Positions 1 through 64,000 of a stretch of 64,000 nucleotides of DNA are shown in pieces (position 1 is the stretch's first letter; each line of letters opens with the position of its first letter). A model generated the notes under the pieces. It was not told the DNA's origin, did not search any database, and saw only the letters and a list, made by a program, of their open reading frames with translations. Position numbers and translations under genes: made by a program. Origin of the DNA: Nitrososphaerota archaeon (GTDB taxonomy: Archaea > Thermoproteota > Nitrososphaeria_A > Caldarchaeales > Calditenuaceae); contig WUQR01000139.1 of NCBI GenBank assembly GCA_009889515.1, positions 868,001 through 932,000 on the forward strand. Reading direction: 5' to 3'.

Positions 1-1245
1 ATGTGCACTACCTATGTCGCGGCGCAGGCCTTGAGGGAGTTGGAGAGGAACGGGTATAGGACTGGAGACCTCCCATGGCTCATAAGGCTCAACCCCAACT
101 GCCCCTACAAGACCCGCGGGAACGCGGCAATCTGTCTCTCTATAGAAGCCGATCCAAGCGACCTACCCCGTATTGAGGAGATAGTGAACTCCACCGTTGA
201 GCGGTGGGCGGACCTCGAGTCTGAGGGCACAGACCCGGGAATCGTATACGTGTGGGATGAGCAGGCTGAGCAGTTGAGGGAGCTGTATTGGAGGGCTGTT
301 CGGGAGATTGTCGAGCCTGAGGAGGTTGTGCAGAGATGCGATGCGCTGGGTATCCGCTATGTGCGGATGAAAGAGGGTAGGGGCATCGTTGGGGCGGCAG
401 CTGCAGCAGGGGCGGACCCAGACTCTCTGAAGACCTACGAGGCCATCGCATATCGCGTACCCGAGATGTGGGGGCGCGAGAGGCTCGTCGACGAGCAGAG
501 CGTAATAGAGATGGATAGGGCGCTCGCACAATACACTTTCGACAACTACGACTATGAGAAGGGAGAGGTCAGGATCACTCCACACACCCCATGCCCCGTC
601 TTGGCCGGTGTCCGCGCAATAACCCCTCAGCACGCGGAGCAGGGCTTGAGAATGGTTAGGTTCTACGAGCCGGTCGACTTCTATATGATCTTCAAGACGA
701 ATCAGGCGAGCGACCTGCACTACATACCAGCCAGAATCCGTGACATGAAGCCGAACACATCATACGTCGTGAGAGGAATAGTCTCATCACCGCCAACCAT
801 CATACCCGGTGGACATGTCTTCATCAGAATCAGCGACGGGACTGGGGAGGTCACGCTCGCCGCCTATGAGCCTACTGGAAGTTTCAGGAGGGTTGTCCAG
901 GGACTGGTGGCCGGTGATGAGGTTCTAGCCTATGGGGCTCTCAAGGTGAAGCCCTACGGATTAACTATGAATCTGGAGAAGCTCGCGATAATCAAGCTGG
1001 TGAAGGCAGTGACAAAGGTCGCACCCACCTGCGACGTCTGCGGCCGTCGTATGAAGAGTATGGGGCGGGATAAGGGCTACAGGTGTGAGAGGTGTGGGAT
1101 TAAGAGGCCTGAGCTAAAGCCTGTTTACACAGAGTTGGCGAGAAAGATATCCGAGGGGGTGTATGAGGTCAGCGTCTCGGCGCGGAGACACCTCACCATG
1201 CCTCTGAAGCTAGGGTCACTCGGGCGACATGACGAGCATTGTTAA
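1..1245 (+). CDS. tiaS: tRNA(Ile2) 2-agmatinylcytidine synthetase TiaS, 5'-truncated
   Basis: TiaS attaches agmatine to C34 of the CAU-anticodon tRNA(Ile) so that it reads AUA. The frame is open from base 1. Its first residues, MCTTYVAAQAL, match what normally follows the family's N-terminal DDTDS motif, so the true start lies upstream of the window. About 414 residues are visible: the kinase-like catalytic region, an OB-fold near residues 250-320 (VVRGIVSSPP, GHVFIRISDG), and a C-terminal zinc ribbon (CDVCGRRM...CERCG, about residues 343-362). The 3' end overlaps the convergent RAM-domain gene by about 30 bases. The heavy use of ATA codons across this window fits a need for this enzyme. Assignment is confident; only the N-terminus is missing. 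Confidence 0.93.
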   Translation: MCTTYVAAQALRELERNGYRTGDLPWLIRLNPNCPYKTRGNAAICLSIEADPSDLPRIEEIVNSTVERWADLESEGTDPGIVYVWDEQAEQLRELYWRAVREIVEPEEVVQRCDALGIRYVRMKEGRGIVGAAAAAGADPDSLKTYEAIAYRVPEMWGRERLVDEQSVIEMDRALAQYTFDNYDYEKGEVRITPHTPCPVLAGVRAITPQHAEQGLRMVRFYEPVDFYMIFKTNQASDLHYIPARIRDMKPNTSYVVRGIVSSPPTIIPGGHVFIRISDGTGEVTLAAYEPTGSFRRVVQGLVAGDEVLAYGALKVKPYGLTMNLEKLAIIKLVKAVTKVAPTCDVCGRRMKSMGRDKGYRCERCGIKRPELKPVYTELARKISEGVYEVSVSARRHLTMPLKLGSLGRHDEHC

Positions 1246-1452
1246 TGTGGACCTGACCTTCTCGAGCCTTCTAATATTCCAGGACACAGTTTCCTTGAGC
1301 TTGTCCATCGACTCTGCCTCCACCTTGGCCACGATATCATAGACGCCGTACACGAGGTAAGCCTCTTTAACGGGCGGCATCTGCCTCAACTGCTTCAATA
1401 CCTCCTCTTCGGCCCCTATCTCTGTGTTGATTAACACGTATGCGGTCGGCAA
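1216..1452 (-). CDS. Stand-alone Lrp/AsnC effector-binding (RAM) domain protein
   Basis: A single RAM/ligand-binding domain of about 78 residues with no helix-turn-helix: PTAYVLINTEIGAEEEVLKQ, then KEAYLVYGVYDIVAKVEAES. Such proteins oligomerise and bind amino acids or assist full-length Lrp regulators. An upstream in-frame ATG at 1497 would lie before the TATA box at 1480-1491. The TTG at 1452 is about 30 bases after that box and begins exactly where the family usually begins, so I take a leaderless TTG start. It is convergent with tiaS (overlapping ends) and divergent from pcc1. The ligand is unknown. Confidence 0.8.
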   Translation of the reverse strand: MPTAYVLINTEIGAEEEVLKQLRQMPPVKEAYLVYGVYDIVAKVEAESMDKLKETVSWNIRRLEKVRSTLTMLVMSPE

Positions 1453-1479
1453 TCCGAGAGGTAAACTTATCCATCCCTC

Positions 1480-1491
1480 ATATATATCTTT
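1480..1491. promoter_or_regulatory. TATA element shared by divergent RAM gene and pcc1
   Basis: An AT-rich block (TATATATCTTTT on +) lies about 30 bases before the leaderless TTG at 1452 on the minus strand and about 40-50 bases before the pcc1 ATG at 1529. It can be read as a TATA box on either strand, suggesting one compact element serving both genes. Confidence 0.5.
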
Positions 1492-1528
1492 TAACACATT
1501 AATTCTCGATAAAAGGAAGGGGGAGGAG

Positions 1529-1810
1529 ATGGGACGAGTCCTCGCGGGGCACTCCTCAAATCTCAGGATAACAGTCGAGACACCCTATGGTGAGATTATT
1601 TTAAAGGCGATAGAGCCAGAGCTGTCCTCTCTCCCCTCAAGAAGGATTAGAGCCTCTATCCAGCTCAAAAACGGGGCCCTAGATTTAGTCCTCGATGCTG
1701 ACGACCTAGTGGCCTTGAGGGCTGGGCTCAACACTTTCCTCCGCTGGATAATAGCCCTCGACAAATGTCTCCGACTCCTCGACCCCAGCATGCACGAGGA
1801 GACGACCTAG
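1529..1810 (+). CDS. pcc1: KEOPS complex subunit Pcc1
   Basis: A protein of about 93 residues of the Pcc1 family, the dimerisation subunit of KEOPS, which makes N6-threonylcarbamoyladenosine at A37 of ANN-decoding tRNAs. The C-terminal signature LDADDLVALRAGLNTFLRWI matches the family's A.D..ALRAA.N..LRW pattern, and the length is typical. The ATG at 1529 follows a purine-rich GGGGGAGGAG, spaced very tightly. A longer reading back to 1424 would run through the promoter and is unlikely. It sits between a RAM-domain gene and radA; Kae1/Bud32 are not in this window. Confidence 0.82.
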   Translation: MGRVLAGHSSNLRITVETPYGEIILKAIEPELSSLPSRRIRASIQLKNGALDLVLDADDLVALRAGLNTFLRWIIALDKCLRLLDPSMHEETT

Positions 1811-1889
1811 GAAAAGGTTCAGGTGTGGGGATTTACGGGGAGGGGTGTTAAGTGTTTAATAAGAGTTGGAGCCCAGCCTAGAGTTGGGG

Positions 1890-2891
1890 ATGCCTCAGAA
1901 GGAGAGGGCGAGGGAGGGGGAGAGGAGGTATAGCGACATATCAGAGCTTCCAGGTGTAGGTCCTGCAACGGTTGAGAGGCTGAGGGAGATTGGATGCTCC
2001 ACGATAGAGGCACTTGCTACGGCTACAGTCGCCGAGCTCGAGGCCGCAGGTATAGGTGAGAAGAGGGCTTTGGAGCTGATAGACCTCGCGAGAAAGTCGA
2101 TCGAGATATCTTGGGTTACTGCAAAAGAGCTCGCATCGCTTAAGAGCAATGTAAGACACCTAACAACTGGTAGTAAGGCGCTGGATAGTCTGCTGGGTGG
2201 GGGGATTGAGACCCAGGCCATCACAGAGTTCTTTGGAGAGTTCGGCTCGGGTAAAAGCCAGATCTGCCACCAGCTAGCAGTTAACGTCCAGCTGCCCTAT
2301 GAGAGGGGCGGCCTCGAAGGGGCTGCACTCTACATCGATACTGAAAACACGTTCAGGATTGAGAGGATAGAGCAGATGGCTAAGCACCTAGGACTGGACT
2401 TCGACAGCGTTGCTGAGAAGATCATCTACGCCGAGGCATACAACTCCGACCACCAGATACTGCTGCTCGAGAAGGCAGACAGAATAATCAAGGAGCATAA
2501 TGTCAAGCTTGTGATCATTGACTCACTAACAGCCCACTTCAGGAGCGAGTATATTGGGAGAGAGATGCTTGCAGAGAGGCAGCAGAAGCTGAACAAGCAC
2601 ATGCACAGACTCCTCAGACTCTCCCGCGCATTCAACCTCGCTGCAGTCGTAACCAACCAAGTCATGGCAAGACCCGACGAGTTCTTCTCATTCAACGCAG
2701 TCTCACCCGTCGGCGGGCACATAGTCGGCCACACGAGCCACATGAGAATCTTCATAAGAAAGACAGCCGGCAAAAACGTGAGAATTGTGAGGCTCGTCTC
2801 TAGCCCACACCTGCCGGAGGGCGAGGTACTTATAAAAATCACTGAAAACGGGATAGAGGACGCTGAAGAAGCGGAGGTTAAGTCGAGGTAG
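1890..2891 (+). CDS. radA: DNA repair and recombination recombinase RadA
   Basis: RadA forms filaments on single-stranded DNA and drives homologous strand exchange. The protein has about 333 residues: an N-terminal helix-hairpin-helix region ([16 protein letters not shown]), Walker [11 protein letters not shown], Walker B KLVIIDSL, an ALYIDTE segment, and the L2-side motif AVVTNQV. Length is typical of archaeal RadA with the N-terminal domain. A TTG at 1866 is in frame, but an AT-rich TATA-like stretch at about 1852-1862 puts the transcript start close to the ATG at 1890, which I prefer as a leaderless start. A small helical protein gene follows after 7 bases and is probably cotranscribed. 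Confidence 0.97.
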
Positions 2892-2898
2892 GTGAGAG

Positions 2899-3285
2899 AT
2901 GGGCAGCACACAACACATGGGGAAGGGGATACTAAACTTCATGAACTCTCTCTTGGCTGGTAAGTTCGCCGAGGCAGAGAGGAGTTTGGAGAGGATGGAG
3001 AAGAAATTCAAGACCCCCGAGGAGAGGCGCATCATACACGCACTGCGAGGCCTGCTTAGCGCGTATCAACTTGATGATAGAGACTCACTAATCTACCGCG
3101 TCTTTATGGACCCTGACCCTCAAAAGAGCGCGAAAGAGACCCTAGAAGCCCTAGAGCAACATCTCAAACAACTTAATCTAGAGTCCGACGACTATTTCGA
3201 GGCTTGGTCTTTCATATTGAAGAATATTAAGAGCCTCCCTACGCCGCATAGGCTGAGGGCGGAGAACCAGCAAGAAGAGAGTTAA
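2899..3285 (+). CDS. Uncharacterised helical protein downstream of radA
   Basis: A 128-residue protein I do not recognise. It looks all-helical, with charged amphipathic repeats (AEAERSLERMEKKF, AKETLEALEQHLKQL) resembling TPR-like hairpins, no membrane segment and no cysteine motif. It starts 7 bases after the radA stop with AGGTGAG as ribosome-binding site, so it is very likely in the radA transcript. Its last 4 bases overlap the convergent membrane gene. A role as a RadA accessory factor is a guess from position only. Confidence 0.7.
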   Translation: MGSTQHMGKGILNFMNSLLAGKFAEAERSLERMEKKFKTPEERRIIHALRGLLSAYQLDDRDSLIYRVFMDPDPQKSAKETLEALEQHLKQLNLESDDYFEAWSFILKNIKSLPTPHRLRAENQQEES

Positions 3286-3542
3286 ACTGATAGATTATAG
3301 AAAAGCACCCACGTCATAAGCCAGATAAAGGCGTAGGCAGCCATCCCCGACGTAACAGCGGTCCTCCTAGATATGAAGCCTGTGCCACTATATAGCGCCG
3401 TAACCAGCGGGATCGAGAGGGCGTAAACACCTATTCCTATTAAGACAGAGTAGATCCAGTAGATGGGCATGGTTCCTGAGACGAAGCCCACAAGAAGGGC
3501 AAGCACTACGCGTATAAGGTAGATTACCTCATCTGGCTCCAA
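3282..3542 (-). CDS. Small three-helix membrane protein
   Basis: An 86-residue polytopic protein with three hydrophobic segments: about residues 8-24 (IRVVLALLVGFVSGTMP), 28-50 (YWIYSVLIGIGVYALSI) and 65-83 (SGMAAYAFIWLMTWVLFY). A short basic loop (SRR) precedes the third. It resembles small archaeal membrane proteins of EMC6-like size and topology, but I cannot assign a family. It converges with the radA-linked gene and is followed by the MFS gene on the same strand after about 54 bases. Confidence 0.65.
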   Translation of the reverse strand: MEPDEVIYLIRVVLALLVGFVSGTMPIYWIYSVLIGIGVYALSIPLVTALYSGTGFISRRTAVTSGMAAYAFIWLMTWVLFYNLSV

Positions 3543-3596
3543 GGGCTCACGCTAGACTTGGAGGCTGCTAGCTTTTAGCTTTGTCTTGCTCCAAAA

Positions 3597-4790
3597 CTAT
3601 CGCCCTGCCCCTTTCAGCATAAACCGCCTCATGAGTAGTAGGGAGCCCATACCCGCCACAACCGCGGAGAGGCTGATAATCCAATCCGTCTCGACCCACC
3701 CTCTCAAGACACCTGCGCCAAAGCTACCCACGCTCGAGCCCAAGTCGATAGACAGTGTCAAGACAGCAATCCCCATAGTTAGGGAGGCGCCCTCCGTCAG
3801 CGACTGGACTGCAAGGAGGCTTGAGGGAATGAAGAGGCCGAGCGAGAGGCCGTAGAGGGCCATGGCGGAGAATATTGTCGGCAAGGCCGGGGCTAGGAAG
3901 AGTATACCCGTCGCCGTGATGAGGATGGAGCTGGCCATCATTCCGCGGGTTGGAGACTTTAGTAGTGAGGAGAGCGGTCTGCCGAGTACATTAAAAATGG
4001 AGGCCCATGCGAATAGTAGCGGCACCTCTGGCTCTGACATAATCGATCTCTCTACCAAGTAAATTGGAAGCATCGCCGTGATTGCGCCGACAACATAACT
4101 TAGCAAAAATCTAGAAGAGATGAGCAACATCATGTCCCTGCTCATGAGCTTGGAAAGTTCACTCATCCCTAAAGGACGCCTGCCTTGCGGGTCTTCTCCA
4201 CCAGAAGGAGCGAAGAATGCTATCCCTGACAGAGCCGCTCCAGCCATGAACGTGGCGCTATAGGCTAAGCTAGGTTCAAGCCTAACCCTAAGAAATGCCA
4301 GTAGCGTTGAGGACAAGAGCGGGCCTAGTGTCATACCTAGTGGCGGGGCAGTCATAACCCATCCAAGCCGCTGGTTATTACCCGACAGCCTAACGGCCTC
4401 TGACAGGGCCGGAGGGTGAAAACTCGCAAAGCCTATACCGCGTAGCCCACTAGCGACAAACATGAATGGAATAGAGGGCGAGAGTGCATAGAGCAGAAGG
4501 GAGGTGGAGTTGGTGATCACTCCGGCCCTGATTAGAAATTTTGAACCCAGCCTACTCTGTAGAGAGGCTAAGGGTAGTCTGGTGAGGAAGGTTGTGAGCG
4601 CCGCTATCCCATATATCACTCCTATCTCGCCTGGTGAGGCTCCGAGCCTATAGGCGTAGAGCCCTATAAGGGGGCCTGTCATGGAGGTCGATATCGTATA
4701 GCAGAGGAAGGATGCCCAGAGCCTCCCTGTCTGACCAGCCAAGACCTGACTAGGACGCACTTCCGAAACAACTGCCGCCCACTGTAGCAT
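3597..4790 (-). CDS. Major facilitator superfamily transporter
   Basis: A 397-residue protein with about 12 hydrophobic segments in two six-helix halves, split by a hydrophilic loop near residues 193-215 (PSGGEDPQGRRPLG). The first half shows the MFS loop 2-3 pattern (TRLPLASLQSRLGSK). It belongs to the drug/sugar-type MFS group; the substrate cannot be read from the sequence. It is divergent from ctaB across an 88-base gap. No neighbouring metabolic gene points to a substrate. Confidence 0.85.
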   Translation of the reverse strand: MLQWAAVVSEVRPSQVLAGQTGRLWASFLCYTISTSMTGPLIGLYAYRLGASPGEIGVIYGIAALTTFLTRLPLASLQSRLGSKFLIRAGVITNSTSLLLYALSPSIPFMFVASGLRGIGFASFHPPALSEAVRLSGNNQRLGWVMTAPPLGMTLGPLLSSTLLAFLRVRLEPSLAYSATFMAGAALSGIAFFAPSGGEDPQGRRPLGMSELSKLMSRDMMLLISSRFLLSYVVGAITAMLPIYLVERSIMSEPEVPLLFAWASIFNVLGRPLSSLLKSPTRGMMASSILITATGILFLAPALPTIFSAMALYGLSLGLFIPSSLLAVQSLTEGASLTMGIAVLTLSIDLGSSVGSFGAGVLRGWVETDWIISLSAVVAGMGSLLLMRRFMLKGAGR

Positions 4791-4878
4791 TTAACTTTGA
4801 TTATGACGAGCCACACTCAATGTTTCTTGAGACGAGATAAATAGTGGCTCGGCACTGGATTGCTATGGTGCCCGAACA

Positions 4879-5781
4879 TTGAGGACAACGACGATTACAG
4901 AGACAATCCATACATACTTTAGCCTCACGAAGCCTAATGTATGGTGGCTCCTGGTCTTCGTAGGGCTAGCAGGGTATCTGGCTGGTTTGAGAGGATCTGC
5001 AAACTCCGTGACACTGCTTGCTTCTATCCTGGCTCTAGTGTGCGGGTCTGCGGGAGCTGAGAGTGTGGCAAACTATCTTGAGAGGGATATTGACGCGGTT
5101 ATGGAGAGGACTAGGAGGCGGCCCCTGCCGAGGGGCTTGATTCAGCCGCCTGAAAAGGCGCTGGTATTCGGCCTCGCGCTTATAGCAGCTTCCCTAGTGA
5201 TATCAGCCAGCCTACTCAACCTCACAGCCCTCCTAGCCATGCTACTAGGAATACTTGACTACGTCTTGGTCTACGTGGTCCTGACGAAGAGGAGGACAGC
5301 TTGGAACATTGTGCTCGGAAGCCCCGCTGGCGCCGCACCAGTCTTAGTCGGATATGCAAGCGCAAGCGGTTTCATAGACATCTCCGCGTTAATCCTCGGC
5401 CTACTTGTGGTCTTTTGGATTCCAAGCCATGTCTGGAGCCTCGCCCTAAAGTATAGAGAGGACTACATGCGGGCCGGGATACCAATGCTCCCCACAGTCG
5501 TGCCTGAGAGGGTTGCCGTTAGATGTATAGCAGGGACTGTTATACTTTTGGTATCTTTCTCCATCTTGTTGCCAGTGTTAGACGGTAGATTCTTGAAGGG
5601 GCCTTACTTAGCCACAGCAGTAATAATGGGAACCGCACTACTAGCACTCTCGCTCAAGGTTCTTCGAAGACCAAGCCAAAGAAACGCTTGGACTCTATTC
5701 AAGTTCACCAGCCCCTACCTAGCCATACTATTCCTAGTGGTCATGATCGAGTCTGTTTTAGAGCTTCTTTACGCTCAGTGA
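4879..5781 (+). CDS. ctaB: Protoheme IX farnesyltransferase (heme O synthase)
   Basis: A UbiA-superfamily membrane prenyltransferase that adds farnesyl to heme B to make heme O, the precursor of heme A or heme O of terminal oxidases. The two Asp-rich motifs are clear: NYLERDIDAVMERTRRRPLP in loop 2-3 and a later KYREDYMRAGIPMLP. At 300 residues with about 8-9 helices it has family length. The likely start is TTG at 4879; a TATA-like GAGATAAATAG lies about 40 bases upstream. Its 3' end overlaps the convergent O-methyltransferase by 24 bases. It implies a heme-copper oxidase elsewhere in the genome. Confidence 0.95.
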   Translation: MRTTTITETIHTYFSLTKPNVWWLLVFVGLAGYLAGLRGSANSVTLLASILALVCGSAGAESVANYLERDIDAVMERTRRRPLPRGLIQPPEKALVFGLALIAASLVISASLLNLTALLAMLLGILDYVLVYVVLTKRRTAWNIVLGSPAGAAPVLVGYASASGFIDISALILGLLVVFWIPSHVWSLALKYREDYMRAGIPMLPTVVPERVAVRCIAGTVILLVSFSILLPVLDGRFLKGPYLATAVIMGTALLALSLKVLRRPSQRNAWTLFKFTSPYLAILFLVVMIESVLELLYAQ

Positions 5782-6327
5782 GACGCCATCCTCAATGTGA
5801 ATTATTGCGGAGGCTAGTTGTGGATGTGTCATAATGGCCTGACGGAATCTCCGTAGCTCCGGCCATAGCACGTTGTCTGCGACGAGTATGCCATTTGGCC
5901 TGAGCCTCGAGATACAGTCTTCAAGCAAGTCAAGGTAGCGCGACTTCTCAATATCCATGAAGATCATGTCGTAGATAGACTTGTCATTCTGAAGGTATCT
6001 CCCCGCCTCATCCACAATAACGGTCACCAAATCCTCTACCCCCGCCCTCCTGAGGTTGTCCAGTGCTTCATCCGCGTTTTCCTCGTCTGCATCGACTGTC
6101 ACGATCTTTGCCCCCGGCTTCAGCGCCCGCGCAATCTGTAGCGCCGAGTATCCGATACCTGTTCCGAGTTCTAGGACTCGTAGAGGCTGTGCCAGGAGTG
6201 TGAAGGCGTATAGGAGCTCTCCCTTCACAGGCCCTATTATTGGGAAGAAGTATCTTCCACTGCTGGCGCGGCGCTCTATCTCCTTCAGAACCGAGTTTAT
6301 TCTCTCAACGTCCAAAACCCATCCCAA
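5758..6327 (-). CDS. SAM-dependent O-methyltransferase (caffeoyl-CoA/catechol type)
   Basis: A 189-residue class I methyltransferase of O-methyltransferase family 3. The SAM-binding motif I is VLELGTGIGYSALQIA (about residues 50-65), followed by the acidic motif VTVDADEEN and the metal-site region IFMDIEKSRY and VADNVLW. Family members methylate catechols or similar hydroxyls with a divalent metal; the archaeal substrate is unknown. It begins directly after the dph6 stop codon (TAG then TTG), so the two genes are cotranscribed. An overlapping ATG exists in another frame, so the exact start is uncertain. Confidence 0.85.
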   Translation of the reverse strand: MGWVLDVERINSVLKEIERRASSGRYFFPIIGPVKGELLYAFTLLAQPLRVLELGTGIGYSALQIARALKPGAKIVTVDADEENADEALDNLRRAGVEDLVTVIVDEAGRYLQNDKSIYDMIFMDIEKSRYLDLLEDCISRLRPNGILVADNVLWPELRRFRQAIMTHPQLASAIIHIEDGVSLSVKKL

Positions 6328-6996
6328 CTAGTAGGGGAGTAGGTCAAGAAAAAGAAACCTGTTATCCCGCAGGACCGTCTCTCCCCTCTCAACCCGTATC
6401 GGCTCCCGGAAGATTGGCCCGTCATATACAAATGTGTGGAACTCCCCCCTCTCGCCGCAGGGGTCCACTCCGCTGGGCATATTTTCTAATAGCTCCCAGC
6501 TATACTCGAGGCCAATTAGCTCGGCGGGGGCTTGCTGGGTGTCAACACAACATATGATTGCCTTAAATCCAAGTCTAAGGAACTCTCTCGCCAGCTCCCG
6601 AGTATCTCTGCCCCAGAGCGGGAAGATGCCGCGGAAATTTACTCTGGCAAGATTCTCTTCCCTGAATCGGCGCACATCCTCTAGGAAGATGTCGCCGAAG
6701 ACAATCTCCCTTATCCCCTCTGCTTCAAGGACCCTGATGGCCTCCATCATCCTCTCCGAATAAATCTCATTGCTGCAATTCGGGGGTAGGGGCACCTTCA
6801 AGAGCCTAGCCCCCATCCTCTCGGCCTGCCTTTCTATGAGTTCAAGCCTAACGCCATGCATACTAGCCCTGTTATTCGACTCGTTATAGGTGGTTAGAAG
6901 CGTGTCTACGTGTAGGTTTGCCTGATTTGCCAGAGTATAAAATGCCATCGCAGAGTCTTTTCCGCCACTCCAGCTTAGGGCCACCCTTCTCTTCAC
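6328..6996 (-). CDS. dph6: Diphthine--ammonia ligase (Dph6-type PP-loop ATPase)
   Basis: Catalyses the last step of diphthamide synthesis on elongation factor 2, amidating diphthine with ATP and ammonia. The 222-residue protein opens with the PP-loop SWSGGKDSA (about residues 8-16) and shows the family segments EGIREIVFGDIFLEDVRRFRE, FPLWGRDT and DPCGERGEFHTFVYDGP. Length and motif order are those of archaeal MJ0570-type proteins. It is the first gene of a two-gene unit with the O-methyltransferase. Confidence 0.93.
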   Translation of the reverse strand: MKRRVALSWSGGKDSAMAFYTLANQANLHVDTLLTTYNESNNRASMHGVRLELIERQAERMGARLLKVPLPPNCSNEIYSERMMEAIRVLEAEGIREIVFGDIFLEDVRRFREENLARVNFRGIFPLWGRDTRELAREFLRLGFKAIICCVDTQQAPAELIGLEYSWELLENMPSGVDPCGERGEFHTFVYDGPIFREPIRVERGETVLRDNRFLFLDLLPY

Positions 6997-7028
6997 GACC
7001 GCCCCGAGGATGATGTAGATATTTATTA

Positions 7029-7592
7029 ATGGATTTCGGATTGACTCATGTGCGCGACTGGGAGGCTTTAAACGAGCAAGTCGAGAAGTACATGACTACA
7101 GACTTTATCGTGGTGGGTGAGGAGGCCAGTGTTAGAGAAGTTGCTGTTGAGATGAGGGCACGTGGACATACAAGTGTCTTGATCTCACGCGAGGGTTATC
7201 CTGTAGGCATAGTTACTGAGCGGGATATCCTCTACAGGGTTGTGGCTGAGGGGCGCGACCCAAACAACACCAAGATAAGGGAGATCATGTCATCACCACT
7301 CATAACGATTAGCCCGAAGGCTAAGCTGAGTGAGGCGATTGCCCTGATGGCTTCTAGACAGGTTAGGAGGCTGGTGGTTGTAGAGGGTAAAAAGATCTTG
7401 GGAGTATTGACCCTGATGGCCCTTGTGGGAGGGCTGACAACTAGGACATCCATTCTGCCGGAGGTCGAGAAGGATGTTGTCTCATGCCCCTACTGCGGCG
7501 CCAGGTTCAGAACTCCGCACGAGCTATCCAAACACATAGACAAAGCTCACATCGGTGCTGAGATACTCTCAAGGAGGCCGATGGAGTGGTAG
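7029..7592 (+). CDS. CBS-domain pair with C-terminal C2H2-type zinc finger
   Basis: A 187-residue protein. Two CBS motifs (about residues 15-70 and 85-140; TDFIVVGEEASVREVAVEMR, SPLITISPKAKLSEAIALMA) should form a Bateman module that binds adenine nucleotides. The tail carries a C2H2-like finger (CPYCGARFRTPHELSKHIDKAH, about residues 153-175). CBS pairs with zinc fingers are found in archaeal regulators; the finger suggests a nucleic-acid or protein partner. The promoter is an AT-rich run just before 7029 (ATATTTATTAATGG), giving a near-leaderless ATG. No operon partner is seen. Confidence 0.87.
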   Translation: MDFGLTHVRDWEALNEQVEKYMTTDFIVVGEEASVREVAVEMRARGHTSVLISREGYPVGIVTERDILYRVVAEGRDPNNTKIREIMSSPLITISPKAKLSEAIALMASRQVRRLVVVEGKKILGVLTLMALVGGLTTRTSILPEVEKDVVSCPYCGARFRTPHELSKHIDKAHIGAEILSRRPMEW

Positions 7593-7596
7593 CAGT

Positions 7597-8985
7597 CTAA
7601 AGTGCGAGCTCCTTTCCCCTCTTCCTGTAGTGCTCAGCCATCTCCCTGTTAAATTCAAGACTCATTATTGCGTCCAGCACCCTCTCGGCCTGCTCTAGGC
7701 TTTTCGTCCGCGGGTCGCTGAGCAGCTCCTCGATTAGCACGTCCCTGTCACCGGTTAGGAAGGCCTCAAGCCCGAGCTCCATCCTGAATATCCTCAGCTT
7801 GATCACCATCTCCATCACCCTCTTAGGCAGAGGTGTGACCTGAACCGGCCTAGCGCCCTTAGCAGAGACGGCCGCTGGAACCTCGACTACAACGTTATGG
7901 GGGATTCCTGGTATTACACCATTGTTAGGGACATTCACTTGGTAAATCGCCTCTTTGTCGTTGTGTATCGAGTTTATCACTGGGACTACGGACTCGTCGC
8001 TGAGGACTGGTGGGACTTCCTCTGTGATAGATTTGGAGGGGTCTGAGGCGATCTCCTCAAGCCTCTCAAGCCGTTTGCGGAGGTATGATAGGTAGGCCTC
8101 CCACCCCAGTTCGGAGTCAAAACCCCCCAGATGTCCATACCATTTCTTCTTGGTCTCGAGGTTGTAGTGGTACTTCCATCCCCCGCTCCGTGTAGTGTCG
8201 CCTATAGGGAATAGCCCGTATCTCCGGTACATGTCAACGGCTGCAGGAGACATCTGTGTCTCCCAGAACTCCGGCTGCCAGCTACGCCAATACTCGGCCG
8301 AGTACTTCTCTATCCACTCGTCAATCAAGGGGTATGCGTTCTCCCCCTCATACCTGAAGTCTGTCAGCCAGATGCAGTGGTTGAGGCCGGGTGCCTCGAA
8401 TGTTACGCGCCTATAGTCAAGGCCCAAGACCGAGGCCAGCTCCCTGTACCCCAGGTGCCCGTGGCAGAGTCCCACTATCTTTATCTTGGATACTCTAGTG
8501 CCGAGGGTGCAGAGCTCTAATAGTGGGTTGGCTATGTTGATGAGCCATGCGTCTGGGCAGAGCCGCTCCATGTCGAGTAGAATGTCTGTGAAGAGTTTGA
8601 ACTGGTTATAGCCGCCGAAGACGTGGTAGTCCGAGACCATGTTATGGTCTACTGCATCGATGCCCCTGTAGTAACCGTGTTCTTCAGCGACTTTTCTCTG
8701 GACCTCGTAGTTGTGGTGGCCTCCAGCAAGGGCTGCGTTAATCACGAAATCGGCATCCTTAAGCGCTTCCTCTCTGTTGTCTGTATGTATGAACTTGTAG
8801 TCTGCACCTGTCTCCCGCGCATACCTCTTAGCTAGCTCGTAGACTACACTGAGCCTCCTCTTGTCAATATCCATCAAAACTATTGTAGAGCCCCAAAGAT
8901 CCCTTGTAACGCACAGATCGCCTATCAGTCGGATAGACCAGACGGCGCTCCCAGCACCTATGACTGCAAGCTTGATAGGAGCCAT
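7597..8985 (-). CDS. Glycoside hydrolase family 4 protein (alpha-galactosidase/alpha-glucosidase type)
   Basis: GH4 enzymes cleave glycosides through an NAD-dependent redox mechanism with Mn2+. The 462-residue protein begins with a Rossmann motif (IKLAVIGAGSAVWS), then has the NAD-side segment NIANPLLELCT and the metal ligands GLCHGHLG (Cys and His) and GLNHCIW (His), in the usual order. The closest relatives should be the LplD/MelA-like branch. It converges with the CBS gene and is divergent from an aldehyde dehydrogenase across a 100-base gap; a two-permease ABC locus lies 2 kb downstream. A role in sugar use is inferred; the actual glycoside is unknown. Confidence 0.9.
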   Translation of the reverse strand: MAPIKLAVIGAGSAVWSIRLIGDLCVTRDLWGSTIVLMDIDKRRLSVVYELAKRYARETGADYKFIHTDNREEALKDADFVINAALAGGHHNYEVQRKVAEEHGYYRGIDAVDHNMVSDYHVFGGYNQFKLFTDILLDMERLCPDAWLINIANPLLELCTLGTRVSKIKIVGLCHGHLGYRELASVLGLDYRRVTFEAPGLNHCIWLTDFRYEGENAYPLIDEWIEKYSAEYWRSWQPEFWETQMSPAAVDMYRRYGLFPIGDTTRSGGWKYHYNLETKKKWYGHLGGFDSELGWEAYLSYLRKRLERLEEIASDPSKSITEEVPPVLSDESVVPVINSIHNDKEAIYQVNVPNNGVIPGIPHNVVVEVPAAVSAKGARPVQVTPLPKRVMEMVIKLRIFRMELGLEAFLTGDRDVLIEELLSDPRTKSLEQAERVLDAIMSLEFNREMAEHYRKRGKELAL

Positions 8986-9085
8986 CGAGTTTTAGGAAGC
9001 TTTCAGGTTAATAAGGATAGAGCGCCGCGTGTGGTCTTAGGGGCACCCGTAACCCTTTTACGAGACTCCACTCCACTGTATTCCG

Positions 9086-10666
9086 ATGTCTAGCGGAGCC
9101 AAGATAACATATGTAACACTGATGAGCGACCCTAGCATACACCCAGCCTTCGAGAAGGCTCTCAAGGAAGTCACAGATAAGATGCTTGGCAAGAGCCACC
9201 CAATGTATATCGGGGAAGAGGAGGTCTGGTCGGAGGCGGGCGAGTTCGAGGACAGGTCCCCTATAGACGCCTCAATTCTTATCGGAAAGTTCCAGAAAGC
9301 CGAGCGGAAGCATGTTGCTAGGGCGATTGAGGCCGCTGACAAGGCTTTTGCCGAGTGGTCTAGGAGGAGCTGGCGTGAGCGCGTGGCTATTATACGGAGG
9401 GCGGCTGAGATAATTGATGAGAGAAAGTTCGAGATAGCGGCCGTCATATGCCTAGAGGTCGGCAAGAATAGGTTTGAGGCGCTTGCCGAATGCTGGGAGG
9501 CGATAGACGCTCTACGCTACTACGCAGACATAATGGAGAAGAATAACGGATATGAGAGGGAGATGGGGCCCGGGGCTCCGGGCGAGGAGTGTAGAATGGT
9601 TGCTAAGCCGTACGGTGCGTGGGTTGTGATCTCTCCCTTCAACTTCCCATTCATGCTCGCCAACGGCATGATCTTGGGTGCACTAATAACAGGTAACACG
9701 GTAGTCTTCAAGCCCACTAGTGAGGCGCCTTTCGCGGGTCTGCTCCTATATCAGGTCTTCAGGGATGCTGGGGTCCCGCCCGGCGTCATCAACTATGTTA
9801 CAGGGCCGGGCGACGTGTTTGAGGAGGAGGTCACGACAAACACTAGGGTGGCGGGCATAGCATTCACGGGGTCGAGGGACGTGGGTATGAGGCTTTATAG
9901 AAAGTTCCTCACGAGCCAGCCATATCCAAAGCCAATCGTACTGGAGATGGGGAGTAAGAACCCCACAATCGTAACTGAGAAAGCGGATATAGAGAAGGCG
10001 GTCACAGGAGTTATCAGGGCCGCGTTCGGCTATGGCGGCCAGAAGTGTTCAGCGACGTCTAGACTCTACATCCAAGAGTCCATAATCGATAAGTTCCTCG
10101 ATAGGCTTGTCGCTGAGACGAGCAGGCTGAAGGTGGGAGACCCCCGCGAGAAAGATACGTTCATGGGCCCTGTAATCAATAAGCGGGCCGTCGAGAACTT
10201 CAAGAAATATGTCGAGGAGGCTCGGAGGGCTGGTAGGATATTGTTTGGCGGCGAAGTTCTGTCCGGCGGAATATTCGACCGCGGCTACTATGTACAGCCC
10301 ACAATAATCGCCGACCTGCCCGCAGGGCATCACCTATGGAGGGACGAACTCTTCCTCCCAATACTCCTGGTCTCACCCTTCAAGACACTCCAAGAGGCGC
10401 TCAGGATGGCTAACGACACGGAGTACGGCTTGACAGCCGGCATCTTCTCAGAGGACCCTGAGGAGGTCAAGTACTTCTTTGACGAGATCCAGTTCGGTGT
10501 CTGCTATGCCAACAGGCGCGGCGGCGCAACAACGGGCGCGTGGCCAGGAGCCCAGACGTTTGTAGGGTGGAAGGCAAGTGGCGCGACAGGTAGAGGCGTC
10601 GGAGGGCCGCACTATCTGCTAAACTTCCTTAGAGAGCAGGCCCGGACGGTTGTGAAGGAAAAATAG
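9086..10666 (+). CDS. Aldehyde dehydrogenase, 1-pyrroline-5-carboxylate dehydrogenase-like
   Basis: A 526-residue NAD(P)-dependent aldehyde dehydrogenase. Catalytic Cys321 is in GGQKCSATSR and the general base Glu287 in VLEMGSKNP; cofactor-binding segments are PFNFPF and FTGSRDVG. The C-terminal region with RRGGATTGAWPGAQTFVGWK and its following Ser-Gly is typical of the P5C dehydrogenase (PruA/RocA) group, which oxidises glutamate semialdehyde to glutamate. Its relatives in archaea are often left as generic ALDH, so substrate identity is only moderately sure. It probably uses a leaderless ATG. No proline dehydrogenase gene is adjacent. Confidence 0.85.
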   Translation: MSSGAKITYVTLMSDPSIHPAFEKALKEVTDKMLGKSHPMYIGEEEVWSEAGEFEDRSPIDASILIGKFQKAERKHVARAIEAADKAFAEWSRRSWRERVAIIRRAAEIIDERKFEIAAVICLEVGKNRFEALAECWEAIDALRYYADIMEKNNGYEREMGPGAPGEECRMVAKPYGAWVVISPFNFPFMLANGMILGALITGNTVVFKPTSEAPFAGLLLYQVFRDAGVPPGVINYVTGPGDVFEEEVTTNTRVAGIAFTGSRDVGMRLYRKFLTSQPYPKPIVLEMGSKNPTIVTEKADIEKAVTGVIRAAFGYGGQKCSATSRLYIQESIIDKFLDRLVAETSRLKVGDPREKDTFMGPVINKRAVENFKKYVEEARRAGRILFGGEVLSGGIFDRGYYVQPTIIADLPAGHHLWRDELFLPILLVSPFKTLQEALRMANDTEYGLTAGIFSEDPEEVKYFFDEIQFGVCYANRRGGATTGAWPGAQTFVGWKASGATGRGVGGPHYLLNFLREQARTVVKEK

Positions 10667-10679
10667 TGAGAGTCAGCGC

Positions 10680-11120
10680 CTACCTCCCAGAGCCGAGGAG
10701 CCTCATGTGCTCCCGCATCATGCACCTGTTCCACACAACTTTTATCCCGTTAGACGCTAGGAGCTTGGCAGCCGCCTCGTTGTAGATTCCCTCCTGCATC
10801 CAGAAGACCTTCGGCCTGATTTTGAGCGCCTGCTCCGCCACACCCAACACCTCCTCAGACGGCCTAAAAACATCAACCACATCAACAACCGTATCAAGCT
10901 CTAAAAGGCTCCTGTAGGACTTCAGCCCCAGAATCTCAGTGGCCGACGGGTTCACTGGAAAAACAATATACCCCTTCGAGATCAGGTATCTCGGAACAAA
11001 GTTGGCGGCCTTCTGGGGATCACGCGACATCCCCACGACGGCGATCCTCTTAGACTTCACGAGAATCTCCTTGACTTCATCATCTGTTAAGCCGTCGCTG
11101 GGGATATTTGTATCTGTCAT
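10680..11120 (-). CDS. CoA-binding domain protein (YccU-like)
   Basis: A 146-residue single-domain protein with the succinyl-CoA-synthetase-alpha-like CoA-binding Rossmann fold: SKRIAVVGMSRDPQKAANFV near residues 23-43, YIVFPVNP, then VDVVDVFRPSEEV and the conserved C-terminal WNRCMMREH. Such stand-alone proteins are common, and their function is not established. It converges with the aldehyde dehydrogenase (13-base gap) and precedes the permease genes on the same strand with a gap of about 40 bases downstream. Confidence 0.88.
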   Translation of the reverse strand: MTDTNIPSDGLTDDEVKEILVKSKRIAVVGMSRDPQKAANFVPRYLISKGYIVFPVNPSATEILGLKSYRSLLELDTVVDVVDVFRPSEEVLGVAEQALKIRPKVFWMQEGIYNEAAAKLLASNGIKVVWNRCMMREHMRLLGSGR

Positions 11121-11160
11121 ATATTAGACAGTGGTGGATGCAGCTATTAACCTTTATCGG

Positions 11161-12015
11161 TTAGCGTATGAAGCCGAGCGTAAGTCCCCTGATCAGATAC
11201 TTCTGGATCATTATCGCTATCACTATTACGGGTAGCGAGATTATCACGGCTGCGGCTGAGAGCGGCCCCCACAAGATTCCGTACTGGTTTGAGAAGTAGC
11301 CGGCGAATGCTGTGAGTGGCATGGCGCTCTCGCTGGGCGCTAGGAGGAGCGGAATCAGAAACTCGGACCAGCTGAAGAGGAAGGCGAATATCGCCGAGGT
11401 AGCGAGCCCTATAGAGGCCTGTGGAAGCGCGATCTTCATGAAGACTTGGAATGGAGTGCAGCCATCAAGCATCGCAGCCTCCTCAGTCTCCCTCGGCACA
11501 CTCTTGAAGGCACCAATCATGAACCAAGTGACTATGGGCAGAGTTATCACCGGGTAGACGAATATTAGTCCCCCAAGGGTGTTATAGAGCCCTATAGTTT
11601 TCGTTAGGACGACTAGGGGATAGAGTATTACGACTGGTGGTATCATTCGGAGGCTTAGGATCCAGTTGGCGAAGAATGTGCCGCCCGCGCGGTATCTGAG
11701 AATGCCATAGGCGGTAAATGCGCCTAAGAGGCTTGTCAAGATTGCAACAGTTACAGAGACCACGACACTGTTTAGGAGATATCTCAATATCGGAGGGAAG
11801 TGTCCTCTAACGCCATATACACCGCCAGTGACTAGGATCTCTAGGTAGTTCTGGCCTGTGGGGTTTTCGGGTAGGAGTGTGGGCAGCCCCCACTCGCCTA
11901 TAGGCTTGAAAGAAGTGCCTATCATCCATATGAAGGGGAGCAGGTATATGGCTCCGAGGCTCCATGCGCCAAGCGTGATGACGAGTCCTAAAACCCTCCT
12001 ATCCAATCCCAACAC
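11161..12015 (-). CDS. Sugar-type ABC transporter permease (MalG/UgpE-like)
   Basis: A 284-residue inner-membrane permease with about six helices and the EAA loop that contacts the ATPase: EEAAMLDGCTPFQVFMKIALP (about residues 190-210). It belongs to the CUT1 carbohydrate group, MalG side. It starts 3 bases after the stop of the MalF-like gene, so the two are translationally close. The cognate binding protein is divergent at 13027. No ATP-binding subunit is encoded here, so a shared MalK/MsmX-like ATPase elsewhere is likely. Confidence 0.92.
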   Translation of the reverse strand: MLGLDRRVLGLVITLGAWSLGAIYLLPFIWMIGTSFKPIGEWGLPTLLPENPTGQNYLEILVTGGVYGVRGHFPPILRYLLNSVVVSVTVAILTSLLGAFTAYGILRYRAGGTFFANWILSLRMIPPVVILYPLVVLTKTIGLYNTLGGLIFVYPVITLPIVTWFMIGAFKSVPRETEEAAMLDGCTPFQVFMKIALPQASIGLATSAIFAFLFSWSEFLIPLLLAPSESAMPLTAFAGYFSNQYGILWGPLSAAAVIISLPVIVIAIMIQKYLIRGLTLGFIR

Positions 12016-12018
12016 CCC

Positions 12019-12918
12019 TCACTCCCACACCACCCGTCTAACGTTCAGAACCCGCGTCAAAACAAACATGACGAGGAAAGTCGCTATCAGGAGAAGAATT
12101 ACTGCGAGAAGGGAGGCATATCCGATATCAGCCTTAGCTGCAGTCAAAGTGAAGCCAACCTTATAGATGTAGAACGGCAGAGTGGTTGTTATGTTTCCAG
12201 GCCCGCCGAATGTCAGCATGTAGATTATGTCGAAGATCTTTAAAGAATCGATGAGCCTAAACAACAACACGATGATTATTACAGTTTTGCTAAGTGGAAA
12301 AACTATATGCCTGATCATTTGGAGACGCGTTGCACCATCAAGCGCTGCAGCTTCCTGTATGTAGGGTGGTATACTCTCTATGCCAGCAGCAACAGCTAAG
12401 GCAACAAAGGGGGTCCATTGCCATACGTCTAGAACTGCTAGGACGAAGAATGTGTTGAACGGGTGGCCAAATGGCGCGCTAAGCCATGGCTGCGGCTCGA
12501 GCCCGACTGAGCTGAGGAAGGTGTTCAGCGGCCCGTATGTGAAGAAGATCATCTTCCAGTTTAGACCAACTATCACAGCTGGTATGCTCAGCGGTATTAG
12601 CATTATGGATCGGAGGAGCAGCCTACCCCTCAGGTGTGGGGAGGTGAATAGCAATGCTAAAAGTGATCCGAGAGCAAGTTGAACAGGGACCGTGATCCCC
12701 GTCAACAGCAGCATAGCTAGTATGGCGTATGATGCATCGGGGTCCTGCAGTAACGTGAAGATGTTTTGAAGACCCACAAACCTCGGCGTAACGTCGAAAA
12801 GAGGATTGAGGGAGTGGAAGATCATGTAGTAGAGATACACTGTCGGATAAATGACTAAAGCCACCAAGTAAACAGTCGCCGGAGCTATGAATAGGAGACC
12901 AGAACCCCTGCTCCCCAA
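12019..12918 (-). CDS. Sugar-type ABC transporter permease (MalF/UgpA-like)
   Basis: A 299-residue permease, partner of the MalG-like protein. It has about six helices and the EAA loop IQEAAALDGATRLQMIRHIV at about residues 195-214. The start codon at 12918 is about 25 bases downstream (on the minus strand) of a TATA box at 12940-12951, giving a leaderless transcript. It is divergent from the binding-protein gene; together they form a CUT1 importer lacking only its ATPase. Confidence 0.92.
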   Translation of the reverse strand: MGSRGSGLLFIAPATVYLVALVIYPTVYLYYMIFHSLNPLFDVTPRFVGLQNIFTLLQDPDASYAILAMLLLTGITVPVQLALGSLLALLFTSPHLRGRLLLRSIMLIPLSIPAVIVGLNWKMIFFTYGPLNTFLSSVGLEPQPWLSAPFGHPFNTFFVLAVLDVWQWTPFVALAVAAGIESIPPYIQEAAALDGATRLQMIRHIVFPLSKTVIIIVLLFRLIDSLKIFDIIYMLTFGGPGNITTTLPFYIYKVGFTLTAAKADIGYASLLAVILLLIATFLVMFVLTRVLNVRRVVWE

Positions 12919-12939
12919 CTCAGCAACTTAAAACTTGGC

Positions 12940-12998
12940 GTGGAATATAAAAGTCAACTCCACTACACATAAAAGACTTGTGGAAAAGCTTATATCAC
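12940..12998. promoter_or_regulatory. Divergent promoters of the ABC importer locus
   Basis: Two TATA-like boxes are placed correctly for the flanking genes: CTTTTATATT (minus strand, 12940-12951) about 25-30 bases before the permease ATG, and GCTTATATCAC (plus strand, 12988-12998) about 30 bases before the binding-protein ATG. A short direct repeat of TCCACTACA flanks this area (near 12958 and 13007) and could be an operator, which would allow joint control. Confidence 0.6.
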
Positions 12999-13026
12999 AA
13001 TAAGAGTCCACTACATCCGAAAAACC

Positions 13027-14514
13027 ATGGCCGACCTAAAAGAGCTTATCAGCAGGCGTGAAGCCATCTCCACCGCGGCGAAGGTTGGGATAGGCGTCGC
13101 GATCGCTGCTGTGGCTGCAGGCGCGGGCCTTTATGCATGGAGCTCACTCCAGCCGACTCAAAAGAAGATTAGAGTCGTCGCTATTGCACACTCAGCCCCC
13201 GGAATGAAGGCCGTCGCAGAGGAGGACTTTAAGATAAAGTACCCGAATATTGAGGTCGAGCTCCTCCTCTTTGACTGGGAGACGGGCAGGGATAGACAGC
13301 TACACGACTTCGCAACTAGGGCGGGCGAGTACGATGTCTACATGTGGGACTGCATCTACACAGGTGCTTTCGGCCCGCACCTCTACCCAATCGAAGAACT
13401 CAGGTCCCGTTACCCTGATGCGGAGATATTAAAGAGTGAGGATTATGCTGACTTCCTAGAGACCATCGACCGGCGATATATGCATTGGGAAGGAAAGAGG
13501 ATTGGATATGTCATCACGGCCAACGTGATGGCAATGTTTTACAGGAGAGACCTGTGGGAAGACTCCAAGATAAAGGACATGTACAGCAAGTGGATTGACA
13601 GGAACCTCTCAGACCTACAGTCAATGGCCCCGGACCTAGGGCTCGACCCCAAGAAGATTCCAACAAGCCTAGTCGTCCCCAAGACCCTTGAAGACGTATT
13701 AGCAATAGGACGTTTCTTCACGAAGCGATACAACCCTGATTCACCGGTCGAAGCTGGAAACGCATTTATGGCCATGAGGACACACACGATCCATTGGGAG
13801 TACGCCTGGCTCTTTGCCCAGTGGAGGAGGTCGCCTGAGGGTATTGCTAAGCTTGGTCAGCCGGTTGAGCCGTGGGGTGACCTCTTCACACAGGATGGCA
13901 GGATAGCCTTCGACCCAGAGATAACCGATATGGGAATCAAGATCACTAGGCTGTTCAAGGAGCTCTGCAACTATGTCCCGAACGCCACGCAGACTGAGTG
14001 GTCTGAGTGTATGGAGCTCTTGGGTAGGGGAAAAGCAGCTATGTGGGCTGGCTCATGGGCCTCTACCTTCATAGACTTCATCGAGAAGGGGGCTCAGAAC
14101 TATCCTGAGACTGCGGGTAAGATATGGGTTTCCCCAGCGCCTGGAGTCCCGATCGACGGTACTTGGCAGATAGGTGTAAGCAGGTACTCGAAGAATCCAC
14201 GGGAAGCATGGCTGTTCACCCAGTTCCTGGTTCTGCCAGAGTCTGCTGTGAAGCAGTGGAATGTTGCCTCCTCCTTCCCTGGGAGGAAGAGTGTGATAGA
14301 GTCCCTGGCCCCGAAGTATCCTGGAATATTCAAGGAGGTATTCCTAGAATCGCTGCTCAAGGCAGGGTTCAGAAACTATGTGCCTGAGAACCCGATGCTG
14401 GAGGATTCGATCGCCAAGTGGATTACAGAGTATGTCGCGGGGAATGTTGACGAGGTGACTGCGACAACCGAGCTAACGAAGGAGTGGAAGAGCATCCTGA
14501 AACTGAGCTATTAG
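13027..14514 (+). CDS. Extracellular solute-binding protein, Tat-type signal
   Basis: A 495-residue family 1-like solute-binding lipoprotein-type protein for the adjacent CUT1 permeases. The N-terminus has a twin-arginine-like motif (ISRREAIS, about residues 9-16) and a hydrophobic stretch (GIGVAIAAVAAGAGLYAW), then a Thr/Pro-rich linker. The body shows typical features such as EEDFKIKYPNIEVELLLFDW, and AAMWAGSWAS and EAWLFTQFLV in the C-terminal lobe. It captures an oligosaccharide or similar solute outside the cell; the ligand is unknown. It is divergent from the permeases and convergent with the agmatinase-family gene. Confidence 0.92.
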   Translation: MADLKELISRREAISTAAKVGIGVAIAAVAAGAGLYAWSSLQPTQKKIRVVAIAHSAPGMKAVAEEDFKIKYPNIEVELLLFDWETGRDRQLHDFATRAGEYDVYMWDCIYTGAFGPHLYPIEELRSRYPDAEILKSEDYADFLETIDRRYMHWEGKRIGYVITANVMAMFYRRDLWEDSKIKDMYSKWIDRNLSDLQSMAPDLGLDPKKIPTSLVVPKTLEDVLAIGRFFTKRYNPDSPVEAGNAFMAMRTHTIHWEYAWLFAQWRRSPEGIAKLGQPVEPWGDLFTQDGRIAFDPEITDMGIKITRLFKELCNYVPNATQTEWSECMELLGRGKAAMWAGSWASTFIDFIEKGAQNYPETAGKIWVSPAPGVPIDGTWQIGVSRYSKNPREAWLFTQFLVLPESAVKQWNVASSFPGRKSVIESLAPKYPGIFKEVFLESLLKAGFRNYVPENPMLEDSIAKWITEYVAGNVDEVTATTELTKEWKSILKLSY

Positions 14515-14534
14515 CACCCACTCACCACAATTTT

Positions 14535-15500
14535 TTATCCACTCTTTGTTAAGGCTTTGAGGGATAGGAACTCGTAGATTATGTTGGCGGCTAGGAATGC
14601 GGTTATCTCTCCGTGATCGTATGGAGGGGATACCTCAACCAAGTCGAAGCCCACGAACTCTAGGCCTGCGAGGCCGTGTAAGAGCCTTAGCGCCTCCCTA
14701 GAAGAGAGGCCGCCTATTTCTGGTGTGCCTGTCCCGGGCGCGCATGAGGGGTCGCAGGCGTCTATGTCGAATGACAGGTACGCGACTCCACCGCCAACCC
14801 TCCGCCTAATCTGGTCGCAGACAGCCTCTATGCCCATCTCCTCGATTGACCTCATGGTTATGACTTGGAAGCCGAGAGACTCTGTCTCGCTTATCTCGTC
14901 CTCGGAGAAGAGGCTGCCCCTAATCCCCACGTGAACCGAGCTGTGCGGGTCTATGAGGCCCTCTTCATATGCCCTTCTGAAGACGGTCCCATGGGTGTAT
15001 TTCTGGGAGAAGTGTTGATCAACCATGTCTAGATGGGCGTCAATGTGGATGAGGGCCAGCTTCCCATAGGCCTTTGACGCCTCCCTAAGCAGCGGTAGGG
15101 TGATCGAGTGGTCTCCGCCGCATACTACAGGCGTTATCCTCCTCCTGTGGACGGCTTCTAGCTCATGCGAGATGGCTTGATACGTAGACTCTACACTGCT
15201 GGGCACGATGTTTATGTCCCCATAATCTGCCACGTTAAGGACGTCAAAGGGCTTAACCCTGAGGTATGGATTGTAGAGGCGTAGAAGTAGCGAGGCCTGC
15301 CTAACTGCCGCCGGACCAAACCTAGCACCAGGCCTAAAAACAACACCCCCGTCAAAGGGGACTCCTATAAACAGTGTGTCGACCCCATCCAGATCCCTTG
15401 TGTGTGGTAGTCTCGCAAAGGTGTAGGGGCCGGTGAAGCGGGGAGATTTGAGGGAGTCTGCCGGATAAAAACGCTTAGCTTCACCCGTGTTTCTGGACAT
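14535..15500 (-). CDS. speB: Agmatinase / ureohydrolase family protein
   Basis: A 321-residue binuclear Mn2+ ureohydrolase. The metal ligands are intact: GGDHS, IHIDAHLDMVD and SFDIDACDPS. PGTGTPEIGGLS is also conserved. Agmatinase releases urea from agmatine to make putrescine in polyamine synthesis; guanidinobutyrase or another guanidino substrate cannot be excluded. The start is supported by a TATA-like CATTTATATCC about 30 bases upstream on the minus strand. Agmatine is also the TiaS co-substrate, a loose metabolic link only. Confidence 0.88.
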   Translation of the reverse strand: MSRNTGEAKRFYPADSLKSPRFTGPYTFARLPHTRDLDGVDTLFIGVPFDGGVVFRPGARFGPAAVRQASLLLRLYNPYLRVKPFDVLNVADYGDINIVPSSVESTYQAISHELEAVHRRRITPVVCGGDHSITLPLLREASKAYGKLALIHIDAHLDMVDQHFSQKYTHGTVFRRAYEEGLIDPHSSVHVGIRGSLFSEDEISETESLGFQVITMRSIEEMGIEAVCDQIRRRVGGGVAYLSFDIDACDPSCAPGTGTPEIGGLSSREALRLLHGLAGLEFVGFDLVEVSPPYDHGEITAFLAANIIYEFLSLKALTKSG

Positions 15501-15598
15501 ATGTTTAGAGTGTCGGAGCGGATATAAATGATTAACATGTCGTGATACAAACCCTCATGTTGGGTTAGGCCGAGAGTTATGATTTTTAAGCCGCGTAG

Positions 15599-16753
15599 AT
15601 GAGAAGCTTTAGCTCCTACATGCCATCCTCCTTGCTGACTATCCCGGAGATTAGGCTCGGAGAGGAATTTGACTGTAGCTGCGGCAGAGTACACAGGGTC
15701 GCAACGCGCCAAGTCTTTTTTGGCGACTCACTTGGCGAGCTTCTAGACCTAGTTACTGGAGGTTTTGATCAGCGGGGTCCAACGGTTGTGGTGACTGGAC
15801 CGAGGACGCGCACAATTGCGGGCGAGCTCGTTAAAGCACATTTCACCAAGCATGGCCATGACTCGATAGTGTTTGAGGCGGAGAGGGCGGATATTGGGAC
15901 GGTCTCGGAGCTCGAGAGGGCTGCCTCCAACTGTTCTCTGGCTGTAGCTGTCGGAGGTGGCACGGTCATAGATGTCTGCAAATATGCGGCCCACAGGCTG
16001 GGCATACCATTCATCTCCATACCCACAACCATCTCTCACGATGGTATCGCTTCGCCAGTTGCATCGATCCTGCTCGGCTCCAGGAGGACCAGCCTAATGG
16101 CCACGCCTCCTCAGACGGTGGTGATAACAGAGCCTTTGATTAAGCTCTCCCCCAAAAGACTCATCTCCTCAGGCTGCGCCGACATCCTCGCAAAGACAAC
16201 CTCCCTGAGGGACTGGCTTCTCGGCCACCTCGTCAAAGATGAATACTTCTGCAAGACAACATTCAACCTCACCGTATCCGCCCTTCTCGACATTAGGAGA
16301 TTCATCGACGAGGGTTGCAGAGACGTTCTACCCCTCGCATCCGCGGCAGTGAAGTGTGGGCTCGCTATGGCCCTCGCGGAGTCTTCCAGGCCGTGCTCAG
16401 GGGCGGAGCATCTCTTCTCCCACTATCTCGACATGGTGGGAGAGGGGGTCGGACTGCATGGCGAACAGGTGGGGATAGGCGCAATATTGATGGCTGCGAG
16501 GTATGAGGACTTCGACTATCCACCACAACAGGGATTCGAGCTGACGTTCCAAGATCTGAGGGGATACCTCAGGCGGGCAGGAGCACCAACAAGCATCGCA
16601 GACATAGAGGTCTCTGAAGAGGCTGCAGTCAAAGCCCTGCTTGAGTGCAAAAACCTCCGCCCAGAGAGATACACCATACTACACCACGCCCCCCTAACAC
16701 CCGCAGGCGCATACACACTCCTCAAAAAGACCGGCATGGCTGGAGAACCCTAA
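15599..16753 (+). CDS. egsA: sn-glycerol-1-phosphate dehydrogenase
   Basis: Reduces dihydroxyacetone phosphate to glycerol-1-phosphate, the backbone of archaeal ether lipids. The 384-residue protein has the NAD-binding AVAVGGGTVIDVCKYAA, substrate motif ISIPTTISHDGIASPVAS, and Zn ligands in SSGCADILAK (Asp), CSGAEHLFSH (His) and VGLHGEQVG (His). The extended N-terminus (about 20 residues before LGEEFDC) is slightly longer than usual. An AT-rich GATTTTTAAG precedes the ATG closely. It is divergent from the agmatinase gene. With the tetraether-synthase-like gene at 30.9-32.6 kb, this window carries two steps of membrane lipid synthesis. Confidence 0.96.
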   Translation: MRSFSSYMPSSLLTIPEIRLGEEFDCSCGRVHRVATRQVFFGDSLGELLDLVTGGFDQRGPTVVVTGPRTRTIAGELVKAHFTKHGHDSIVFEAERADIGTVSELERAASNCSLAVAVGGGTVIDVCKYAAHRLGIPFISIPTTISHDGIASPVASILLGSRRTSLMATPPQTVVITEPLIKLSPKRLISSGCADILAKTTSLRDWLLGHLVKDEYFCKTTFNLTVSALLDIRRFIDEGCRDVLPLASAAVKCGLAMALAESSRPCSGAEHLFSHYLDMVGEGVGLHGEQVGIGAILMAARYEDFDYPPQQGFELTFQDLRGYLRRAGAPTSIADIEVSEEAAVKALLECKNLRPERYTILHHAPLTPAGAYTLLKKTGMAGEP

Positions 16754-16825
16754 ATGAGCGCAGGTTAGTGCCGAGAAAAAGGTGGCGATGGCTTTATCAG
16801 ACGGCAGAACAATAGCGGGGAGGAG

Positions 16826-17620
16826 TTGTATGTTATAGTAGTGTATAGAAGAGACAAGGTGGGGGCTGAGAGCAAGGCGGCCGAGCTAAGAAAAATACTC
16901 CAAGAACATGGCTGCGAATATGATCTCTACGAGGCGGAGGGTATGAAGGGGGTGGGGCCCCTGAGCTGCGACTTCCTAATAGTACTCGGGGGAGACGGCA
17001 CTATACTCTCCTCGATCCACTCGCTTGAGGATCCCGAGACCCCCGTGCTCGCAATATCCTATGGGAGGGGGGGCTATCTCGCCGACGTCACGCCGGCAGA
17101 GGCCGATCACGCCGTGAAGTCCCTGCTCGTGGGAAACTACAAGCTGGATAGGTTCATGAGACTTGACATATCAATCGATGGCGAACTCGTATCAGACGTG
17201 GTAAACGAGGCATACATCTCAAACTCCTCGCCCGGCAAGGTGGTTGAGTTTGACCTAGAGGTTGAGAGGCTCAGACTCCAAAACATAGTCGCGGACGGCA
17301 TGGTCTTCTCAACACCCGTAGGATCCACAGGCTACAACACATCCCTAGGAGGACCGCTCGTAGACGAAGAGCTGGAACTAATAATCGCCACACCCGTCGC
17401 CCCAATCACCAACATCAGGCCAATGGTCTTCTCAGCCCACAGGATGATATTCATGAGGGGGAAGAGAGGCCCCTTCTGTGTGGTGATTGACGGACTAATC
17501 AGGCGCGAGTTTGAAAGCGGCGAGATAACGGTTACAAAGTCCCGCTACAGCACCGTACTTGTCAGGACGTCAGGGGTCTCACTCCTTGAAAAGAGGATCA
17601 GGAGGAGGCTCGGACTCTAA
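16826..17620 (+). CDS. nadK: NAD kinase
   Basis: Phosphorylates NAD(H) to NADP(H). The 264-residue protein has the GGDG motif (IVLGGDGTILSSIHS, about residues 52-66), NEAYI at the adenine site, and TPVGSTGYNTSLGGPLV, the second conserved glycine loop. The start is TTG at 16826 after the purine-rich GGGGAGGAG, with unusually tight spacing; a nearby out-of-frame ATG is ignored. The 3' end overlaps the PIN-domain gene, so the two are translationally coupled. Confidence 0.95.
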   Translation: MYVIVVYRRDKVGAESKAAELRKILQEHGCEYDLYEAEGMKGVGPLSCDFLIVLGGDGTILSSIHSLEDPETPVLAISYGRGGYLADVTPAEADHAVKSLLVGNYKLDRFMRLDISIDGELVSDVVNEAYISNSSPGKVVEFDLEVERLRLQNIVADGMVFSTPVGSTGYNTSLGGPLVDEELELIIATPVAPITNIRPMVFSAHRMIFMRGKRGPFCVVIDGLIRREFESGEITVTKSRYSTVLVRTSGVSLLEKRIRRRLGL

Positions 17621-18002
17621 GAGAGCCTACGTCCTAGACACTGCAGCCCTCATACTGGGCTTCAGAGGAGGAGCAAACCTCTACACCACAGACCTAGCCA
17701 TCAAGGAGGTGGTTTACGGAGAGATACAGGTAGCCCGGCTGGAAGCCATGCTGGCCGCAGGCATCATCAAAACAATACAACCCTCCACCGAAGCCCTAAC
17801 AGCCGCAAAGGAAATAGCCCGAAAGAAAGGCTACGAAATATCAGAAACAGACGAGTCGATACTCGCAACAGCCCTAGACCTAGCAAAAAACTTCGAAGAA
17901 GTATACGTCGTCACTGACGACTATGCAATACAGAGCCTCGCCAAGAGTCTAGGACTCAAATTCATACCACTAAAACTACCAGGAATACGTAAGAGATCGT
18001 GA
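17586..18002 (+). CDS. Nob1-type PIN-domain ribonuclease, no zinc ribbon
   Basis: A PIN-domain protein (about 120-138 residues depending on start) resembling Nob1, the endonuclease that matures the 3' end of 16S rRNA. The acidic residues are in place: YVLDTAALI, AIKEVVYGE, SETDESILATALDL and YVVTDDYAIQSLAK; the last is characteristic of Nob1. The usual C-terminal zinc ribbon is absent: the protein ends in LKLPGIRKRS. The start lies inside nadK; TTG at 17586 or 17559 are the in-frame options, and the conserved part begins near 17624. It may be a Nob1 whose ribbon is lost or encoded elsewhere. Confidence 0.8.
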   Translation: MKRGSGGGSDSKRAYVLDTAALILGFRGGANLYTTDLAIKEVVYGEIQVARLEAMLAAGIIKTIQPSTEALTAAKEIARKKGYEISETDESILATALDLAKNFEEVYVVTDDYAIQSLAKSLGLKFIPLKLPGIRKRS

Positions 18003-18077
18003 TCCCTAATCGTCGTCTAGTGGATCCTCTGATTTAGTCGCATACACTTTTCCCATGAGTCTTCGCCCGGAACAAAT

Positions 18078-18983
18078 CTATATTCGTGGTACTACCAGCT
18101 CCACCAGATTGTCGTCAGAGTCCCTCACAGTGTAGCCGACGAAGCCCTCTAGGCTGTTCACCAACCCATCATTAACGGCGACACCATTCTCCACCAGCCG
18201 AGCCCTCACTTCGCGGAGCCGGTCAGAGCTGCCAAGGTTTATGGCAAAGCTCTCCAGCTTTACATGCTCTTCCGAGGGTGGCGGCGCGTCCACGCCTGCC
18301 CAGGTGTTGGCACCTATGTGGTGATGATAGCCTCCGTATGACATGAAGATGGCTGTGCCGCCCAGCCTAAACGTTATGTCAAAGCCCAGTAGTCTATGGT
18401 AAAACTTCTCAGCCCTCTCAAGCCGCGAGACGTGTAAGTGTATGTGACCCACTTTGGTGCCTGGTGGAGCCTTCCAGTCCTCTGAAAGGGCTACCTTCCT
18501 GCCCTCACCCCTCAACTCGCCTAGCAGCGAGTCTATGTTGAGCGGTAGCGTAGCCATGCGTATGAACCCGCCATGCCCCCGTCCCCAACCTGTGGAGGGC
18601 CTATCGGCATAGACCTCAATACCATGGCCGTCGGGGTCCCGGAGGTAGAGTGCCTCACTCACCAGATGGTCTGAGGCGCCATCAATCTCCCAATACTCTG
18701 CAAGCCTCAAAAACACTCTAGCAAGCTCCAGCCTAGAGGGCATGCGGATAGCGAAGTGGTAGAGTCCACGCCTGTCCTCTGGCTTAGGCAGAGCGCCCCT
18801 CTTCTCCCTTAGTATCAGGAGCGGCGGACCACCTGTGACCCCCAGCACAGCCCTCTCACCCAGCCATGAAAGAACAGAGAGCCCCAAGACCCTAGTATAA
18901 AATTGCAGGGACTTGCCGATGTCTGACACGGTTATAAAAACCCACTGAATAACTGCCTTATCACCGGCCCTAGAAGTAGACAA
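18078..18983 (-). CDS. Two-domain VOC-fold dioxygenase (catechol 2,3-dioxygenase-like)
   Basis: A 301-residue protein with two vicinal-oxygen-chelate modules: residues about 10-125 (VFITVSDIGKSLQFYTRVLG to DPDGHGIEVYAD) and 170-300 (KVGHIHLHVSRLERAEKFYH to VRDSDDNLVELV). His and Glu metal positions (HIHLHV, GYHHHIGANTW, DDNLVELV) fit a CatE-type extradiol dioxygenase. Ring cleavage is plausible but the substrate is unknown. The start at 18983 is preceded on the minus strand by an A/T-rich TTTTTATAC element. No aromatic-degradation cluster surrounds it. Confidence 0.83.
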   Translation of the reverse strand: MSTSRAGDKAVIQWVFITVSDIGKSLQFYTRVLGLSVLSWLGERAVLGVTGGPPLLILREKRGALPKPEDRRGLYHFAIRMPSRLELARVFLRLAEYWEIDGASDHLVSEALYLRDPDGHGIEVYADRPSTGWGRGHGGFIRMATLPLNIDSLLGELRGEGRKVALSEDWKAPPGTKVGHIHLHVSRLERAEKFYHRLLGFDITFRLGGTAIFMSYGGYHHHIGANTWAGVDAPPPSEEHVKLESFAINLGSSDRLREVRARLVENGVAVNDGLVNSLEGFVGYTVRDSDDNLVELVVPRI

Positions 18984-19085
18984 CCAAGAGACAACGCTTC
19001 ACCATGTATAAAAAGTTGACGAACCATCACGACGAAGATGAGTACCGGTATACCAATCGGTCCGTTGAGCCCGTCTCCTCTAGTG

Positions 19086-19571
19086 TCATGAGGGTTTTGG
19101 CAGTTGCTTCTCCTGCTCCCGTCTGAAGACGGTCTTGGCTGTCATTGCTCCTCCGATGATGATCAGTACGGTGAGCGTTATTGCAGCAGGTATGTAAGTG
19201 AGGTATGCTATCGATATATGTATAACCATGTAGAGTATGCCGTAGCCGACGGCTATGAGAAGCACGGTGGCCCAAGCCCACCTCTCACCCCTCCTCACAG
19301 CGTTCCACGTCATGGAGGCGCTAGCTACACCCAACAGGATGAAACCTATTATCGACTCCTTATTCTCGTGCCAGACCCAATCAGCCACTTTAGGATTTTG
19401 CATCCTTACGTTTTGCAGGGAAGCTTGCATGAAGGGTTCTGCACCAGGGTCTAGAGTCGGAATAGCTATGACGATCCCCAGACCTATCGCTGCCAACGAG
19501 GCTACGAACATAAGCACCCAGCCAATCTTGAAGGCTGTGCTCTGCCGGGCCATTTGACCGGCCTCATTCAT
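19086..19571 (-). CDS. Four-helix membrane protein of unknown function
   Basis: A protein of about 161 residues with four hydrophobic segments: near residues 15-35 (IGWVLMFVASLAAIGLGIVIA), 75-95 (IIGFILLGVASASMTW), 105-125 (ATVLLIAVGYGILYMVI) and 128-150 (YIPAAITLTVLIIIGGAM). A polar extracellular-like loop (about 36-72) contains VADWVWHENKES. The ATG at 19571 is preferred over 19616 because a TATA box (ATTTTATAC on the minus strand, about 19595-19603) places transcription just before it. I do not recognise the family. Confidence 0.7.
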   Translation of the reverse strand: MNEAGQMARQSTAFKIGWVLMFVASLAAIGLGIVIAIPTLDPGAEPFMQASLQNVRMQNPKVADWVWHENKESIIGFILLGVASASMTWNAVRRGERWAWATVLLIAVGYGILYMVIHISIAYLTYIPAAITLTVLIIIGGAMTAKTVFRREQEKQLPKPS

Positions 19572-19684
19572 CGCGACAATGTGTGTGAAGCTGTATAAAA
19601 TAATGGCGACATGCAATCGCTGGTTGTTGTGACATAACTCTTATAAACAGCCGGTAGTCAGTAGCGAGGAGGTGTTTGTTGTTC

Positions 19685-20038
19685 ATGAAGCTCGACTATA
19701 TAACACTCATGGTAGAAGATATGGCCAAGTCTCGAGAGTTCTATCGAGATAAGCTTGGATTACCGGTCAAGGAGGATCACGGCCTTGACTGGTGCTCTTT
19801 TGAGACAGGAGGTACAACTCTAGCGTTGCATCCCGCTAGGGAAGGCGGTGCAAAGCCGCATCATCGCTTCGAGCTGTTCTTCAGCGTCGATGATATAGAC
19901 AGAGAGTATGAGCAGTTGAAAGCAAAAGGTGTAAAGTTCACAGACAAACCTGTAGACCAGCCCTACGGTTGGCGTACAGCACACTGCACCGACCCTGAAG
20001 GCAATGTAATAGAGATAGGCAGCCCCGTGAAGAGATAA
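19685..20038 (+). CDS. Single-domain VOC/glyoxalase-like protein
   Basis: A protein of about 117 residues, one vicinal-oxygen-chelate domain: MKLDYITLMVEDMAKSREFY at the N-terminus, LFFSVDDIDREYEQL in the middle and HCTDPEGNVIEIGSP at the end. Metal-ligand positions are partly present. Possible roles include glyoxalase, epimerase or resistance protein; none can be chosen from sequence. The ATG at 19685 follows AGGAGGTG by about 9 bases, a strong ribosome-binding site, so the upstream TTG reading is not needed. Confidence 0.8.
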   Translation: MKLDYITLMVEDMAKSREFYRDKLGLPVKEDHGLDWCSFETGGTTLALHPAREGGAKPHHRFELFFSVDDIDREYEQLKAKGVKFTDKPVDQPYGWRTAHCTDPEGNVIEIGSPVKR

Positions 20039-20133
20039 CCCCTATATTTGAAAACATTTTTCAAACACATTTACCTATTCTATTACTGAGACGATAGCAA
20101 TAAGTTTCTAAAATCTTCAAGGTTATCATTAGG

Positions 20134-20199
20134 TTATGCAATCAGAGTATCAAAGGCACATGGGAGGCCAGCGTCGATATGAAGCTTGACAAAAACTAA
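20134..20199 (+). pseudogene. Short decayed fragment related to the 21242 gene
   Basis: In the otherwise empty stretch between 20039 and 20260, one frame reads SIKGTWEASVDMKLDKN and then stops. This resembles the N-terminal part of the protein at 21242-21700 (LEGKWEAKAHMQMGDKSY): G-x-W-E-A, then an Ala or Ser, then alternating hydrophobics, a D-K pair, in the same spacing. No start codon context or continuation is visible, so I read it as a remnant of a paralogous copy. The similarity is short and could be chance. Confidence 0.35.
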
Positions 20200-20260
20200 T
20201 ACTTATTACTCCACAAATTCGCAATAATCGACAACTCAACCATCATAACAGGCATGCTTA

Positions 20261-21022
20261 TTATTGCAATGCCCATGAAGGCTTTCTTTTCTCCACAAAC
20301 GCCCTCATACCTTCAACGGCCTCGTCGGACACGGCCATAGAGGAGAGCTCTCTCAAGGCTTCTCGGATGTTCTGAGACCTACTCCTAGCAAGCCACCTCC
20401 GCATGAATTTTACAGCCCCAGGCCCGTTGAGGGATATCTTTCCAGCTACTTCGACGACCTTGTCCCTCACAGCCTCTTTGGGAACCACGTAGTCGACCAG
20501 CCCTATCGAAAGGGCTTCACGCGCATCTATGGCTTCACCTGTAAAGACAAGCCTCGAGATTCTTCGCAAGCCGAGAACATACCCGCCTACTGCGAGAGCT
20601 ATGGGAGGTATTAGCCCAAGCCTAGCCTCGGGCAGCGCAAACACGGCGTCTTCGGAGGCAACAACCACGTCTGCCAAAAGCAACAGCTCGCATCCACCAC
20701 CGTAAGCCAGGCCGTTGACACCGGCTATGACGGGCTTCTCCAACTCCAGCAGGGCTTCCAATGTCTTTTGAATCCTGCTAAAAAACTCTACAGACCTCTC
20801 CAAGTCCCCCAGAGACGCCATTTCGTATACGTCATCACCCGCTGAGAAAGCCCTCCCAACACCGGTGAACGCCACAGCCCTTGAGCCGTCCAAGCTTAAA
20901 CTCGACACGACCTCATGAAGCTCTTTCCACATCTCCCCGTTTAAGGCATTAAGCTTCTCAGGCCTGTTGAAGACAACCCAAGTCACTAAACCCTCGCGCG
21001 AAACCTGTAAATACCGATGCAT
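20261..21022 (-). CDS. Enoyl-CoA hydratase/isomerase family protein
   Basis: A 253-residue crotonase-fold enzyme. The oxyanion-hole segments are FTGVGRAFSAGDDVYEMAS (about residues 52-70) and VIAGVNGLAYGGGCELLLLAD (about 98-118); the Glu of ALPEARLGL fits the catalytic Glu position. It hydrates enoyl-CoA or does a related reaction in fatty-acid or amino-acid carbon turnover. A TATA-like GATTATTTACC precedes the ATG on the minus strand by about 30 bases. It stands alone, without neighbouring beta-oxidation genes. Confidence 0.9.
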   Translation of the reverse strand: MHRYLQVSREGLVTWVVFNRPEKLNALNGEMWKELHEVVSSLSLDGSRAVAFTGVGRAFSAGDDVYEMASLGDLERSVEFFSRIQKTLEALLELEKPVIAGVNGLAYGGGCELLLLADVVVASEDAVFALPEARLGLIPPIALAVGGYVLGLRRISRLVFTGEAIDAREALSIGLVDYVVPKEAVRDKVVEVAGKISLNGPGAVKFMRRWLARSRSQNIREALRELSSMAVSDEAVEGMRAFVEKRKPSWALQ

Positions 21023-21241
21023 ATCTTCTGTGTGAAGCAGCGGTAAATAATCGTTTATGGGCTACACAACAGATATCAAAAAACCCTCCTTTAGAACTCT
21101 GCGAATTTGCGTCGATGCCATTATTTCAGTCCATATTTAAATAATGCGAGTATTTTATATAGCATGAGGGCTGGCTCCCCCTCACCATCAGCGTCCCTAG
21201 AACAAACTTATATTCCACAGAGTAAACTAATGGGGGAAACA

Positions 21242-21700
21242 ATGGATATATTGCCTGAAATCCTAAACAAAGTTCTTACGCTTGAAGGTAAATGGGAAGC
21301 TAAAGCACACATGCAGATGGGTGACAAATCTTATAATTTTAAGTATTTTATGAATTTCCGGAAAATAGCTGACGGTAATGGTCTTTACATGGAGGAAAAT
21401 GCAGAAATTCCGGGCGTTATGAGACTTGATGGAGGGAACATCATAGGATACGATCCCTTCGACGGAAAGCTTCACTGGTTCTCAGTAGATAATCTTGGCA
21501 CCACACATGATCACATAGCAGAGTTAGTAGAGGAGAATCACATACAACTTATTCATGAGAGCGAGCGTGAAGGAAAAAAGTTCAGAGAAAATATCGATAT
21601 CAAATGGATAAGTGACAAAGAAGTTTTTATTAAATTGGTAGCTACGCTCAACGATAACGTGGAATATATACTAGAGGGAACATTTATCCGGAAAAGCTGA
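21242..21700 (+). CDS. Uncharacterised small beta-barrel-like protein (DUF1579-like)
   Basis: A protein of about 152 residues with alternating beta-strand-like segments: LEGKWEAKAHMQMGDKSYNF, GLYMEENAEIPGVM, GGNIIGYDPFDGKLHWFSVD, ending KLVATLNDNVEYILEG. The pattern (GKWE start, then GYDPFDGKLHWFSVD) resembles lipocalin-like proteins of the DUF1579 kind; function unknown. An upstream open frame to 21107 exists, but a TATA-like ACTTATATTC at about 21206-21215 and a GGGGGA just before make ATG 21242 the best start. Codons are more AT-rich than in the flanks, marking the beginning of the accessory island. Confidence 0.7.
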   Translation: MDILPEILNKVLTLEGKWEAKAHMQMGDKSYNFKYFMNFRKIADGNGLYMEENAEIPGVMRLDGGNIIGYDPFDGKLHWFSVDNLGTTHDHIAELVEENHIQLIHESEREGKKFRENIDIKWISDKEVFIKLVATLNDNVEYILEGTFIRKS

Positions 21701-21842
21701 AGGTAATAATTCGTTCAAGTAAGCTGCACAGCCCCTATTTCTTCCTCACCTATGAAAGTAAGCCAAACTGTGTAAGTCTTACCTATATTTTTTTGTAGAA
21801 GTTCGTCAAAGGACTATAATATTTTTGGATTTCTAAATTGCA

Positions 21843-21868
21843 CGCCAGAGGTGGAATTTGAACCCACC
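21843..21868 (-). other. tRNA 3'-end-like remnant at island edge
   Basis: On the minus strand this reads as a tRNA T-arm plus acceptor 3' strand: a five-base stem GTGGG, loop TTCAAAT, stem TCCAC, then CTCTGGC and a discriminator-like G. Only one change (a G-U pair at the T-stem top) separates it from a canonical archaeal 3' end. The upstream sequence, despite a GCCAGAG at the right distance (21909-21915), lacks a foldable anticodon arm. I read it as an attachment-site-type remnant at the left border of the AT-rich island. Confidence 0.45.
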
Positions 21869-21915
21869 AATCCAGACATCCTACTCTTCATAATTCCACG
21901 AATGATTACTCTGGC
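21844..21915. repeat. Interrupted inverted repeat overlapping the nuclease gene end
   Basis: Two arm pairs are perfect: GCCAGAG at 21844-21850 with CTCTGGC at 21909-21915, and GTGGAATT at 21851-21858 with AATTCCAC at 21892-21899. The left arms are contiguous (15 bases) and the right arms are split by 9 bases. The right part lies in the last codons and stop of the nuclease gene on the minus strand. It could act as a terminator hairpin or be an inverted duplication of the tRNA-like end. Confidence 0.5.
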
Positions 21916-22960
21916 TCGTTTTCTTGACCTTCAAATATCTCCTCTCGTAAGGATATTGTCTTCTCTTTTAGGGGTGATTGGTCGTCTAGGTCGTCTATCC
22001 AGCAGACAATGTAGTCGCAACCGTCGGGGTCGTGTCCGTGCTGTATGAAGGATGATGATTTATACTCAAACTCTATTCGGCAATAGTCACCCTCTTCGTC
22101 AAGGGCAATCATATCTGGAAAAGACTGCTGAACCTTAATTATGTATGGAAATCCTAGCTCTCTGTGATACATGCCAAATAGGAGAACTACACCGAGCTCA
22201 TTGACGGGCTCATAAAGCATGGGAACTTTAGATAAAGGTGAGGGGCTTTCAACCGACTTACGACTTATTATCGGCCTAGGTGATGGAATGAACTCGCCCA
22301 GAAGCCTCGCAATAGCACAAGTATCCCATTCATAGTCGCGCGTCAATACACTCTGGACAGAGTCGATCAATATTTCATTATATATCTCGAATTTTTTGCC
22401 CACCGTGAGGTTTTCAAGTTTCTCATTAAATCTTCTCTGCGCCTCAATTTCGGCTTTATCTCTCAGCCCAAGGCCATTAAGTTGGTTTTCTAACAGTTCG
22501 GTCTTAAAAGTGGGTAGCAGTTTTTCTGGATAATAGACGAATAGCTTTTTTTGACACAATGTTTGTCACCTCCCCAGCCTTTGAGCTGGCTCCACCGCTC
22601 ATCATCAATCCTTTCATGAATAGATTTAGAGTCGTCAACAACTAGTTTTAACAGTTGTTTAAATATGTCTATTTTACTACACGCCTCGCGCCACGGTTTA
22701 TCACCATGTATGGCTATAGTTCCAACGCGTCTCAAATAGAATTCAAAGAAATAGAAGAACCACTCGCGCGATTTTCCCGGATTATACAACTTTTCAGGAG
22801 TTAACTCGTCTATAAGTGAGGGATTCTTCCTGAAGGGGAAACGCTCAATAAACTCTCTCAAGACCCTCCTATCTTTTTCAACTTCCTCTCTAAACTGAGG
22901 CGAGTCAAGCAGCCGCCTCGCAAATTCCAACAAAGAGCTCTTTATCTCAGATTTTATCAT
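21906..22960 (-). pseudogene. PD-(D/E)XK nuclease-like gene split by a frame break
   Basis: Two minus-strand frames, 22960-22490 (156 residues) and 22559-21906 (217 residues), encode successive parts of one protein of about 350 residues. The junction is a run of seven A on the coding strand (22546-22552). A single extra A, or a -1 ribosomal slip, would join ...GGDKHCVKK to LFVYYPEKLL. The C-terminal part has a nuclease core: NELGVVLLFG, then PD (residues 148-149 of the second frame) and E165-Y-K167 in RIEFEYKSSSF, followed by HGHDPDGCDYIVCW. The first part is helical with no recognised motif. Its place beside a Type III-like restriction system suggests a defence role. It may be a sequencing error, a true pseudogene or programmed frameshifting. 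Confidence 0.68.
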
Positions 22961-23094
22961 CTCAGATGAGCTAAGCGATTATGGCTTAAAAGCGTTTCGG
23001 ATGCATGAAAAACTAGTATCTCGGTTATCTACCCATCTCCTTCCACTACCTATTGATACGCTGCATATAAGGAATAGGGGATTAAACTGAACCT

Positions 23095-23448
23095 TCACAC
23101 TTTCCAAACGCCATCTGGTATCAGGTCCTCTTCTCTAACCCTACCATTGTATATGTAGACGGATGCCTTTAAGGTGCTTCCGTCATCCATGAATACTTCT
23201 ATAACCTTCCTTATGAATAGACTTTCTTCGCGCTTGTCCCGATTAAAACCTTCATACTCATCTAACCGCGGCAGAACTTCATCCATGTTTGAGATCTCAT
23301 ATACGTCACCGTATACGAAGCCCACATCGTCCTCAACGGCCCCAGGATACTCACCCAAATTATATAGTTTCCCCCGGACCCTACCACTCCCAACATACCT
23401 TGCCTCCTTGCCGGCCACCAACCTTGAAAGGATATCCCTCATCTTCAA
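23095..23448 (-). CDS. Gamma-glutamylcyclotransferase-fold (AIG2-like) protein
   Basis: A 117-residue protein with features of the GGCT/AIG2 fold: ARYVGSGRVRGKLYNLGEYPGAV (about residues 16-38), GDVYEISNMDEVLPRLDEYEGF (about 47-68) with the conserved acidic region, and ASVYIYNGR near the end. The family includes gamma-glutamyl(amine) cyclotransferases; many members are of unknown role. It lies between the broken nuclease gene and a broken small gene on the same strand, within the AT-rich island. Confidence 0.75.
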   Translation of the reverse strand: MKMRDILSRLVAGKEARYVGSGRVRGKLYNLGEYPGAVEDDVGFVYGDVYEISNMDEVLPRLDEYEGFNRDKREESLFIRKVIEVFMDDGSTLKASVYIYNGRVREEDLIPDGVWKV

Positions 23449-23474
23449 CGCACCGTATACAAATATTTTATCAA

Positions 23475-23772
23475 CTAGAAGAAATTTAGATAGTCTGTAA
23501 ATTCCGTAAGAAGCCTATATTCTTCGTCAGTCAGCATTTCTCCTCTTACTTCCTTCTGAATTATCCGTTCAATCATGCTCGTCACCTCTTCAGAGCCCGT
23601 TTGCTCTCTGATGTTCATCAAGTGGAGCTTCACATAGAAGTCGTGATAGAGAGTTGAGCCACCAAGCCTTTCTATAGGTAATTGAGCGCCTATATTGAAA
23701 TAGCCCAATCTTAGCCGTCAATAATCCACCGAAAACAGTAGCTCCAAACAACATTTCATGCAACTCAACCAT
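23475..23772 (-). pseudogene. Small island gene, apparently frame-shifted
   Basis: Two overlapping minus-strand frames look like halves of one gene of about 98 residues. The first (from 23772) begins MVELHEMLFGATVFGGLLTA with an A-rich TATA region upstream. The second (23708-23475) reads GSTLYHDFYVKLHLMNIREQ and ends in a helical, acidic tail (ERIIQKEVRGEMLTDEEYRL). Joining them in the 23680-23708 overlap gives one continuous protein, but I cannot name the exact break. The second frame could also be an independent 77-residue gene. No family recognised. Confidence 0.45.
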
Positions 23773-23813
23773 TCAAACCATCCTCTCGCAACTAAATCCC
23801 TCTGCCAAAGCAA

Positions 23814-23823
23814 AAATATATAA
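23814..23823 (+). promoter_or_regulatory. TATA box of the restriction-modification operon
   Basis: AAATATATAA lies about 30 bases before the ATG at 23851 in an A-rich context. It is the only strong promoter-like element before mod and res, so the small ORF, mod and res probably form one transcript starting here. Confidence 0.6.
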
Positions 23824-23850
23824 CCCAAAAGGCGCATACTAGTAATAAAC

Positions 23851-24036
23851 ATGACAAATGGGAAGGGTCAAATACATGGTATGCCAAGGTTATTAAGGAA
23901 AGGCAGGCTGATAAAGAGCCTTATAATTAAGGTAATAATTCTCCCAAATTATGTAAAGCGAGGTATTTCTGAAAGAGTGGCGCAATTAGGAATCTATTTT
24001 AACGGAATTAGAGTTGGAGGTGTGGGTAATGAGTAA
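23851..24036 (+). CDS. Small basic protein ORF overlapping mod
   Basis: A 61-residue ORF, leaderless behind the TATA box at 23814. Its stop overlaps the mod start (ATGAGTAA), the arrangement of translational coupling. The product is basic (GMPRLLRKGRLIKSLIIKV) with a possible short helix pair (KRGISERVAQLGIYFNG) that could be a degenerate DNA-binding helix. A control protein for the restriction system is possible but unproven; the ORF may also be a non-coding leader. Confidence 0.45.
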   Translation: MTNGKGQIHGMPRLLRKGRLIKSLIIKVIILPNYVKRGISERVAQLGIYFNGIRVGGVGNE

Positions 24037-26524
24037 AGTTGATGAGATCGCTTCTGGAGGGATGGGTGAAAAAGAGAGAATGTTCTTTAATATTTTGGAG
24101 AATATTTTTATCGGTGCAAACATAGAAGGGAAATCTGGCTTCATAAACTTGATGAGGATTAAATCTTCGTATTTTAGGTCTTTCTTGTCAATTCTCAGAA
24201 AAGTGGTTGAGGAAACCCTTGAAGAATTTCCTGAGTTCAGGGAAGAGCTTTTTGATAAACTCTATAATTTCTTTAAGCGATACTTTAGTGAGAGTGGCTC
24301 AATTCATTTTGTCTTCACACCTCTCCAGGAGAATGTTTGGGCTAGAGTTTATACAGATAAGGATGTCGCTTTATTCTGGAAGACTCGAGACCTTTACTAT
24401 GTTAAGACTGACCGTATTTATAAGAGTATGAGTGTGGAACTCGATGCTTTTAAGTTCTTCTTTGATGCTTCTGAGGTGGAGCATAGAAAGGCTTATGAAA
24501 AGAGAAAAATAATCTACGAATTGAAGGACGTAAGTGATGATGGGACAATTCATTTCCAAGTAATTTATTCTGAGAGAGGGAGGGAGACCAAAATCGAAGA
24601 GATTTTAAGGAGATTAAAGGACCGAAGAATCACAGAAGAGGTTCTTGAAAAGGCATTTAAAATATTTGAGAGACAGAGCGAGGTGGATTACTTCATTAAT
24701 AAAGATGCAAATGCTTTCTTAAAAGAGCAGTTTGAGATTTGGCTTAGACATTACATAATGGACGAAGAGAGCGAGTTTAGTGAGAAAAGATTGAAAGAGT
24801 TGAAGGCGCTTAAGACGATAGCGTTTAAAATCATAGATTTCATTTCCCAGTTTGAAGATGAACTGCGAAAAATATGGGAGAAACCCAAATTTGTCCTAAA
24901 TAGCGAATATGTAATAACACTAGATAGAATAAAGGAACTGTGTGGAGAAGATTTTTTGGAAAACTACGTTATTCCTAAAGTTTTAGCTAATGAAGAGCAG
25001 CTACGAGAATGGAGAGAGTTGTTGGGAGTTGAGATTAGGGGTATTTCAGACCTTATCGAAACAAATAGCCTTCAAGGAAAGGAGTGGAAAAAACTACCCA
25101 TAGATACTAAATACTTTGATCATGAATTTAAATGGAAGTTAATAGAAAAAATTTCTGAGAATAACGAGCTTGATAAGGTTTTAGATGGCTGGTTGATTAA
25201 AAGTGAAAACTGGCAAGCATTAAATACAATTTTACCAAAATTCAGAGGAAAAGTTCAGACAATTTACATAGATCCACCATTTAATAAGGAGCAGGACGCT
25301 GACTACTACTACCATGTGAAATATAAGGATTCTACATGGATAACAATGCTTGAGAATAGATTGCAGCTAGCAAGGCACATTTTAAAAGATACAGGAAGCA
25401 TTTTTGTGAGATGCGATGATAACGGTAACATGTACGTTAGACTTTTAATGAACGAAATTTTTGGGGAAGAAAATTTCCAAAATGAAATAGTGATAAAGAC
25501 GTCTGGAATTCAAAAAGAAGCAAAGCGCAAATTTCTTGACGCTACAGAGAGCCTATTTTTCTATGCCAAAAATAAGGAACAGTGTTTGTTTTACGAATTA
25601 TATGAAGAGAGAGAAACTGATTGGCAACCTTTTGTCCATTATCCAGGAGTTAGGAATCAGGATAGGAACTGGAGAGAGGTTTTCGGTATAAAGTTATATC
25701 CTCCATTAGGAAGACATTGGGGGATTAAACAAGATTTAATAGATAAATATATATCTAAAAAGCTCATAAGGTTTAGATGCAAAATCTGCGGATATGAGCA
25801 TTATGAAGGTTTGTGGGACAAATGTCCTAAGTGTGGAGAAAATGATTTTGTTCCCGAAATAAAAAATCCACCTAAAAAGGTTGATTCTAATTGGACGAAT
25901 ATACAAAGTTACTCACAAGACCCAGACTTTCCAACAAGAAATGCTGAGCAACTTATTCAACGTGTGTTTGAGGCTACATCTAAAGAAGGTGATTTAGTTA
26001 TGGACTTCTTTTTAGGTTCTGGTACTGCGACAGCAGTTGCCCATAAGTTAAGGAGAAAATGGATTGGTGTCGAAATGGGTGAACATTTCTGGACAATCGT
26101 CCTACCGCGTATGAAGAAGGTTCTGGCAGGAGAGAAGTCAGGAATAAGTAGAAATATCAATTGGGAGGGTAGCGGTTTCTTTAAGTATTATGAATTGGAG
26201 CAATATGAGCAAACGCTAGATAGAGCAGTCTATAAGGATACTCACCCCTTCGTTGACTGGACCTCTAGCGAAATTTATTCCCACTATGTTTTCCTAAAAG
26301 ATGAAAAAATGCTACGCGCATTAGAGATAGATTACAACAATAAAACCGTTAAAGTTGACCTCTCGAAACTTTATCCAAACATAGATATTGCTGAAACCAT
26401 ATCAAACCTAAAAGGGAAATGGATAAAAAGGTTGACAAGAAAAGAGGTAGAGTTTGAGGATGGGGAAGTTATAGACCTAGGGAATTTAGACTGGAAATTG
26501 ATTAAACCCCTAATATGGTGGTGA
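24029..26524 (+). CDS. mod: Type III-like DNA methyltransferase (Mod subunit)
   Basis: Modifies adenine in an asymmetric site and supplies specificity to the partner Res helicase-nuclease. In the protein of about 831 residues, motif IV DPPF is at residues 415-418 and the SAM motif FLGSGT at about 661-666. This order (catalytic before SAM) is the beta class used by Type III Mod proteins. The N-terminal 400 residues are helical and charged. Between the motifs, residues 584-602 hold a CxxC...CxxC zinc ribbon (CKICGYEHYE, CPKCGEND) in the region expected to read DNA. ATG 24029 follows GGAGGTG by 6 bases; the upstream TTG is rejected. Codon use is very AT-rich (AAA, AAT, TTA), unlike the flanks: recent transfer is likely. 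Confidence 0.92.
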   Translation: MSKVDEIASGGMGEKERMFFNILENIFIGANIEGKSGFINLMRIKSSYFRSFLSILRKVVEETLEEFPEFREELFDKLYNFFKRYFSESGSIHFVFTPLQENVWARVYTDKDVALFWKTRDLYYVKTDRIYKSMSVELDAFKFFFDASEVEHRKAYEKRKIIYELKDVSDDGTIHFQVIYSERGRETKIEEILRRLKDRRITEEVLEKAFKIFERQSEVDYFINKDANAFLKEQFEIWLRHYIMDEESEFSEKRLKELKALKTIAFKIIDFISQFEDELRKIWEKPKFVLNSEYVITLDRIKELCGEDFLENYVIPKVLANEEQLREWRELLGVEIRGISDLIETNSLQGKEWKKLPIDTKYFDHEFKWKLIEKISENNELDKVLDGWLIKSENWQALNTILPKFRGKVQTIYIDPPFNKEQDADYYYHVKYKDSTWITMLENRLQLARHILKDTGSIFVRCDDNGNMYVRLLMNEIFGEENFQNEIVIKTSGIQKEAKRKFLDATESLFFYAKNKEQCLFYELYEERETDWQPFVHYPGVRNQDRNWREVFGIKLYPPLGRHWGIKQDLIDKYISKKLIRFRCKICGYEHYEGLWDKCPKCGENDFVPEIKNPPKKVDSNWTNIQSYSQDPDFPTRNAEQLIQRVFEATSKEGDLVMDFFLGSGTATAVAHKLRRKWIGVEMGEHFWTIVLPRMKKVLAGEKSGISRNINWEGSGFFKYYELEQYEQTLDRAVYKDTHPFVDWTSSEIYSHYVFLKDEKMLRALEIDYNNKTVKVDLSKLYPNIDIAETISNLKGKWIKRLTRKEVEFEDGEVIDLGNLDWKLIKPLIWW

Positions 26525-26526
26525 GA

Positions 26527-29500
26527 ATGTCGGGATACACGCCAGTCAAAGTAATACTCCAAAATATTGCTGATAGTATTGATTTCAATTCTCTTCCACC
26601 TTCATGGTCAACATTTAACAACTTCACCTCATTCTCCAAGACCAAGAATCTCTACGACTACCAAGAGGAGGCATTAAAAAACGCTATCAAGATTCTCTAC
26701 TTCTATTATCAAAGCGCGGAAGACTATAAAGAGGGGGAGCCCTTAGAAACTAACGAAAAGAGAAAAACATTACTTTTCGCAGAATATGAAAGGCGAGGAC
26801 TAGAATCACACCACTTAGCCATTAGAAAGTCAAAACAAAAAACGATTTACAAGCTCTTATCCGAATATTTTGAAAGCGAAGGAGAGCAAATATCTTATCG
26901 AAATCTCATCAACAGAATGTCCTTTTGGATGGCAACTGGATCTGGAAAGACCTTAGTCATCGTAAAACTGATTGAGATTCTGTATTATTTAATGAAAAGA
27001 AGAGAAATTCCTCCTTGCGATATCTTAGTTTTGACATGTCGAGAAGATCTAGTTGAGAAAATGAAGGAATACATAGATGAATACAATGAATACAATAACT
27101 TGAAGATCAGGCTTTGGAACTTGAAAGATTTTAGTAAAGTAAAGTACGGTGGGATCTTGCCAAGGGGAGAGAATACCATAGATGTCTTCATCTACAGGTC
27201 AGATTTAATATGGGACGAAGAGACAGAGAAATATATAGACTTTAGAAATTATGAGAATATTGGAAGATGGTATATCTTACTTGATGAAGCACATAAAGGC
27301 GGCAAAGAAGAATCTAAGAGACAAGCATTCTACTCGATTATGTCGAGAAACGGCTTCCTTTTCAACTTTTCAGCGACGTTTACAGACGAGATAGACATAT
27401 ACACGACTGTATATAACATTAACCTTGCGCAATATGTAGGAAAGGGTTATGGAAAGAATATATACATATCAGAACAAGAATTTGAAGCATTCAGAGATAA
27501 GGAAGATTACCCGAGCACTGAGAAACAGAAAATCGTCTTAAAAACATTAATCCTCTTGACATATCTTAAAAAAATATACAAAGATATAAGAGCAAAAACA
27601 GGTAAGAATGTTTATCACATACCAATGATGCTAACACTTACACATACGGTCAACCATAAAGATCCAAGTAAAGAGCCCGACTTAGAAATGTTCTTCAAAG
27701 AACTTGAAAAAATAGCTGAGGGAAAGATAAAATATGAGACATTTGAGAAAGCAAAAGAAGAGCTTATCCAAGAGTTTGAAAAACAGAATCCCTACGTGTA
27801 TGGATCAGAAAGACTATTAGTTAATACCGAGAAATTAAAAACAATTTCATATACTGATGTTTTATATGAAGTTTTCAACGCACAAACTCCCGGAAACATA
27901 GAAGTTTTGGTACTGCCATCAAATCGGCAGGAATTAGCATTTAAGTTAAAAACATCCGACAGACCTTTTGCGAGTGTCAAAATAGGAGACATAACTAATT
28001 GGCTAAAAACGACTCTCTCAGGATATGAGATAATAGAAAGATGGGAAAATGAGAGCTTCTTCAGAAGTATAAACAAAGACGACTCCGACATAAACATATT
28101 GATGGGGTCTAGAGCTTTCTATGAAGGGTGGGACTCGAATAGACCTAATGTAATCACTTTTATTAACATAGGAGTCGGGACTGACGCTAAAAAATTCATC
28201 ACACAATCAATAGGAAGAGGCGCGCGAATAGAGCCTATGAAAAACAAGAGAAAGAGGATAAACTATTTACGCATTTCGATGGACCCAGAGGCTAAAGAGT
28301 TGGTCAATAATGTCAGCCCAGAAACCTTTATCCCTCTGGAAACTCTTTTTATTTTCGCTACGAAAAAGAACATTATCCAAGAAATAATGACATCAGTAAA
28401 AGAGGAAAAAATGAGACTGGGAGAAATAATCTCGTTGGATAAAAACCCGAAAACAGGAGAAGTAATCTTGCTGATCCCATATTACAGTGGGAGAAGGAAA
28501 GTACCAACAGAAAAAATCCCAAAATTCAGTGTAAATAGAGAATCATTAATGCAGCTTAGAAGATACATCGAAATGATCGGTGATGACAGAGTTTTACTTA
28601 TGCTTCACTTTTCAGAACCTGGTCTAAATTTTGATGATCTCATAAGATTTAAAGAATTTATTTGGAATGATGAGAAATTTAATTTCGTCGAGAATAGTGA
28701 GTTGTTGCCCCCCTCAGTACTCCTTACTCGTCTGATATCTCATATTAACGTCAGTGTAGAGGATTTGGAAAGATTTAAAATACTTGAGGAAGAAATAGTT
28801 CATTTCAAGAGGATTGGAGTGTATTTGGATGAGGTGAGACTTAATGCACTTAAAGAAAAATTGGAAAAAGTGAGGAAATATCCAGAAAAGAAAGTGGTAG
28901 AACAGGAGCTGAGTAATCTTTATGGTAAAATAAGTCAAACAGAGTATGATAGAAGGAAATATGAATTAGAGAAAAAATACGCAGAACAAGAAATTCTTAC
29001 TATAGACGGGAAAAAATTGGGAATATACTACATAGCCGAACACTATTATCTACCCCTTCTGTCGACAGAGGAAAAGATAGAGTGGATAACCCATATAATT
29101 AATACACCTAGCGAACACAAATTCATTAAAGATTTGATTGATTACTCAAAGAAAGAGAGTAACTTATTAAAAGAATTTGATTGGTGGATGTTCAGCAAAA
29201 TAGATGGATACTTAGATGAGATATATATCCCATATTACGACAGTTCTCAGAATTCACTTCGCAAATTTAAGCCAGACTTCATATTTTGGTTATGCAAAGG
29301 CGAGGACTATTACATACTCTTCATAGACCCGAAAGGAACATCCCACACGGAATTCGGCTATAAAATTGATGGTTATGAGAAAATTTTCAGAAATGAGGAT
29401 GGTTCTATTAAGACGTTTCAGGAGTACGGATTTAATATTAGAGTTCACTTAAATCTTTACACAGACGATGTATATAAGCTCCCTGAAAGGTTTCGTAAGG

Positions 29501-29553
29501 AATACTGGTTTGATAGTATCGAAAAATCAATCAATAACTTATTAACGACTTAG
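26527..29553 (+). CDS. res: Type III-like restriction helicase-nuclease (Res subunit)
   Basis: An SF2 translocase-endonuclease of about 1008 residues that cuts foreign DNA with the Mod partner. Walker A ATGSGKT is at residues 136-142, motif II DEAH at 253-256, and motif VI-like QSIGRGARIEP near residue 560. The C-terminal nuclease has P916-D917 and D934-P-K936 (KPDFIFW, LFIDPKGTS), a PD-(D/E)XK variant with Asp in the middle position. The start ATG 26527 follows GGTGGTGAG just after the mod stop; an earlier ATG at 26515 overlaps mod. Both genes share the same AT-rich codon usage. All key motifs look intact, so the system is probably active. Confidence 0.92.
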   Translation: MSGYTPVKVILQNIADSIDFNSLPPSWSTFNNFTSFSKTKNLYDYQEEALKNAIKILYFYYQSAEDYKEGEPLETNEKRKTLLFAEYERRGLESHHLAIRKSKQKTIYKLLSEYFESEGEQISYRNLINRMSFWMATGSGKTLVIVKLIEILYYLMKRREIPPCDILVLTCREDLVEKMKEYIDEYNEYNNLKIRLWNLKDFSKVKYGGILPRGENTIDVFIYRSDLIWDEETEKYIDFRNYENIGRWYILLDEAHKGGKEESKRQAFYSIMSRNGFLFNFSATFTDEIDIYTTVYNINLAQYVGKGYGKNIYISEQEFEAFRDKEDYPSTEKQKIVLKTLILLTYLKKIYKDIRAKTGKNVYHIPMMLTLTHTVNHKDPSKEPDLEMFFKELEKIAEGKIKYETFEKAKEELIQEFEKQNPYVYGSERLLVNTEKLKTISYTDVLYEVFNAQTPGNIEVLVLPSNRQELAFKLKTSDRPFASVKIGDITNWLKTTLSGYEIIERWENESFFRSINKDDSDINILMGSRAFYEGWDSNRPNVITFINIGVGTDAKKFITQSIGRGARIEPMKNKRKRINYLRISMDPEAKELVNNVSPETFIPLETLFIFATKKNIIQEIMTSVKEEKMRLGEIISLDKNPKTGEVILLIPYYSGRRKVPTEKIPKFSVNRESLMQLRRYIEMIGDDRVLLMLHFSEPGLNFDDLIRFKEFIWNDEKFNFVENSELLPPSVLLTRLISHINVSVEDLERFKILEEEIVHFKRIGVYLDEVRLNALKEKLEKVRKYPEKKVVEQELSNLYGKISQTEYDRRKYELEKKYAEQEILTIDGKKLGIYYIAEHYYLPLLSTEEKIEWITHIINTPSEHKFIKDLIDYSKKESNLLKEFDWWMFSKIDGYLDEIYIPYYDSSQNSLRKFKPDFIFWLCKGEDYYILFIDPKGTSHTEFGYKIDGYEKIFRNEDGSIKTFQEYGFNIRVHLNLYTDDVYKLPERFRKEYWFDSIEKSINNLLTT

Positions 29554-29969
29554 CAATTAACTTCCCCTTTATTAGAAACAAGTATAACTCCGCTAGTCGA
29601 AGATGTGAGGCTCTTCTGTATAGTTTTACCTGCCTCCTTGTCCAAGGAATGTGACATTCCTATCGACAAGTTTCCTACTAATTGGGCAGAATAGATAAAA
29701 TGAAGTCTGCAAAAGAATACATAACTAATTTGATAATTCCAAAGAGCTTAATTCTACACCTAAAGAATTTGATTCTCAGCATCAAACACTACCCAAAAAG
29801 AAAATCACCTACTTGTAGAATTGGATACACATATAATTAAGAGACTTAAAGATAGATTACCGATAAAAGGAAAATGCAAGATTTGTGAACAATTATGAAG
29901 ACTATATGCGTGTACTCACGTTTTCATTATTTCAGCTAGCCTTCCTTGAGGCGATGAAATACATTGTGT
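29554..29969. other. Gene-free AT-rich tract after res
   Basis: No convincing gene is seen in these 416 bases. A 46-codon frame at 29700-29840 (basic, Leu/Ile-rich) lacks a ribosome-binding site and known motifs. Later frames are short; one contains a CKIC. The tract holds a 17-base palindrome at 29645-29661. It looks like eroded coding DNA of the accessory island. Confidence 0.6.
29645..29661. repeat. 17-base perfect palindrome
   Basis: AGGAATGTGACATTCCT: arms of 8 bases around a central G. The loop is too short for an RNA hairpin terminator, so a protein-binding site (operator or recombination site) is more likely. It lies about 90 bases past the res stop codon. Confidence 0.6.
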
Positions 29970-30761
29970 TTATACTCCTCGCTGTACATGTCTGATCTCA
30001 AGTTTTGTAACAGTTATTGGACAGCTGGATAATATGCAACCCCAGTTCCCGTTAGCGACATAGACATACCAAGATCCCGAGGAGGGAACTGTAAATTCTA
30101 ACGATCCTGAATAGCCATAGCTTGCTGCAGGCCAACTCCACATCCATAGAGAAATTATAGTTTCACAGTAAGAGCCGCGAACATTTTTCTCATAGTCCGC
30201 ATCAGTCCCGATCGCGATATATGTGGCATCATCATTTGATTCCCAGTAGACCCTTATAACATCACCCTTCTTGGCATTTATTGGAAATTGGTGTACTCGG
30301 CACTGCCTATCAATATGTACTGATCCGGAATAGATTATATTCTCTATTGCACCTTCTGCTGGTAGGTACTGGTAAGGTTGAGTATATTGATATGGCTGAG
30401 GATAAATCAGTGTGTTAGTTACTGTCTTGGTGAATACTTCCTGTACGAAAATCGTGGTAGTGTGGGTTTGGGGTCTTATTAAAGTAGGAACAAACAATGC
30501 GGACACAATACCAACGGCGAATAGACCTGCAATTATAGATACGATGAGCCATTTCCTATTCCCGCCAGCCCGTCCATGTTCCTGGCTCCTCTGCACATCT
30601 CCACCTAACTCCTCCTCAGCGAGTTCTAAATACTTCGATAGCAGAGCTCTCCTCCTCTCCCTATAAAACTCCTCATCTATCAAGCCCAACCTCCTAGCTT
30701 CTTCCAGTTTCTTCAAAACTCTAAGAATCCTATCATCATCCCTATCCTCTGGCATATCCAC
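29970..30761 (-). CDS. SHOCT-like membrane-anchored protein with extracellular beta domain
   Basis: A 263-residue protein with three parts. Residues about 10-45 form a SHOCT-like helical pair (ILRVLKKLEEARRLGLIDEE, then FYRERRRALL). Residues about 72-95 are one transmembrane helix (LIVSIIAGLFAVGIVSALFV). After a Thr-rich stalk (HTTTIFVQEVFTKTVTNT) comes a beta-rich outer domain with GSVHIDRQCRVHQFPINAKKG and SLEFTVPSSGSWYVYVANG, similar in style to bacterial PPC domains. Cysteines (GSYCETI, WGCILSSC) may form disulfides. Function unknown. A TATA-like element AATTATTTAA sits just upstream on the minus strand, near 30785-30800. It is the right-hand member of the island. Confidence 0.72.
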   Translation of the reverse strand: MDMPEDRDDDRILRVLKKLEEARRLGLIDEEFYRERRRALLSKYLELAEEELGGDVQRSQEHGRAGGNRKWLIVSIIAGLFAVGIVSALFVPTLIRPQTHTTTIFVQEVFTKTVTNTLIYPQPYQYTQPYQYLPAEGAIENIIYSGSVHIDRQCRVHQFPINAKKGDVIRVYWESNDDATYIAIGTDADYEKNVRGSYCETIISLWMWSWPAASYGYSGSLEFTVPSSGSWYVYVANGNWGCILSSCPITVTKLEIRHVQRGV

Positions 30762-30915
30762 TAGTTAGCAGATGTAGTTGCCTAAATTATTTAAATCTTC
30801 TCGGCTTGGGAGCTTTTAACCACCTTGTTCGTAAAGATAATAGAGTGATAGCAATAAAAATGCGGTCAAATACATAATTGCTTAACCTAGTCTAAAAATT
30901 TTGAAAAAGTACAGT

Positions 30916-32607
30916 CTACTGGCCGCAGCAGCAGTTATCCTCTTTCCCTGAGCAGCCCTGGATAACCGGAACCGATTCTAGGCCTCCGAAGCCAGCGGTC
31001 TTAGTCGAGGCCGTGGGCACCGCCGCCTGCTTTGCCGGGAGCTTACGCTTGTAAAAGTCATCTGCCAGCTTTCTCCCAGTCCGCTTCTCCCATTCCTCGA
31101 TCGAGATGCCGTAGACCGCCTGGATCCTGTCCCTGTACCACGCGGGCACAACGTTAAAGGAGCAGAACGGCACAATCCTCATATCCGGCGTCAGATAGTG
31201 GATGTCACAACGCCTCAACCTCTCTTCATCATGATTATAGGGGTCCATGAAGTGCATCATTCCTAGGAAGAGTGATTTTTTGTGCCATTCTCCGACGCTT
31301 GAGTAGTCGTGTCGTACTATGATGTTGAATAGCATTCTGGAGAGGTTCATTCCCGCGGGTTCTTTTTCTTTCCTGATGTATTTTGATATGTTTGCTAGTA
31401 CTTTCATTCCTACCCAGACTCTGCTTCTGCCCATTTCTATTTCTTCTGCTTTTTCCTGTAGGTATTTGATGAGACCTTCTACGTCTACGAATTCTGTTAT
31501 TGGTTTCATTTTGTCTCCGTCTTTGAATACGTAGGTTCCGGCTCCGCATGCGAAGTGTATGCTTAGCTCGTATTTTGGTGTGCGTGTTAGGGCTTCTATG
31601 AAGTTTGTTAGGGGTGTGCAGGCTGGTACTGGGAACCATGCGTCTCGCGGGATTTCACCATTTGTCTGTTCCTCGATCCTGATGATGCAGTCTGGTATTG
31701 TGATGCGGTATTTTTCTCTCTCTTTCTTGGGCATTCTGCCTGTGAGTGAGACTGGCTGGAAGTTGACTGCTCTTACGACGTCGATGTTTTTGAATCCGAA
31801 TCTGATGATGTCGCCGAGTTCGTGGTCGTTTACGCTCTTGATGACTGTTGGGACTAGGACTATTCCGACGCCGAGTTTTCTGGCGTTTTCTAGGACGCCT
31901 GGGACTTCCCAGTGGTTCTTCGGGTTTGTCCTAGGCGTGACGCCGTCGAAGCTCATGTAGAGGTTGCTGACCCCGGCTTCTTTTATCTTCTTGAAGTACT
32001 CGAAGTCGCGCGAGAGTCTTATTCCGTTTGTGTTGAGCTGGATGTGGTCTACGCCTACTTCTTTGAGGATTCTTATGATTTCGGGGAGGTCGTCTCTGAG
32101 TGTTGGCTCGCCGCCTGTTATCTGGATGCTGTTGCCGGGGACTGGTCTCTCGGCCCTGAGGTTTAGGGCCATCTCTCTAATCTGGTCGAGTGTGGGCTCG
32201 TAGATGTAGCCTGCCTTTTCGGCGTAGAAGAAGCAGTACCAGCAGTGTAGGTCGCATCTATTGGTTATGACTAGGTTGGCTAGGCCTGTGTGGCTTAGGT
32301 GTGAGCTGCATAGGCCGCAGTTGTAGGGGCAGACGCTGCGGGCCGCCTCTACGTCCGGGTTTCCAGTACCTTTTCCGTCCTTTAGCCACCTCGCGAACTT
32401 GTAATACATCTCGGCGTCGCCGAAGTATAGCTCGTCGAATTCCCCGTGCTTGGGGCAGGTCTTCTTGATGTATATCTTGCCGTTGATCTCTAGGACGTCT
32501 GCGGGGAGGACCTGGTAGCACTCTGGGCAGATGCTTCTTGTCCGGGTGACCAGCTTTTCTACCGGCTTTGACTCCTCTTTTGTTTTCTCCTGTATTATTG
32601 TCGCCAT
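30916..32607 (-). CDS. tes: Tetraether synthase-like radical SAM enzyme (Tes/MJ0619 family)
   Basis: Members of this family join the phytanyl chains of two archaeols to make tetraether (GDGT) membrane lipids. The 563-residue protein has the radical SAM cluster motif at C118-x3-C122-x2-C125 (NRCDLHCWYC), the family N-terminal motif C27PEC30...C51PKHG, a second cluster region C93PYNCGLC100, and QITGGEPTLRDDLPEI. A late Cys-rich tail (C552, then CCC at 559-561) is unusual. The family also has paralogs of unclear role, so Tes is the best but not certain name. The minus-strand TATA (32636-32647) gives a leader of about 9 bases. The gene is divergent from a small HTH regulator. Confidence 0.82.
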   Translation of the reverse strand: MATIIQEKTKEESKPVEKLVTRTRSICPECYQVLPADVLEINGKIYIKKTCPKHGEFDELYFGDAEMYYKFARWLKDGKGTGNPDVEAARSVCPYNCGLCSSHLSHTGLANLVITNRCDLHCWYCFFYAEKAGYIYEPTLDQIREMALNLRAERPVPGNSIQITGGEPTLRDDLPEIIRILKEVGVDHIQLNTNGIRLSRDFEYFKKIKEAGVSNLYMSFDGVTPRTNPKNHWEVPGVLENARKLGVGIVLVPTVIKSVNDHELGDIIRFGFKNIDVVRAVNFQPVSLTGRMPKKEREKYRITIPDCIIRIEEQTNGEIPRDAWFPVPACTPLTNFIEALTRTPKYELSIHFACGAGTYVFKDGDKMKPITEFVDVEGLIKYLQEKAEEIEMGRSRVWVGMKVLANISKYIRKEKEPAGMNLSRMLFNIIVRHDYSSVGEWHKKSLFLGMMHFMDPYNHDEERLRRCDIHYLTPDMRIVPFCSFNVVPAWYRDRIQAVYGISIEEWEKRTGRKLADDFYKRKLPAKQAAVPTASTKTAGFGGLESVPVIQGCSGKEDNCCCGQ

Positions 32608-32635
32608 GTATCTTCAACTCGCTTCGCATGTCTGG

Positions 32636-32754
32636 CCTATTTAAGACTTATCCGACCAAATTCACTGTAACAAAGGTAGAATTGTGCTCAAACTAGTTTA
32701 GTTTGACAAATCATAAATACAGGCGTTAAAGATAAGATTTCAGGGTATAAAAAA
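32636..32754. promoter_or_regulatory. Divergent promoter region of tes and its HTH neighbour
   Basis: A minus-strand box GTCTTAAATAGG (32636-32647) is about 30 bases before the tes ATG. A plus-strand box GGGTATAAAAAA (32743-32754) is about 20-27 bases before the HTH ATG at 32770. About 95 bases separate the two boxes, room for operators; the A/T-rich CAAATCATAAATAC lies between them. Confidence 0.6.
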
Positions 32755-32769
32755 AGGGGTCTGGGGAAT

Positions 32770-33141
32770 ATGCTGCTCCCATCCGAGATAGAGGCGAGGG
32801 TGATGCTCCCCCTGCTGAGGGCCGCTGTAGTTACACTGCTTGTTAGGGATCATGGCTTTCAGCAGAGGCGGGTGGCCCAGGCCTTGGGGATAACCCAGCC
32901 CGCTGTTAGCAATTATTTGCGGATGGCGCGGGGTAAGATGCGGGAGCTTTTGGAGAACGGGGTTATGCAGGAGGTGGCCGGGGAGATTGCCGGTGCGATC
33001 CTTCGTGGTGAAGACGATATGGTTGTTAGGGAGCTTATCCAGAAGGGGCTTGAGAGGCTTAGGAGGGAGCGTGTCCTCTGCCTCGCCCATAAAACCCTTG
33101 AACCCGTGCTGGACGTTAATTCCTGCCATATCTGTGATTGA
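32770..33141 (+). CDS. HTH transcriptional regulator, ThiR-type DNA-binding domain only
   Basis: A 123-residue protein with an N-terminal helix-turn-helix (LPSEIEARVMLPLLRAAVV, then QRRVAQALGITQPAVSNYLR at about residues 36-55). This HTH type is the one found in archaeal ThiR and similar regulators, here without the ThiN ligand domain. The C-terminus ends with CHICD, and Cys at about residue 102 suggests a redox or metal site. It is divergent from tes, sharing the intergenic region, so it may control tes or the following RAM-domain gene. This is inference. Confidence 0.78.
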   Translation: MLLPSEIEARVMLPLLRAAVVTLLVRDHGFQQRRVAQALGITQPAVSNYLRMARGKMRELLENGVMQEVAGEIAGAILRGEDDMVVRELIQKGLERLRRERVLCLAHKTLEPVLDVNSCHICD

Positions 33142-33177
33142 AACGCTTAAAAGCATCCGCGGCCGCCTCTATAGAAC

Positions 33178-33681
33178 GTGAAAGCTTTCATCCTGGGGTC
33201 TGTCGGTAAGAGGAGTGAGCTTATTGAGTGTCTCCAGGCTACGAGGAGGGCCCAGTTCGTTGAAGAGGCCTACCTCATATTCGGGACGGCCGACATCATC
33301 GCTAAGGTGAGGGTAAATAATCTGGAGCAGATAAACTCGGTTCTCGACACCCTTTACCAGAACGGCATAGTCGACACGAATACGCTAATCGTTAACGAGG
33401 CGGGGCTCAACTTTGAGAGGCAGCTTGACAAGCCTAAGAAGAAGTGCGCCTACACTTTCATTAAGATTAGGAGGCCGGCGGCTCCGAGGCTCTGGGACAG
33501 GTTTCTGCAGGGAATCGAGTATGTTACTGAGGCGTACGAGATATTTGGCATATATGATGTGATTGTGGGTGTGAGTGAGGATGCTCGAAGCGATTTCTTC
33601 AACTCTTATTTCAGGAAGCTGTGGCTTCTCACGGAGATAAACATGAACTCCACGACGACCATGTTTACTGTAGACATTTAG
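33178..33681 (+). CDS. Tandem Lrp/AsnC RAM-domain protein
   Basis: A 167-residue protein with two consecutive RAM-like modules and no helix-turn-helix: residues about 1-80 (KAFILGSVGKRSELIECLQA, EAYLIFGTADIIAKVRV) and 88-167 (CAYTFIKIRRPAAPRLWDRF, EAYEIFGIYDVIVGV). The start is a GTG at 33178 that follows a TATA-like CTTAAAAGC by about 28 bases, so leaderless. It follows the HTH gene by 36 bases and converges with sufS (4-base overlap). A sensor that acts with the neighbouring HTH protein is a reasonable guess. Confidence 0.75.
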   Translation: MKAFILGSVGKRSELIECLQATRRAQFVEEAYLIFGTADIIAKVRVNNLEQINSVLDTLYQNGIVDTNTLIVNEAGLNFERQLDKPKKKCAYTFIKIRRPAAPRLWDRFLQGIEYVTEAYEIFGIYDVIVGVSEDARSDFFNSYFRKLWLLTEINMNSTTTMFTVDI

Positions 33682-34916
33682 GCTTTGAAGTGTTTCAGGG
33701 CCTGCTTTAGGCCCTCTGCTAGGAGCTGGACCTCCTCTTTCGTGTTGTAGATGTAGAAGCTGGCCCGCGTGGTTGCTGTTAGGCCTAGCTTTGTGTGGAG
33801 TGGCATGGCGCAGTGGTGCCCTGCCCTGACGGCTATATTGAACTCCCTGTCCAGGTACTCTGCCAGGTCATGGGGGTGGATATCGCTTAGTAGGAAGGAG
33901 ACGAGGCCGCAGCGGTCCTTCACTGACTCCGGCCCAACGATTCTGAGCCGTGGAATCTCGGAGAACTCTTGGAGGGCTGTCTCCGTCAGCTCCTCCTCAT
34001 GCTTCCTCACCCACTCGAGTCCTATCTCCTGAAGATATTCGACGGCCGCCCCTAGACCCACTACGTCACCTACGCTAGGAGTGCCTGCCTCGAATTTCCA
34101 AGGAACCTCATTCCAGCTCGAGCCGCTCAGAGTTACTTCGCGGATCATCTCGCCACCACCCATGAAGGGCTCCATGGACTCGAGCATTTCTTCACGCGCT
34201 ATTAGGCAGCCTACTCCCATAGGCCCCAACATCTTGTGGCCTGAGAAGGCTAGGAAGTCGCATCCAATCTCCCTGAAGCTGACAGGCATGTGGGGGACGC
34301 TCTGGGCCGCGTCAATTAGCACTGTTGCACCGTACTCCTTTGCAGCCTTTGTAATCTCTTTGACGGGGTTGATTGTTCCGAGGACGTTTGATGCGTGGAC
34401 TATGGCAAGCATGTCTGCATCCTTCAGGAATTTGTCGAGGGAGCTTAGGTCAAGGTAGCCGTCCATCGTGATCGGTATCGCCTCAATTCTGAGGTCTTTT
34501 ATTCTCGCGATGAGCTGCCACGGGACTATATTGCTGTGATGCTCCATCTCAGTGATGACTATCTTGCCTCCTCTCTTGATCTTGTGTAGTGCGTAGGAGT
34601 AGGCGACCAGGTTTATCGCCTCAGTAGTGTTTCTGGTAAAGACGACCTCGCGCCAGCTGTTCGCATCCACGAAGTTTGCTATCTTCCTCCTCACACTCTC
34701 ATAGAGCTCGGTAGCTTCTATCGAGATGCCGTAGACGCCCCTATGGACATTCGCGTTAGTATTGGCATAGTATAGCACCATGGCGTTTAACACTCGCCTA
34801 GGCTTCTGGGTTGTGGCAGCGTTATCCAGATAGACTAGGGGTCTGGGGCCCCTGATTTTGGAGAAAATGGGGAAGTCTTCCCTAATCCTGTAAGGCGATC
34901 TAGATGCTGCTTCCAT
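33678..34916 (-). CDS. sufS: Cysteine desulfurase, SufS type
   Basis: A PLP-dependent enzyme that draws sulfur from cysteine for Fe-S clusters and other thio-cofactors. The protein has about 412 residues, with VYLDNAATTQKP near the N-terminus, the PLP lysine in SGHKMLGPMG, and the active-site Cys in RAGHHCAMPLH. Length and motifs are those of group II SufS/CsdA. The ATG at 34916 is chosen because a TATA box (ACTTATATCAC on the minus strand, about 34947-34957) lies upstream and GGGAG directly precedes it; the longer reading to 34964 would cross that box. It is divergent from the PPOX-fold gene, close to the thiamine operon, which needs sulfur for the thiazole. Confidence 0.93.
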   Translation of the reverse strand: MEAASRSPYRIREDFPIFSKIRGPRPLVYLDNAATTQKPRRVLNAMVLYYANTNANVHRGVYGISIEATELYESVRRKIANFVDANSWREVVFTRNTTEAINLVAYSYALHKIKRGGKIVITEMEHHSNIVPWQLIARIKDLRIEAIPITMDGYLDLSSLDKFLKDADMLAIVHASNVLGTINPVKEITKAAKEYGATVLIDAAQSVPHMPVSFREIGCDFLAFSGHKMLGPMGVGCLIAREEMLESMEPFMGGGEMIREVTLSGSSWNEVPWKFEAGTPSVGDVVGLGAAVEYLQEIGLEWVRKHEEELTETALQEFSEIPRLRIVGPESVKDRCGLVSFLLSDIHPHDLAEYLDREFNIAVRAGHHCAMPLHTKLGLTATTRASFYIYNTKEEVQLLAEGLKQALKHFKA

Positions 34917-35021
34917 CTCCCGAACTATGAAGCAAATATAGCCAGAGTGATATAAGTCTGCCATTGCTCTCCAAACCGGCTAACGGTTATATCCACCTGT
35001 GAGACATGGTAGGGACGTGCC

Positions 35022-35414
35022 TTGAGGTTTAGGGATAGTGAGGTTCGATTTCTCGAGAGGAATGAGCTATGCCGCCTAGCCACACTGGATAGGGACGGAT
35101 CACCGCATCTAGTGCCAGTGTGCTACATTTTCAGGGACGGGTTCTTCTACATTGTCTCAGACTTGGACACGGCTAAGGTTAGAAACATTAAGAATGACAA
35201 GAGGGTTGCAGTCCTAGTCGACCAGTACCAGCCCAACAAGGCCGTCCTCATCCGCGGCGAGGCGGAGATAATTACGCATGGCGAAGAGTTTAAACAGATT
35301 TCGGAAGCCTTCTTCAAGAAATTCGCCTGGGCGAGACGTGATCCGTGGGATGAGGGAGAGGTGGCCCTGATAAGGGTGAAGCCTGTAAAGAAGATTAGCT
35401 GGGGCTTAAAGTAG
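35022..35414 (+). CDS. Pyridoxamine 5'-phosphate oxidase-fold flavoprotein
   Basis: A 130-residue split-beta-barrel protein of the PPOX/F420-binding family. It shows FLERNELCRLATLDRDGSPH (about residues 9-28), VPVCYIFRDGFFYIVSDLDT and RGEAEII. Members bind FMN, F420 or heme and reduce small molecules; the specific substrate is unknown. The TTG at 35022 is the likely start, about 30 bases after a GGTTATATCC box (34985-34994) that faces the sufS promoter. It precedes thiW by 21 bases, so it may be the first gene of the thiamine operon. Confidence 0.8.
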   Translation: MRFRDSEVRFLERNELCRLATLDRDGSPHLVPVCYIFRDGFFYIVSDLDTAKVRNIKNDKRVAVLVDQYQPNKAVLIRGEAEIITHGEEFKQISEAFFKKFAWARRDPWDEGEVALIRVKPVKKISWGLK

Positions 35415-35435
35415 CGCGGAGGTGTTTGGGCTGTC

Positions 35436-35993
35436 TTGAAGACAACCCGTAGAATCTCCTATGTCGTCGCAATCTCTGCCATCACCCTAATATCTTCACT
35501 CTACATATGGTTCCCATTCTTTGGGACGCGGGCCGCGCCCATGCAGCATTTCGGGAATGTTCTAGCCGGCGTGATGGTTGGGCCACTCTGGGGCCTGGCC
35601 GTCCCCCTGATTGTAGGCTCGCTGAGGATAGGCCTGGGTGTGGGCACACTCTTTGCATATCCGGGAGGGCTCCCCGGCGTCGTACTAGTCGGCCTCTTCT
35701 ACAAGCTGACAAGGCGATTTGCAAGCCCCAAGGCCAGGTTTCTCTGCGCCTTCGCCGAGCCCATAGGGACAGTCCTGATAGGCGGCACTGTATCGCTGCT
35801 GCTGCTCTCACCCTTCCTCCCACAGTTCTTCCCCCTCTCTCCAGGAATCACAACGCTACTTGCCCGCAACGAATACCTGTTAGCCCTCCTAATCTTCTGG
35901 TCCGGATGGGCTGCCAGCTCAATACCCGGCTCCATCGCAGGCTACCTAGTCCTACTAGCTCTCAACAAGGTCATGCCCCAACTATTTGAGTAG
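35436..35993 (+). CDS. thiW: ThiW, S-component of an energy-coupling thiazole transporter
   Basis: A 185-residue membrane protein with about five or six helices and the ThiW signatures: FPFFGTRAAPMQHFGNVLAG, RIGLGVGTLFAYPGG and SGWAASSIPGSIAGYL. ThiW is thought to bring in the thiazole moiety (hydroxyethylthiazole) for thiamine salvage, using an energy-coupling module (EcfA/EcfT) that is not in the window. The start is TTG 35436 with GGAGGTG about 15 bases upstream. It leads to the P-loop gene (20-base gap) and then thiDN, so the operon is a salvage route. No TPP riboswitch is recognisable upstream. Confidence 0.87.
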   Translation: MKTTRRISYVVAISAITLISSLYIWFPFFGTRAAPMQHFGNVLAGVMVGPLWGLAVPLIVGSLRIGLGVGTLFAYPGGLPGVVLVGLFYKLTRRFASPKARFLCAFAEPIGTVLIGGTVSLLLLSPFLPQFFPLSPGITTLLARNEYLLALLIFWSGWAASSIPGSIAGYLVLLALNKVMPQLFE

Positions 35994-36013
35994 GAAAGGC
36001 ATGCTCCGAGGAG

Positions 36014-36565
36014 ATGCTTACCCCCGAGACACTGGCTGAGAGCCACACCACCATTTTCGGCGAGGTTAGGACTGGAAAGACAAGACTACTCTACAGGCTT
36101 TTGTGGATGCTTTCAGACGCCGGCTTAGGCGGTGAGGTGACAGTTCTCGACATGGCGCCGGGCCTCTCCTGGGGTGTTGGGGGGAAGCTGGTGGAGGTCG
36201 GTGAGCTGCCGGACGGAGTAAAGTATCTGACCAGCTGGGAGATAAGGCCCCCGAGGCTCATTGGAAGAGACGCGGAGGACGTGAGTAGGCTGGCTAAGGC
36301 AAACGAAGAGTCGATAAGGCCACTCCTAGAGGAGTACAGCAAGAACCCCACACCTATCCTAGCTATAAACGATGTAACCATCTACATTCACGCAGGAGAG
36401 CCGGCGCAGCTATTCTCTGCCATGTCCCTCGCGAGGGCGTGGCTGGTCACAGCCTACTACGGCTCTAGGCTCGCAGATGATAAGGGCACTGGCATATCTG
36501 TGAGGGAGAAGAGTTTTGTCGAACAGCTGCTGCAGGTATCTGACATAGTTATAAGAATGGGGTAG
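36014..36565 (+). CDS. Uncharacterised P-loop ATPase in the thiamine operon
   Basis: A 183-residue protein with Walker A FGEVRTGKTRLLY (about residues 15-27) and a plausible Walker B TPILAINDVTIY (about residues 112-123). It lacks an ABC signature and membrane segments, so it is not an ordinary EcfA. It lies 20 bases after thiW and 3 bases before thiDN, clearly in the same operon. I do not know a thiamine function for such a protein; an energising or regulatory ATPase for ThiW, or a kinase, is possible. Confidence 0.68.
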   Translation: MLTPETLAESHTTIFGEVRTGKTRLLYRLLWMLSDAGLGGEVTVLDMAPGLSWGVGGKLVEVGELPDGVKYLTSWEIRPPRLIGRDAEDVSRLAKANEESIRPLLEEYSKNPTPILAINDVTIYIHAGEPAQLFSAMSLARAWLVTAYYGSRLADDKGTGISVREKSFVEQLLQVSDIVIRMG

Positions 36566-36568
36566 AGT

Positions 36569-37957
36569 ATGTTACACAGTATGGTCTCGCGGGTTCCCAG
36601 AGTTCTCACAGTTGCTGGCTCCGATTCCGGGGGCGGGGCCGGGATTCAGGCAGACCTCAAGACCATAGCGGCTCTGGGAGGGCATGGAATGTCAGCCATA
36701 ACATCCCTGACTGCCCAAAACACTAAAGAGGTCACAAAGATAGTTGACCTCGACCCCGATTTCATAGCCGAGCAGATAAGAGTGTGTGTAAGCGATATTG
36801 GTGTGGACGCGGTTAAGACAGGGATGCTCCATACCTCGGAGATAATTAGGGCGGTAAGCCGGGAGCTGCGCGGGCTTGACGTGCCAAAGGTCGTTGACCC
36901 AGTGATGGTTGCTAAGAGTGGGGCCCAGCTCCTCCAATCCGCTGCCGTGGACGAGCTGAAGAAGAGCCTACTCCCAATCTCCACAGTAATAACACCTAAC
37001 GCCAGTGAGGCAACAGTCCTAAGCGGCATTAGAATCATGACGGAGGAGGACCAGAAGTTAGTGGCTAAGACGCTTGCGGATAATTTTGGGATACCGGCTG
37101 TCGTTGTGAAGGGCGGCCACCTACATGGCGAGAGAGTCATTGATATACTATACTATGAGGGCTCATACTATAGATTTGAGGTTCCGAGACTCGACACTAG
37201 AGCAACGCATGGTACGGGTTGTGTATTTGCGTCTGCAGTGGCCACAGAGCTGGCGAAGGGCTCCACAATACCGGAGGCAGTTAAGAAGGCTCAGAGCTTT
37301 GTGTATGAGGCGATTAAGGGAGGGTTCCTAATAGGTCAGGGTGCCGGGCCGGTTAACCCCATGTCATATGTGGCTAAGCGAGCTAGTCTTCTAGATGCGT
37401 TGACAAATGTTCGCGAGGCTGTAAGGATAATCGAGGATGCTGAAGGGGCTGGAGAGCTGGCGCCCGAGTCCGGAATAAACATAGCAGAGGCCCCACTAGG
37501 CGCTACCAGCCGAGATGAGGTGGTGGCTGTCCCAGGAAGGATTACGCGGATTTTCAACAGACTGAAGGCCGCCTCGCATCCCTGGATGGGTGGCTCCAGA
37601 CATGTTGCCGACACAGTCCTGACGATAGCCCAGTACGACCCATCAAAGAGGGCCGCCATGAACATCAAATACTCTGAGGAGATCCTCGCAGTCGCCCGCG
37701 ACCTCGGATTCTCCATCAGCTCATACGACAGAAGCCAAGAGCCGCCTGAGATCAAATATGTCGAGGGTATGACCATTAGATGGGGGGTTGCAAGAGCCTA
37801 CGAGTCGGCCGGCAAAGTGACCGACATAATATTTCACCGGGGAGACTGGGGGAAGGAGCCTATGATAACAATAACCGGCAGGAACAGCGTCGAAGTGGCG
37901 GAAAAATTCCTCCGCATACTCCAGAAATACCTCGAGAAAAGTGGTAGAAAATCTTAA
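36569..37957 (+). CDS. thiDN: Bifunctional HMP(-P) kinase ThiD - thiamine-phosphate synthase ThiN
   Basis: A 462-residue fusion. Residues about 9-265 are ThiD, which phosphorylates hydroxymethylpyrimidine: TVAGSDSGGGAGIQADLKT, and GTGCVFASAVA as the anion-hole/catalytic segment. Residues about 285-460 are ThiN, which couples HMP-PP and HET-P into thiamine phosphate; recognisable parts are ASHPWMGGSRHVADTVL and DIIFHRGDWGKEP. Together with ThiW this gives a complete salvage branch for pyrimidine and thiazole. Starts at 36569 and 36581 are both possible. Downstream, 260 AT-rich bases with several TATA-like elements separate it from the FAD oxidoreductase. Confidence 0.93.
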   Translation: MLHSMVSRVPRVLTVAGSDSGGGAGIQADLKTIAALGGHGMSAITSLTAQNTKEVTKIVDLDPDFIAEQIRVCVSDIGVDAVKTGMLHTSEIIRAVSRELRGLDVPKVVDPVMVAKSGAQLLQSAAVDELKKSLLPISTVITPNASEATVLSGIRIMTEEDQKLVAKTLADNFGIPAVVVKGGHLHGERVIDILYYEGSYYRFEVPRLDTRATHGTGCVFASAVATELAKGSTIPEAVKKAQSFVYEAIKGGFLIGQGAGPVNPMSYVAKRASLLDALTNVREAVRIIEDAEGAGELAPESGINIAEAPLGATSRDEVVAVPGRITRIFNRLKAASHPWMGGSRHVADTVLTIAQYDPSKRAAMNIKYSEEILAVARDLGFSISSYDRSQEPPEIKYVEGMTIRWGVARAYESAGKVTDIIFHRGDWGKEPMITITGRNSVEVAEKFLRILQKYLEKSGRKS

Positions 37958-38217
37958 AAACGGCTACTATACAACAATAACAACAATCACTATTTAACCC
38001 AATCACAGGCGGATACAACTTGGACTAATAATACGAGGTCAAATAGACGAAAAGAATTATAATTATGCAACTCAAAATCAAAAATATAGTACACACGTTT
38101 ATATCACCAAATAATTGATAATAAACTGCCCTTAAATACTAATCTGGGGCTGCGAAATATAATATCCTTTATAAGTTGAGAAGTTTATAATGTCGAGGCT
38201 AATACTATAGAACCAGC

Positions 38218-39345
38218 ATGAGGCACTATGAACTGGTCGTGGTGGGTGGCGGCGTAGTAGGCTCCTTCACGGCCTACTTTGCCGCCGAGAAGGGGTTCAA
38301 GGTTGCACTCGTTGAGGCTGGGCATCTGGGAAGCGGGTCTAGTGGAAAATGCGCGGGGATACACACTACACAACTAGTACTTCCCATCGACATACAGCTG
38401 TCTAAGAGGAGTCAAGAGATTTACAGGAGTGTCGCTTCAGACTCTGTTCTGAGGACAGGGTTTCTCTCAATAGAGCCTTACTGGATGTCGAGATACTCGA
38501 GGGAGCTATTGGATGGTGCCGGTGTCAGGTATAGGGTCTTAAGTAATGGAGAGCTGGCCGACTGGGTTGGCTGGATGAGGGTTAAAGACTATGAGGTTGG
38601 TCTCTATACCCCCGATGACATTGTGGTTGAGATGTCTGGCCTCTTCTCTTCCCTGAGAGAGAGGCTGGACGGCCTTGGTGTCAAGATCTACGAGTGGACG
38701 GAGATCACAGGACTAGACGCGGATCAGAGAATCATTCACTTGAGAGGGGATGGGCTCTCTTTCGATCAAGCTGTCCTAGCCGCTGGCGCGTGGAATAGGG
38801 ATCTCCTCGCTAAGAGTGGGATCTGGCGGGTGCCAACGCTTGTCTACGCATGCCAAGTACTGTCATTTAATGTGGCGGGGAATGTATGCGATGTTCCCGT
38901 GTTTATTGAGGAGAACCACGTCTATATGAGGCGGTTCGGGCTGAGTTCGCTCCTAGTGGGTAACGGGTTTGCCGTAAAGCTCAAGTCACCCTCAGATTGT
39001 CCCCCACATCCTGCGAGGGAGTTCATCGATGAGCTTGGGCAGAAGTTGCTGGATAGGCTGAAGCGCCCCGAGGACTACCGGCTGACGGGAGGTTGGACTG
39101 GTGTATGCAGCTCCACACCAGATGGCCGCCCCCTAGTGGGGCAGGTTCCGAGCAATCCAAACCTGTTCATCATCGACGGGCTTGATGGCTACGGGATAAT
39201 GCGGGGTCCAGCGCTGAGCCAAGACCTAGTAGAGTATATAGCCAGTGGAAAGGCGCCAGTCTCAGTCGAAACTTTCACCCCAGCTAGGTTCAAAAACTAT
39301 GCCGGCGAGCCTGAGGAAGTCATAGAGCTGCATTCATGGCTTTGA
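38218..39345 (+). CDS. FAD-dependent amine/glycine oxidase-like protein (DAO family)
   Basis: A 375-residue flavoprotein of the D-amino acid oxidase/ThiO/sarcosine oxidase family. It has the dinucleotide motif LVVVGGGVVGSFTAYFAAEK at the N-terminus, LAAGAWNRDL, and the C-terminal RPLVGQVPSNPNLFIIDG and GYGIMRGPALSQ. The substrate could be glycine, sarcosine, proline or another amine. ThiO (glycine oxidase) is considered because of the neighbouring thiamine genes, but a 260-base promoter-rich gap (TATA-like CTTTATAAG near 38170) indicates its own transcription. The C-terminus overlaps a convergent zinc-ribbon gene by 12 bases. Confidence 0.85.
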   Translation: MRHYELVVVGGGVVGSFTAYFAAEKGFKVALVEAGHLGSGSSGKCAGIHTTQLVLPIDIQLSKRSQEIYRSVASDSVLRTGFLSIEPYWMSRYSRELLDGAGVRYRVLSNGELADWVGWMRVKDYEVGLYTPDDIVVEMSGLFSSLRERLDGLGVKIYEWTEITGLDADQRIIHLRGDGLSFDQAVLAAGAWNRDLLAKSGIWRVPTLVYACQVLSFNVAGNVCDVPVFIEENHVYMRRFGLSSLLVGNGFAVKLKSPSDCPPHPAREFIDELGQKLLDRLKRPEDYRLTGGWTGVCSSTPDGRPLVGQVPSNPNLFIIDGLDGYGIMRGPALSQDLVEYIASGKAPVSVETFTPARFKNYAGEPEEVIELHSWL

Positions 39346-39549
39346 TTCCTCCCTCCTCGCCGCCCTAGAAATTTTCAGGTGCGCGATCTTCTGCCTCGCC
39401 TCCTCGGCCGTGTTGGCATAGGCCACTACAAGCTCCTGCCTTAGACCAGACACGGTTCCGCAGCTAAAGCATCTGAAAGTTTTCTGCACACCGCTTACAA
39501 CCCTGTAGCTGCCACACTTCGCACAAACGACGACCAGATACCTCACCAT
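39334..39549 (-). CDS. Small zinc-ribbon protein (DUF1922-like)
   Basis: A protein of about 71 residues with one zinc ribbon: CAKCGSYRVV, then CFSCGTVSG about 19 residues later, followed by a charged helix (TAEEARQKIAHLKISRAARR). The Cys spacing and the short length resemble archaeal DUF1922 proteins, whose function is unknown. ATG at 39549 is preferred over 39555. It converges with the FAD oxidoreductase and is divergent from the HdrDE-like gene (about 68-base gap). Confidence 0.75.
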   Translation of the reverse strand: MVRYLVVVCAKCGSYRVVSGVQKTFRCFSCGTVSGLRQELVVAYANTAEEARQKIAHLKISRAARREESKP

Positions 39550-39617
39550 CGCCACAGATGTGGAGTGGATAACTAATTAATAACTAGTGCTTATGGAATC
39601 TAGCTTTGGTGTAAGTT

Positions 39618-41624
39618 ATGAGTAGTGTGCCCGCCAGAGAGAATCTCATCCTGATGCCTGAGGGGACTGATATTATCATGTATATTGTCCTCGCACCATT
39701 CGCCGCGGTGTTCCTCTACGGCATCTACTTGAGGCTGGGAAGCTATGATTTGAGGCTTATCTGGAGCGCCTTCAAGAGCAGCCCAAGCGGGTTCATAAAG
39801 TCGATTATAGAGTTTGCGTGGGCTCAGAGACGTATCCTCCGCGACATTAGGCCTGGTGTGATGCATTTTCTAATATCCTACGGCATCTTGGCACTCTTCA
39901 TAGGCACCACCCTAGTATTTGTTGACTACGATATTTTGCGGCCGCTCAAGACGCGTCTCCTAGTAGGGGACTTCTACCTAGTCTTCGAGGTCCTACTGGA
40001 TGCCTTCGGCCTGCTCCTAATACTGAGTCTGGTGTACGCCCTACTCAGGAGGACAGTCACAAAGCCAAGCCGACTCAGCTATAGGAGGGAGTATCTGGCA
40101 ATACTCTGGCTACTACTCTTCATAGGCGTGACAGGCTTCATCCTTGAGGGAATCAGAATATATCTACGGAGCCCGCCTTGGAGCATCTACTCTCCAGTAG
40201 GGGCGTTGCTGGCGGCCTATATTGGCGGCCTGAACGTTGGAGGCGATGCCTTGGTGACGGTGTATAGAGCTCTCTGGTGGACACACGCGGTGGCTTCCTT
40301 CGCAGGCGTGGCAGCCCTGCCATTCACCAACCTGCTACACATACTTGCGGCCTCGCTTAACGTGGCAGTGAATAAACAGCATGCCAAGGCCCCAGGCCTG
40401 TTAGAGACACCCTTCATACTGAGCAAGCTCGACTTGGAGGCGAGTCTACCCCCCGTAGGCATAAGCAGCATCAGTGACCTTAAGCCACGCCAGATACTAC
40501 AGCTCGACGCCTGCACAGACTGTGGACGCTGTGACGAGGTTTGCCCAGCCCTCATCGCAGGCACACCTCTCTCCCCTCGAATTATTGTCCAGAAATTAAG
40601 GAGGGCTTGGTGGAAGAGGAGGGGTGAAGACCTCTTCGACTCCAACACCTTCACACTAGACGAGGTCTATGCCTGCACCACGTGCGGGGCGTGTGAGTAT
40701 GCCTGCCCGGTCCTCATAAGCCCTATGGAGCTTATAGTTGAGCTGAGGAGGGCGCTTGCTCTGCGTGGGAGCGTCACTAGGAAGGGGGTTGAGACGCTTT
40801 CGAACCTTGCTAGGGCTAGGAACCCGTTTGGGCTTGGTCAGGGTGAGAGGGTGAAGCTCCTAGAGGAGCTTGCCCAGATGGGAGTTAGGAGGGTTGAGGA
40901 TGAGGAGTCGGTTGAGACGGTCTACTGGGTTGGATGCATGGGGGCTTACGACCCTAGGGCTAGGCAGGTTGTTAAGCAGATAGCGTCGCTGATGGTCTCG
41001 GCGGGTGTTAGGTTTGCAGTGATGACTAGCGAGGAGGTGTGTAATGGTGATCCCGCGAGGAGGTTGGGGGAGGAGGGGAGGTACCAAGAACTGGCCGAGG
41101 AGGTGATAAGCCTGCTGAAGTCCAAGGGGGTTAAGGAGGTTATCACCCACTGCCCACACTGCTTCGACATATTCTCTCGACAGTACAGGGATTTAGGAGC
41201 GGAGTTTAGAGTAGTGAGCCACATACAGCTGCTACACAGACTTGTGAAGGAGGGGAAATTTAAGCTGGCCGCGGTAGGGCCCCTCACCATACACGACTCA
41301 TGCATCTTCTCGAGGATGCATGGGTTCGTAGCTGAACCGAGGGAGGCACTTAGTGGCTCTGAGTTGAGGGAGCCGAGGAGGAGCGGCAGACAGACCATGT
41401 GTTGCGGAGCGGGTGGCGGTAACTACTGGCTCGACATAAAGCGGGCTAAGCGTGAAAACCTGCACAGACTTGAGGAGCTGCTGGAGACGGGTGCGACTAC
41501 AGTGGTTACCGAGTGCCCCTTCTGCCTAGCCATGCTCGAGGACGCTAGGAGGGTCTTAGGTGTGGAGGACCGTATAAGCGTCAAGGACATCTCGGAGCTC
41601 CTCAAACCGGCTGAAAAGAGTTGA
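39618..41624 (+). CDS. Membrane HdrDE-like Fe-S oxidoreductase
   Basis: A 668-residue fusion. The N-terminal half has about five membrane helices like cytochrome b/nitrate reductase gamma (HdrE side; for example GVMHFLISYGILALFIGTTL). Then come two 4Fe-4S motifs, CTDCGRCDEVCP (about residues 301-312) and CTTCGACEYACP (about 356-367), and two CCG domains of HdrD type (VYWVGCMGAYDPR...CPHCFD; HDSCIF...CCGAGGG...CPFCL). Homologs move electrons between quinones or thiols; the donor and acceptor are unknown in a non-methanogen. The stop codon overlaps the next gene (TTGA), so the two are translationally coupled. Confidence 0.9.
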   Translation: MSSVPARENLILMPEGTDIIMYIVLAPFAAVFLYGIYLRLGSYDLRLIWSAFKSSPSGFIKSIIEFAWAQRRILRDIRPGVMHFLISYGILALFIGTTLVFVDYDILRPLKTRLLVGDFYLVFEVLLDAFGLLLILSLVYALLRRTVTKPSRLSYRREYLAILWLLLFIGVTGFILEGIRIYLRSPPWSIYSPVGALLAAYIGGLNVGGDALVTVYRALWWTHAVASFAGVAALPFTNLLHILAASLNVAVNKQHAKAPGLLETPFILSKLDLEASLPPVGISSISDLKPRQILQLDACTDCGRCDEVCPALIAGTPLSPRIIVQKLRRAWWKRRGEDLFDSNTFTLDEVYACTTCGACEYACPVLISPMELIVELRRALALRGSVTRKGVETLSNLARARNPFGLGQGERVKLLEELAQMGVRRVEDEESVETVYWVGCMGAYDPRARQVVKQIASLMVSAGVRFAVMTSEEVCNGDPARRLGEEGRYQELAEEVISLLKSKGVKEVITHCPHCFDIFSRQYRDLGAEFRVVSHIQLLHRLVKEGKFKLAAVGPLTIHDSCIFSRMHGFVAEPREALSGSELREPRRSGRQTMCCGAGGGNYWLDIKRAKRENLHRLEELLETGATTVVTECPFCLAMLEDARRVLGVEDRISVKDISELLKPAEKS

Positions 41625-42337
41625 GCCTAAGCGAGCAGAAGCAGAAGATACGCGAACACGTCTGGGACCTGCTCGTCAGAGAGAAGGTAGCGCTGCCACC
41701 ATTCCCCATCCATGGGCGTATTCCAAATTTCCTAGGAGCTGAGGCGGCAGCCAAGAGGCTGCTCCAACTCGACTCGTTCAGATCCGCGCGGACCGTGAAG
41801 GTGAGCCCCGACTCGCCCCAACGCCCTGTTAGAGAGCTATGCATGAGATTGGGGAAGAGGCTGGTCATGCCTACTCCACGTCTCCGCGAGGGATTCCTCC
41901 TTCTCGAGCCATCTAAAATCTCCGAGCGCAACTACAGGCAGGCATCCACGATTAGGGGAGGGTTCACTTTTGGCGAGAAGGTGGAGCCGGAGAGCCTCGA
42001 CAAAATCGACTTTATAGTGGTTGGCTCTGTGGCTGTCTCGCGGAGTGGTGCTCGCGTGGGAAAGGGTGAGGGCTACTCTGAGATAGAGTACGCCCTCTTG
42101 AGGATGCTGGGCAGGGTCTCAGAGGATACGCCAATTACAACGACGGTTCATCCCCTACAAGTCGTCAGCGAGATTCCAGTAGAGGAGTTTGACGTCCCGG
42201 TGGACTATATAGTAACTGAGGATGGCGTACTTGCAACCAATACTAAAATTGCTAGGCCGAAGGGTATCATCTGGCATCTACTTAGTGAGAGGAAGATTGA
42301 TGAGATACCTCTACTTAGGAGGCTTATGAAAACCTAA
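41621..42337 (+). CDS. 5-formyltetrahydrofolate cyclo-ligase family protein
   Basis: A 238-residue protein of the MTHFS family: REHVWDLLVREKVALPPFP near the N-terminus, LVMPTPRLREGFLLLEP in the middle, and VSRSGARVGKGEGYSEIEYALL at the catalytic Gly-rich region. The enzyme converts 5-formyl-THF to methenyl-THF; archaeal relatives with a shortened ATP site may instead act on modified pterins. The TTG start overlaps the HdrDE stop as TTGA. C1 metabolism linked to HdrDE-like redox is suggested by this coupling only. Confidence 0.85.
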   Translation: MSLSEQKQKIREHVWDLLVREKVALPPFPIHGRIPNFLGAEAAAKRLLQLDSFRSARTVKVSPDSPQRPVRELCMRLGKRLVMPTPRLREGFLLLEPSKISERNYRQASTIRGGFTFGEKVEPESLDKIDFIVVGSVAVSRSGARVGKGEGYSEIEYALLRMLGRVSEDTPITTTVHPLQVVSEIPVEEFDVPVDYIVTEDGVLATNTKIARPKGIIWHLLSERKIDEIPLLRRLMKT

Positions 42338-42355
42338 CCCTGTCATGATCGGTTA

Positions 42356-42367
42356 AACTTTTATAGG
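42356..42367 (+). promoter_or_regulatory. TATA box of the MoxR-DUF58 operon
   Basis: AACTTTTATAGG lies about 30 bases before the ATG at 42395, giving a leaderless first gene. No other promoter-like element is obvious down to 49468, which supports one long transcript. Confidence 0.6.
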
Positions 42368-42394
42368 AATCGCCTACACCAAGTAATCAGACTC

Positions 42395-42730
42395 ATGGCC
42401 ACTCTTATTACATCGGTTATAGACCCCTTTCTAATCCTAATCATCATGCTCGCATCCCTGATTCTCCCAGCCATCCTGCTCAGGAGGGAGAGGGAGGAGT
42501 CTGAGGCCGTCCCGAGGAACTATATTGAAGAGCTGCGGGATTTCCTGAGAGGCGTCAAGAGAGATAAGCCCTTAGAGGCTGCCGAAACCCTGTTGGAGGC
42601 GTATATCGCCCTGAGGCTAATTGGAGGCTTTCGCGCCAAGGTCTGGAGAAGTCTCCTGACAGGGCCGCTATCTAGGCTCATCCCAGCCAGCATATACAGG
42701 TGGATACTGAGTCGTTTGATAAGCTCGTAG
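42395..42730 (+). CDS. Small single-helix membrane protein, first gene of the MoxR operon
   Basis: A 111-residue protein with one hydrophobic N-terminal segment (about residues 8-30, VIDPFLILIIMLASLILPAI) and a charged helical cytoplasmic part (ELRDFLRGVKRDKPLEAAETLLEAYI). Not recognised. It lies 15 bases before the MoxR gene with GGTGGTGAG between them, so they are cotranscribed. It might anchor MoxR to the membrane. Confidence 0.68.
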   Translation: MATLITSVIDPFLILIIMLASLILPAILLRREREESEAVPRNYIEELRDFLRGVKRDKPLEAAETLLEAYIALRLIGGFRAKVWRSLLTGPLSRLIPASIYRWILSRLISS

Positions 42731-42745
42731 GGTGGTGAGACGAGA

Positions 42746-43699
42746 TTGTCGAAGCTCTCTTGGATCAAGGACTTGGCTGAAAGGGTGAGGGAAGAGATAC
42801 ACAAGTCGATAGTTGGGATGGATGTCGCCATTGACTCCCTGCTTATCTCCCTCCTAGTGCAGGGGCATGTCTTAATCGAGGGTGTGCCGGGACTCGCAAA
42901 GACCTATCTAGCGAAGGCCTTCGCCAACACCCTAACACTCTCATTCAAGAGAATCCAGTTCACCAACGACCTACTACCAAGCGACATAGTCGGTGGAATG
43001 ATATTCGACCGGCGCACAGGAGAATTCCTATTTAGGCCCGGCCCCATCTTCGCAAACATAGTTCTCGCAGATGAGATCAACCGTGGAGCACCGAGGACCC
43101 AGTCGGCACTGCTTGAGGCTATGCAGGAGTTCCAAGTCACTGTCGAGGGGAAGACATACCCCCTCCCAAGACCATTCATGGTTATAGCGACGCAGAACCC
43201 GATCGAGCTGGAGGGCACCTACCCGCTGCCTGAGGCAGAGCTTGACAGATTCCTAATACGCGTCCTCGTAAACTATCCAACGCGCGACGAGGAGATCGAG
43301 ATACTCAGGCTTAAGAATAGGCATGGCGAGGATCTAAACGTCAGCCCTGTGGCCGATTCTGAAAAAGTTCTCGAGGCTATTCAGGCCGTAAAGAATGTCT
43401 ACATAGACGACGACATACTCGGATACATCGTGGATATTGTTAGGGAGTCGAGGAGTATGCCTGATGTGGTTATGGGCGCGAGCACGCGGGCTGAGACAGC
43501 TCTACTCTACGGGTCTAAGGCATACGCAGCGATAAAGGGGAGAGACTATGTTATACCTGACGATGTTAAGTACGTGGCTCCACTCATACTAAATCACAGA
43601 ATCCTTCTGAGGAGGAGGACATCGTCTCTGGGCAGGGGAGAGCAGGAAACTATGCTGGTTACGAGGAAGGTGCTTGAGAGGGTGGAGGCACCAAAGTAA
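42746..43699 (+). CDS. MoxR-family AAA+ ATPase
   Basis: A 317-residue AAA+ ATPase: Walker A GVPGLAKT at about residues 46-53, Walker B VLADEINRG, sensor 1 IATQNPIELEGTYPLPEAEL, and a C-terminal lid (ASTRAETALLYGSKAYA). MoxR proteins act as chaperones that activate or assemble protein complexes, typically with VWA-domain or DUF58 partners. The TTG start follows GGTGGTGAG. Its stop TAA overlaps the next ATG (TAATG), a tight coupling to the DUF58 gene. Confidence 0.95.
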   Translation: MSKLSWIKDLAERVREEIHKSIVGMDVAIDSLLISLLVQGHVLIEGVPGLAKTYLAKAFANTLTLSFKRIQFTNDLLPSDIVGGMIFDRRTGEFLFRPGPIFANIVLADEINRGAPRTQSALLEAMQEFQVTVEGKTYPLPRPFMVIATQNPIELEGTYPLPEAELDRFLIRVLVNYPTRDEEIEILRLKNRHGEDLNVSPVADSEKVLEAIQAVKNVYIDDDILGYIVDIVRESRSMPDVVMGASTRAETALLYGSKAYAAIKGRDYVIPDDVKYVAPLILNHRILLRRRTSSLGRGEQETMLVTRKVLERVEAPK

Positions 43700-45015
43700 T
43701 GCTCACAAGAGAGGCGGCGCTACTGCTAATAAGCCTCTCCGGATGGACACTATTCGTCTCAATACTACTCTACCAGCCCTTCCTATTCCTAGCCTCCTTT
43801 TTTCTGCAGACATTCTTCGCCACATACATCCTACTGGCGAGTAGAAGGCTCAGAAGCCTAGACGTCGAGGGCCTCAAAGTAGAGCGGACGGTCGAGCCCC
43901 AGAGAGTAGGCGATAAGACACTCTTGAAGGTCAGGCTGCACGTGTGGTTTGACAGCGAGCAACGCTTATTCGTGCGGGTGGTGGATAAACCCCCATTCGG
44001 TACACGAATTGTGGAGCGACCGTCAAACCCAGAAGGCATCATAGGTGCGGGCGAAAGTCTCGAATCATCATACACGCTCGAGGTTGATCCATCTATCAGT
44101 CTTGCAAGGTTTAGAAAAGTGATTTTGCTGATACACGACCCGCTGAAACTCTGCTATGACGCTAGGGAGCTAGAGGTGGCATCTGACATTATTGTCCCGG
44201 TCGGCGAGCAACTGGTTGGAGCCGCATACACCAAGCTACCCGCACCTTGGATTAGGCCGCCGATGGGTCTCGGCTACCGGGGGCTAGTGGGCTATGACGA
44301 CGAGTTCTCAGGCATCAAGCCCTACGAGCTGGGAGACAGAGTAAGGGATATTCACTGGATTAGGTACGCCCAGCAGGTCGATGAGGAGGAGCTAGTCGCC
44401 AAGAAGTATGTCAAGAAGGGGGAGGTAACCCTCCACATAGTCGTTGACTGCTCCTCCTCCATCAACACTGGAGAAAATGCAGCCCTCCTGACCGATATCT
44501 CCATCCTGATACGACGGCTCTGCCAGACAGCCGAGGAGGAGGGGAACCCGGTACAGTTCTGGCTGTTAAACCCGTCGCTTAGCCTCGACGAGAAGATCTC
44601 CCCCAGACGCGTTTTTTCCAGAATAGCGATAGAGCAGTACATAGCTAGGGTTTTCCCCTCACAGGGGCGTGAGGAGGAACAGGTTGTTGAGGAGTTCTCA
44701 AGAACACTCACTGGTTCAAGCATGGTTGTCTTTGTGGTCAACCCGCCATCACAAAACACAGGCATAGTTGAAGCGATGATAAACGCGTGCAGGATGGTTG
44801 GTGCGAGATACATTATATGCGTCCCAGATGTAGCCAGTTACGTTTCGAGACTTGAAGGCGAGGTTAGCCGGTTGCTTCAGCTTGACAGACAGTTTAAGGA
44901 TGATTGGTTGTCGAGGTTCTCCGAGCCGGGCTCAGTCATCGAGATTGGTAAAGGGTATGCAATAGACGTGGTTAAAGAGGCGATGCGGAGGGGTGTTGAA
45001 TGGGGTCTCGGCTAG
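43699..45015 (+). CDS. DUF58 protein (VWA-like partner of MoxR)
   Basis: A 438-residue protein. Two hydrophobic helices lie at the N-terminus (about residues 5-48), then a beta-rich extracytosolic-type region, then the DUF58 core (about 200-250: GIKPYELGDRVRDIHWIRYA). The following VWA-like metal-site sequence is VVDCSSSINTG (DxSxS-like). The fold and the MoxR overlap are the standard pair. The pair probably modulates membrane or secreted proteins encoded downstream. Its 3' end overlaps the next gene by 16 bases. Confidence 0.9.
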   Translation: MLTREAALLLISLSGWTLFVSILLYQPFLFLASFFLQTFFATYILLASRRLRSLDVEGLKVERTVEPQRVGDKTLLKVRLHVWFDSEQRLFVRVVDKPPFGTRIVERPSNPEGIIGAGESLESSYTLEVDPSISLARFRKVILLIHDPLKLCYDARELEVASDIIVPVGEQLVGAAYTKLPAPWIRPPMGLGYRGLVGYDDEFSGIKPYELGDRVRDIHWIRYAQQVDEEELVAKKYVKKGEVTLHIVVDCSSSINTGENAALLTDISILIRRLCQTAEEEGNPVQFWLLNPSLSLDEKISPRRVFSRIAIEQYIARVFPSQGREEEQVVEEFSRTLTGSSMVVFVVNPPSQNTGIVEAMINACRMVGARYIICVPDVASYVSRLEGEVSRLLQLDRQFKDDWLSRFSEPGSVIEIGKGYAIDVVKEAMRRGVEWGLG

Positions 45016-45725
45016 TTGACAGGGTCTTGCTGGCAGCTGTCCTACTAACACCCCTACTAATGAGCATAGACTATCTGGCCAAGATCATGCTGACACCCTT
45101 CGTAATTCTGGGCTGCATCTCGCTCCTATCAACCTATCTCCCGGCTAGGTATCAAAACATTGTGATTCCACTGATATATCTGCCAGCAATCACAAGCTTA
45201 GTGATTCTGGTTCTTGAGAGGAGGCCGTACTTTCTCATAGACCTAGCAGGGGGATACTTGATAAGCATACCATTCATAGCAATGATAGGCATTGTCAAGA
45301 GCACAAGCCCAAGAGCCTCTGTGCTAAGCTACGTCACAAGTCTGACAAGCACCTACTTCATCTGGGCAGTAGCTGCTCAGGCAAGGGGGGAGGGCAGCCA
45401 CCTGTTCCTCGCCCTAGTAAACATGTTCGTTGACAGGCAGGCGTGGGAAAGGGTTCAGCCACCCCAGTATTTCGCAGCCCTCGCCGCGCTATCATCCATC
45501 GCCCTAGTCATCTACTCTTGGAGGGTCTATGGCTCCACACTGGTTCGCGAGCAAGGGGAGGTCTTCATCTACTCAGCCACAGCGGCCAGCCTAGCCGTAG
45601 CCCTCACAGTCCTCTACTCACTAGTATTCACAGACTCCGTTGCCTTGGGTCTAATTGTTGCAGCGACGCTGACCATAGCCGCCACGCTGAGGGCTGGTGT
45701 GAAGAGGGGATGGGGAAGAGCGTAG
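45000..45725 (+). CDS. Polytopic membrane protein of the MoxR-DUF58 operon
   Basis: A 241-residue protein with about seven hydrophobic segments, including LLAAVLLTPLLMSIDYLAKI and FIWAVAAQARGEGSH with helices before and after. Ends with a basic tail (RAGVKRGWGRA). Not recognised. It overlaps the DUF58 gene by 16 bases and the next gene by 16 bases. Polytopic partners are frequent in MoxR-DUF58 operons, where DUF4129/transglutaminase-type proteins are common; this one lacks such a domain. Confidence 0.72.
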   Translation: MGSRLVDRVLLAAVLLTPLLMSIDYLAKIMLTPFVILGCISLLSTYLPARYQNIVIPLIYLPAITSLVILVLERRPYFLIDLAGGYLISIPFIAMIGIVKSTSPRASVLSYVTSLTSTYFIWAVAAQARGEGSHLFLALVNMFVDRQAWERVQPPQYFAALAALSSIALVIYSWRVYGSTLVREQGEVFIYSATAASLAVALTVLYSLVFTDSVALGLIVAATLTIAATLRAGVKRGWGRA

Positions 45726-47290
45726 CCGCTATAGTGCTAGCGATGACGATACTTGTGGTGCTTCCACCCACAGTCCAGCCTCAAGAGGAGGGGTTTCTGC
45801 TAATCGGCTATGGAGGCGCGAAGTTCCTACCCTTCTTGGACGGCGCTAGATACAGGTTTGTGGTGGGGGAGAGGCTGGTGTTGAAGGCTATAGGGCTGGA
45901 TGTCTCCGTGATATTGACGACAAGCAGAGGGGAGGAGCACGCCTTCCGCATAAGGGCGGGAGAGGCTGTGGAGATCTGGAGATTTAGAGACGAGGATGTC
46001 GGTACCGCAGCCTTGAATGTTATAGGCCGGGGGAGAGCTACTATCGAAGTGCTCAGCCTAGAGGAGTCTGCCCTCGGGTGGATAGATTTCCAGCCGGCTG
46101 GGTCAATCCCGACAGACTCCAACACTCAAGAAGTCTTGGAGGCGAGGATAGTTGGGTCAACCCTCTCAGGATTCGCGATAAAGGAGGAAAGAAATGAGAC
46201 CAAGAAAATATTCGTCAGGCCAAACTCCACCCTACATCTCCAAATCCCACCCAACGCGCTGGGTGTGAAGATAACGCTCCGGCACTACGAATCAATAGAG
46301 TTGAGCGGGTATACCGGGCAACTACACATACTGTATAAGGCTGAGCCAGTAGTAGCGGAGTACACGTTCGAGGGCCCCGGCTCGGGCATACCAATGCGCC
46401 TCATTGAAGTGTATATCCCACCGCTGGGAGAGGTGGGTGAGAATGGACTTGTACCTCTTAGATACGGTACACTGGTGGTTAGCGTCGTTTACACTGGGCG
46501 TGGGGGTGGGAGGTTTGAACAGAGTCTCGAGGTGACGGTGTCTCCCATGGTTGAGGAGCCGCCGCCAGTTAGCTCGTCTACAACCATAGGCCTCAACGAT
46601 CTTATACGCAACGGCTTGGAGGTGGTAACCGCAAATCTCACCACGGGGAGATTCGAGCGGCTGGTGATCCGCATTCCAGACTATAGAGTCAGGGTTTATG
46701 ACAGATACCTCGGACTCTGGGTTGAGGACTATTCCATAAGCCTACCTGGATACCTCACCCTGAGGAATGGGTCTGAATCGGTTATCATTCCGAAGACTGT
46801 CTCGATAATCGAGGGAGGATACCCCCCTATCATAACTGTCAGACCCTCTCTCAAGGTTTACTCGGTTGATGTGAGCGAGTCTGTCGGCCCCCTTACACTT
46901 GAGGTGGGGAAGCCGGCGACAATTTACGTGGATGGGAGGCTTGTTGAGGTCGAGGTGAGGCACGCGGCAGGATTCATCATACAAGATTCACAGATCTATG
47001 TTAACGGCTCATTTAGAGGGGTCGGCGGCAGGTTAAGCCTAAGGATACCTGGTGGGGTTTACAACTTCTCGGCCGAGACGCCATTCGGTAGGGTTTACTC
47101 AACCGTGGATGTCAGGGATGTAGGGCGTGTTGTCTTGGTTATCAGAGGGTATACGGCCGAGACGCTCGCCTTGATTACTGTATTTCTCATACAGCTATCA
47201 ATCTTTGGAATATACTTCTGGAGGTGGTACAGGGGCGGTAGGGCTCGGAGTGTGGGCCCTTCGCGAGTCGAGGCACCTGCTAAGAAGTAA
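45710..47290 (+). CDS. Large surface protein with signal peptide and C-terminal anchor helix
   Basis: A protein of about 526 residues. It begins with a signal peptide (SVAAIVLAMTILVVLPPTVQ), followed by a beta-rich extracellular part of about 470 residues with many short strands (VRPSLKVYSVDVSESVGPL, PATIYVDGRLVEVEV) and no enzyme motif. It ends in a transmembrane helix (about 494-512, LALITVFLIQLSIFGIYFW) and a basic tail. The ATG at 45710 lies after GAAGAGGGG and is better than an upstream frame reading to 45443, which would bury the signal peptide. It is a cell-surface protein, possibly assembled with MoxR-DUF58 help. Confidence 0.75.
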   Translation: MGKSVAAIVLAMTILVVLPPTVQPQEEGFLLIGYGGAKFLPFLDGARYRFVVGERLVLKAIGLDVSVILTTSRGEEHAFRIRAGEAVEIWRFRDEDVGTAALNVIGRGRATIEVLSLEESALGWIDFQPAGSIPTDSNTQEVLEARIVGSTLSGFAIKEERNETKKIFVRPNSTLHLQIPPNALGVKITLRHYESIELSGYTGQLHILYKAEPVVAEYTFEGPGSGIPMRLIEVYIPPLGEVGENGLVPLRYGTLVVSVVYTGRGGGRFEQSLEVTVSPMVEEPPPVSSSTTIGLNDLIRNGLEVVTANLTTGRFERLVIRIPDYRVRVYDRYLGLWVEDYSISLPGYLTLRNGSESVIIPKTVSIIEGGYPPIITVRPSLKVYSVDVSESVGPLTLEVGKPATIYVDGRLVEVEVRHAAGFIIQDSQIYVNGSFRGVGGRLSLRIPGGVYNFSAETPFGRVYSTVDVRDVGRVVLVIRGYTAETLALITVFLIQLSIFGIYFWRWYRGGRARSVGPSRVEAPAKK

Positions 47291-47325
47291 TATTTGGCTA
47301 CGTGTTTGAGGTTGGTTGGCTCCAC

Positions 47326-48750
47326 ATGCCCACGCCCCTCAGGGTCGTTGTAGAGTCTTGGCAGGGCCGCCTATCAATAATAATCCTCTCAATTATGGCG
47401 GCCATCTCTCTCTACACCATCTCCAGCTATCCACTGGACTACGGCCCCAAAATCTGGAACAATCCCTCCTACTGGGCCGAGTACCCCAAGGCAGTACCAC
47501 CAGAGTGGGCTTCCTCAGGCACTAGCTTCCCCCACACAATACTCAGACTCGACAGACTGGTCTACTCGGATGAGACGTTCGCCATCTACGAGGCTAGGCT
47601 TCGGTATGACTCGCCGGAGCATCCCAGTGGGATAGCAGTGAGGATTAGTGGGATAAGGTTTCAGTCCGCTCCACCCGTGGTTGAGGTGGTTGTCATACGG
47701 CCGGACGCGGTAGAGATTAGTCTTGCAACACTTAGCCCGAGTGGCCCGAGGCCTGGTGAAACCCCACCCTACACAAGGTATGCTGATCAGCCGTTGAGGA
47801 TTTTCCCCGCATCCTCAAGGAGTGTTCAGACAACCGTTGCCCAGAAGCTGTCAGAGGCTTATGGAGTGGAGATTAGAGAGGAGGACGTATCCCAGAGGCT
47901 TGAGGACTATATCTTTTCAAGACCCACTGGCGACGGCCGCACTGAGCCCCTCTGGGGAGAGTATGTGTTTAGGCTCCTGCTGTATCGCCATGACGCAACA
48001 GACAGCGTGGACGAGGCCGCGGTTGTTCTGGCGGGGACTGTCTATGGTTTAATGGGTACAGACACCTTGGGACGGGACTTAGCTCAGGGCCTCCTCTTCG
48101 GGTTCCCCGTCTCGCTCTCCATAGGCCTGCTTGCAGCCGGCGTTACAACCTTCATAGGCACCTCGCTAGGCCTCCTGAGCGGTTATCTAGGGGGTAGGGC
48201 GGACCACCTAATCCAGAGGGCGGCGGACGTTGTAGCCAACATCCCCCTCCTACCCATCCTCATCCTGCTAGCCTACACCTTCAGGCCGGGGCTCCTATTC
48301 ATCATACTCCTCCTGACCCTGTTTAGCTGGCCAGGCCTGGCAATCCTAGTCAGGTCGATGGTCATTCAGCTCAGGAACTCACCACTCACAGAGGCAGCCA
48401 AGTCAATAGGGGCAGGAAACTTAAGGATCATAGCAAAACACATAGCGCCTAATGTGGCCCCCTATGTCTTAGGGCAGATGATACTCAGCATCCCCTCGGC
48501 GATCCTTGCAGAGGCTGGGCTGAGCTTCCTAGGCCTGGGAGACCCGCAGATCCCCAGTTGGGGAGGTATACTCGAGCAGGCCTTTAGGACGGGTGCAATC
48601 TTCGTGGGCTATTGGTGGTGGGTAGTCCCCCCGGGCCTCCTAATCGCTCTAACCTCGATCACCTTCATACTACTGGCCCTTAGCCTAGAGCCGGCTATGA
48701 GCCCGCGCCTCGCCTCGAGAATCCGAAAGGGTTCAGGGGTGAGCGGATAA
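47326..48750 (+). CDS. DppC-like ABC transporter permease with large ectodomain
   Basis: A protein of about 474 residues. One helix near the N-terminus (about 18-38) is followed by an outer region of about 200 residues, which includes PKAVPPEWASSG. Then comes a typical OppC/DppC permease domain (about 255-465): the opening MGTDTLGRDLAQGLLFGFPV, the EAA-type loop LTEAAKSIGAGNLRIIAKHI, and AEAGLSFLGLGDPQIPSWGG. The ectodomain between helix 1 and the permease is typical of some archaeal peptide permeases. ATG 47326 is preferred to GTG 47302, since GAGGTTGG lies before it. No DppB, binding protein or ATPase genes are adjacent, so its partners must be elsewhere. Confidence 0.85.
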   Translation: MPTPLRVVVESWQGRLSIIILSIMAAISLYTISSYPLDYGPKIWNNPSYWAEYPKAVPPEWASSGTSFPHTILRLDRLVYSDETFAIYEARLRYDSPEHPSGIAVRISGIRFQSAPPVVEVVVIRPDAVEISLATLSPSGPRPGETPPYTRYADQPLRIFPASSRSVQTTVAQKLSEAYGVEIREEDVSQRLEDYIFSRPTGDGRTEPLWGEYVFRLLLYRHDATDSVDEAAVVLAGTVYGLMGTDTLGRDLAQGLLFGFPVSLSIGLLAAGVTTFIGTSLGLLSGYLGGRADHLIQRAADVVANIPLLPILILLAYTFRPGLLFIILLLTLFSWPGLAILVRSMVIQLRNSPLTEAAKSIGAGNLRIIAKHIAPNVAPYVLGQMILSIPSAILAEAGLSFLGLGDPQIPSWGGILEQAFRTGAIFVGYWWWVVPPGLLIALTSITFILLALSLEPAMSPRLASRIRKGSGVSG

Positions 48751-48775
48751 ATATAGCCAGAGACATACTTCACCC

Positions 48776-50454
<1,679 letters not shown>

Positions 50455-52452
50455 CTACCCACCTCTATTCATCACTATTCTTTTAGTGTTTCTCGCCAAC
50501 ACCTCTTTGACCGCGTCCCTAACCTCAGTCGATGTGAATGGTCTTCCGTTATACTTCACGATCAGGTTCGTGGGCCGCAGACCGGTCTCCATAGCCATTA
50601 GCCTGCCCATCTGCCCGCTATAGTTCTGCTCGATATCGATTATCCTTTTAGCGGACTGGAGGGTCTCCAAGCAGAGCTCGGCGGGGAATGGGTGGAGAAT
50701 CTTGACCTGTAGGAAGCCGATGGGGCCGACGCCCTCCTCCTCGAGCATCTCAAGCGCGTCAAGTATCGGGCCCTTAGTCGAGCCCCAGCTGATTATCCAG
50801 TCCTTTGCGTCGGGGTCGCCGTAAGTGGCGATCTTGTCGCTCGCTGGGATGGACTCTTTTATGAGCTCTAGCTTGCCCATACGCTTATCCATCATGCGAG
50901 TTCTTATAATTGGGTCCTCACTGATATGGCCCAGCTCATCGTGCTCGTCGCCCGTATTCCAGAATATCGCACCGCGCGTACCGAGTGGAACTCTGGGGGA
51001 GATTCCGCCTTCAGTAAACTGGAAACGCTTGTAGGTCTTTCCGTCCAAGTGTTCGTTAATGAATAGGCCGCGGTCCAAGAGCACCTCGTTAACCGTCGGG
51101 ATCGGTATGGTTTGTGTCGAGTTGGCTAGGGATTTGTCGAGAAGGTGGATCACTGGGATCTGGAACTTCTCGGCATAGTTGAAGGCTTTGATTGTGTCGT
51201 AGAAGGCCTCTGTCATGTCTCCCGAAGCCATTACTATTCGCGGAAACTCTCCATGCCCTGCGAAGATTGTGAAGAGTAGGTCTCCCTGCTCGTGGCGGGT
51301 TGGTAGGCCGGTGCTCGGCCCAGCTCTCTGGAATACAGTCACTACTACTGGGATTTCGTTCATCCCGGCGAACCCCAGCCCCTCGGCCATGAGGGAGAAA
51401 CCGGGCCCAGAGGTGGATGTCGCGGCCCTAACGCCGGCAAGGCTAGCGCCGATGGCCATGTCTATAGCCGCCAGCTCGTCCTCCGACTGGAATACAAGGA
51501 TGTGCCCCTTATCGGACAGCTGCCTGCTCTCTGCTAGGTGCGGATACTCGTACTCGTCTCCATCGGATACAGAGTTCAGGTTGAAGACCTGCTTGTCTTC
51601 AAGGTATACGCTTTCATCAGCGGCCGGTGTGATGGGGTAGTATGACTGGAACCTGCACCCGGCCACGATCTTGGCTATGCCAACGATTGTCGTCCCATTG
51701 ACTAGTATAAGGTCTTCGCCGTTCTTCCTGTTTGGGAGGGTTAGGGGGAAGTCGTCGGCGAAGTTGTTATGGACATAGTCGTAGACCACCTTGCAGGCTG
51801 TGAAGTTCATGTCTACAACGGCTTTCTTAGCCCTAAACGCATAGGACAGACCCCGGTGGAGGCGGTTAATGTCTGCCTTGAGAATCGCGAAGGACGCGGC
51901 GACGGCCATCGTGTTAACCATCCTCAGCAAGAGTGTGAGCTGCTTCTCGCCAATTATCTCACCCGTTTTCTTGATAAGATCCATATATGGTATCGGATAG
52001 ATTCTCACCCCCCTCCTCTTAGCCGCGGTCAGAACGTCGCGAAGAGTCTCACCCAGGTTCTCGTTCTTGAGCCTCTCCGCAATCTCTGATTTCAGCCGCT
52101 CCTCGATGGTTGGAATATTCCTGAGACTCTCGTTCTCAAGGGCAACGTCATAGATAATCCCTCCACCCTCCTCAACCTCCCAAGCGTGCCTGAACACCGT
52201 CTCGGCGTCGAAGCTCGCGAGAATATGCACGTGGTCGACGGTGCTCCTTACAGGCGAGTCAGACGCTACTACGTTGAAGTATGAGTGCTCTCCCTTGATG
52301 TTTGAGTAGTATTCCCTCTTTCCGAAGACGTAGTAGCCGGCAGAGGCGATGGAGTATGCAAAGAGGTTTGCAGAAGAGTCCACACCCGAGCCTTGAGCCC
52401 CACCAATCATCCAACTGAGGGTAAATTTCTTCTTGTTACCGTTCTTACCCAT
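50455..52452 (-). CDS. korA: 2-oxoacid:ferredoxin oxidoreductase, fused gamma-alpha subunit
   Basis: A 665-residue protein joining the gamma domain (about 1-200: MIGGAQGSGVDSSANLFAYS) to the alpha domain, with the signature YPITPAADES at about residue 270, and ATSTSGPGFSLMAEGLGFAGM. This is the two-subunit type known from Sulfolobales with broad 2-oxoacid use. The minus-strand promoter TACTTAAATAATGG (about 52480-52493) is well placed. It forms a two-gene operon with korB. Confidence 0.95.
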   Translation of the reverse strand: MGKNGNKKKFTLSWMIGGAQGSGVDSSANLFAYSIASAGYYVFGKREYYSNIKGEHSYFNVVASDSPVRSTVDHVHILASFDAETVFRHAWEVEEGGGIIYDVALENESLRNIPTIEERLKSEIAERLKNENLGETLRDVLTAAKRRGVRIYPIPYMDLIKKTGEIIGEKQLTLLLRMVNTMAVAASFAILKADINRLHRGLSYAFRAKKAVVDMNFTACKVVYDYVHNNFADDFPLTLPNRKNGEDLILVNGTTIVGIAKIVAGCRFQSYYPITPAADESVYLEDKQVFNLNSVSDGDEYEYPHLAESRQLSDKGHILVFQSEDELAAIDMAIGASLAGVRAATSTSGPGFSLMAEGLGFAGMNEIPVVVTVFQRAGPSTGLPTRHEQGDLLFTIFAGHGEFPRIVMASGDMTEAFYDTIKAFNYAEKFQIPVIHLLDKSLANSTQTIPIPTVNEVLLDRGLFINEHLDGKTYKRFQFTEGGISPRVPLGTRGAIFWNTGDEHDELGHISEDPIIRTRMMDKRMGKLELIKESIPASDKIATYGDPDAKDWIISWGSTKGPILDALEMLEEEGVGPIGFLQVKILHPFPAELCLETLQSAKRIIDIEQNYSGQMGRLMAMETGLRPTNLIVKYNGRPFTSTEVRDAVKEVLARNTKRIVMNRGG

Positions 52453-52586
52453 CTAAATCGTATTCAATATTTGGTCTGCCATTATTTAAGTATCCAGCCG
52501 CATAACGCATATGCAGAACGGGTTGAGGGGTTGAGGAGACAGGAGCTGGGCCCAAGCGTTTATTAGACTGGTTATCGGGATGTTGG

Positions 52587-53735
52587 TTGGGAGTGTTTGA
52601 GGGCAGCTATACCGTCGAGGAGAGATACGATCTCTGGAGCCTAGCAACTTTTAAGCCGAATAAGAATATACCCATTCACAGGTGGTTCTATTTCAAGGAG
52701 GGGTTCTCCCGCGACCTAGTACTGATGCTGCTAGAGGAGATGGGGGTTCCGGAGGGTGCTGTTGTCCTTGACCCGTTCACTGGTTCTGGGACCACGCCTC
52801 TAACATGCATGGAGAAGGGTTTTATGGGAGTAGGTGTTGATGCCTCACCGCTGGCCGTCTTCGTCTCCCTAGCGAAGACGCGGATCTACGACCCAGTAGA
52901 GTTGAGGGACGCGCTCGACAGATGCCTCTCAGCAGCTCCCCGCCAATCACCCCTCCCAGATGGCCTGAGCCCCACAGTCAGGAAGGCGTTCCCTAAGAGA
53001 ACGCTTGAGGAACTCTTCAGCCTGAAGGAGGTGATAGAGGAGGTCTGCTCGGGGGACGCGAAAGTCTTTCTAATGCTCGCTTTAATGAATGCGGCGGTAA
53101 AGGCCTCCTACATCTATAGGGATGGGTCGGTCTTGAGGTTTGTTAAGCGGCCTGCCCCGCCGCTCAGGCCCGTATTTCGGAAGGTTGCCCAGTCGATGAT
53201 TGAGGATGTGAAGAGGGTGAGGTTCAAGAGTGGGCCGGCCATAATACTGCAAGGCGACGCTAGGAGGCTCGAAGAAATAGAGGACGAGTCTGTGGACGCC
53301 ATTATAACCTCACCACCATACCTCAACAAGATAGAATACACTAAGGTGTATGAGGTTGAGCTGGAGGTATTCTTCGGGAAGAGAGTGCATGACCTAGTGA
53401 GGTCGTATATCGGTCTTGTGGGTAGAGAGGTGCCGAGGACTATACCCGGGCTCGAGGACCTGCCCGACTCCGCCAAGCTATACTTCTCGGATATGTTTGA
53501 TTCTCTGGGGGAGATGTGGAGGGTGTTGAAGAGTGGTGGGAAGGCTGCTGTCGTGGTTGCGGGTGGCGTGTATCCTGACAGGGTGGTGGAGTCTGACTAC
53601 ATTTTAGCAGATCTGGCTGAGAGGGTGGGGTTTAGGGTCGAGAAGATACGCGTAGTCGGTAAGAGGGTTGCAACCAGTGGTAGGGTTCACAGAATAGGTG
53701 CAGCCCGGGAGAGCATAGTATATCTCGCTAAATAG
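52587..53735 (+). CDS. N4/N6-type DNA (or RNA) methyltransferase, solitary
   Basis: A 382-residue SAM-dependent methyltransferase of the N6_N4 amino-MTase fold. The SAM motif is VVLDPFTGSGTTPLTCMEKG (about residues 56-75), then the catalytic SPPYLNKIEYTKVYEVE at about 233-249 (SPPY type, order I before IV). Archaeal relatives of this size include solitary DNA methylases and tRNA-guanine N2 methylases such as Trm-G10-like; the SPPY motif favours amino-group methylation of DNA. The TTG start follows a TATA-like CGTTTATTAG (about 52557) and gives a near-leaderless message. No restriction partner is adjacent. Confidence 0.8.
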   Translation: MGVFEGSYTVEERYDLWSLATFKPNKNIPIHRWFYFKEGFSRDLVLMLLEEMGVPEGAVVLDPFTGSGTTPLTCMEKGFMGVGVDASPLAVFVSLAKTRIYDPVELRDALDRCLSAAPRQSPLPDGLSPTVRKAFPKRTLEELFSLKEVIEEVCSGDAKVFLMLALMNAAVKASYIYRDGSVLRFVKRPAPPLRPVFRKVAQSMIEDVKRVRFKSGPAIILQGDARRLEEIEDESVDAIITSPPYLNKIEYTKVYEVELEVFFGKRVHDLVRSYIGLVGREVPRTIPGLEDLPDSAKLYFSDMFDSLGEMWRVLKSGGKAAVVVAGGVYPDRVVESDYILADLAERVGFRVEKIRVVGKRVATSGRVHRIGAARESIVYLAK

Positions 53736-53738
53736 ACT

Positions 53739-54908
53739 TTAAGCCTCGATCCTCCTCCCACGCCAAGTCAGCCCCAAACGCCCAGACCTGAATGAGAGGT
53801 AGGCCTCGATTAGGGCTGTAACCAAGACCCAGTTGGCCAAAACGGTGAGAGGCGCATAGAGGGGGGCGTATTTTACGCGCACCCTCCTAAGCTCCAAGTA
53901 GTTGGCAGCCATATTAGTTGCTACAGACGCTGCGGCTAAGACTGCTAATGGAGCATTGCCGTATAGGCTGGCGGCAACTAAGACAACTTGGGGTAGAAGA
54001 AAGAGTATGGCGGCTCCTGCAATATAGTATTTCATTTTAGCTAGACTGTGTGTGACTGAGTAGTCTGCGATAAGCCGTTTGATGGCGGCCATGTAGCCGC
54101 CTAGGCTCCCAGCGTACTCTGCTCCAAACCTCTCAGTACCATCCAGCAGTCTGATCCTATATCCTCTGCCCTTGAGGAGGCTTGCCAAGGCCCTGTCCTC
54201 CAGTATGCGATCCCGGACTGCTTGGTGTCCGCCAATCTCGAGGTAGACTTCTCTGCGTACGAGTATGAAGGCTCCGAAGAGGATTGCTCTGGGGTCTTGG
54301 GGGTCGTTGCTGCGGGCGGGCGAGAAGAGGGACAGTAGGATGTTCTGTAGAAGGGGCAGCATTATCTTGGATGAGGGGGCAGCCGGGTCAAGGCGGGGGA
54401 TAAGGGAGAGGGCGTCCAACCCTTCCCCGCACCTCCTAACGGCATCGGCCAGAACACATTCATCGAAGAACTCCGTGTCGGCATCCAAGAATAGGAGCCA
54501 CTCACCCGAAGCGTGCTGGAACCCCCTCCAACACGCCCAGTTCTTCCCCAGCCAACCCGACGGAGGGCCCCCAACCCTCACATACCTAACACCTCTCTTC
54601 AAGAATCTCTCGAGTACCAGAACACCCGTATCATCCTCCGACTCATCATCGACGAAAATGACCTCTACCCTCACCCCTCTCTGCGATAGGAGGGTGGACA
54701 GGCACCTCTCAACCCACCCTGCCACGTTCCGCCCCGGAATGATGGCTGAGATGCGTAGACCGGTCTCCCGACAAGACTTCTCCAGCTTCTCAAGCCTGTG
54801 GAGCGAGACTGTCCGTTTGTGAATAATCCATATCCACGCCAGCTGTGTCAAAAACATAAGGACTGCCAAAGAATAAAGGGCGGCTATCCTGAGGTGGTCT
54901 AGGATCAT
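53739..54908 (-). CDS. Family 2 glycosyltransferase, membrane-bound
   Basis: A 389-residue protein: one N-terminal helix (about 8-27), a GT-A domain (RISAIIPGRNVAGWVERCLS, VIFVDDESEDDTG, DADTEFFDECVLADA, ILEDRALASLLKGRG), and three or four C-terminal helices. It resembles HpnB/CrtQ-type glycosyltransferases. A role in glycolipid or surface glycan synthesis is likely. It converges with the solitary methyltransferase (3-base gap) and is divergent from the SufT-like gene. Confidence 0.88.
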   Translation of the reverse strand: MILDHLRIAALYSLAVLMFLTQLAWIWIIHKRTVSLHRLEKLEKSCRETGLRISAIIPGRNVAGWVERCLSTLLSQRGVRVEVIFVDDESEDDTGVLVLERFLKRGVRYVRVGGPPSGWLGKNWACWRGFQHASGEWLLFLDADTEFFDECVLADAVRRCGEGLDALSLIPRLDPAAPSSKIMLPLLQNILLSLFSPARSNDPQDPRAILFGAFILVRREVYLEIGGHQAVRDRILEDRALASLLKGRGYRIRLLDGTERFGAEYAGSLGGYMAAIKRLIADYSVTHSLAKMKYYIAGAAILFLLPQVVLVAASLYGNAPLAVLAAASVATNMAANYLELRRVRVKYAPLYAPLTVLANWVLVTALIEAYLSFRSGRLGLTWRGRRIEA

Positions 54909-54982
54909 TCCACCTACTCAACAGCCTTGTTGTGAGGGGAGATTTAAAAGTCACCGAGCCGCAAGATAAGACGGTGTAAGCC

Positions 54983-55294
54983 TTGGAGAAGCCTAGTGAG
55001 GAGAAGATACTCCAGGCCCTGAGAATGTGCTACGACCCCGAGATACCTGTGAATATAGTGGACCTCGGGCTAATATACGACCTCCAGATCAGGGATGACA
55101 ACTCTGTCTACATCAAGATGACACTCACAGCACCCGGCTGCCCCGTCGGCTTCTTCATCGTGGAGCAGGTTAAGGAGGCTGTTAAGACCATGTGCCCAAG
55201 CGTGACACGTGTCGATGTTGACCTCGTATTCGACCCGCCCTGGACGCCAGAAAGGATGACTGATGAGGCAAAAGAGATGCTGGGGATGCTCTAG
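54983..55294 (+). CDS. MIP18/SufT-family (DUF59) Fe-S assembly factor
   Basis: A 103-residue protein with the DUF59 fold: LRMCYDPEIPVNIVDLGLIY near residues 10-29, the conserved TAPGCPVGFFI with its Cys (about 46-56), and VDVDLVFDPPWTPERMTD. Homologs help mature Fe-S proteins. The likely start is TTG 54983. Its end overlaps the convergent DUF763 gene by 4 bases. Confidence 0.92.
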   Translation: MEKPSEEKILQALRMCYDPEIPVNIVDLGLIYDLQIRDDNSVYIKMTLTAPGCPVGFFIVEQVKEAVKTMCPSVTRVDVDLVFDPPWTPERMTDEAKEMLGML

Positions 55295-56400
55295 CCCCCA
55301 TTATTATCGCTTTTTCCTTCTACGATCAGTTCAAGCCTCGTGGCGATGGACCTGCTCTTATCGCTGGATAAGAGCGAATACCTAACAGCCTCGATGAGGT
55401 CCCACATGATCTGGTAGGTCCTCCCGCCCGGCGGCCCCTTCTCCTGCAATTCGCTGAACAGGATCGCGATGTCCTCAAGGTAGGGTGTTATACCTAGCAT
55501 CCTATGGCAGCAGATTGCTAGGAATCTCAATGTCTCCGCTCCAATACCTCTCACAGCTAGGAGGTCCTCGAAACTGCGCGGCGGAGAGCCCGCGATATTT
55601 GCTATGGCCGTCCAGTTTACCCTAACCGGGGCCGTGAGGGGGTTTACATCTCCCGCAACGCCCTCCTGGGTGAAGTCGCTTAGCCTTGTCTGATTACCGC
55701 TGAGGCCTATCTTGACCGACCTGAGGCGGGAGACCGGGTAGCTGAGTATCTCGAGACATCCCTTCTGGAGCTCGAGGTTCTTTTTCAGCGTGAAGTCAAG
55801 CGAGTAGAAACTCCTCATCGCAGAAGAAACTCCTGTATGTGGCTCGACCGTGAATCGAGAGTAGGAGATGCGCCCAGAGTGCCACTGGTACAGCCTGTTG
55901 AGGCCTGCCTTAGAGGCCACCTGTATGACAGCCCACTCCGCCTGAGTGTTGAAGACTATAACGTGGAGCCAGAGGCGGAATCCGTCCTGGACGGCAACGT
56001 CATCCACCTTCGCCGTCATCCTGCTCGAGTACTTCAGCCAGTCTACCTGCTTCTCAGAGAGACCCATCTCAGAGGCAACCTTCTCAACAGTCTCGGGGAC
56101 CGTGAACCTCTTCGCGTACAGGCCGCCAGCCACGCTTATCTCCCAATCCCTTTTAGCGTTATTCATCAGAGCCGAGACCATCAAAGCTATGCTCCCTGCG
56201 TCGTCGTTGTTGAGGTTTACTGAGCGGCAGAGAAGCCTGAATGTCCAAGGGTTGGATAAAAGTTCAAGAAACTCTGAGGAGCCGAAATACCCTATGAAGG
56301 AGTCGACGATGGCCGGCAGGGTGGAGGAGACCTCTAAATATGCTGTGCGGCTAAAGGTGGCAGGCCCTGACCCTAAGTCGATAGCGCCGACCCTAAACAT
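55291..56400 (-). CDS. DUF763 protein, divergent N-terminal part
   Basis: A 369-residue protein related to DUF763, a family of unknown function: VAGGLYAKRFTVPETVEKVA, DGFRLWLHVIVFNTQAEWAV, QWHS and FTVEPHTGV match the family in order. A helix-hairpin-helix-like stretch near residues 280-300 (SFEDLLAVRGIGAETLRFLA) suggests DNA contact. The N-terminal segment where the family usually has a DWHSSG-like motif here reads NNDDAGSIALMV, so a conserved site may be lost. The ATG at 56400 follows a minus-strand TATA (CATTTTATAACC, near 56430). Convergent with the SufT-like gene. Confidence 0.8.
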   Translation of the reverse strand: MFRVGAIDLGSGPATFSRTAYLEVSSTLPAIVDSFIGYFGSSEFLELLSNPWTFRLLCRSVNLNNDDAGSIALMVSALMNNAKRDWEISVAGGLYAKRFTVPETVEKVASEMGLSEKQVDWLKYSSRMTAKVDDVAVQDGFRLWLHVIVFNTQAEWAVIQVASKAGLNRLYQWHSGRISYSRFTVEPHTGVSSAMRSFYSLDFTLKKNLELQKGCLEILSYPVSRLRSVKIGLSGNQTRLSDFTQEGVAGDVNPLTAPVRVNWTAIANIAGSPPRSFEDLLAVRGIGAETLRFLAICCHRMLGITPYLEDIAILFSELQEKGPPGGRTYQIMWDLIEAVRYSLLSSDKSRSIATRLELIVEGKSDNNGG

Positions 56401-56502
56401 CCAAGCATTGATTGGCCATAGGTGATGGTTATAAAATGACTACCCTAGAAATTTTTGAGGAATTCCAGAGTAAAAATTGTGTATGAGGAGGGTGCCTCCT
56501 CT

Positions 56503-56748
56503 TTATATCGTGATCTTCTCTTCCTCGAGGGCCTCTTTTAGCGGTATGTCAATATAAGTGCCGTCTGGTAGGTGACGCCTAACTATGATCGGTAGGACTC
56601 CTAGGGCTAGTTCGCGGCGTGCTATGGTGAAGGCTGTATCGTTGGGTTGAGGCTCGACCAGTGGGAAGGCGCCTAGGGAGAGCTGGAGGGCCCTGCCACC
56701 AATAATCTTGGTGATCTCGTACTTTGTTAGCCGCTTCTGAAGAGTCAT
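56503..56748 (-). CDS. rpo6: DNA-directed RNA polymerase subunit Rpo6 (RpoK)
   Basis: A subunit of about 81 residues. KRLTKYEITKIIGGRALQLS and the late VRRHLPDGTYIDIPLKEA match RpoK, the archaeal omega/Rpb6 homolog, with the usual length. ATG 56748 or GTG 56754 could be the start; both begin just after the thermosome stop, so rpo6 is in the thermosome transcript. It stabilises the RNA polymerase clamp region. Confidence 0.95.
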   Translation of the reverse strand: MTLQKRLTKYEITKIIGGRALQLSLGAFPLVEPQPNDTAFTIARRELALGVLPIIVRRHLPDGTYIDIPLKEALEEEKITI

Positions 56749-56755
56749 GAGCACT

Positions 56756-58423
56756 CTAGTCGAAGCTAGAGGAGGTGCTTGACTCCCCCTCCTCTTCCTC
56801 CTTCTTCTCCTTCTTCGATCCTGTCTCGGAGAGCTTGGAGGCTGCTATGATGTCGTCGATCTTAAGTATCATGCAGGCCGCCTCGACGGCTGACTTGACT
56901 ACCTGCTTCTTCACTACTACGGGCTCAAGGACTCCTGCAGCCCACATGTCGCCTAGCTTGTTCTCGAGGACGTTGACTCCCTCCCACTTCTTACCCTCCT
57001 TGTGGCTTGACCTTAGGGCGACTATGCTCTCGATGGGGTCGAGGCCGGCGTTCTCCGCCAGCTGCATCGGCACCCTCTCGATGGCGTCGGCGAACTTCTC
57101 AACGGCTAGCTGCTCCTTACCCGGCAGTGTCTTAGCGAAGTCCCTTAGCCTTGATGCGACCTCTATCTCCGGCGCACCGCCTCCAGCAACTATCTTCGGC
57201 TCCAAGAGAATGTCCTTGACAACGTTTATGGCGTCTTTGAAGGACCTCTCAGTCTCGTCAACTATCCTCTGTGTTCCTCCGTGGATGAGTATTGTTACCG
57301 ACTTGGGGTTCTTGCAGCCTTCAATAAACACCATCTTATCCTCGCCAACCCGCCTCTCCTCCAGCAGCTCCGCGGTGCCTAGGTCTGCTGGCGTTAGGTC
57401 ATCCACCCTCGACACGATTCTGCCACCTGTAGCCTTGGCGAGCTTGTCCATGTCGCTCTTCTTAATCCTCCTCACCGCGACGATACCCTTCCTAGCGAGG
57501 AAGTGCTGGGCGAGGTCATCTATACCCTTCTGGCAGAGGACTACGTTTGCGCCTGTGGCGGCAATCTTCTCGACCATATCCCTCAGCATCCTCTCTTCCT
57601 CCTCCATGAAGGCCCTCATCTGCTCCGGGCTCTCAATATTCAGCTTAGCGTCAAACTCCGTCTTCTCTATCTCGAGGCTGGCGTCGAGCAGAGCTATCTT
57701 CGGGTTTCTAACGAGCTTAGGCATGTCAGGGTGTACAATCTCCTTGTCGAGGACCACGCCTTCGACCAGCCTCGTATCCATGATTGACCCATACTCCTTC
57801 TTCTCCAGCTTAATATCGTCGAGGTCTACCCTCCACTGCCCGTTGACCTGCTCCGCAACCCTGAGGACCGCGTCCACCGCCAAGCCTGCTATGAAGTCGG
57901 CGTACTCAGAGACGAGCTTGCTGACGAGGGCGCTTTTAGCAATCTTAGCCAGCTCCTGCTTATTCTTCGGATCTACAGGAACTGCTATACTGTCTAGTAT
58001 ATTGATTGCCTCCTTCGCCGCCTTCCTGAACCCGTCTATAATTATTGAGGGGTGAACCTCCTTCTCTATGAGTTCCTCCGCCCTGGCGAGAAGCTCGCCC
58101 GCCAGGACTACGGCGGTCGTTGTCCCATCCCCCACCTCCTCGTCCTGAGCCTTCGCAACCTCTACAAGCATCTTAGCAACTGGGTGCTCAACATCCATCT
58201 CCTTGAGGATCGTGGCTCCGTCATTGGTAATCACGATGTCGCCGAAGCTGTCTACAAGCATCTTGTCCATTCCGCGTGGTCCGAGGGAGGTCCTCATCGT
58301 CTCCGCGATAACCTTAGCCACCATGATGGCGGCAGACTGGGCTTCTCTGCCCCTCGTCCTCTGGGTGCCTTCCTTCAGAATTAATATTGGGACAGTACCC
58401 ACGCTACCTGGAGCTGTCGCCAT
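56756..58423 (-). CDS. ths: Thermosome (group II chaperonin) subunit
   Basis: A 555-residue group II chaperonin subunit that folds proteins in an ATP-driven double ring. Nucleotide-site motifs are [33 protein letters not shown] and [12 protein letters not shown], with an acidic Glu/Ser-rich tail ([14 protein letters not shown]). The promoter is strong: BRE and TATA on the minus strand at 58456-58474, giving a leader of about 15-20 bases. Rpo6 follows in the same transcript. Any other thermosome subunit lies outside this window. Confidence 0.97.
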
Positions 58424-58455
58424 AATTAATCACCGGTATTGAGTTGTATGTGTCC

Positions 58456-58474
58456 TACTTATATACCCTTTCCG
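58456..58474 (-). promoter_or_regulatory. Strong BRE-TATA promoter of the thermosome gene
   Basis: On the minus strand GGAAAGGGTATATAAGT: a purine-rich BRE next to a consensus TATA box, about 35-40 bases before the ATG at 58423. It is one of the clearest archaeal promoters in the window, as expected for a highly expressed, heat-induced gene. Confidence 0.8.
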
Positions 58475-58592
58475 TGGACAAGGCGGCGCCATAAACGCCT
58501 CAGATATATTCCCATAAAATTTTTTGAGTATTATGTTCAATGGTTTAGGGTATTGAGTTTATCTACCAGCGGATAACTTCTCACCTACCGCG

Positions 58593-58736
58593 ATGAAGCT
58601 GATAAGTGTTAAGCTTCCAGAGGCTTTGATAGAGGGTATGGACGAGCTTGTAAAGAAGAAGATCTATCCCAGCCGCTCAGCCATTCTGAGGGCAGCGGTG
58701 AGAGACCTACTCAAGAGGGAGCTCTGGAGCGAGTAG
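58593..58736 (+). CDS. Small ribbon-helix-helix (CopG/Arc-type) regulator
   Basis: A 47-residue protein encoded in the gap between the thermosome and hisG. It has the RHH pattern: a short strand (LISVKLPEALI), helix 1 (GMDELVKKKI), the YPSRSAILRAAV turn-helix 2, and a basic end (RDLLKRELW). RHH proteins bind DNA as dimers with the strand in the major groove. Possible targets are the adjacent thermosome promoter or the histidine operon. It is divergent from the thermosome and 93 bases before hisG. Confidence 0.75.
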   Translation: MKLISVKLPEALIEGMDELVKKKIYPSRSAILRAAVRDLLKRELWSE

Positions 58737-58829
58737 AACCGACTAACAGGACGCCAGTTCACCGCCAAAGCCCGTGTTAGAGGCCATAGTTTTATTAGCT
58801 GAGGCAGAGGTAGTGAGCCCAGACAGGTC

Positions 58830-59825
58830 ATGCGTTTAAGAATGGTAATCCCTAAGGGGTCCTTAGAGAAGGGGGCTATCGAGCTGCTAGAGAAGGCCTT
58901 CTATAGAGTGGAGGGCTATGAGAGGAGCTACAGCCCGCTAATCAGTGATAGGGAGATCGAGCTGCGAATTCTTAGGCCGCAGGAGATACCTGTCTATATT
59001 GCGGAGGGTCTTTTCGACGTGGGTATCACGGGTCGTGATTGGGTTGAGGAGACGGGGGCGGATGTTAAGATACTTCGGGATCTCGAGTTTGGGAGGGTTA
59101 AGCTCGTCTTCGCGGCTCCGGCTAGCAGTAGATACGAGAGCCTAGACCATTTCTTGGAGGAGAACCTCTCCAACGGCCGGCCCGTGAGAATAGCAACCGA
59201 ATACCTCAACATAACGATGAATAGAGTAGTTGCGACTGAGGCCTACGCCTCAAGGTTTGGGTCCAAGAGGCCCATGATAATCACACCCTGGTATCGGTAT
59301 GGCGACAATCCCCAAGTCTCAATACTCCTGTCCTTTGGAGCTACGGAGGCTAAGCCTCCCCTCGCTGCGGATGCTGTCGTCGACAACACAGAGACTGGCC
59401 GGACACTCGAGCAGAATAACTTGGCTGTGGTGGAGGAGCTGATGGAGAGTTCCGCCCTGCTGATAGCTAATAAGAAGTCGCTTGAGGATGGGTGGAAGCG
59501 TGAAAAGATCTACGACATCTTAACCATGTTCACTGGCGTATTAGAGTCGGAGAAGAAGCTTCATATCTTCCTAAACGTCAGGGAGGAGAACCTCGAGGAA
59601 CTGCTCTCGACCCTCCCTGCTCTAAAGTCCCCCACCATCAACAAGCTGTCCATGGAGGGCTGGTATGCCGTGAACACCGTCATTGATAAGTCGGAACTCC
59701 ACAAGATACTCCCCAAGCTTAGGAGGCTGGCTCAGGGCCTAGTAGCCCACAAGCCTGAACTCATACTCCCTCTAGAGGAGATTGGACGTGAGAGTGGTAA
59801 GGATATCGAGAGAGAACGCGGCTGA
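58830..59825 (+). CDS. hisG: ATP phosphoribosyltransferase HisG, long form
   Basis: First enzyme of histidine synthesis, joining ATP and PRPP. The 331-residue protein has the N-terminal MVIPKGSLEKGAIELL, FDVGITGRDWVEETGAD, and DAVVDNTETGRTLEQNNL, then a C-terminal regulatory domain (about residues 245-320: KKLHIFLNVREENLEELLST), characteristic of the long, histidine-inhibited form. It overlaps hisD by 38 bases and opens the operon hisG-hisD-HAD-hisB-hisH. Confidence 0.95.
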   Translation: MRLRMVIPKGSLEKGAIELLEKAFYRVEGYERSYSPLISDREIELRILRPQEIPVYIAEGLFDVGITGRDWVEETGADVKILRDLEFGRVKLVFAAPASSRYESLDHFLEENLSNGRPVRIATEYLNITMNRVVATEAYASRFGSKRPMIITPWYRYGDNPQVSILLSFGATEAKPPLAADAVVDNTETGRTLEQNNLAVVEELMESSALLIANKKSLEDGWKREKIYDILTMFTGVLESEKKLHIFLNVREENLEELLSTLPALKSPTINKLSMEGWYAVNTVIDKSELHKILPKLRRLAQGLVAHKPELILPLEEIGRESGKDIERERG

Positions 59826-61077
59826 AGCAGCCCGTCTTATCCGAGCGCAGGCCAGCCCACCACCCGAGGTTATAGAGGCTGTTAAAGAGATCGTCTGGGC
59901 GGTACGGAGGGAGGGTGACGAGGCCTTGATCAGGATGTCGGAGCAGTTTGACGGTATCCATCTAAACAGAGAGGAACTCGTATCATCTAGGGAGGAGGCG
60001 AGGGAGGCATACGAGGCAGCCCCCTCTAAAATAGTCTCAGCCATGAAGCGTCTTAGAAAGAGATTATCGGCCCTCGAGAGGAGGCTCTACAAGCGGCTGA
60101 CCCTAAACATTACTATTGGCGGTACTAGGGTTGAGATTAGACCAGTCCCCCTCGAGTCTGTGGGATGCTACGCACCCGGGGGGTCTGCATCCTATCCGTC
60201 CACCGTCTTGATGATGGGTGTCCCGGGAACAGTTGCGGGTGTCAAAAGACTCGTCCTAGCCACGCCACCTCGTAAAAGCGAGGAGGATAGGAGAATTGTC
60301 CTAGCCGCATCGTACATAGCCGGCTTCAGCGAGGTACTATGGTCTGGTGGCGCTCAAGCCATAGCGGCCCTTGCATATGGCACGGCGACGGTCAGGAGTG
60401 TGAAGAAGATAGTGGGGCCGGGGAACATGTATGTCCTCGAGGCTAAGAGATTTGTCTCGAGGGATGTTGCAGTAGACTTCGCAGCGGGGCCTACAGAGCT
60501 GCTCGTTGTAGTTGACTCGACTACACCCTTCAGACAGGTCGCACTAGAGATGGCTGCGCAGGCCGAGCACAGTCCAGACACATTGGTTGGGGCTCTGGCG
60601 CTTGACCCCGAATCGGAGTCCAAGATCATCGAGAGCCTCTCAGACCTGTTGAAGGAGCTGCCCCCAGAATCGCCCGCCTCAAAGTCCCTGAGTACCCGCG
60701 GATTTGTATGCACTGCCGACAGCTGGGATGCTGCAACCCGCTTCATAGAGGCTTTTGCACCAGAGCACCTGCTAATCTACGCCGATATAGGGAGAAAGAG
60801 GCTTAGGGATGTAAGGAGTGCCGGAGTCGTGAGCTATGGCCGACATTCCTCAGGAGTCTTTCTAGACTACTATGCTGGGCCCAGCCATGTCTTGCCGACG
60901 GATGGATGGGCATCCATAAGAGGAGGGTTAACTGTTCTAGACTATGTGAAGCTGCTCCCCACAGTCAGATCTTCGAAAACAGACATTAGACGCGCTTATC
61001 GAGAGATGCGGGATCTAATTTCGGCTGAGAGGCTGCCCCTACACCTTAGGGCATTAGAGGAGGCTGCGAGGCTTTGA
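59788..61077 (+). CDS. hisD: Histidinol dehydrogenase
   Basis: A protein of about 429 residues that makes histidine from histidinol in two NAD-dependent steps. It has the glycine-rich GCYAPGGSASYPSTVLM segment, KIVGPGNMYVLEAK, DFAAGPTELLVV, AQAEHSPDTL and the Zn-side AGPSHVLPTDGWA. I choose GTG 59788, since GAGGAG lies 7 bases before it; TTG 59782 is the alternative. It is translated coupled to hisG. Its stop overlaps a TTG that could start the HAD gene. Confidence 0.95.
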   Translation: MRVVRISRENAAEAARLIRAQASPPPEVIEAVKEIVWAVRREGDEALIRMSEQFDGIHLNREELVSSREEAREAYEAAPSKIVSAMKRLRKRLSALERRLYKRLTLNITIGGTRVEIRPVPLESVGCYAPGGSASYPSTVLMMGVPGTVAGVKRLVLATPPRKSEEDRRIVLAASYIAGFSEVLWSGGAQAIAALAYGTATVRSVKKIVGPGNMYVLEAKRFVSRDVAVDFAAGPTELLVVVDSTTPFRQVALEMAAQAEHSPDTLVGALALDPESESKIIESLSDLLKELPPESPASKSLSTRGFVCTADSWDAATRFIEAFAPEHLLIYADIGRKRLRDVRSAGVVSYGRHSSGVFLDYYAGPSHVLPTDGWASIRGGLTVLDYVKLLPTVRSSKTDIRRAYREMRDLISAERLPLHLRALEEAARL

Positions 61078-61142
61078 CCCTGGCAAAATATTTCAAGATT
61101 TCAAGCGAGACCCCGACCTACATCTATAAGGAGTCGGCTAAA

Positions 61143-62246
61143 ATGCTCAGAATAGTAGACTCCATACTCTTCGACTGCGACGGAGTACTAATAGACACGC
61201 GGGAGAGCTACGACATGGCTATAGTGAAGACGGTCAGTATACTTTTCGAGAAGATACTAAACCTAGAGCTTATCGCCCACACCGTCAACAGCAGCCACAT
61301 CTATCTCCTAAGGTCGACGGGGGGATTTAACAACGACACAGACACAGCATACATTCTATCTCTCTGGCTATTCACAGGGCTTCCAAGGGATAGGGCCGAG
61401 GTAATACACGGGCTTGACTCAGCGGTAGAGGATGCTGAAAACCCTCAAACCCTCCTAGAAACCGTTTCTCAGACCGTGGACCTGAGGACGGGGCACATGC
61501 AGCACGAGTACAAGTCTACACCCCCACCACTCGAGCAGATTATATCAGAGACCATGCGGCGTGTGGGTGATCAAGTCCTCTCCGTCTCGGATCTCGAACA
61601 GACCCTAAGAGAGTTTGCAGTGAAGAGGGGGCAGCTCGAGCTCTTCGAGACTTTCAGACGCATAATAGGCAGGCCCGGGAGTTACGGGGAGGGGCTACTC
61701 GAAACCCTCTTCTGCGACATCTACTATGGTCCAGAGAACGTCCGCCTAATCTATGGAAAAGGGAATTACTTCGACCTGGGGCCCGGGATGTATTTGAAGG
61801 AGCGGGTTAATGTGAGGGAGGAGACTTTGGAGTGGCTTGCCGGAAGGTTTGGGGTCGAGAATATGGGCATCGTGAGCGGCAGGGACAGGTTCTCCACAGA
61901 GATCGTTCTGGGCGAACTGATGAGATACTTCAATAGAGATGCCTGCGTCTTCCTCGCGGACGAGTACCGGCAGGTGGGTGAGGTGGTTAAGAAGCCGAGC
62001 CCATACGGCATTGTTAAGGCAGTAACACGGATGGGTGGGGCCGCATCCCCGATTTACTTGGGGAACTCGGCTGAAGACTTCTTCATGGCGCGGAGCGTCG
62101 AAAAGTACGGCTACAGGACCCTCTTCGCCGCAGTAGTGGGCCTAGCACCCAATCCCTCACAGTCTGCCGAGTTCTTTGCATCCCTCGGCAGCGACGCCAT
62201 AATGTCGAGCCCAGACGACATAGCCAAGGTGTTGGGGGCGGTTTGA
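61143..62246 (+). CDS. HAD-superfamily phosphatase inside the histidine operon
   Basis: A protein of about 367 residues with a HAD fold. Motif I is FDCDGVLIDTRESYD near the N-terminus, with nucleophile and acid Asp. Motif II-like VSGRDRFS and Lys and Asp-side KKPSPYGIV and YLGNSAEDFFMA occur later. The cap region is large. ATG 61143 follows AAGGAG by about 10 bases; TTG 61074 is possible. It lies between hisD and hisB with a 1-base overlap into hisB. No other histidinol-phosphatase (PHP or HisB-N type) is encoded nearby, so this is a good candidate for that missing step, though unproven. Confidence 0.8.
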   Translation: MLRIVDSILFDCDGVLIDTRESYDMAIVKTVSILFEKILNLELIAHTVNSSHIYLLRSTGGFNNDTDTAYILSLWLFTGLPRDRAEVIHGLDSAVEDAENPQTLLETVSQTVDLRTGHMQHEYKSTPPPLEQIISETMRRVGDQVLSVSDLEQTLREFAVKRGQLELFETFRRIIGRPGSYGEGLLETLFCDIYYGPENVRLIYGKGNYFDLGPGMYLKERVNVREETLEWLAGRFGVENMGIVSGRDRFSTEIVLGELMRYFNRDACVFLADEYRQVGEVVKKPSPYGIVKAVTRMGGAASPIYLGNSAEDFFMARSVEKYGYRTLFAAVVGLAPNPSQSAEFFASLGSDAIMSSPDDIAKVLGAV

Positions 62247-62827
62247 TGGAGAGGCGCGAGAGCTCTGTCACACGCAAGACAGGTGAGACAAAGGTTGACG
62301 TAAAACTCCTCCTAGAGGGGGAGGGGAGATTCAGCGGCTCCACGCGGATAAGATTCTTCGACCACATCCTCACACTTCTCGCCTATCACAGCCTCATGGA
62401 CCTATCAGTGGAGGCGGAGTGGGACCTTAAGCACCACGGCGTCGAGGACGTGGGTATAACGCTTGGACAGGCCCTTGGCGAGGCGCTTGGAGACCGCTCA
62501 GGCATAGCAAGGTTCGGATACGCACTCATACCCATGGATGAGGCCCTAGCCGAGGCTTCAGTAGACTTGGTGAAGAGGCCACACGCGAAGGTCGACATCG
62601 GCATATCGAACACGTCAATTGAAGATATGGCGGCTGAAGACATAGTCCACTTTTTCCAGTCACTCGCCCACTCCATCCCAGCAGTGATACATATCAATGT
62701 GAGGTATGGGTTAAACGACCACCACAAGGTTGAGGCGGCGGTAAAAGCCCTGGCCGTGGCCCTCAGGAATGCTTGGCAGAGAGAGCAGAGGAGAAGAGGG
62801 CCGCCAAGCAGTAAGGGTGTGATATAG
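62246..62827 (+). CDS. hisB: Imidazoleglycerol-phosphate dehydratase
   Basis: A protein of about 193 residues that dehydrates imidazoleglycerol phosphate. His-rich metal motifs are intact: FFDHILTLLAYHSL and LKHHGVEDVGITLGQAL, and later HFFQSLAHSI and GLNDHHKVEA. It is the monofunctional form with no HAD fusion, consistent with the preceding HAD gene acting separately. ATG 62246 overlaps the HAD stop (TGATG). Confidence 0.96.
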   Translation: MERRESSVTRKTGETKVDVKLLLEGEGRFSGSTRIRFFDHILTLLAYHSLMDLSVEAEWDLKHHGVEDVGITLGQALGEALGDRSGIARFGYALIPMDEALAEASVDLVKRPHAKVDIGISNTSIEDMAAEDIVHFFQSLAHSIPAVIHINVRYGLNDHHKVEAAVKALAVALRNAWQREQRRRGPPSSKGVI

Positions 62828-62829
62828 CT

Positions 62830-63423
62830 TTGCGGGTGGGTATACTGAGCATAGGACTCAGCAACCTCTTCAGCATAACTTCTGCGGTAAAGAGGCTTGG
62901 GGCTGAGGTCGTCATACTCGAGAAGCCAGACGACACTATAGATGCTTTCATCTTCCCCGGGGTCGGAAACTTCACGGAGGCGGCGCGCAGAATTGAAGGA
63001 ATACGTGAAGAGGTGTTGGACTATATACGTTCAGGCAGACCATTCCTCGGAATCTGTCTCGGAATGCAGATACTATTCGACTCGAGCGATGAGGGGCCTG
63101 GGACGGGGCTGGGAGTATTCAGGGGACGGGTCGCACGACTAAGGGCGTCAAAGCTCCCCCACATGGGCTGGAACAGGATAATCCCTATCAGGCCCTCACC
63201 CCTGACAGAAGATATCCAGGCGGGCGAATACGTCTACTTCATGCACTCTTACGCCCCACAGCCTATAGACGAGCGCATAGTCATAGCCACCACTAGCTAC
63301 GAGACTGACTTCCCCTCAATAATCGGGGAAGGGGCCCTGTTCGGGACACAGTTCCACCCGGAAAAGTCGGGCAGAACAGGAGAGAAGATACTAAAGAACT
63401 ACATCAGAATTGCTAAACAATGA
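62830..63423 (+). CDS. hisH: Imidazole glycerol phosphate synthase glutaminase subunit HisH
   Basis: A 197-residue class I glutamine amidotransferase that gives ammonia to HisF. The catalytic Cys is in FLGICLGMQ, with His and Glu in GTQFHPEKSG; the oxyanion-side FPGVGNF is present. The TTG start lies 2 bases after the hisB stop. hisF, hisA, hisI/E and hisC are not in the window. Confidence 0.95.
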   Translation: MRVGILSIGLSNLFSITSAVKRLGAEVVILEKPDDTIDAFIFPGVGNFTEAARRIEGIREEVLDYIRSGRPFLGICLGMQILFDSSDEGPGTGLGVFRGRVARLRASKLPHMGWNRIIPIRPSPLTEDIQAGEYVYFMHSYAPQPIDERIVIATTSYETDFPSIIGEGALFGTQFHPEKSGRTGEKILKNYIRIAKQ

Positions 63424-63481
63424 CGTAGTAGGTGAAAGTTTAAGAGCGGCGGCCGACCATTACAGCTAGAGTAAGAGCATT

Positions 63482-64000
63482 ATGCAAATTCCCGGAAAAG
63501 AGGCGGAGCTATGGACTATAGAGGGAGGGAAGATTAAATGCACAGCTTGTGCCAGATATTGCCGCCTCTCCGACAACCAAGTGGGTCTATGTGGGGTTAG
63601 GGGAGCCCACGACGGAAAACTCTACCTCTACGTCTATGGCAGGGTAATCGCAAGCCATATCGACCCAATAGAGAAGAAGCCAGTAACACACTATATGCCC
63701 GGTACAAAGATATTCAGCATAGCCACTACTGGCTGCAACTGGCTCTGCCAATACTGCCAAAACTTCGACATCAGCCAGCGTAGGAAGGTTGAAGGAATCG
63801 AGGTTACTCCGAGACAGGTGGCGGAGCATGCTGCGCGGTACGGCTCACACGGAATAGCCTACACCTACAACGAGCCGACAATCTTCATGGAGTTTGCGCG
63901 GGATGTGGGCCTAGAGGCCAAGAGGCTCGGCCTATTCAACATCTTCGTCACCAACGGATACTGGACACCAGAGTCAGTGGCCATGGCATCCACATTCCTC
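63482..64000 (+). CDS. amrS: AmmeMemoRadiSam-type radical SAM enzyme, cut by window edge
   Basis: The first 173 residues of a radical SAM protein of the AMMECR1/Memo-linked family. An N-terminal CTACARYCRL and GLCGVRG region is followed by the cluster motif C-x3-C-x2-C in TTGCNWLCQYCQNFDIS (about residues 77-93), and YTYNEPTIFMEF. It is incomplete on the right. The ATG at 63482 follows a TATA-like AAGTTTAAG at about 63436-63444. The function of this family (linked to AMMECR1 and Memo homologs) is not settled; pyruvate formate-lyase-activating-like annotations exist. Confidence 0.9.
   Translation, partial: MQIPGKEAELWTIEGGKIKCTACARYCRLSDNQVGLCGVRGAHDGKLYLYVYGRVIASHIDPIEKKPVTHYMPGTKIFSIATTGCNWLCQYCQNFDISQRRKVEGIEVTPRQVAEHAARYGSHGIAYTYNEPTIFMEFARDVGLEAKRLGLFNIFVTNGYWTPESVAMASTFL

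Follow-up and report, generated by a model that had tools for sequence, protein, structure and literature searches.

An accessory nuclease gene of a Nitrososphaerota archaeon, split at an A7 run, is most likely recently broken and not recoded

In the 64,000-nt stretch of DNA from a hot-spring Nitrososphaerota archaeon analysed here (the window), the reading frame of a predicted nuclease gene is lost at a run of seven A and two overlapping open reading frames take its place (Table 1). What does such a break at a homopolymer represent? A sequence-only reading of the locus had offered three options, namely an assembly error, a real inactivation and programmed frameshifting controlling a toxic nuclease. 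The evidence favours real inactivation, which is the probable explanation; an assembly error is the main rival at a clearly lower likelihood, and programmed frameshifting is disfavoured.

Table 1. Features of the split nuclease gene and its surroundings (positions in the window)
Feature	Positions	Strand	Description
ORF1	22490..22960	-	N-terminal fragment, 156 aa; homologous over residues 1-138, the rest an out-of-frame tail ending at a stop
ORF2	21906..22559	-	C-terminal fragment, 217 aa; second half of helical domain and complete nuclease domain
A7 run at frame break	22546..22552	-	Codons 137-139; inside the ORF1/ORF2 overlap
PD-(D/E)XK-fold nuclease domain	21909..22247	-	113 aa; motif FPD...IEFE...S...CDYIVCW
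Mobile unit	21900..23009	-	Gene with ~49 nt upstream and ~6 nt downstream; sole stretch common to relatives' loci
Variable island	18003..30915	n/a	Contains the nuclease gene and a type III mod/res pair

The broken gene and its intact relatives

ORF1 and ORF2 lie in different frames of the minus strand and overlap by 70 nt. The span from 22960 to 21906 measures 1,055 nt, where 351 codons and a stop would need one nt more, and the intact proteins of congeners have exactly 351 aa. The frame is lost at the A7 run, as had been noted. Both fragments match one and the same frame in relatives and therefore represent a single broken nuclease gene, as had been proposed, and not two neighbours. The genome holds no second copy of it.

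Homologs from the same genus (L002 and L003), the family (L004) and the order (L005) have one continuous frame matching both halves. Identity to L002, L004 and L005 is 78, 67 and 62% for ORF1 over residues 1-138 and 84, 70 and 64% for ORF2. Seven more distant full-length homologs from bacteria and archaea (L011-L014, L022, L023 and L046) are also single-frame. The frame is thus uninterrupted in 11 of 11 intact homologs of about 336-351 residues, four of them in the same order, and homologs consistently encoded as two proteins, which would have spoken against the earlier reading, were not found. None of the 11 has an A7 at the break site, where their longest A/T run is 2-6.

Protein family and genomic setting

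In the model of the full-length protein (pLDDT 84), the N-terminal ~225 residues form a helical domain, which is followed by a C-terminal alpha/beta domain. A fold search with this model was uninformative, as the helical domain dominates. The C-terminal domain alone gave an AlphaFold model with pLDDT 91, whose elements (H17-27 E35-39 E46-49 E55-63 H65-70 E79-84) follow the alpha-beta-beta-beta-alpha-beta order of the PD-(D/E)XK core. Its best solved match by Foldseek was NucS/EndoMS 2vld (probability 0.98, TM ~0.53 on the query), and the top matches are PD-(D/E)XK enzymes, though with an E-value of 0.04. Several of the next matches (EndoMS 5gke, I-Ssp6803I, LlaBIII and McrC) are likewise enzymes of this class. 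The PD-(D/E)XK assignment therefore holds at the level of the fold, but in place of an E-x-K motif the family conserves PD...E-x-E together with C-D-x-I-V/I-C-W: PD is conserved in nearly all of the 16 rows of the alignment and is followed by E-x-E, with no conserved Lys there. E-x-E is a known kind of PD-(D/E)XK variant, as in BamHI. The protein resembles NucS/EndoMS of Pyrococcus (2vld, 5gke) in the order of the core and in where its strands carry the PD and E-x-E residues, but differs in having Glu in place of the motif lysine and another N-terminal domain, besides the modest E-value of the match. Sequence searches of the PDB matched no solved structure, and no Pfam or PADLOC family covered the full protein; searches of phages, plasmids and viral contigs gave nothing useful. 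The protein, a predicted nuclease, belongs to an unnamed family in which a helical domain at the N-terminus is combined with a C-terminal domain of PD-(D/E)XK fold and the E-x-E variant motif.

One relative (L035, 1501-2226) carries this nuclease domain joined to an EVE domain as defined in Pfam. This recalls the EVE-domain modification-dependent restriction endonucleases (PMC7641849), although the window protein has the helical domain instead of EVE and no reader domain was recognised in it. Domain shuffling is seen more widely (L035, L016, L006 and L024-L034): the nuclease domain is joined to EVE or unknown domains, and the helical N-terminal domain is found apart from the nuclease domain in other genomes of the phylum and in many of family f5.

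When the window was compared by blastn with the loci of two relatives (G005:C8 and G003:C41), a single block of 1,111 bp with 83% identity was common to them and no neighbouring gene was shared. The gene is missing from three of five congeners. This absence, its movement as a ~1.1-kb single-gene block and its place in a variable island, whose flanks are syntenic in congeners while the contents differ, show that it is dispensable, and it is a lone accessory cassette. The island also carries, beside unrelated genes, a type III mod gene (24014-26524; MTase_III model, E 4e-271) with its res pair. Linkage to mod/res is not constant, the relatives' loci having unrelated neighbours, and a role as partner of the nearby type III restriction-modification system was ruled out by this context. 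Fold, mobility and the EVE fusion together suggest a restriction- or defence-type role.

Recoding, two proteins and the junction residue

Could the full-length protein still be made? The A7 run can be read as a ribosomal or transcriptional -1 slip site allowing programmed or fortuitous rescue, as in fucA1 of Saccharolobus solfataricus, a reading that we consider improbable. The frame relation is right, AAA_AAA_A being followed by the ORF2 frame, and an SD-like GGAGGTGA stands 13 nt upstream; however, the base preceding the run is C, so that the phase is not the canonical X_XXY_YYZ, and GGAGGTGA simply codes for a conserved Gly-Gly-Asp. Moreover, the RNA downstream shows no folding beyond that of its shuffled versions (z +0.1 to +1.0). 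In fucA1 too an archaeal gene is split at an A-run into overlapping ORFs with intact homologs in relatives, and this species-specific split gene can be translated (PMC8211752). The window gene differs from that programmed -1 frameshift in its non-canonical phase, in having no stem-loop and in its product, which would carry Lys where the family has Leu or Ile, whereas in fucA1 product and relatives agree. Since fucA1 is translated and 10% shifting was measured at an A7 in one reporter (PMC3711429), the lack of the run in every relative does not alone dispose of recoding, and purifying selection persists on both halves. Nevertheless, the 11 single-frame homologs without A7, the unstructured RNA and the off-family residue speak against programmed frameshifting, and as a conserved mechanism it was rejected on the homologs together with the junction residue. 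The toxic nuclease supposed to be under its control fared no better, with neither a toxin partner nor evidence for such control.

It is also very improbable that the gene now encodes two proteins, with ORF2 and its complete nuclease domain starting internally at a TTG at 22559. This TTG is a possible internal start: it lies in the ORF2 frame 6 nt behind GGAGGTGA, more starts than internal control sites have SD matches of at least 6 nt (66 against 13 of 967), and the nuclease domain is also present in other architectures. Against this, the break interrupts a helix predicted in the N-terminal domain (residues 134-143) and does not coincide with a domain boundary, every full-length homolog has one frame, and L002 is without the TTG. 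A two-gene organisation was rejected, the relatives being single-frame. The TTG itself is created by a window-specific residue, Cys at position 135 (22557-22575, minus strand).

The residue at the junction bears on where the base was lost. Position 139, within the same helix, is occupied by Leu in five of the 11 intact homologs and by Ile in the other six, as well as in relatives that have only the N-terminal domain. With an extra A, and equally with a -1 slip at the A7, this position becomes Lys. The proposal that one more A restores a 351-residue nuclease thus stands for the length but not for the family residue, and a single-base loss beside the A run, rather than within it, would best fit the family. 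The 1.2 Mb of the contig have no A/T or G/C run of at least 8 (7-runs number 47 for A/T and 15 for G/C) and A8/T8 matches number only 1-5 in each congener genome, so an A8 parent would be exceptional. Given Lys at a Leu/Ile site and a contig without such homopolymers, an A8 read as A7 is not the economical account. All 19 A8/T8 pattern matches of the window's assembly (G000) fall on contigs other than the main contig, C139, and the assembly totals 2.1 Mb against 1.4-1.7 Mb in congeners; from this distribution and size, some of its small contigs may be foreign.

Assembly error, real loss and what the break means

The quality of the assembly was surveyed by matching congener ORFs to 1.2 Mb of the window's contig. 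A first set of 357 genes gave one frameshift pair, the nuclease gene, and an extended set of 622 matched ORFs (558 kb of contig, with 9 A/T runs of 7 and 110 of 6) added one weak pair. The latter (G000:C139, ~454541-455094) lies at a C7 run, has 36/54% identity to an ORF of G005 and is, at ~454.8 kb, probably a spurious ORF. The nuclease gene is therefore the only convincing frameshift in the extended set. As the sole such break in 558 kb of tested coding DNA, where A/T 7-runs are rare, it is present in the published sequence beyond chance. With one convincing case the assembly is not indel-prone, and the rule of three, applied to the rest, bounds the error at ~5e-6 per base or less, that is at most ~0.006 expected in a gene of this size. 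An error-prone assembly was ruled out by these counts. They do not, on their own, separate an isolated error from a real break, since no real breaks occur elsewhere either. What the conserved genes limit is the error rate; they tell little about real breakage of dispensable genes.

An isolated error of assembly or consensus, by which a base of the A-run went missing from the sequence of a gene that is intact in the organism, is a minority reading. The break sits at a homopolymer and is a lone lesion in an otherwise perfectly conserved gene (dN/dS ~0.1), and in a survey validated singleton frameshifts were assigned mainly to sequencing errors (PMC3711429). However, no other convincing frameshift is seen among the 622 matched ORFs, and the extra A would make the sole 8-run in 1.2 Mb and place Lys at the invariant Leu/Ile site.

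The age of the break is constrained by the two halves themselves. Between the window copy and L002, dN/dS (Nei-Gojobori) comes to 0.10 in the N-part and 0.12 in the C-part. When L004 serves as outgroup, the derived residues in these two parts number 7 and 11 in the window copy but 15 and 14 in L002, which is intact. The window copy has no further stops or indels. Judged from these substitutions, the gene was evidently under purifying selection until very recently, or still is, and the break is either very recent or an assembly error. An older, decaying pseudogene was ruled out by dN/dS and relative-rate counts.

Real and recent inactivation of a stand-alone accessory nuclease gene is the reading that we hold probable, and it is preferred over an isolated assembly error in view of the clean contig, the dispensable gene, the genus without MutS and a published precedent. 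Intact orthologs exist and the window copy is interrupted, as in a pseudogene. MutS (PF00488) was absent from all six congeneric genomes (G000-G005), the control search being positive in 11 of 14 genomes, and single-nt frameshifts in short runs are known from an archaeon that lacks MutSL (PMC4471258). One base would have been lost very recently at or beside the A-run of lysine codons, presumably by a replication error in this MutS-less archaeon, and the break would lie in the organism's own DNA. Translation would stay in frame only as far as residue 138, midway through the helical domain, and stop 18 codons later. The full-length nuclease would then no longer be made, and its activity may be lost in the lineage or in a sub-population. 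Quite improbably, the broken allele could instead be phase-variable (reversible) or rescued by slippage, with switching at the A-run tuning a restriction-like activity in an archaeon without MutS.

The homologs, the residue at the junction and the survey of errors across the contig thus all point to a plain recent break. Most likely an accessory nuclease gene has broken in an ordinary way, and very recently, rather than come under a controlled frameshift; the chief competing account is an isolated assembly error. The case is mainly a caution, since a homopolymer at a frame break is no evidence of recoding. As a by-product it brings to light a small and unnamed family of PD-(D/E)XK fold, whose partner domain is interchangeable and whose members come from archaea and some bacteria.

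What the first reader, a model, noticed from the sequence alone, without database searches (positions are those of the whole stretch)
30916..33681. Candidate regulatory module for tetraether lipid synthesis
The tes-like gene is divergent from a ThiR-type HTH protein ending in CxxC, followed by a tandem RAM-domain sensor. Regulation of tetraether formation is largely undescribed; a redox-, metal- or amino-acid-responsive control is a testable idea. The unusual CCC tail of the enzyme adds to the interest.
Basis: inference. Interest (0 to 1): 0.58.

Follow-up and report, generated by a model that had tools for sequence, protein, structure and literature searches.

The report
Tetraether gene beside a swapped regulator
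In this heat-loving archaeon the gene that welds membrane lipids into tetraethers sits back to back with an unusual DNA-binding protein, but relatives show that the older and far more widespread partner of this gene is a different regulator of the TrmB family, so the likely control switch lies elsewhere and can now be tested.

Summary
30916-32607 (-) is tetraether synthase (tes). 32770-33141 (+) is a helix-turn-helix (HTH) protein equal to the N-terminal half of ThiR without ThiN; 33178-33681 (+) is two Lrp/AsnC ligand-binding (RAM) domains without a DNA-binding domain. All six genomes of the genus, own one included, keep tes<>HTH>RAM. The arrangement does not extend beyond Calditenuaceae: this HTH lies within 10 kb of tes in 7 of 7 Calditenuaceae and 0 of 93 other Thermoproteota with both genes listed. 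Sister genera have dtd2 between tes and HTH.

A stronger lead came out of that test. In 68 of 150 Thermoproteota genomes with a listed tes (30 genera, 8 families), the gene divergent from tes, 66-274 bp away, is a TrmB-family regulator; six more lie within 3 kb. The site TTCACCKTATGAA occurs 7 times in 40 genomes searched, 6 of them between tes and TrmB. Calditenuaceae keep a diverged TrmB ortholog unlinked (145 kb away here). My reading: tes control was rewired in this family, and the HTH now occupies the vacated position. That it binds the strongly conserved tes promoter is possible but unshown.

The parts
30916..32607 (-). tes, tetraether lipid synthase (563 aa) with all four metal sites of MJ0619 and a Cys-rich C-terminal tail (CSGKEDNCCCGQ)
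   Evidence: metal-ligand motifs C27-x2-C30-x20-C51-x2-H54, CPYNCGLC, CDLHCWYC and the C-terminal Cys/Met set line up with 7tol; ligand assignments from PMC9433317 (passages)
32637..32645 (-). TATA-like element of tes (CTTAAATAG), start codon about 30 bp downstream
   Evidence: sequence; TTAAATA is kept in 6 of 6 genus members
32638..32681 (-). conserved tes promoter block TTCTACCTTTGTTACAGTGAATTTGGTCGGATAAGTCTTAAATA; contains the imperfect dyad TYAC-n-GTGA (32661-32670), candidate operator
   Evidence: 32 of 46 columns invariant in six genomes against 24 of 147 elsewhere in the aligned region; a 24-base pattern from it is found only at tes, in 4 of 6 genomes, with up to 3 mismatches. That it is an operator is inference
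32688..32706 (.). perfect inverted repeat TCAAACTA-GTT-TAGTTTGA between the two promoters
   Evidence: sequence; imperfect or lost in the other five genus members, so probably not an essential operator
32712..32719 (+). TATA-like element of the HTH gene
   Evidence: sequence; a TATA-like element is kept there in the six genus members
32770..33141 (+). HTH protein of the ThiR N-terminal-domain type, 123 aa, with invariant C104/H107/C119/C122 putative metal site
   Evidence: AlphaFold2 model mean pLDDT 91.9, all helical
33146..33153 (+). TATA-like element for the RAM gene (CTTAAAAG), 25-32 bp before its GTG start
   Evidence: sequence
33178..33681 (+). tandem RAM (Lrp/AsnC ligand-binding) protein, 167 aa, no DNA-binding domain found
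33678..34964 (-). SufS-family cysteine desulfurase, convergent neighbour of RAM
   Evidence: kept next to RAM in the family loci read that have HTH-RAM, except G001 where four genes intervene

Best explanation
The three genes are real and kept together in one genus, but they are not a general tetraether control module. Across much of Thermoproteota the usual arrangement is a TrmB-family regulator divergent from tes, with a palindromic site (TTCACC[GT]TATGAA) in several families; I infer that this protein (call it TesR) binds there and sets the expression of both genes. In Calditenuaceae the TrmB ortholog left the locus and diverged; dtd2-HTH and then, in the window's genus, HTH alone came to lie there. 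The HTH protein is an XRE/ThiR-type DNA-binding protein whose C-terminal CxxH...CxxC site probably holds a structural or sensing metal. In this genus tes is probably controlled through the conserved 44-bp promoter block; the divergent HTH is the best local candidate to bind it, and the unlinked TrmB ortholog is the other. RAM probably has its own promoter and is a passenger. Shown: gene identities, linkage statistics, promoter constraint, motif distribution. Inferred: every binding and sensing step.
For: TrmB directly divergent from tes in 68 of 150 genomes with a listed tes (161 searched) in 8 families, gap 66-274 bp; 6 more within 3 kb, including 5 of 5 of family f2; 30 genera. Eight of 30 upstream neighbours given to Pfam are TrmB. 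TTCACCKTATGAA: 7 places in 40 genomes, 6 in the tes-TrmB gap; reversed control 4 places. Calditenuaceae TrmB groups with the order's TrmBs (88/80) and, with them, with f7's tes-linked TrmBs (94/91), but lies 145 kb from tes here and is unlinked in 7 of 7. HTH within 10 kb of tes in 7 of 7 Calditenuaceae, 0 of 93 others with both listed. dtd2 lies between tes and HTH in G001, G002 and G003. Promoter constraint.
Against: TrmB linkage is missing in many families (for example f6, f9, f13, f18, f25, f27), and in f4 it is loose at best, so it is not universal. The TrmB site was read off an alignment of 20 intergenic regions and is not reliably found in tes promoters of the order; 4 reversed-control hits show that chance sites occur, and 34 of 40 genomes lack the exact core. 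f11 and f21 were not tested for it and f7 lacks it by eye. No expression or binding data exist for any of these genes here.
Confidence: 0.62

Rival explanations
1. One reading: the HTH protein binds the shared intergenic region and, using its Cys3His metal site, regulates tes and itself; RAM tunes it with an amino-acid ligand.
For: Divergent order kept in 6 of 6 genus members; constrained promoter block with the dyad TYAC-n-GTGA found only at tes; invariant C/H/C/C motif; HTH sits where other families carry TrmB.
Against: The tightly conserved part is on the tes side and the HTH side varies; no such dyad is evident upstream of HTH in other families (by eye); adjacency is limited to one family; RAM is unlinked from HTH in G002 and in f2/f4.
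Confidence: 0.33
2. No dedicated regulation: tes is a constitutive housekeeping gene with a strong core promoter, and HTH and RAM are neighbours by rearrangement.
For: HTH's other partners are dtd2, MoaD/ThiF/AOR and ThiR; a B-recognition plus TATA-type element accounts for the tes-proximal part of the block (by eye).
Against: About 28 bp upstream of the core element are also conserved; the recurrent TrmB-tes pair elsewhere argues that tes is regulated; tes was reported upregulated in cold stress in Saccharolobus islandicus (PMC10465181, passages read).
Confidence: 0.28
3. The HTH is an Fe-S or sulfur-status regulator (IscR-like in logic) whose true targets are sulfur-transfer and Fe-S enzyme genes; tes, a multi-cluster radical SAM enzyme, was recruited to that regulon.
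For: Invariant C/H/C/C site; SufS next door in the family; MoaD/ThiF/AOR next to it in f4 and lipA plus 2-oxoacid dehydrogenase genes next to relatives in Nitrososphaerales.
Against: Other neighbours are housekeeping (dtd2, DNA ligase, translation factor); relatives near lipA are about 35% identical and may be paralogs; metal geometry could not be measured.
Confidence: 0.2

Closest known systems
Tetraether synthase Tes / GDGT-MAS (MJ0619)
   Same: Full-length homology and all four metal sites
   Different: Variable Cys-rich C-terminal tail after a conserved linker, shared by most Calditenuaceae and Caldarchaeaceae
ThiR (HTH-ThiN thiamine regulator of archaea; name recalled)
   Same: The whole 123-aa HTH protein aligns with its N-terminal domain including the Cys/His motif
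   Different: No ThiN ligand domain, so no thiamine-phosphate sensing expected
TrmB-family regulators (PF01978/PF11495)
   Same: The protein divergent from tes in other families is a TrmB with its C-terminal domain
   Different: Known members control sugar, redox or chromatin functions (recalled; PMC9426492 and PMC7325993 seen as search listings with the start of the abstract); a link to tes was not found
Stand-alone RAM/SAM proteins of the Lrp/AsnC family (e.g. PDB 2e1a)
   Same: The second half matches stand-alone AsnC proteins and the first half the RAM domain of PH1519
   Different: Two domains in one chain

Membership tests
Tetraether synthase (Tes) | Equivalog HMM above curated cut-off | tested here: met
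   NF045702, 724.1 bits against 450
Tetraether synthase (Tes) | Radical SAM CX3CX2C, N-terminal [4Fe-4S], rubredoxin-like and C-terminal cluster ligands | tested here: met
   All motifs align with 7tol; ligand list from PMC9433317 passages
Tetraether synthase (Tes) | Joins phytanyl chains to biphytanyl | not testable with these tools
   needs enzyme assay or lipid analysis
ThiR | HTH N-terminal domain of the ThiR type | tested here: met
   alignment over residues 3-122 with the ThiN-bearing paralog
ThiR | C-terminal ThiN ligand domain | tested here: not met
   protein ends at residue 123; so it is not filed as ThiR
IscR-like Fe-S regulator | Cys3His cluster-binding motif | tested here: inconclusive
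   invariant C/H/C/C present, but order and spacing differ from IscR (recalled) and no cluster data
Lrp/AsnC regulator | Ligand-binding (RAM) domain | tested here: met
   PF01037 45.7 bits against 25
Lrp/AsnC regulator | N-terminal DNA-binding HTH | tested here: not met
   none found in 167 aa
TrmB (tes neighbour in other families; G000:C139:753164) | TrmB DNA-binding domain and C-terminal Regulator_TrmB domain | tested here: met
   PF01978 in 8 and PF11495 in 6 of 30 neighbours scanned; window's species: PF01978 78.3 bits against 25.6, PF11495 19.0 bits, just under its cut-off of 22.2

The most novel reading that the evidence does not exclude
Tetraether synthesis in Thermoproteota is governed by a dedicated TrmB-family regulator (TesR) encoded back to back with tes, acting on TTCACCKTATGAA-like sites; in Calditenuaceae this regulator was displaced from the locus and a metal-binding ThiR-type HTH protein took over the divergent position and control of tes, a natural case of regulator replacement at the key step of monolayer-membrane formation.
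Probability: 0.3. Interest if true: 0.8.

Novelty: new variant of a known kind. Interest (0 to 1): 0.6.

Why it matters
How archaea control whether their lipids are joined into tetraethers is an open question; Zeng et al. 2022 (PMC8941075, one passage read) names its regulation as something still to be understood, and GDGT lipids underlie palaeoclimate indices (PMC9433317, abstract passage). A regulator gene next to tes in 30 genera, with a candidate site, turns that question into a defined binding and deletion experiment; the window's family supplies a natural contrast in which the arrangement was rewired.

Tried and rejected
Rejected: that tes-HTH-RAM is a general module; that the perfect 19-bp palindrome at 32688-32706 is the operator (not conserved); that the CCC tail is unique to this gene; that the TrmB site survives in the window's tes promoter. 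For the last, the PWM's best hit in G000 lies near the HTH start and not near tes; G010 scores 10.2 bits in the right place, but G006, G007, G008 and G009 do not score above background.

Led nowhere: fold comparison of the HTH model gave no Foldseek match at E<=0.001 and middling VIA Z (best 5.8, Bcl-w; DeoR DNA-binding domain 5.0); metal-site geometry could not be measured because I had no model coordinates; literature search for ThiR gave nothing usable; papers on tes regulation gave expression data only or nothing; an extension of the TrmB test to other phyla was not possible. The class search returned only the same order.

Mistakes corrected: one search used minus-strand loci unreversed (redone); the first TrmB tree held wrong-frame or truncated ORFs for some rows, of which f1_G002 and f1_G009 were replaced before (f1_G006 stayed truncated at 233 aa). 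My ORF caller missed the TrmB beside tes in G133, which one search shows.

Rows dropped before a count: 8 of 38 upstream neighbours (L195, L208, L215, L217, L218, L220, L222, L231) were not given to Pfam; only the 150 of 158 tes matches listed could be used, and some second-rank TrmB rows were not entered; one search cut its list at about E 1e-17. The 30 sequences leave out rows without a readable C-terminus.

Full report
1. Observation. The three ORFs exist at the stated places. The minus-strand gene is tetraether synthase by curated HMM and by PDB match to GDGT-MAS 7tol, with the metal-ligand motifs described in PMC9433317 (passages) aligned. The divergent 123-aa protein is the N-terminal, DNA-binding domain type of ThiR without ThiN. 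Its C-terminal 'CxxC' belongs to C104-x2-H107-x11-C119-x2-C122, invariant in 53 of 53 aligned sequences from Nitrososphaeria, Sysuiplasma and others, which points to a metal site; the AlphaFold2 model is confident (mean pLDDT 91.9) but gave no clear full-length structural neighbour. The third protein is a tandem RAM protein without a DNA-binding domain.

2. Where we are. The window lies in a 2.11-Mb, 154-contig assembly. So this is Calditenuaceae, Caldarchaeales (formerly Aigarchaeota; PMC10547907, start of abstract); the species itself is unnamed. Families f5 to f36 below remain unnamed.

3. Conservation inside the family. tes and HTH are adjacent and divergent in 6 of 6 genus members including the own genome, and RAM follows HTH in the same 6. 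In G001 (another genus) the order is tes<>dtd2>HTH>RAM; in G002 tes<>dtd2>HTH with RAM elsewhere; in G003 dtd2 and further ORFs lie between; in G005 dtd2-HTH lies on another contig than tes; in G011 HTH-RAM-SufS is interior to a contig without tes nearby; G004 (57% complete) has neither tes nor an HTH ortholog detected. dtd2 (PF04414) is present beside HTH in 14 of the 20 loci read and in 13 of the 80 loci, across three families, so dtd2-HTH is the older pair. In none of the 12 loci read from other families of the order was tes near HTH.

4. Conservation outside. In a draw of 161 Thermoproteota genomes at least 90% complete, 158 have tes (150 listed). With the HTH profile on the same draw, HTH lies within 10 kb of tes in 7 of 7 Calditenuaceae and in 0 of 93 other genomes that have both rows listed. 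HTH's other neighbours are MoaD (SAMP1-like), ThiF and AOR in f4; ThiR and a glycerol-1-phosphate-dehydrogenase-like gene (370 bits, below its cut-off of 413) in f2; and lipA plus E1/E2/E3 of a 2-oxoacid dehydrogenase beside 33-38% identical relatives in Nitrososphaerales.

5. The TrmB lead. I read the tes surroundings in 38 genomes outside the family (28 outside the order, 10 inside). Of 30 upstream neighbours given to Pfam, 8 are TrmB-family regulators, all divergent from tes. A profile of these eight (A4) searched on the same 161 genomes and compared with the tes places gives 68 genomes with TrmB directly divergent (gap 66-274 bp) out of 150 with a listed tes: f5 7 of 9, f7 24 of 26, f8 11 of 12, f11 12 of 13, f12 3 of 3, f21 5 of 8, f23 4 of 5, f29 2 of 2 (denominators are all genomes of the family in the draw, including those whose tes was not listed). 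That is 30 genera. Six more are divergent within 3 kb: 5 of 5 of f2 and one of f7. In f4, 8 of 13 have TrmB 9-50 kb from tes on the same contig. In Calditenuaceae it is unlinked in 7 of 7 (145 kb in the own genome; different contigs in four). The other families, f18 among them, have no linkage. A tree of 28 TrmB proteins puts the Calditenuaceae proteins with those of f2 and f4 (88/80) and these with f7 (94/91), on a long stem (0.86), so descent from the tes-linked gene is likely but of moderate support.

6. A candidate site. Intergenic regions of f5, f8, f12, f23 and f29 share (A/T)TTCACC(G/T)TATGAA(A/T), with departures in single genomes, between the TrmB start and the tes promoter. The exact core TTCACCKTATGAA was sought in 40 genomes: 7 places in 6 genomes, 6 of them in the tes-TrmB gap, against 4 places for the reversed control. 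It is absent from the window's species and genus in that search, and a PWM does not recover it dependably in the order's tes promoters. f7 intergenic regions are conserved among themselves but differ.

7. The window's own promoter. In six genus members a 46-column block at the tes promoter has 32 invariant columns, against 24 of 147 in the rest of the aligned region and 5 of 67 fourfold-degenerate sites in the first 200 codons of tes. It includes TATA and about 28 bp upstream with an imperfect dyad TYAC-n-GTGA. With up to three mismatches a 24-base pattern from this block is found once in each of 4 of 6 genomes, always at tes; in G007 and G008 it was not found at that stringency although the aligned block is there. 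So tes alone seems to carry it. RAM has a TATA-like element 25-32 bp before its GTG, which makes an independent transcript likely.

8. Mechanism. Shown: identities, linkage, constraint, motif distribution. Inferred: TrmB (TesR) binds the tes-TrmB gap and controls both genes; in Calditenuaceae this arrangement was lost, and HTH, or the unlinked TrmB, acts on the new block; the Cys3His site of HTH binds metal; RAM is a passenger. I give the rewiring account 0.62, direct control of tes by HTH 0.33, and no dedicated control 0.28 (these overlap).

9. Known or new. tes, RAM, ThiR-type HTH and TrmB are known kinds. In the held literature I found no report of a TrmB-tes pair nor of a tes regulator; PMC8941075 does not contain the word TrmB. 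Most subscription papers and preprints are not in that library.

Noticed in passing
G000:C139:753164-753916 (L232:6647-7426), outside the window: Unlinked TrmB ortholog of the regulator that flanks tes in other families; a geranylgeranyl-reductase-like gene (25.1 bits, just under its Pfam cut-off) lies about 5 kb away.
   Followed up: partly
L173:5992-12232 and similar loci: Relatives of the HTH protein head a lipA-E1-E2-E3 2-oxoacid dehydrogenase gene row in Nitrososphaerales, another radical SAM enzyme beside this HTH type.
   Followed up: partly
L107:6585-10173 and other Geocrenenecus loci: dtd2-HTH-MoaD (SAMP1-like) row near ThiF and a tungsten-type aldehyde ferredoxin oxidoreductase.
   Followed up: partly
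L100:4396-6779, L104:3729-7576: In Caldarchaeaceae HTH and ThiR converge (in some genomes with one ORF between them), and ThiR is divergent from a glycerol-1-phosphate-dehydrogenase-like gene of lipid synthesis.
   Followed up: no
G042:C10, G043:C21, G048:C17, G069:C27: tes reading frames of about 800-1014 aa whose match starts at residue 124, suggesting inteins in tes.
   Followed up: no
L220 (G168:C7): Two divergent radical SAM ORFs of 479 and 487 aa, both matching tes, back to back.
   Followed up: no
L198:6422-6880: A DtxR-type metal-dependent repressor gene follows the TrmB gene next to tes in one f7 genome.
   Followed up: no
window 24014-29553: Two long overlapping ORFs (836 and 1012 aa) that look by eye like a type III restriction-modification pair; no search was made.
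   Followed up: no
window 29970-30761: 263-aa ORF downstream of tes with no family match except a weak GvpG hit (17 bits).
   Followed up: no
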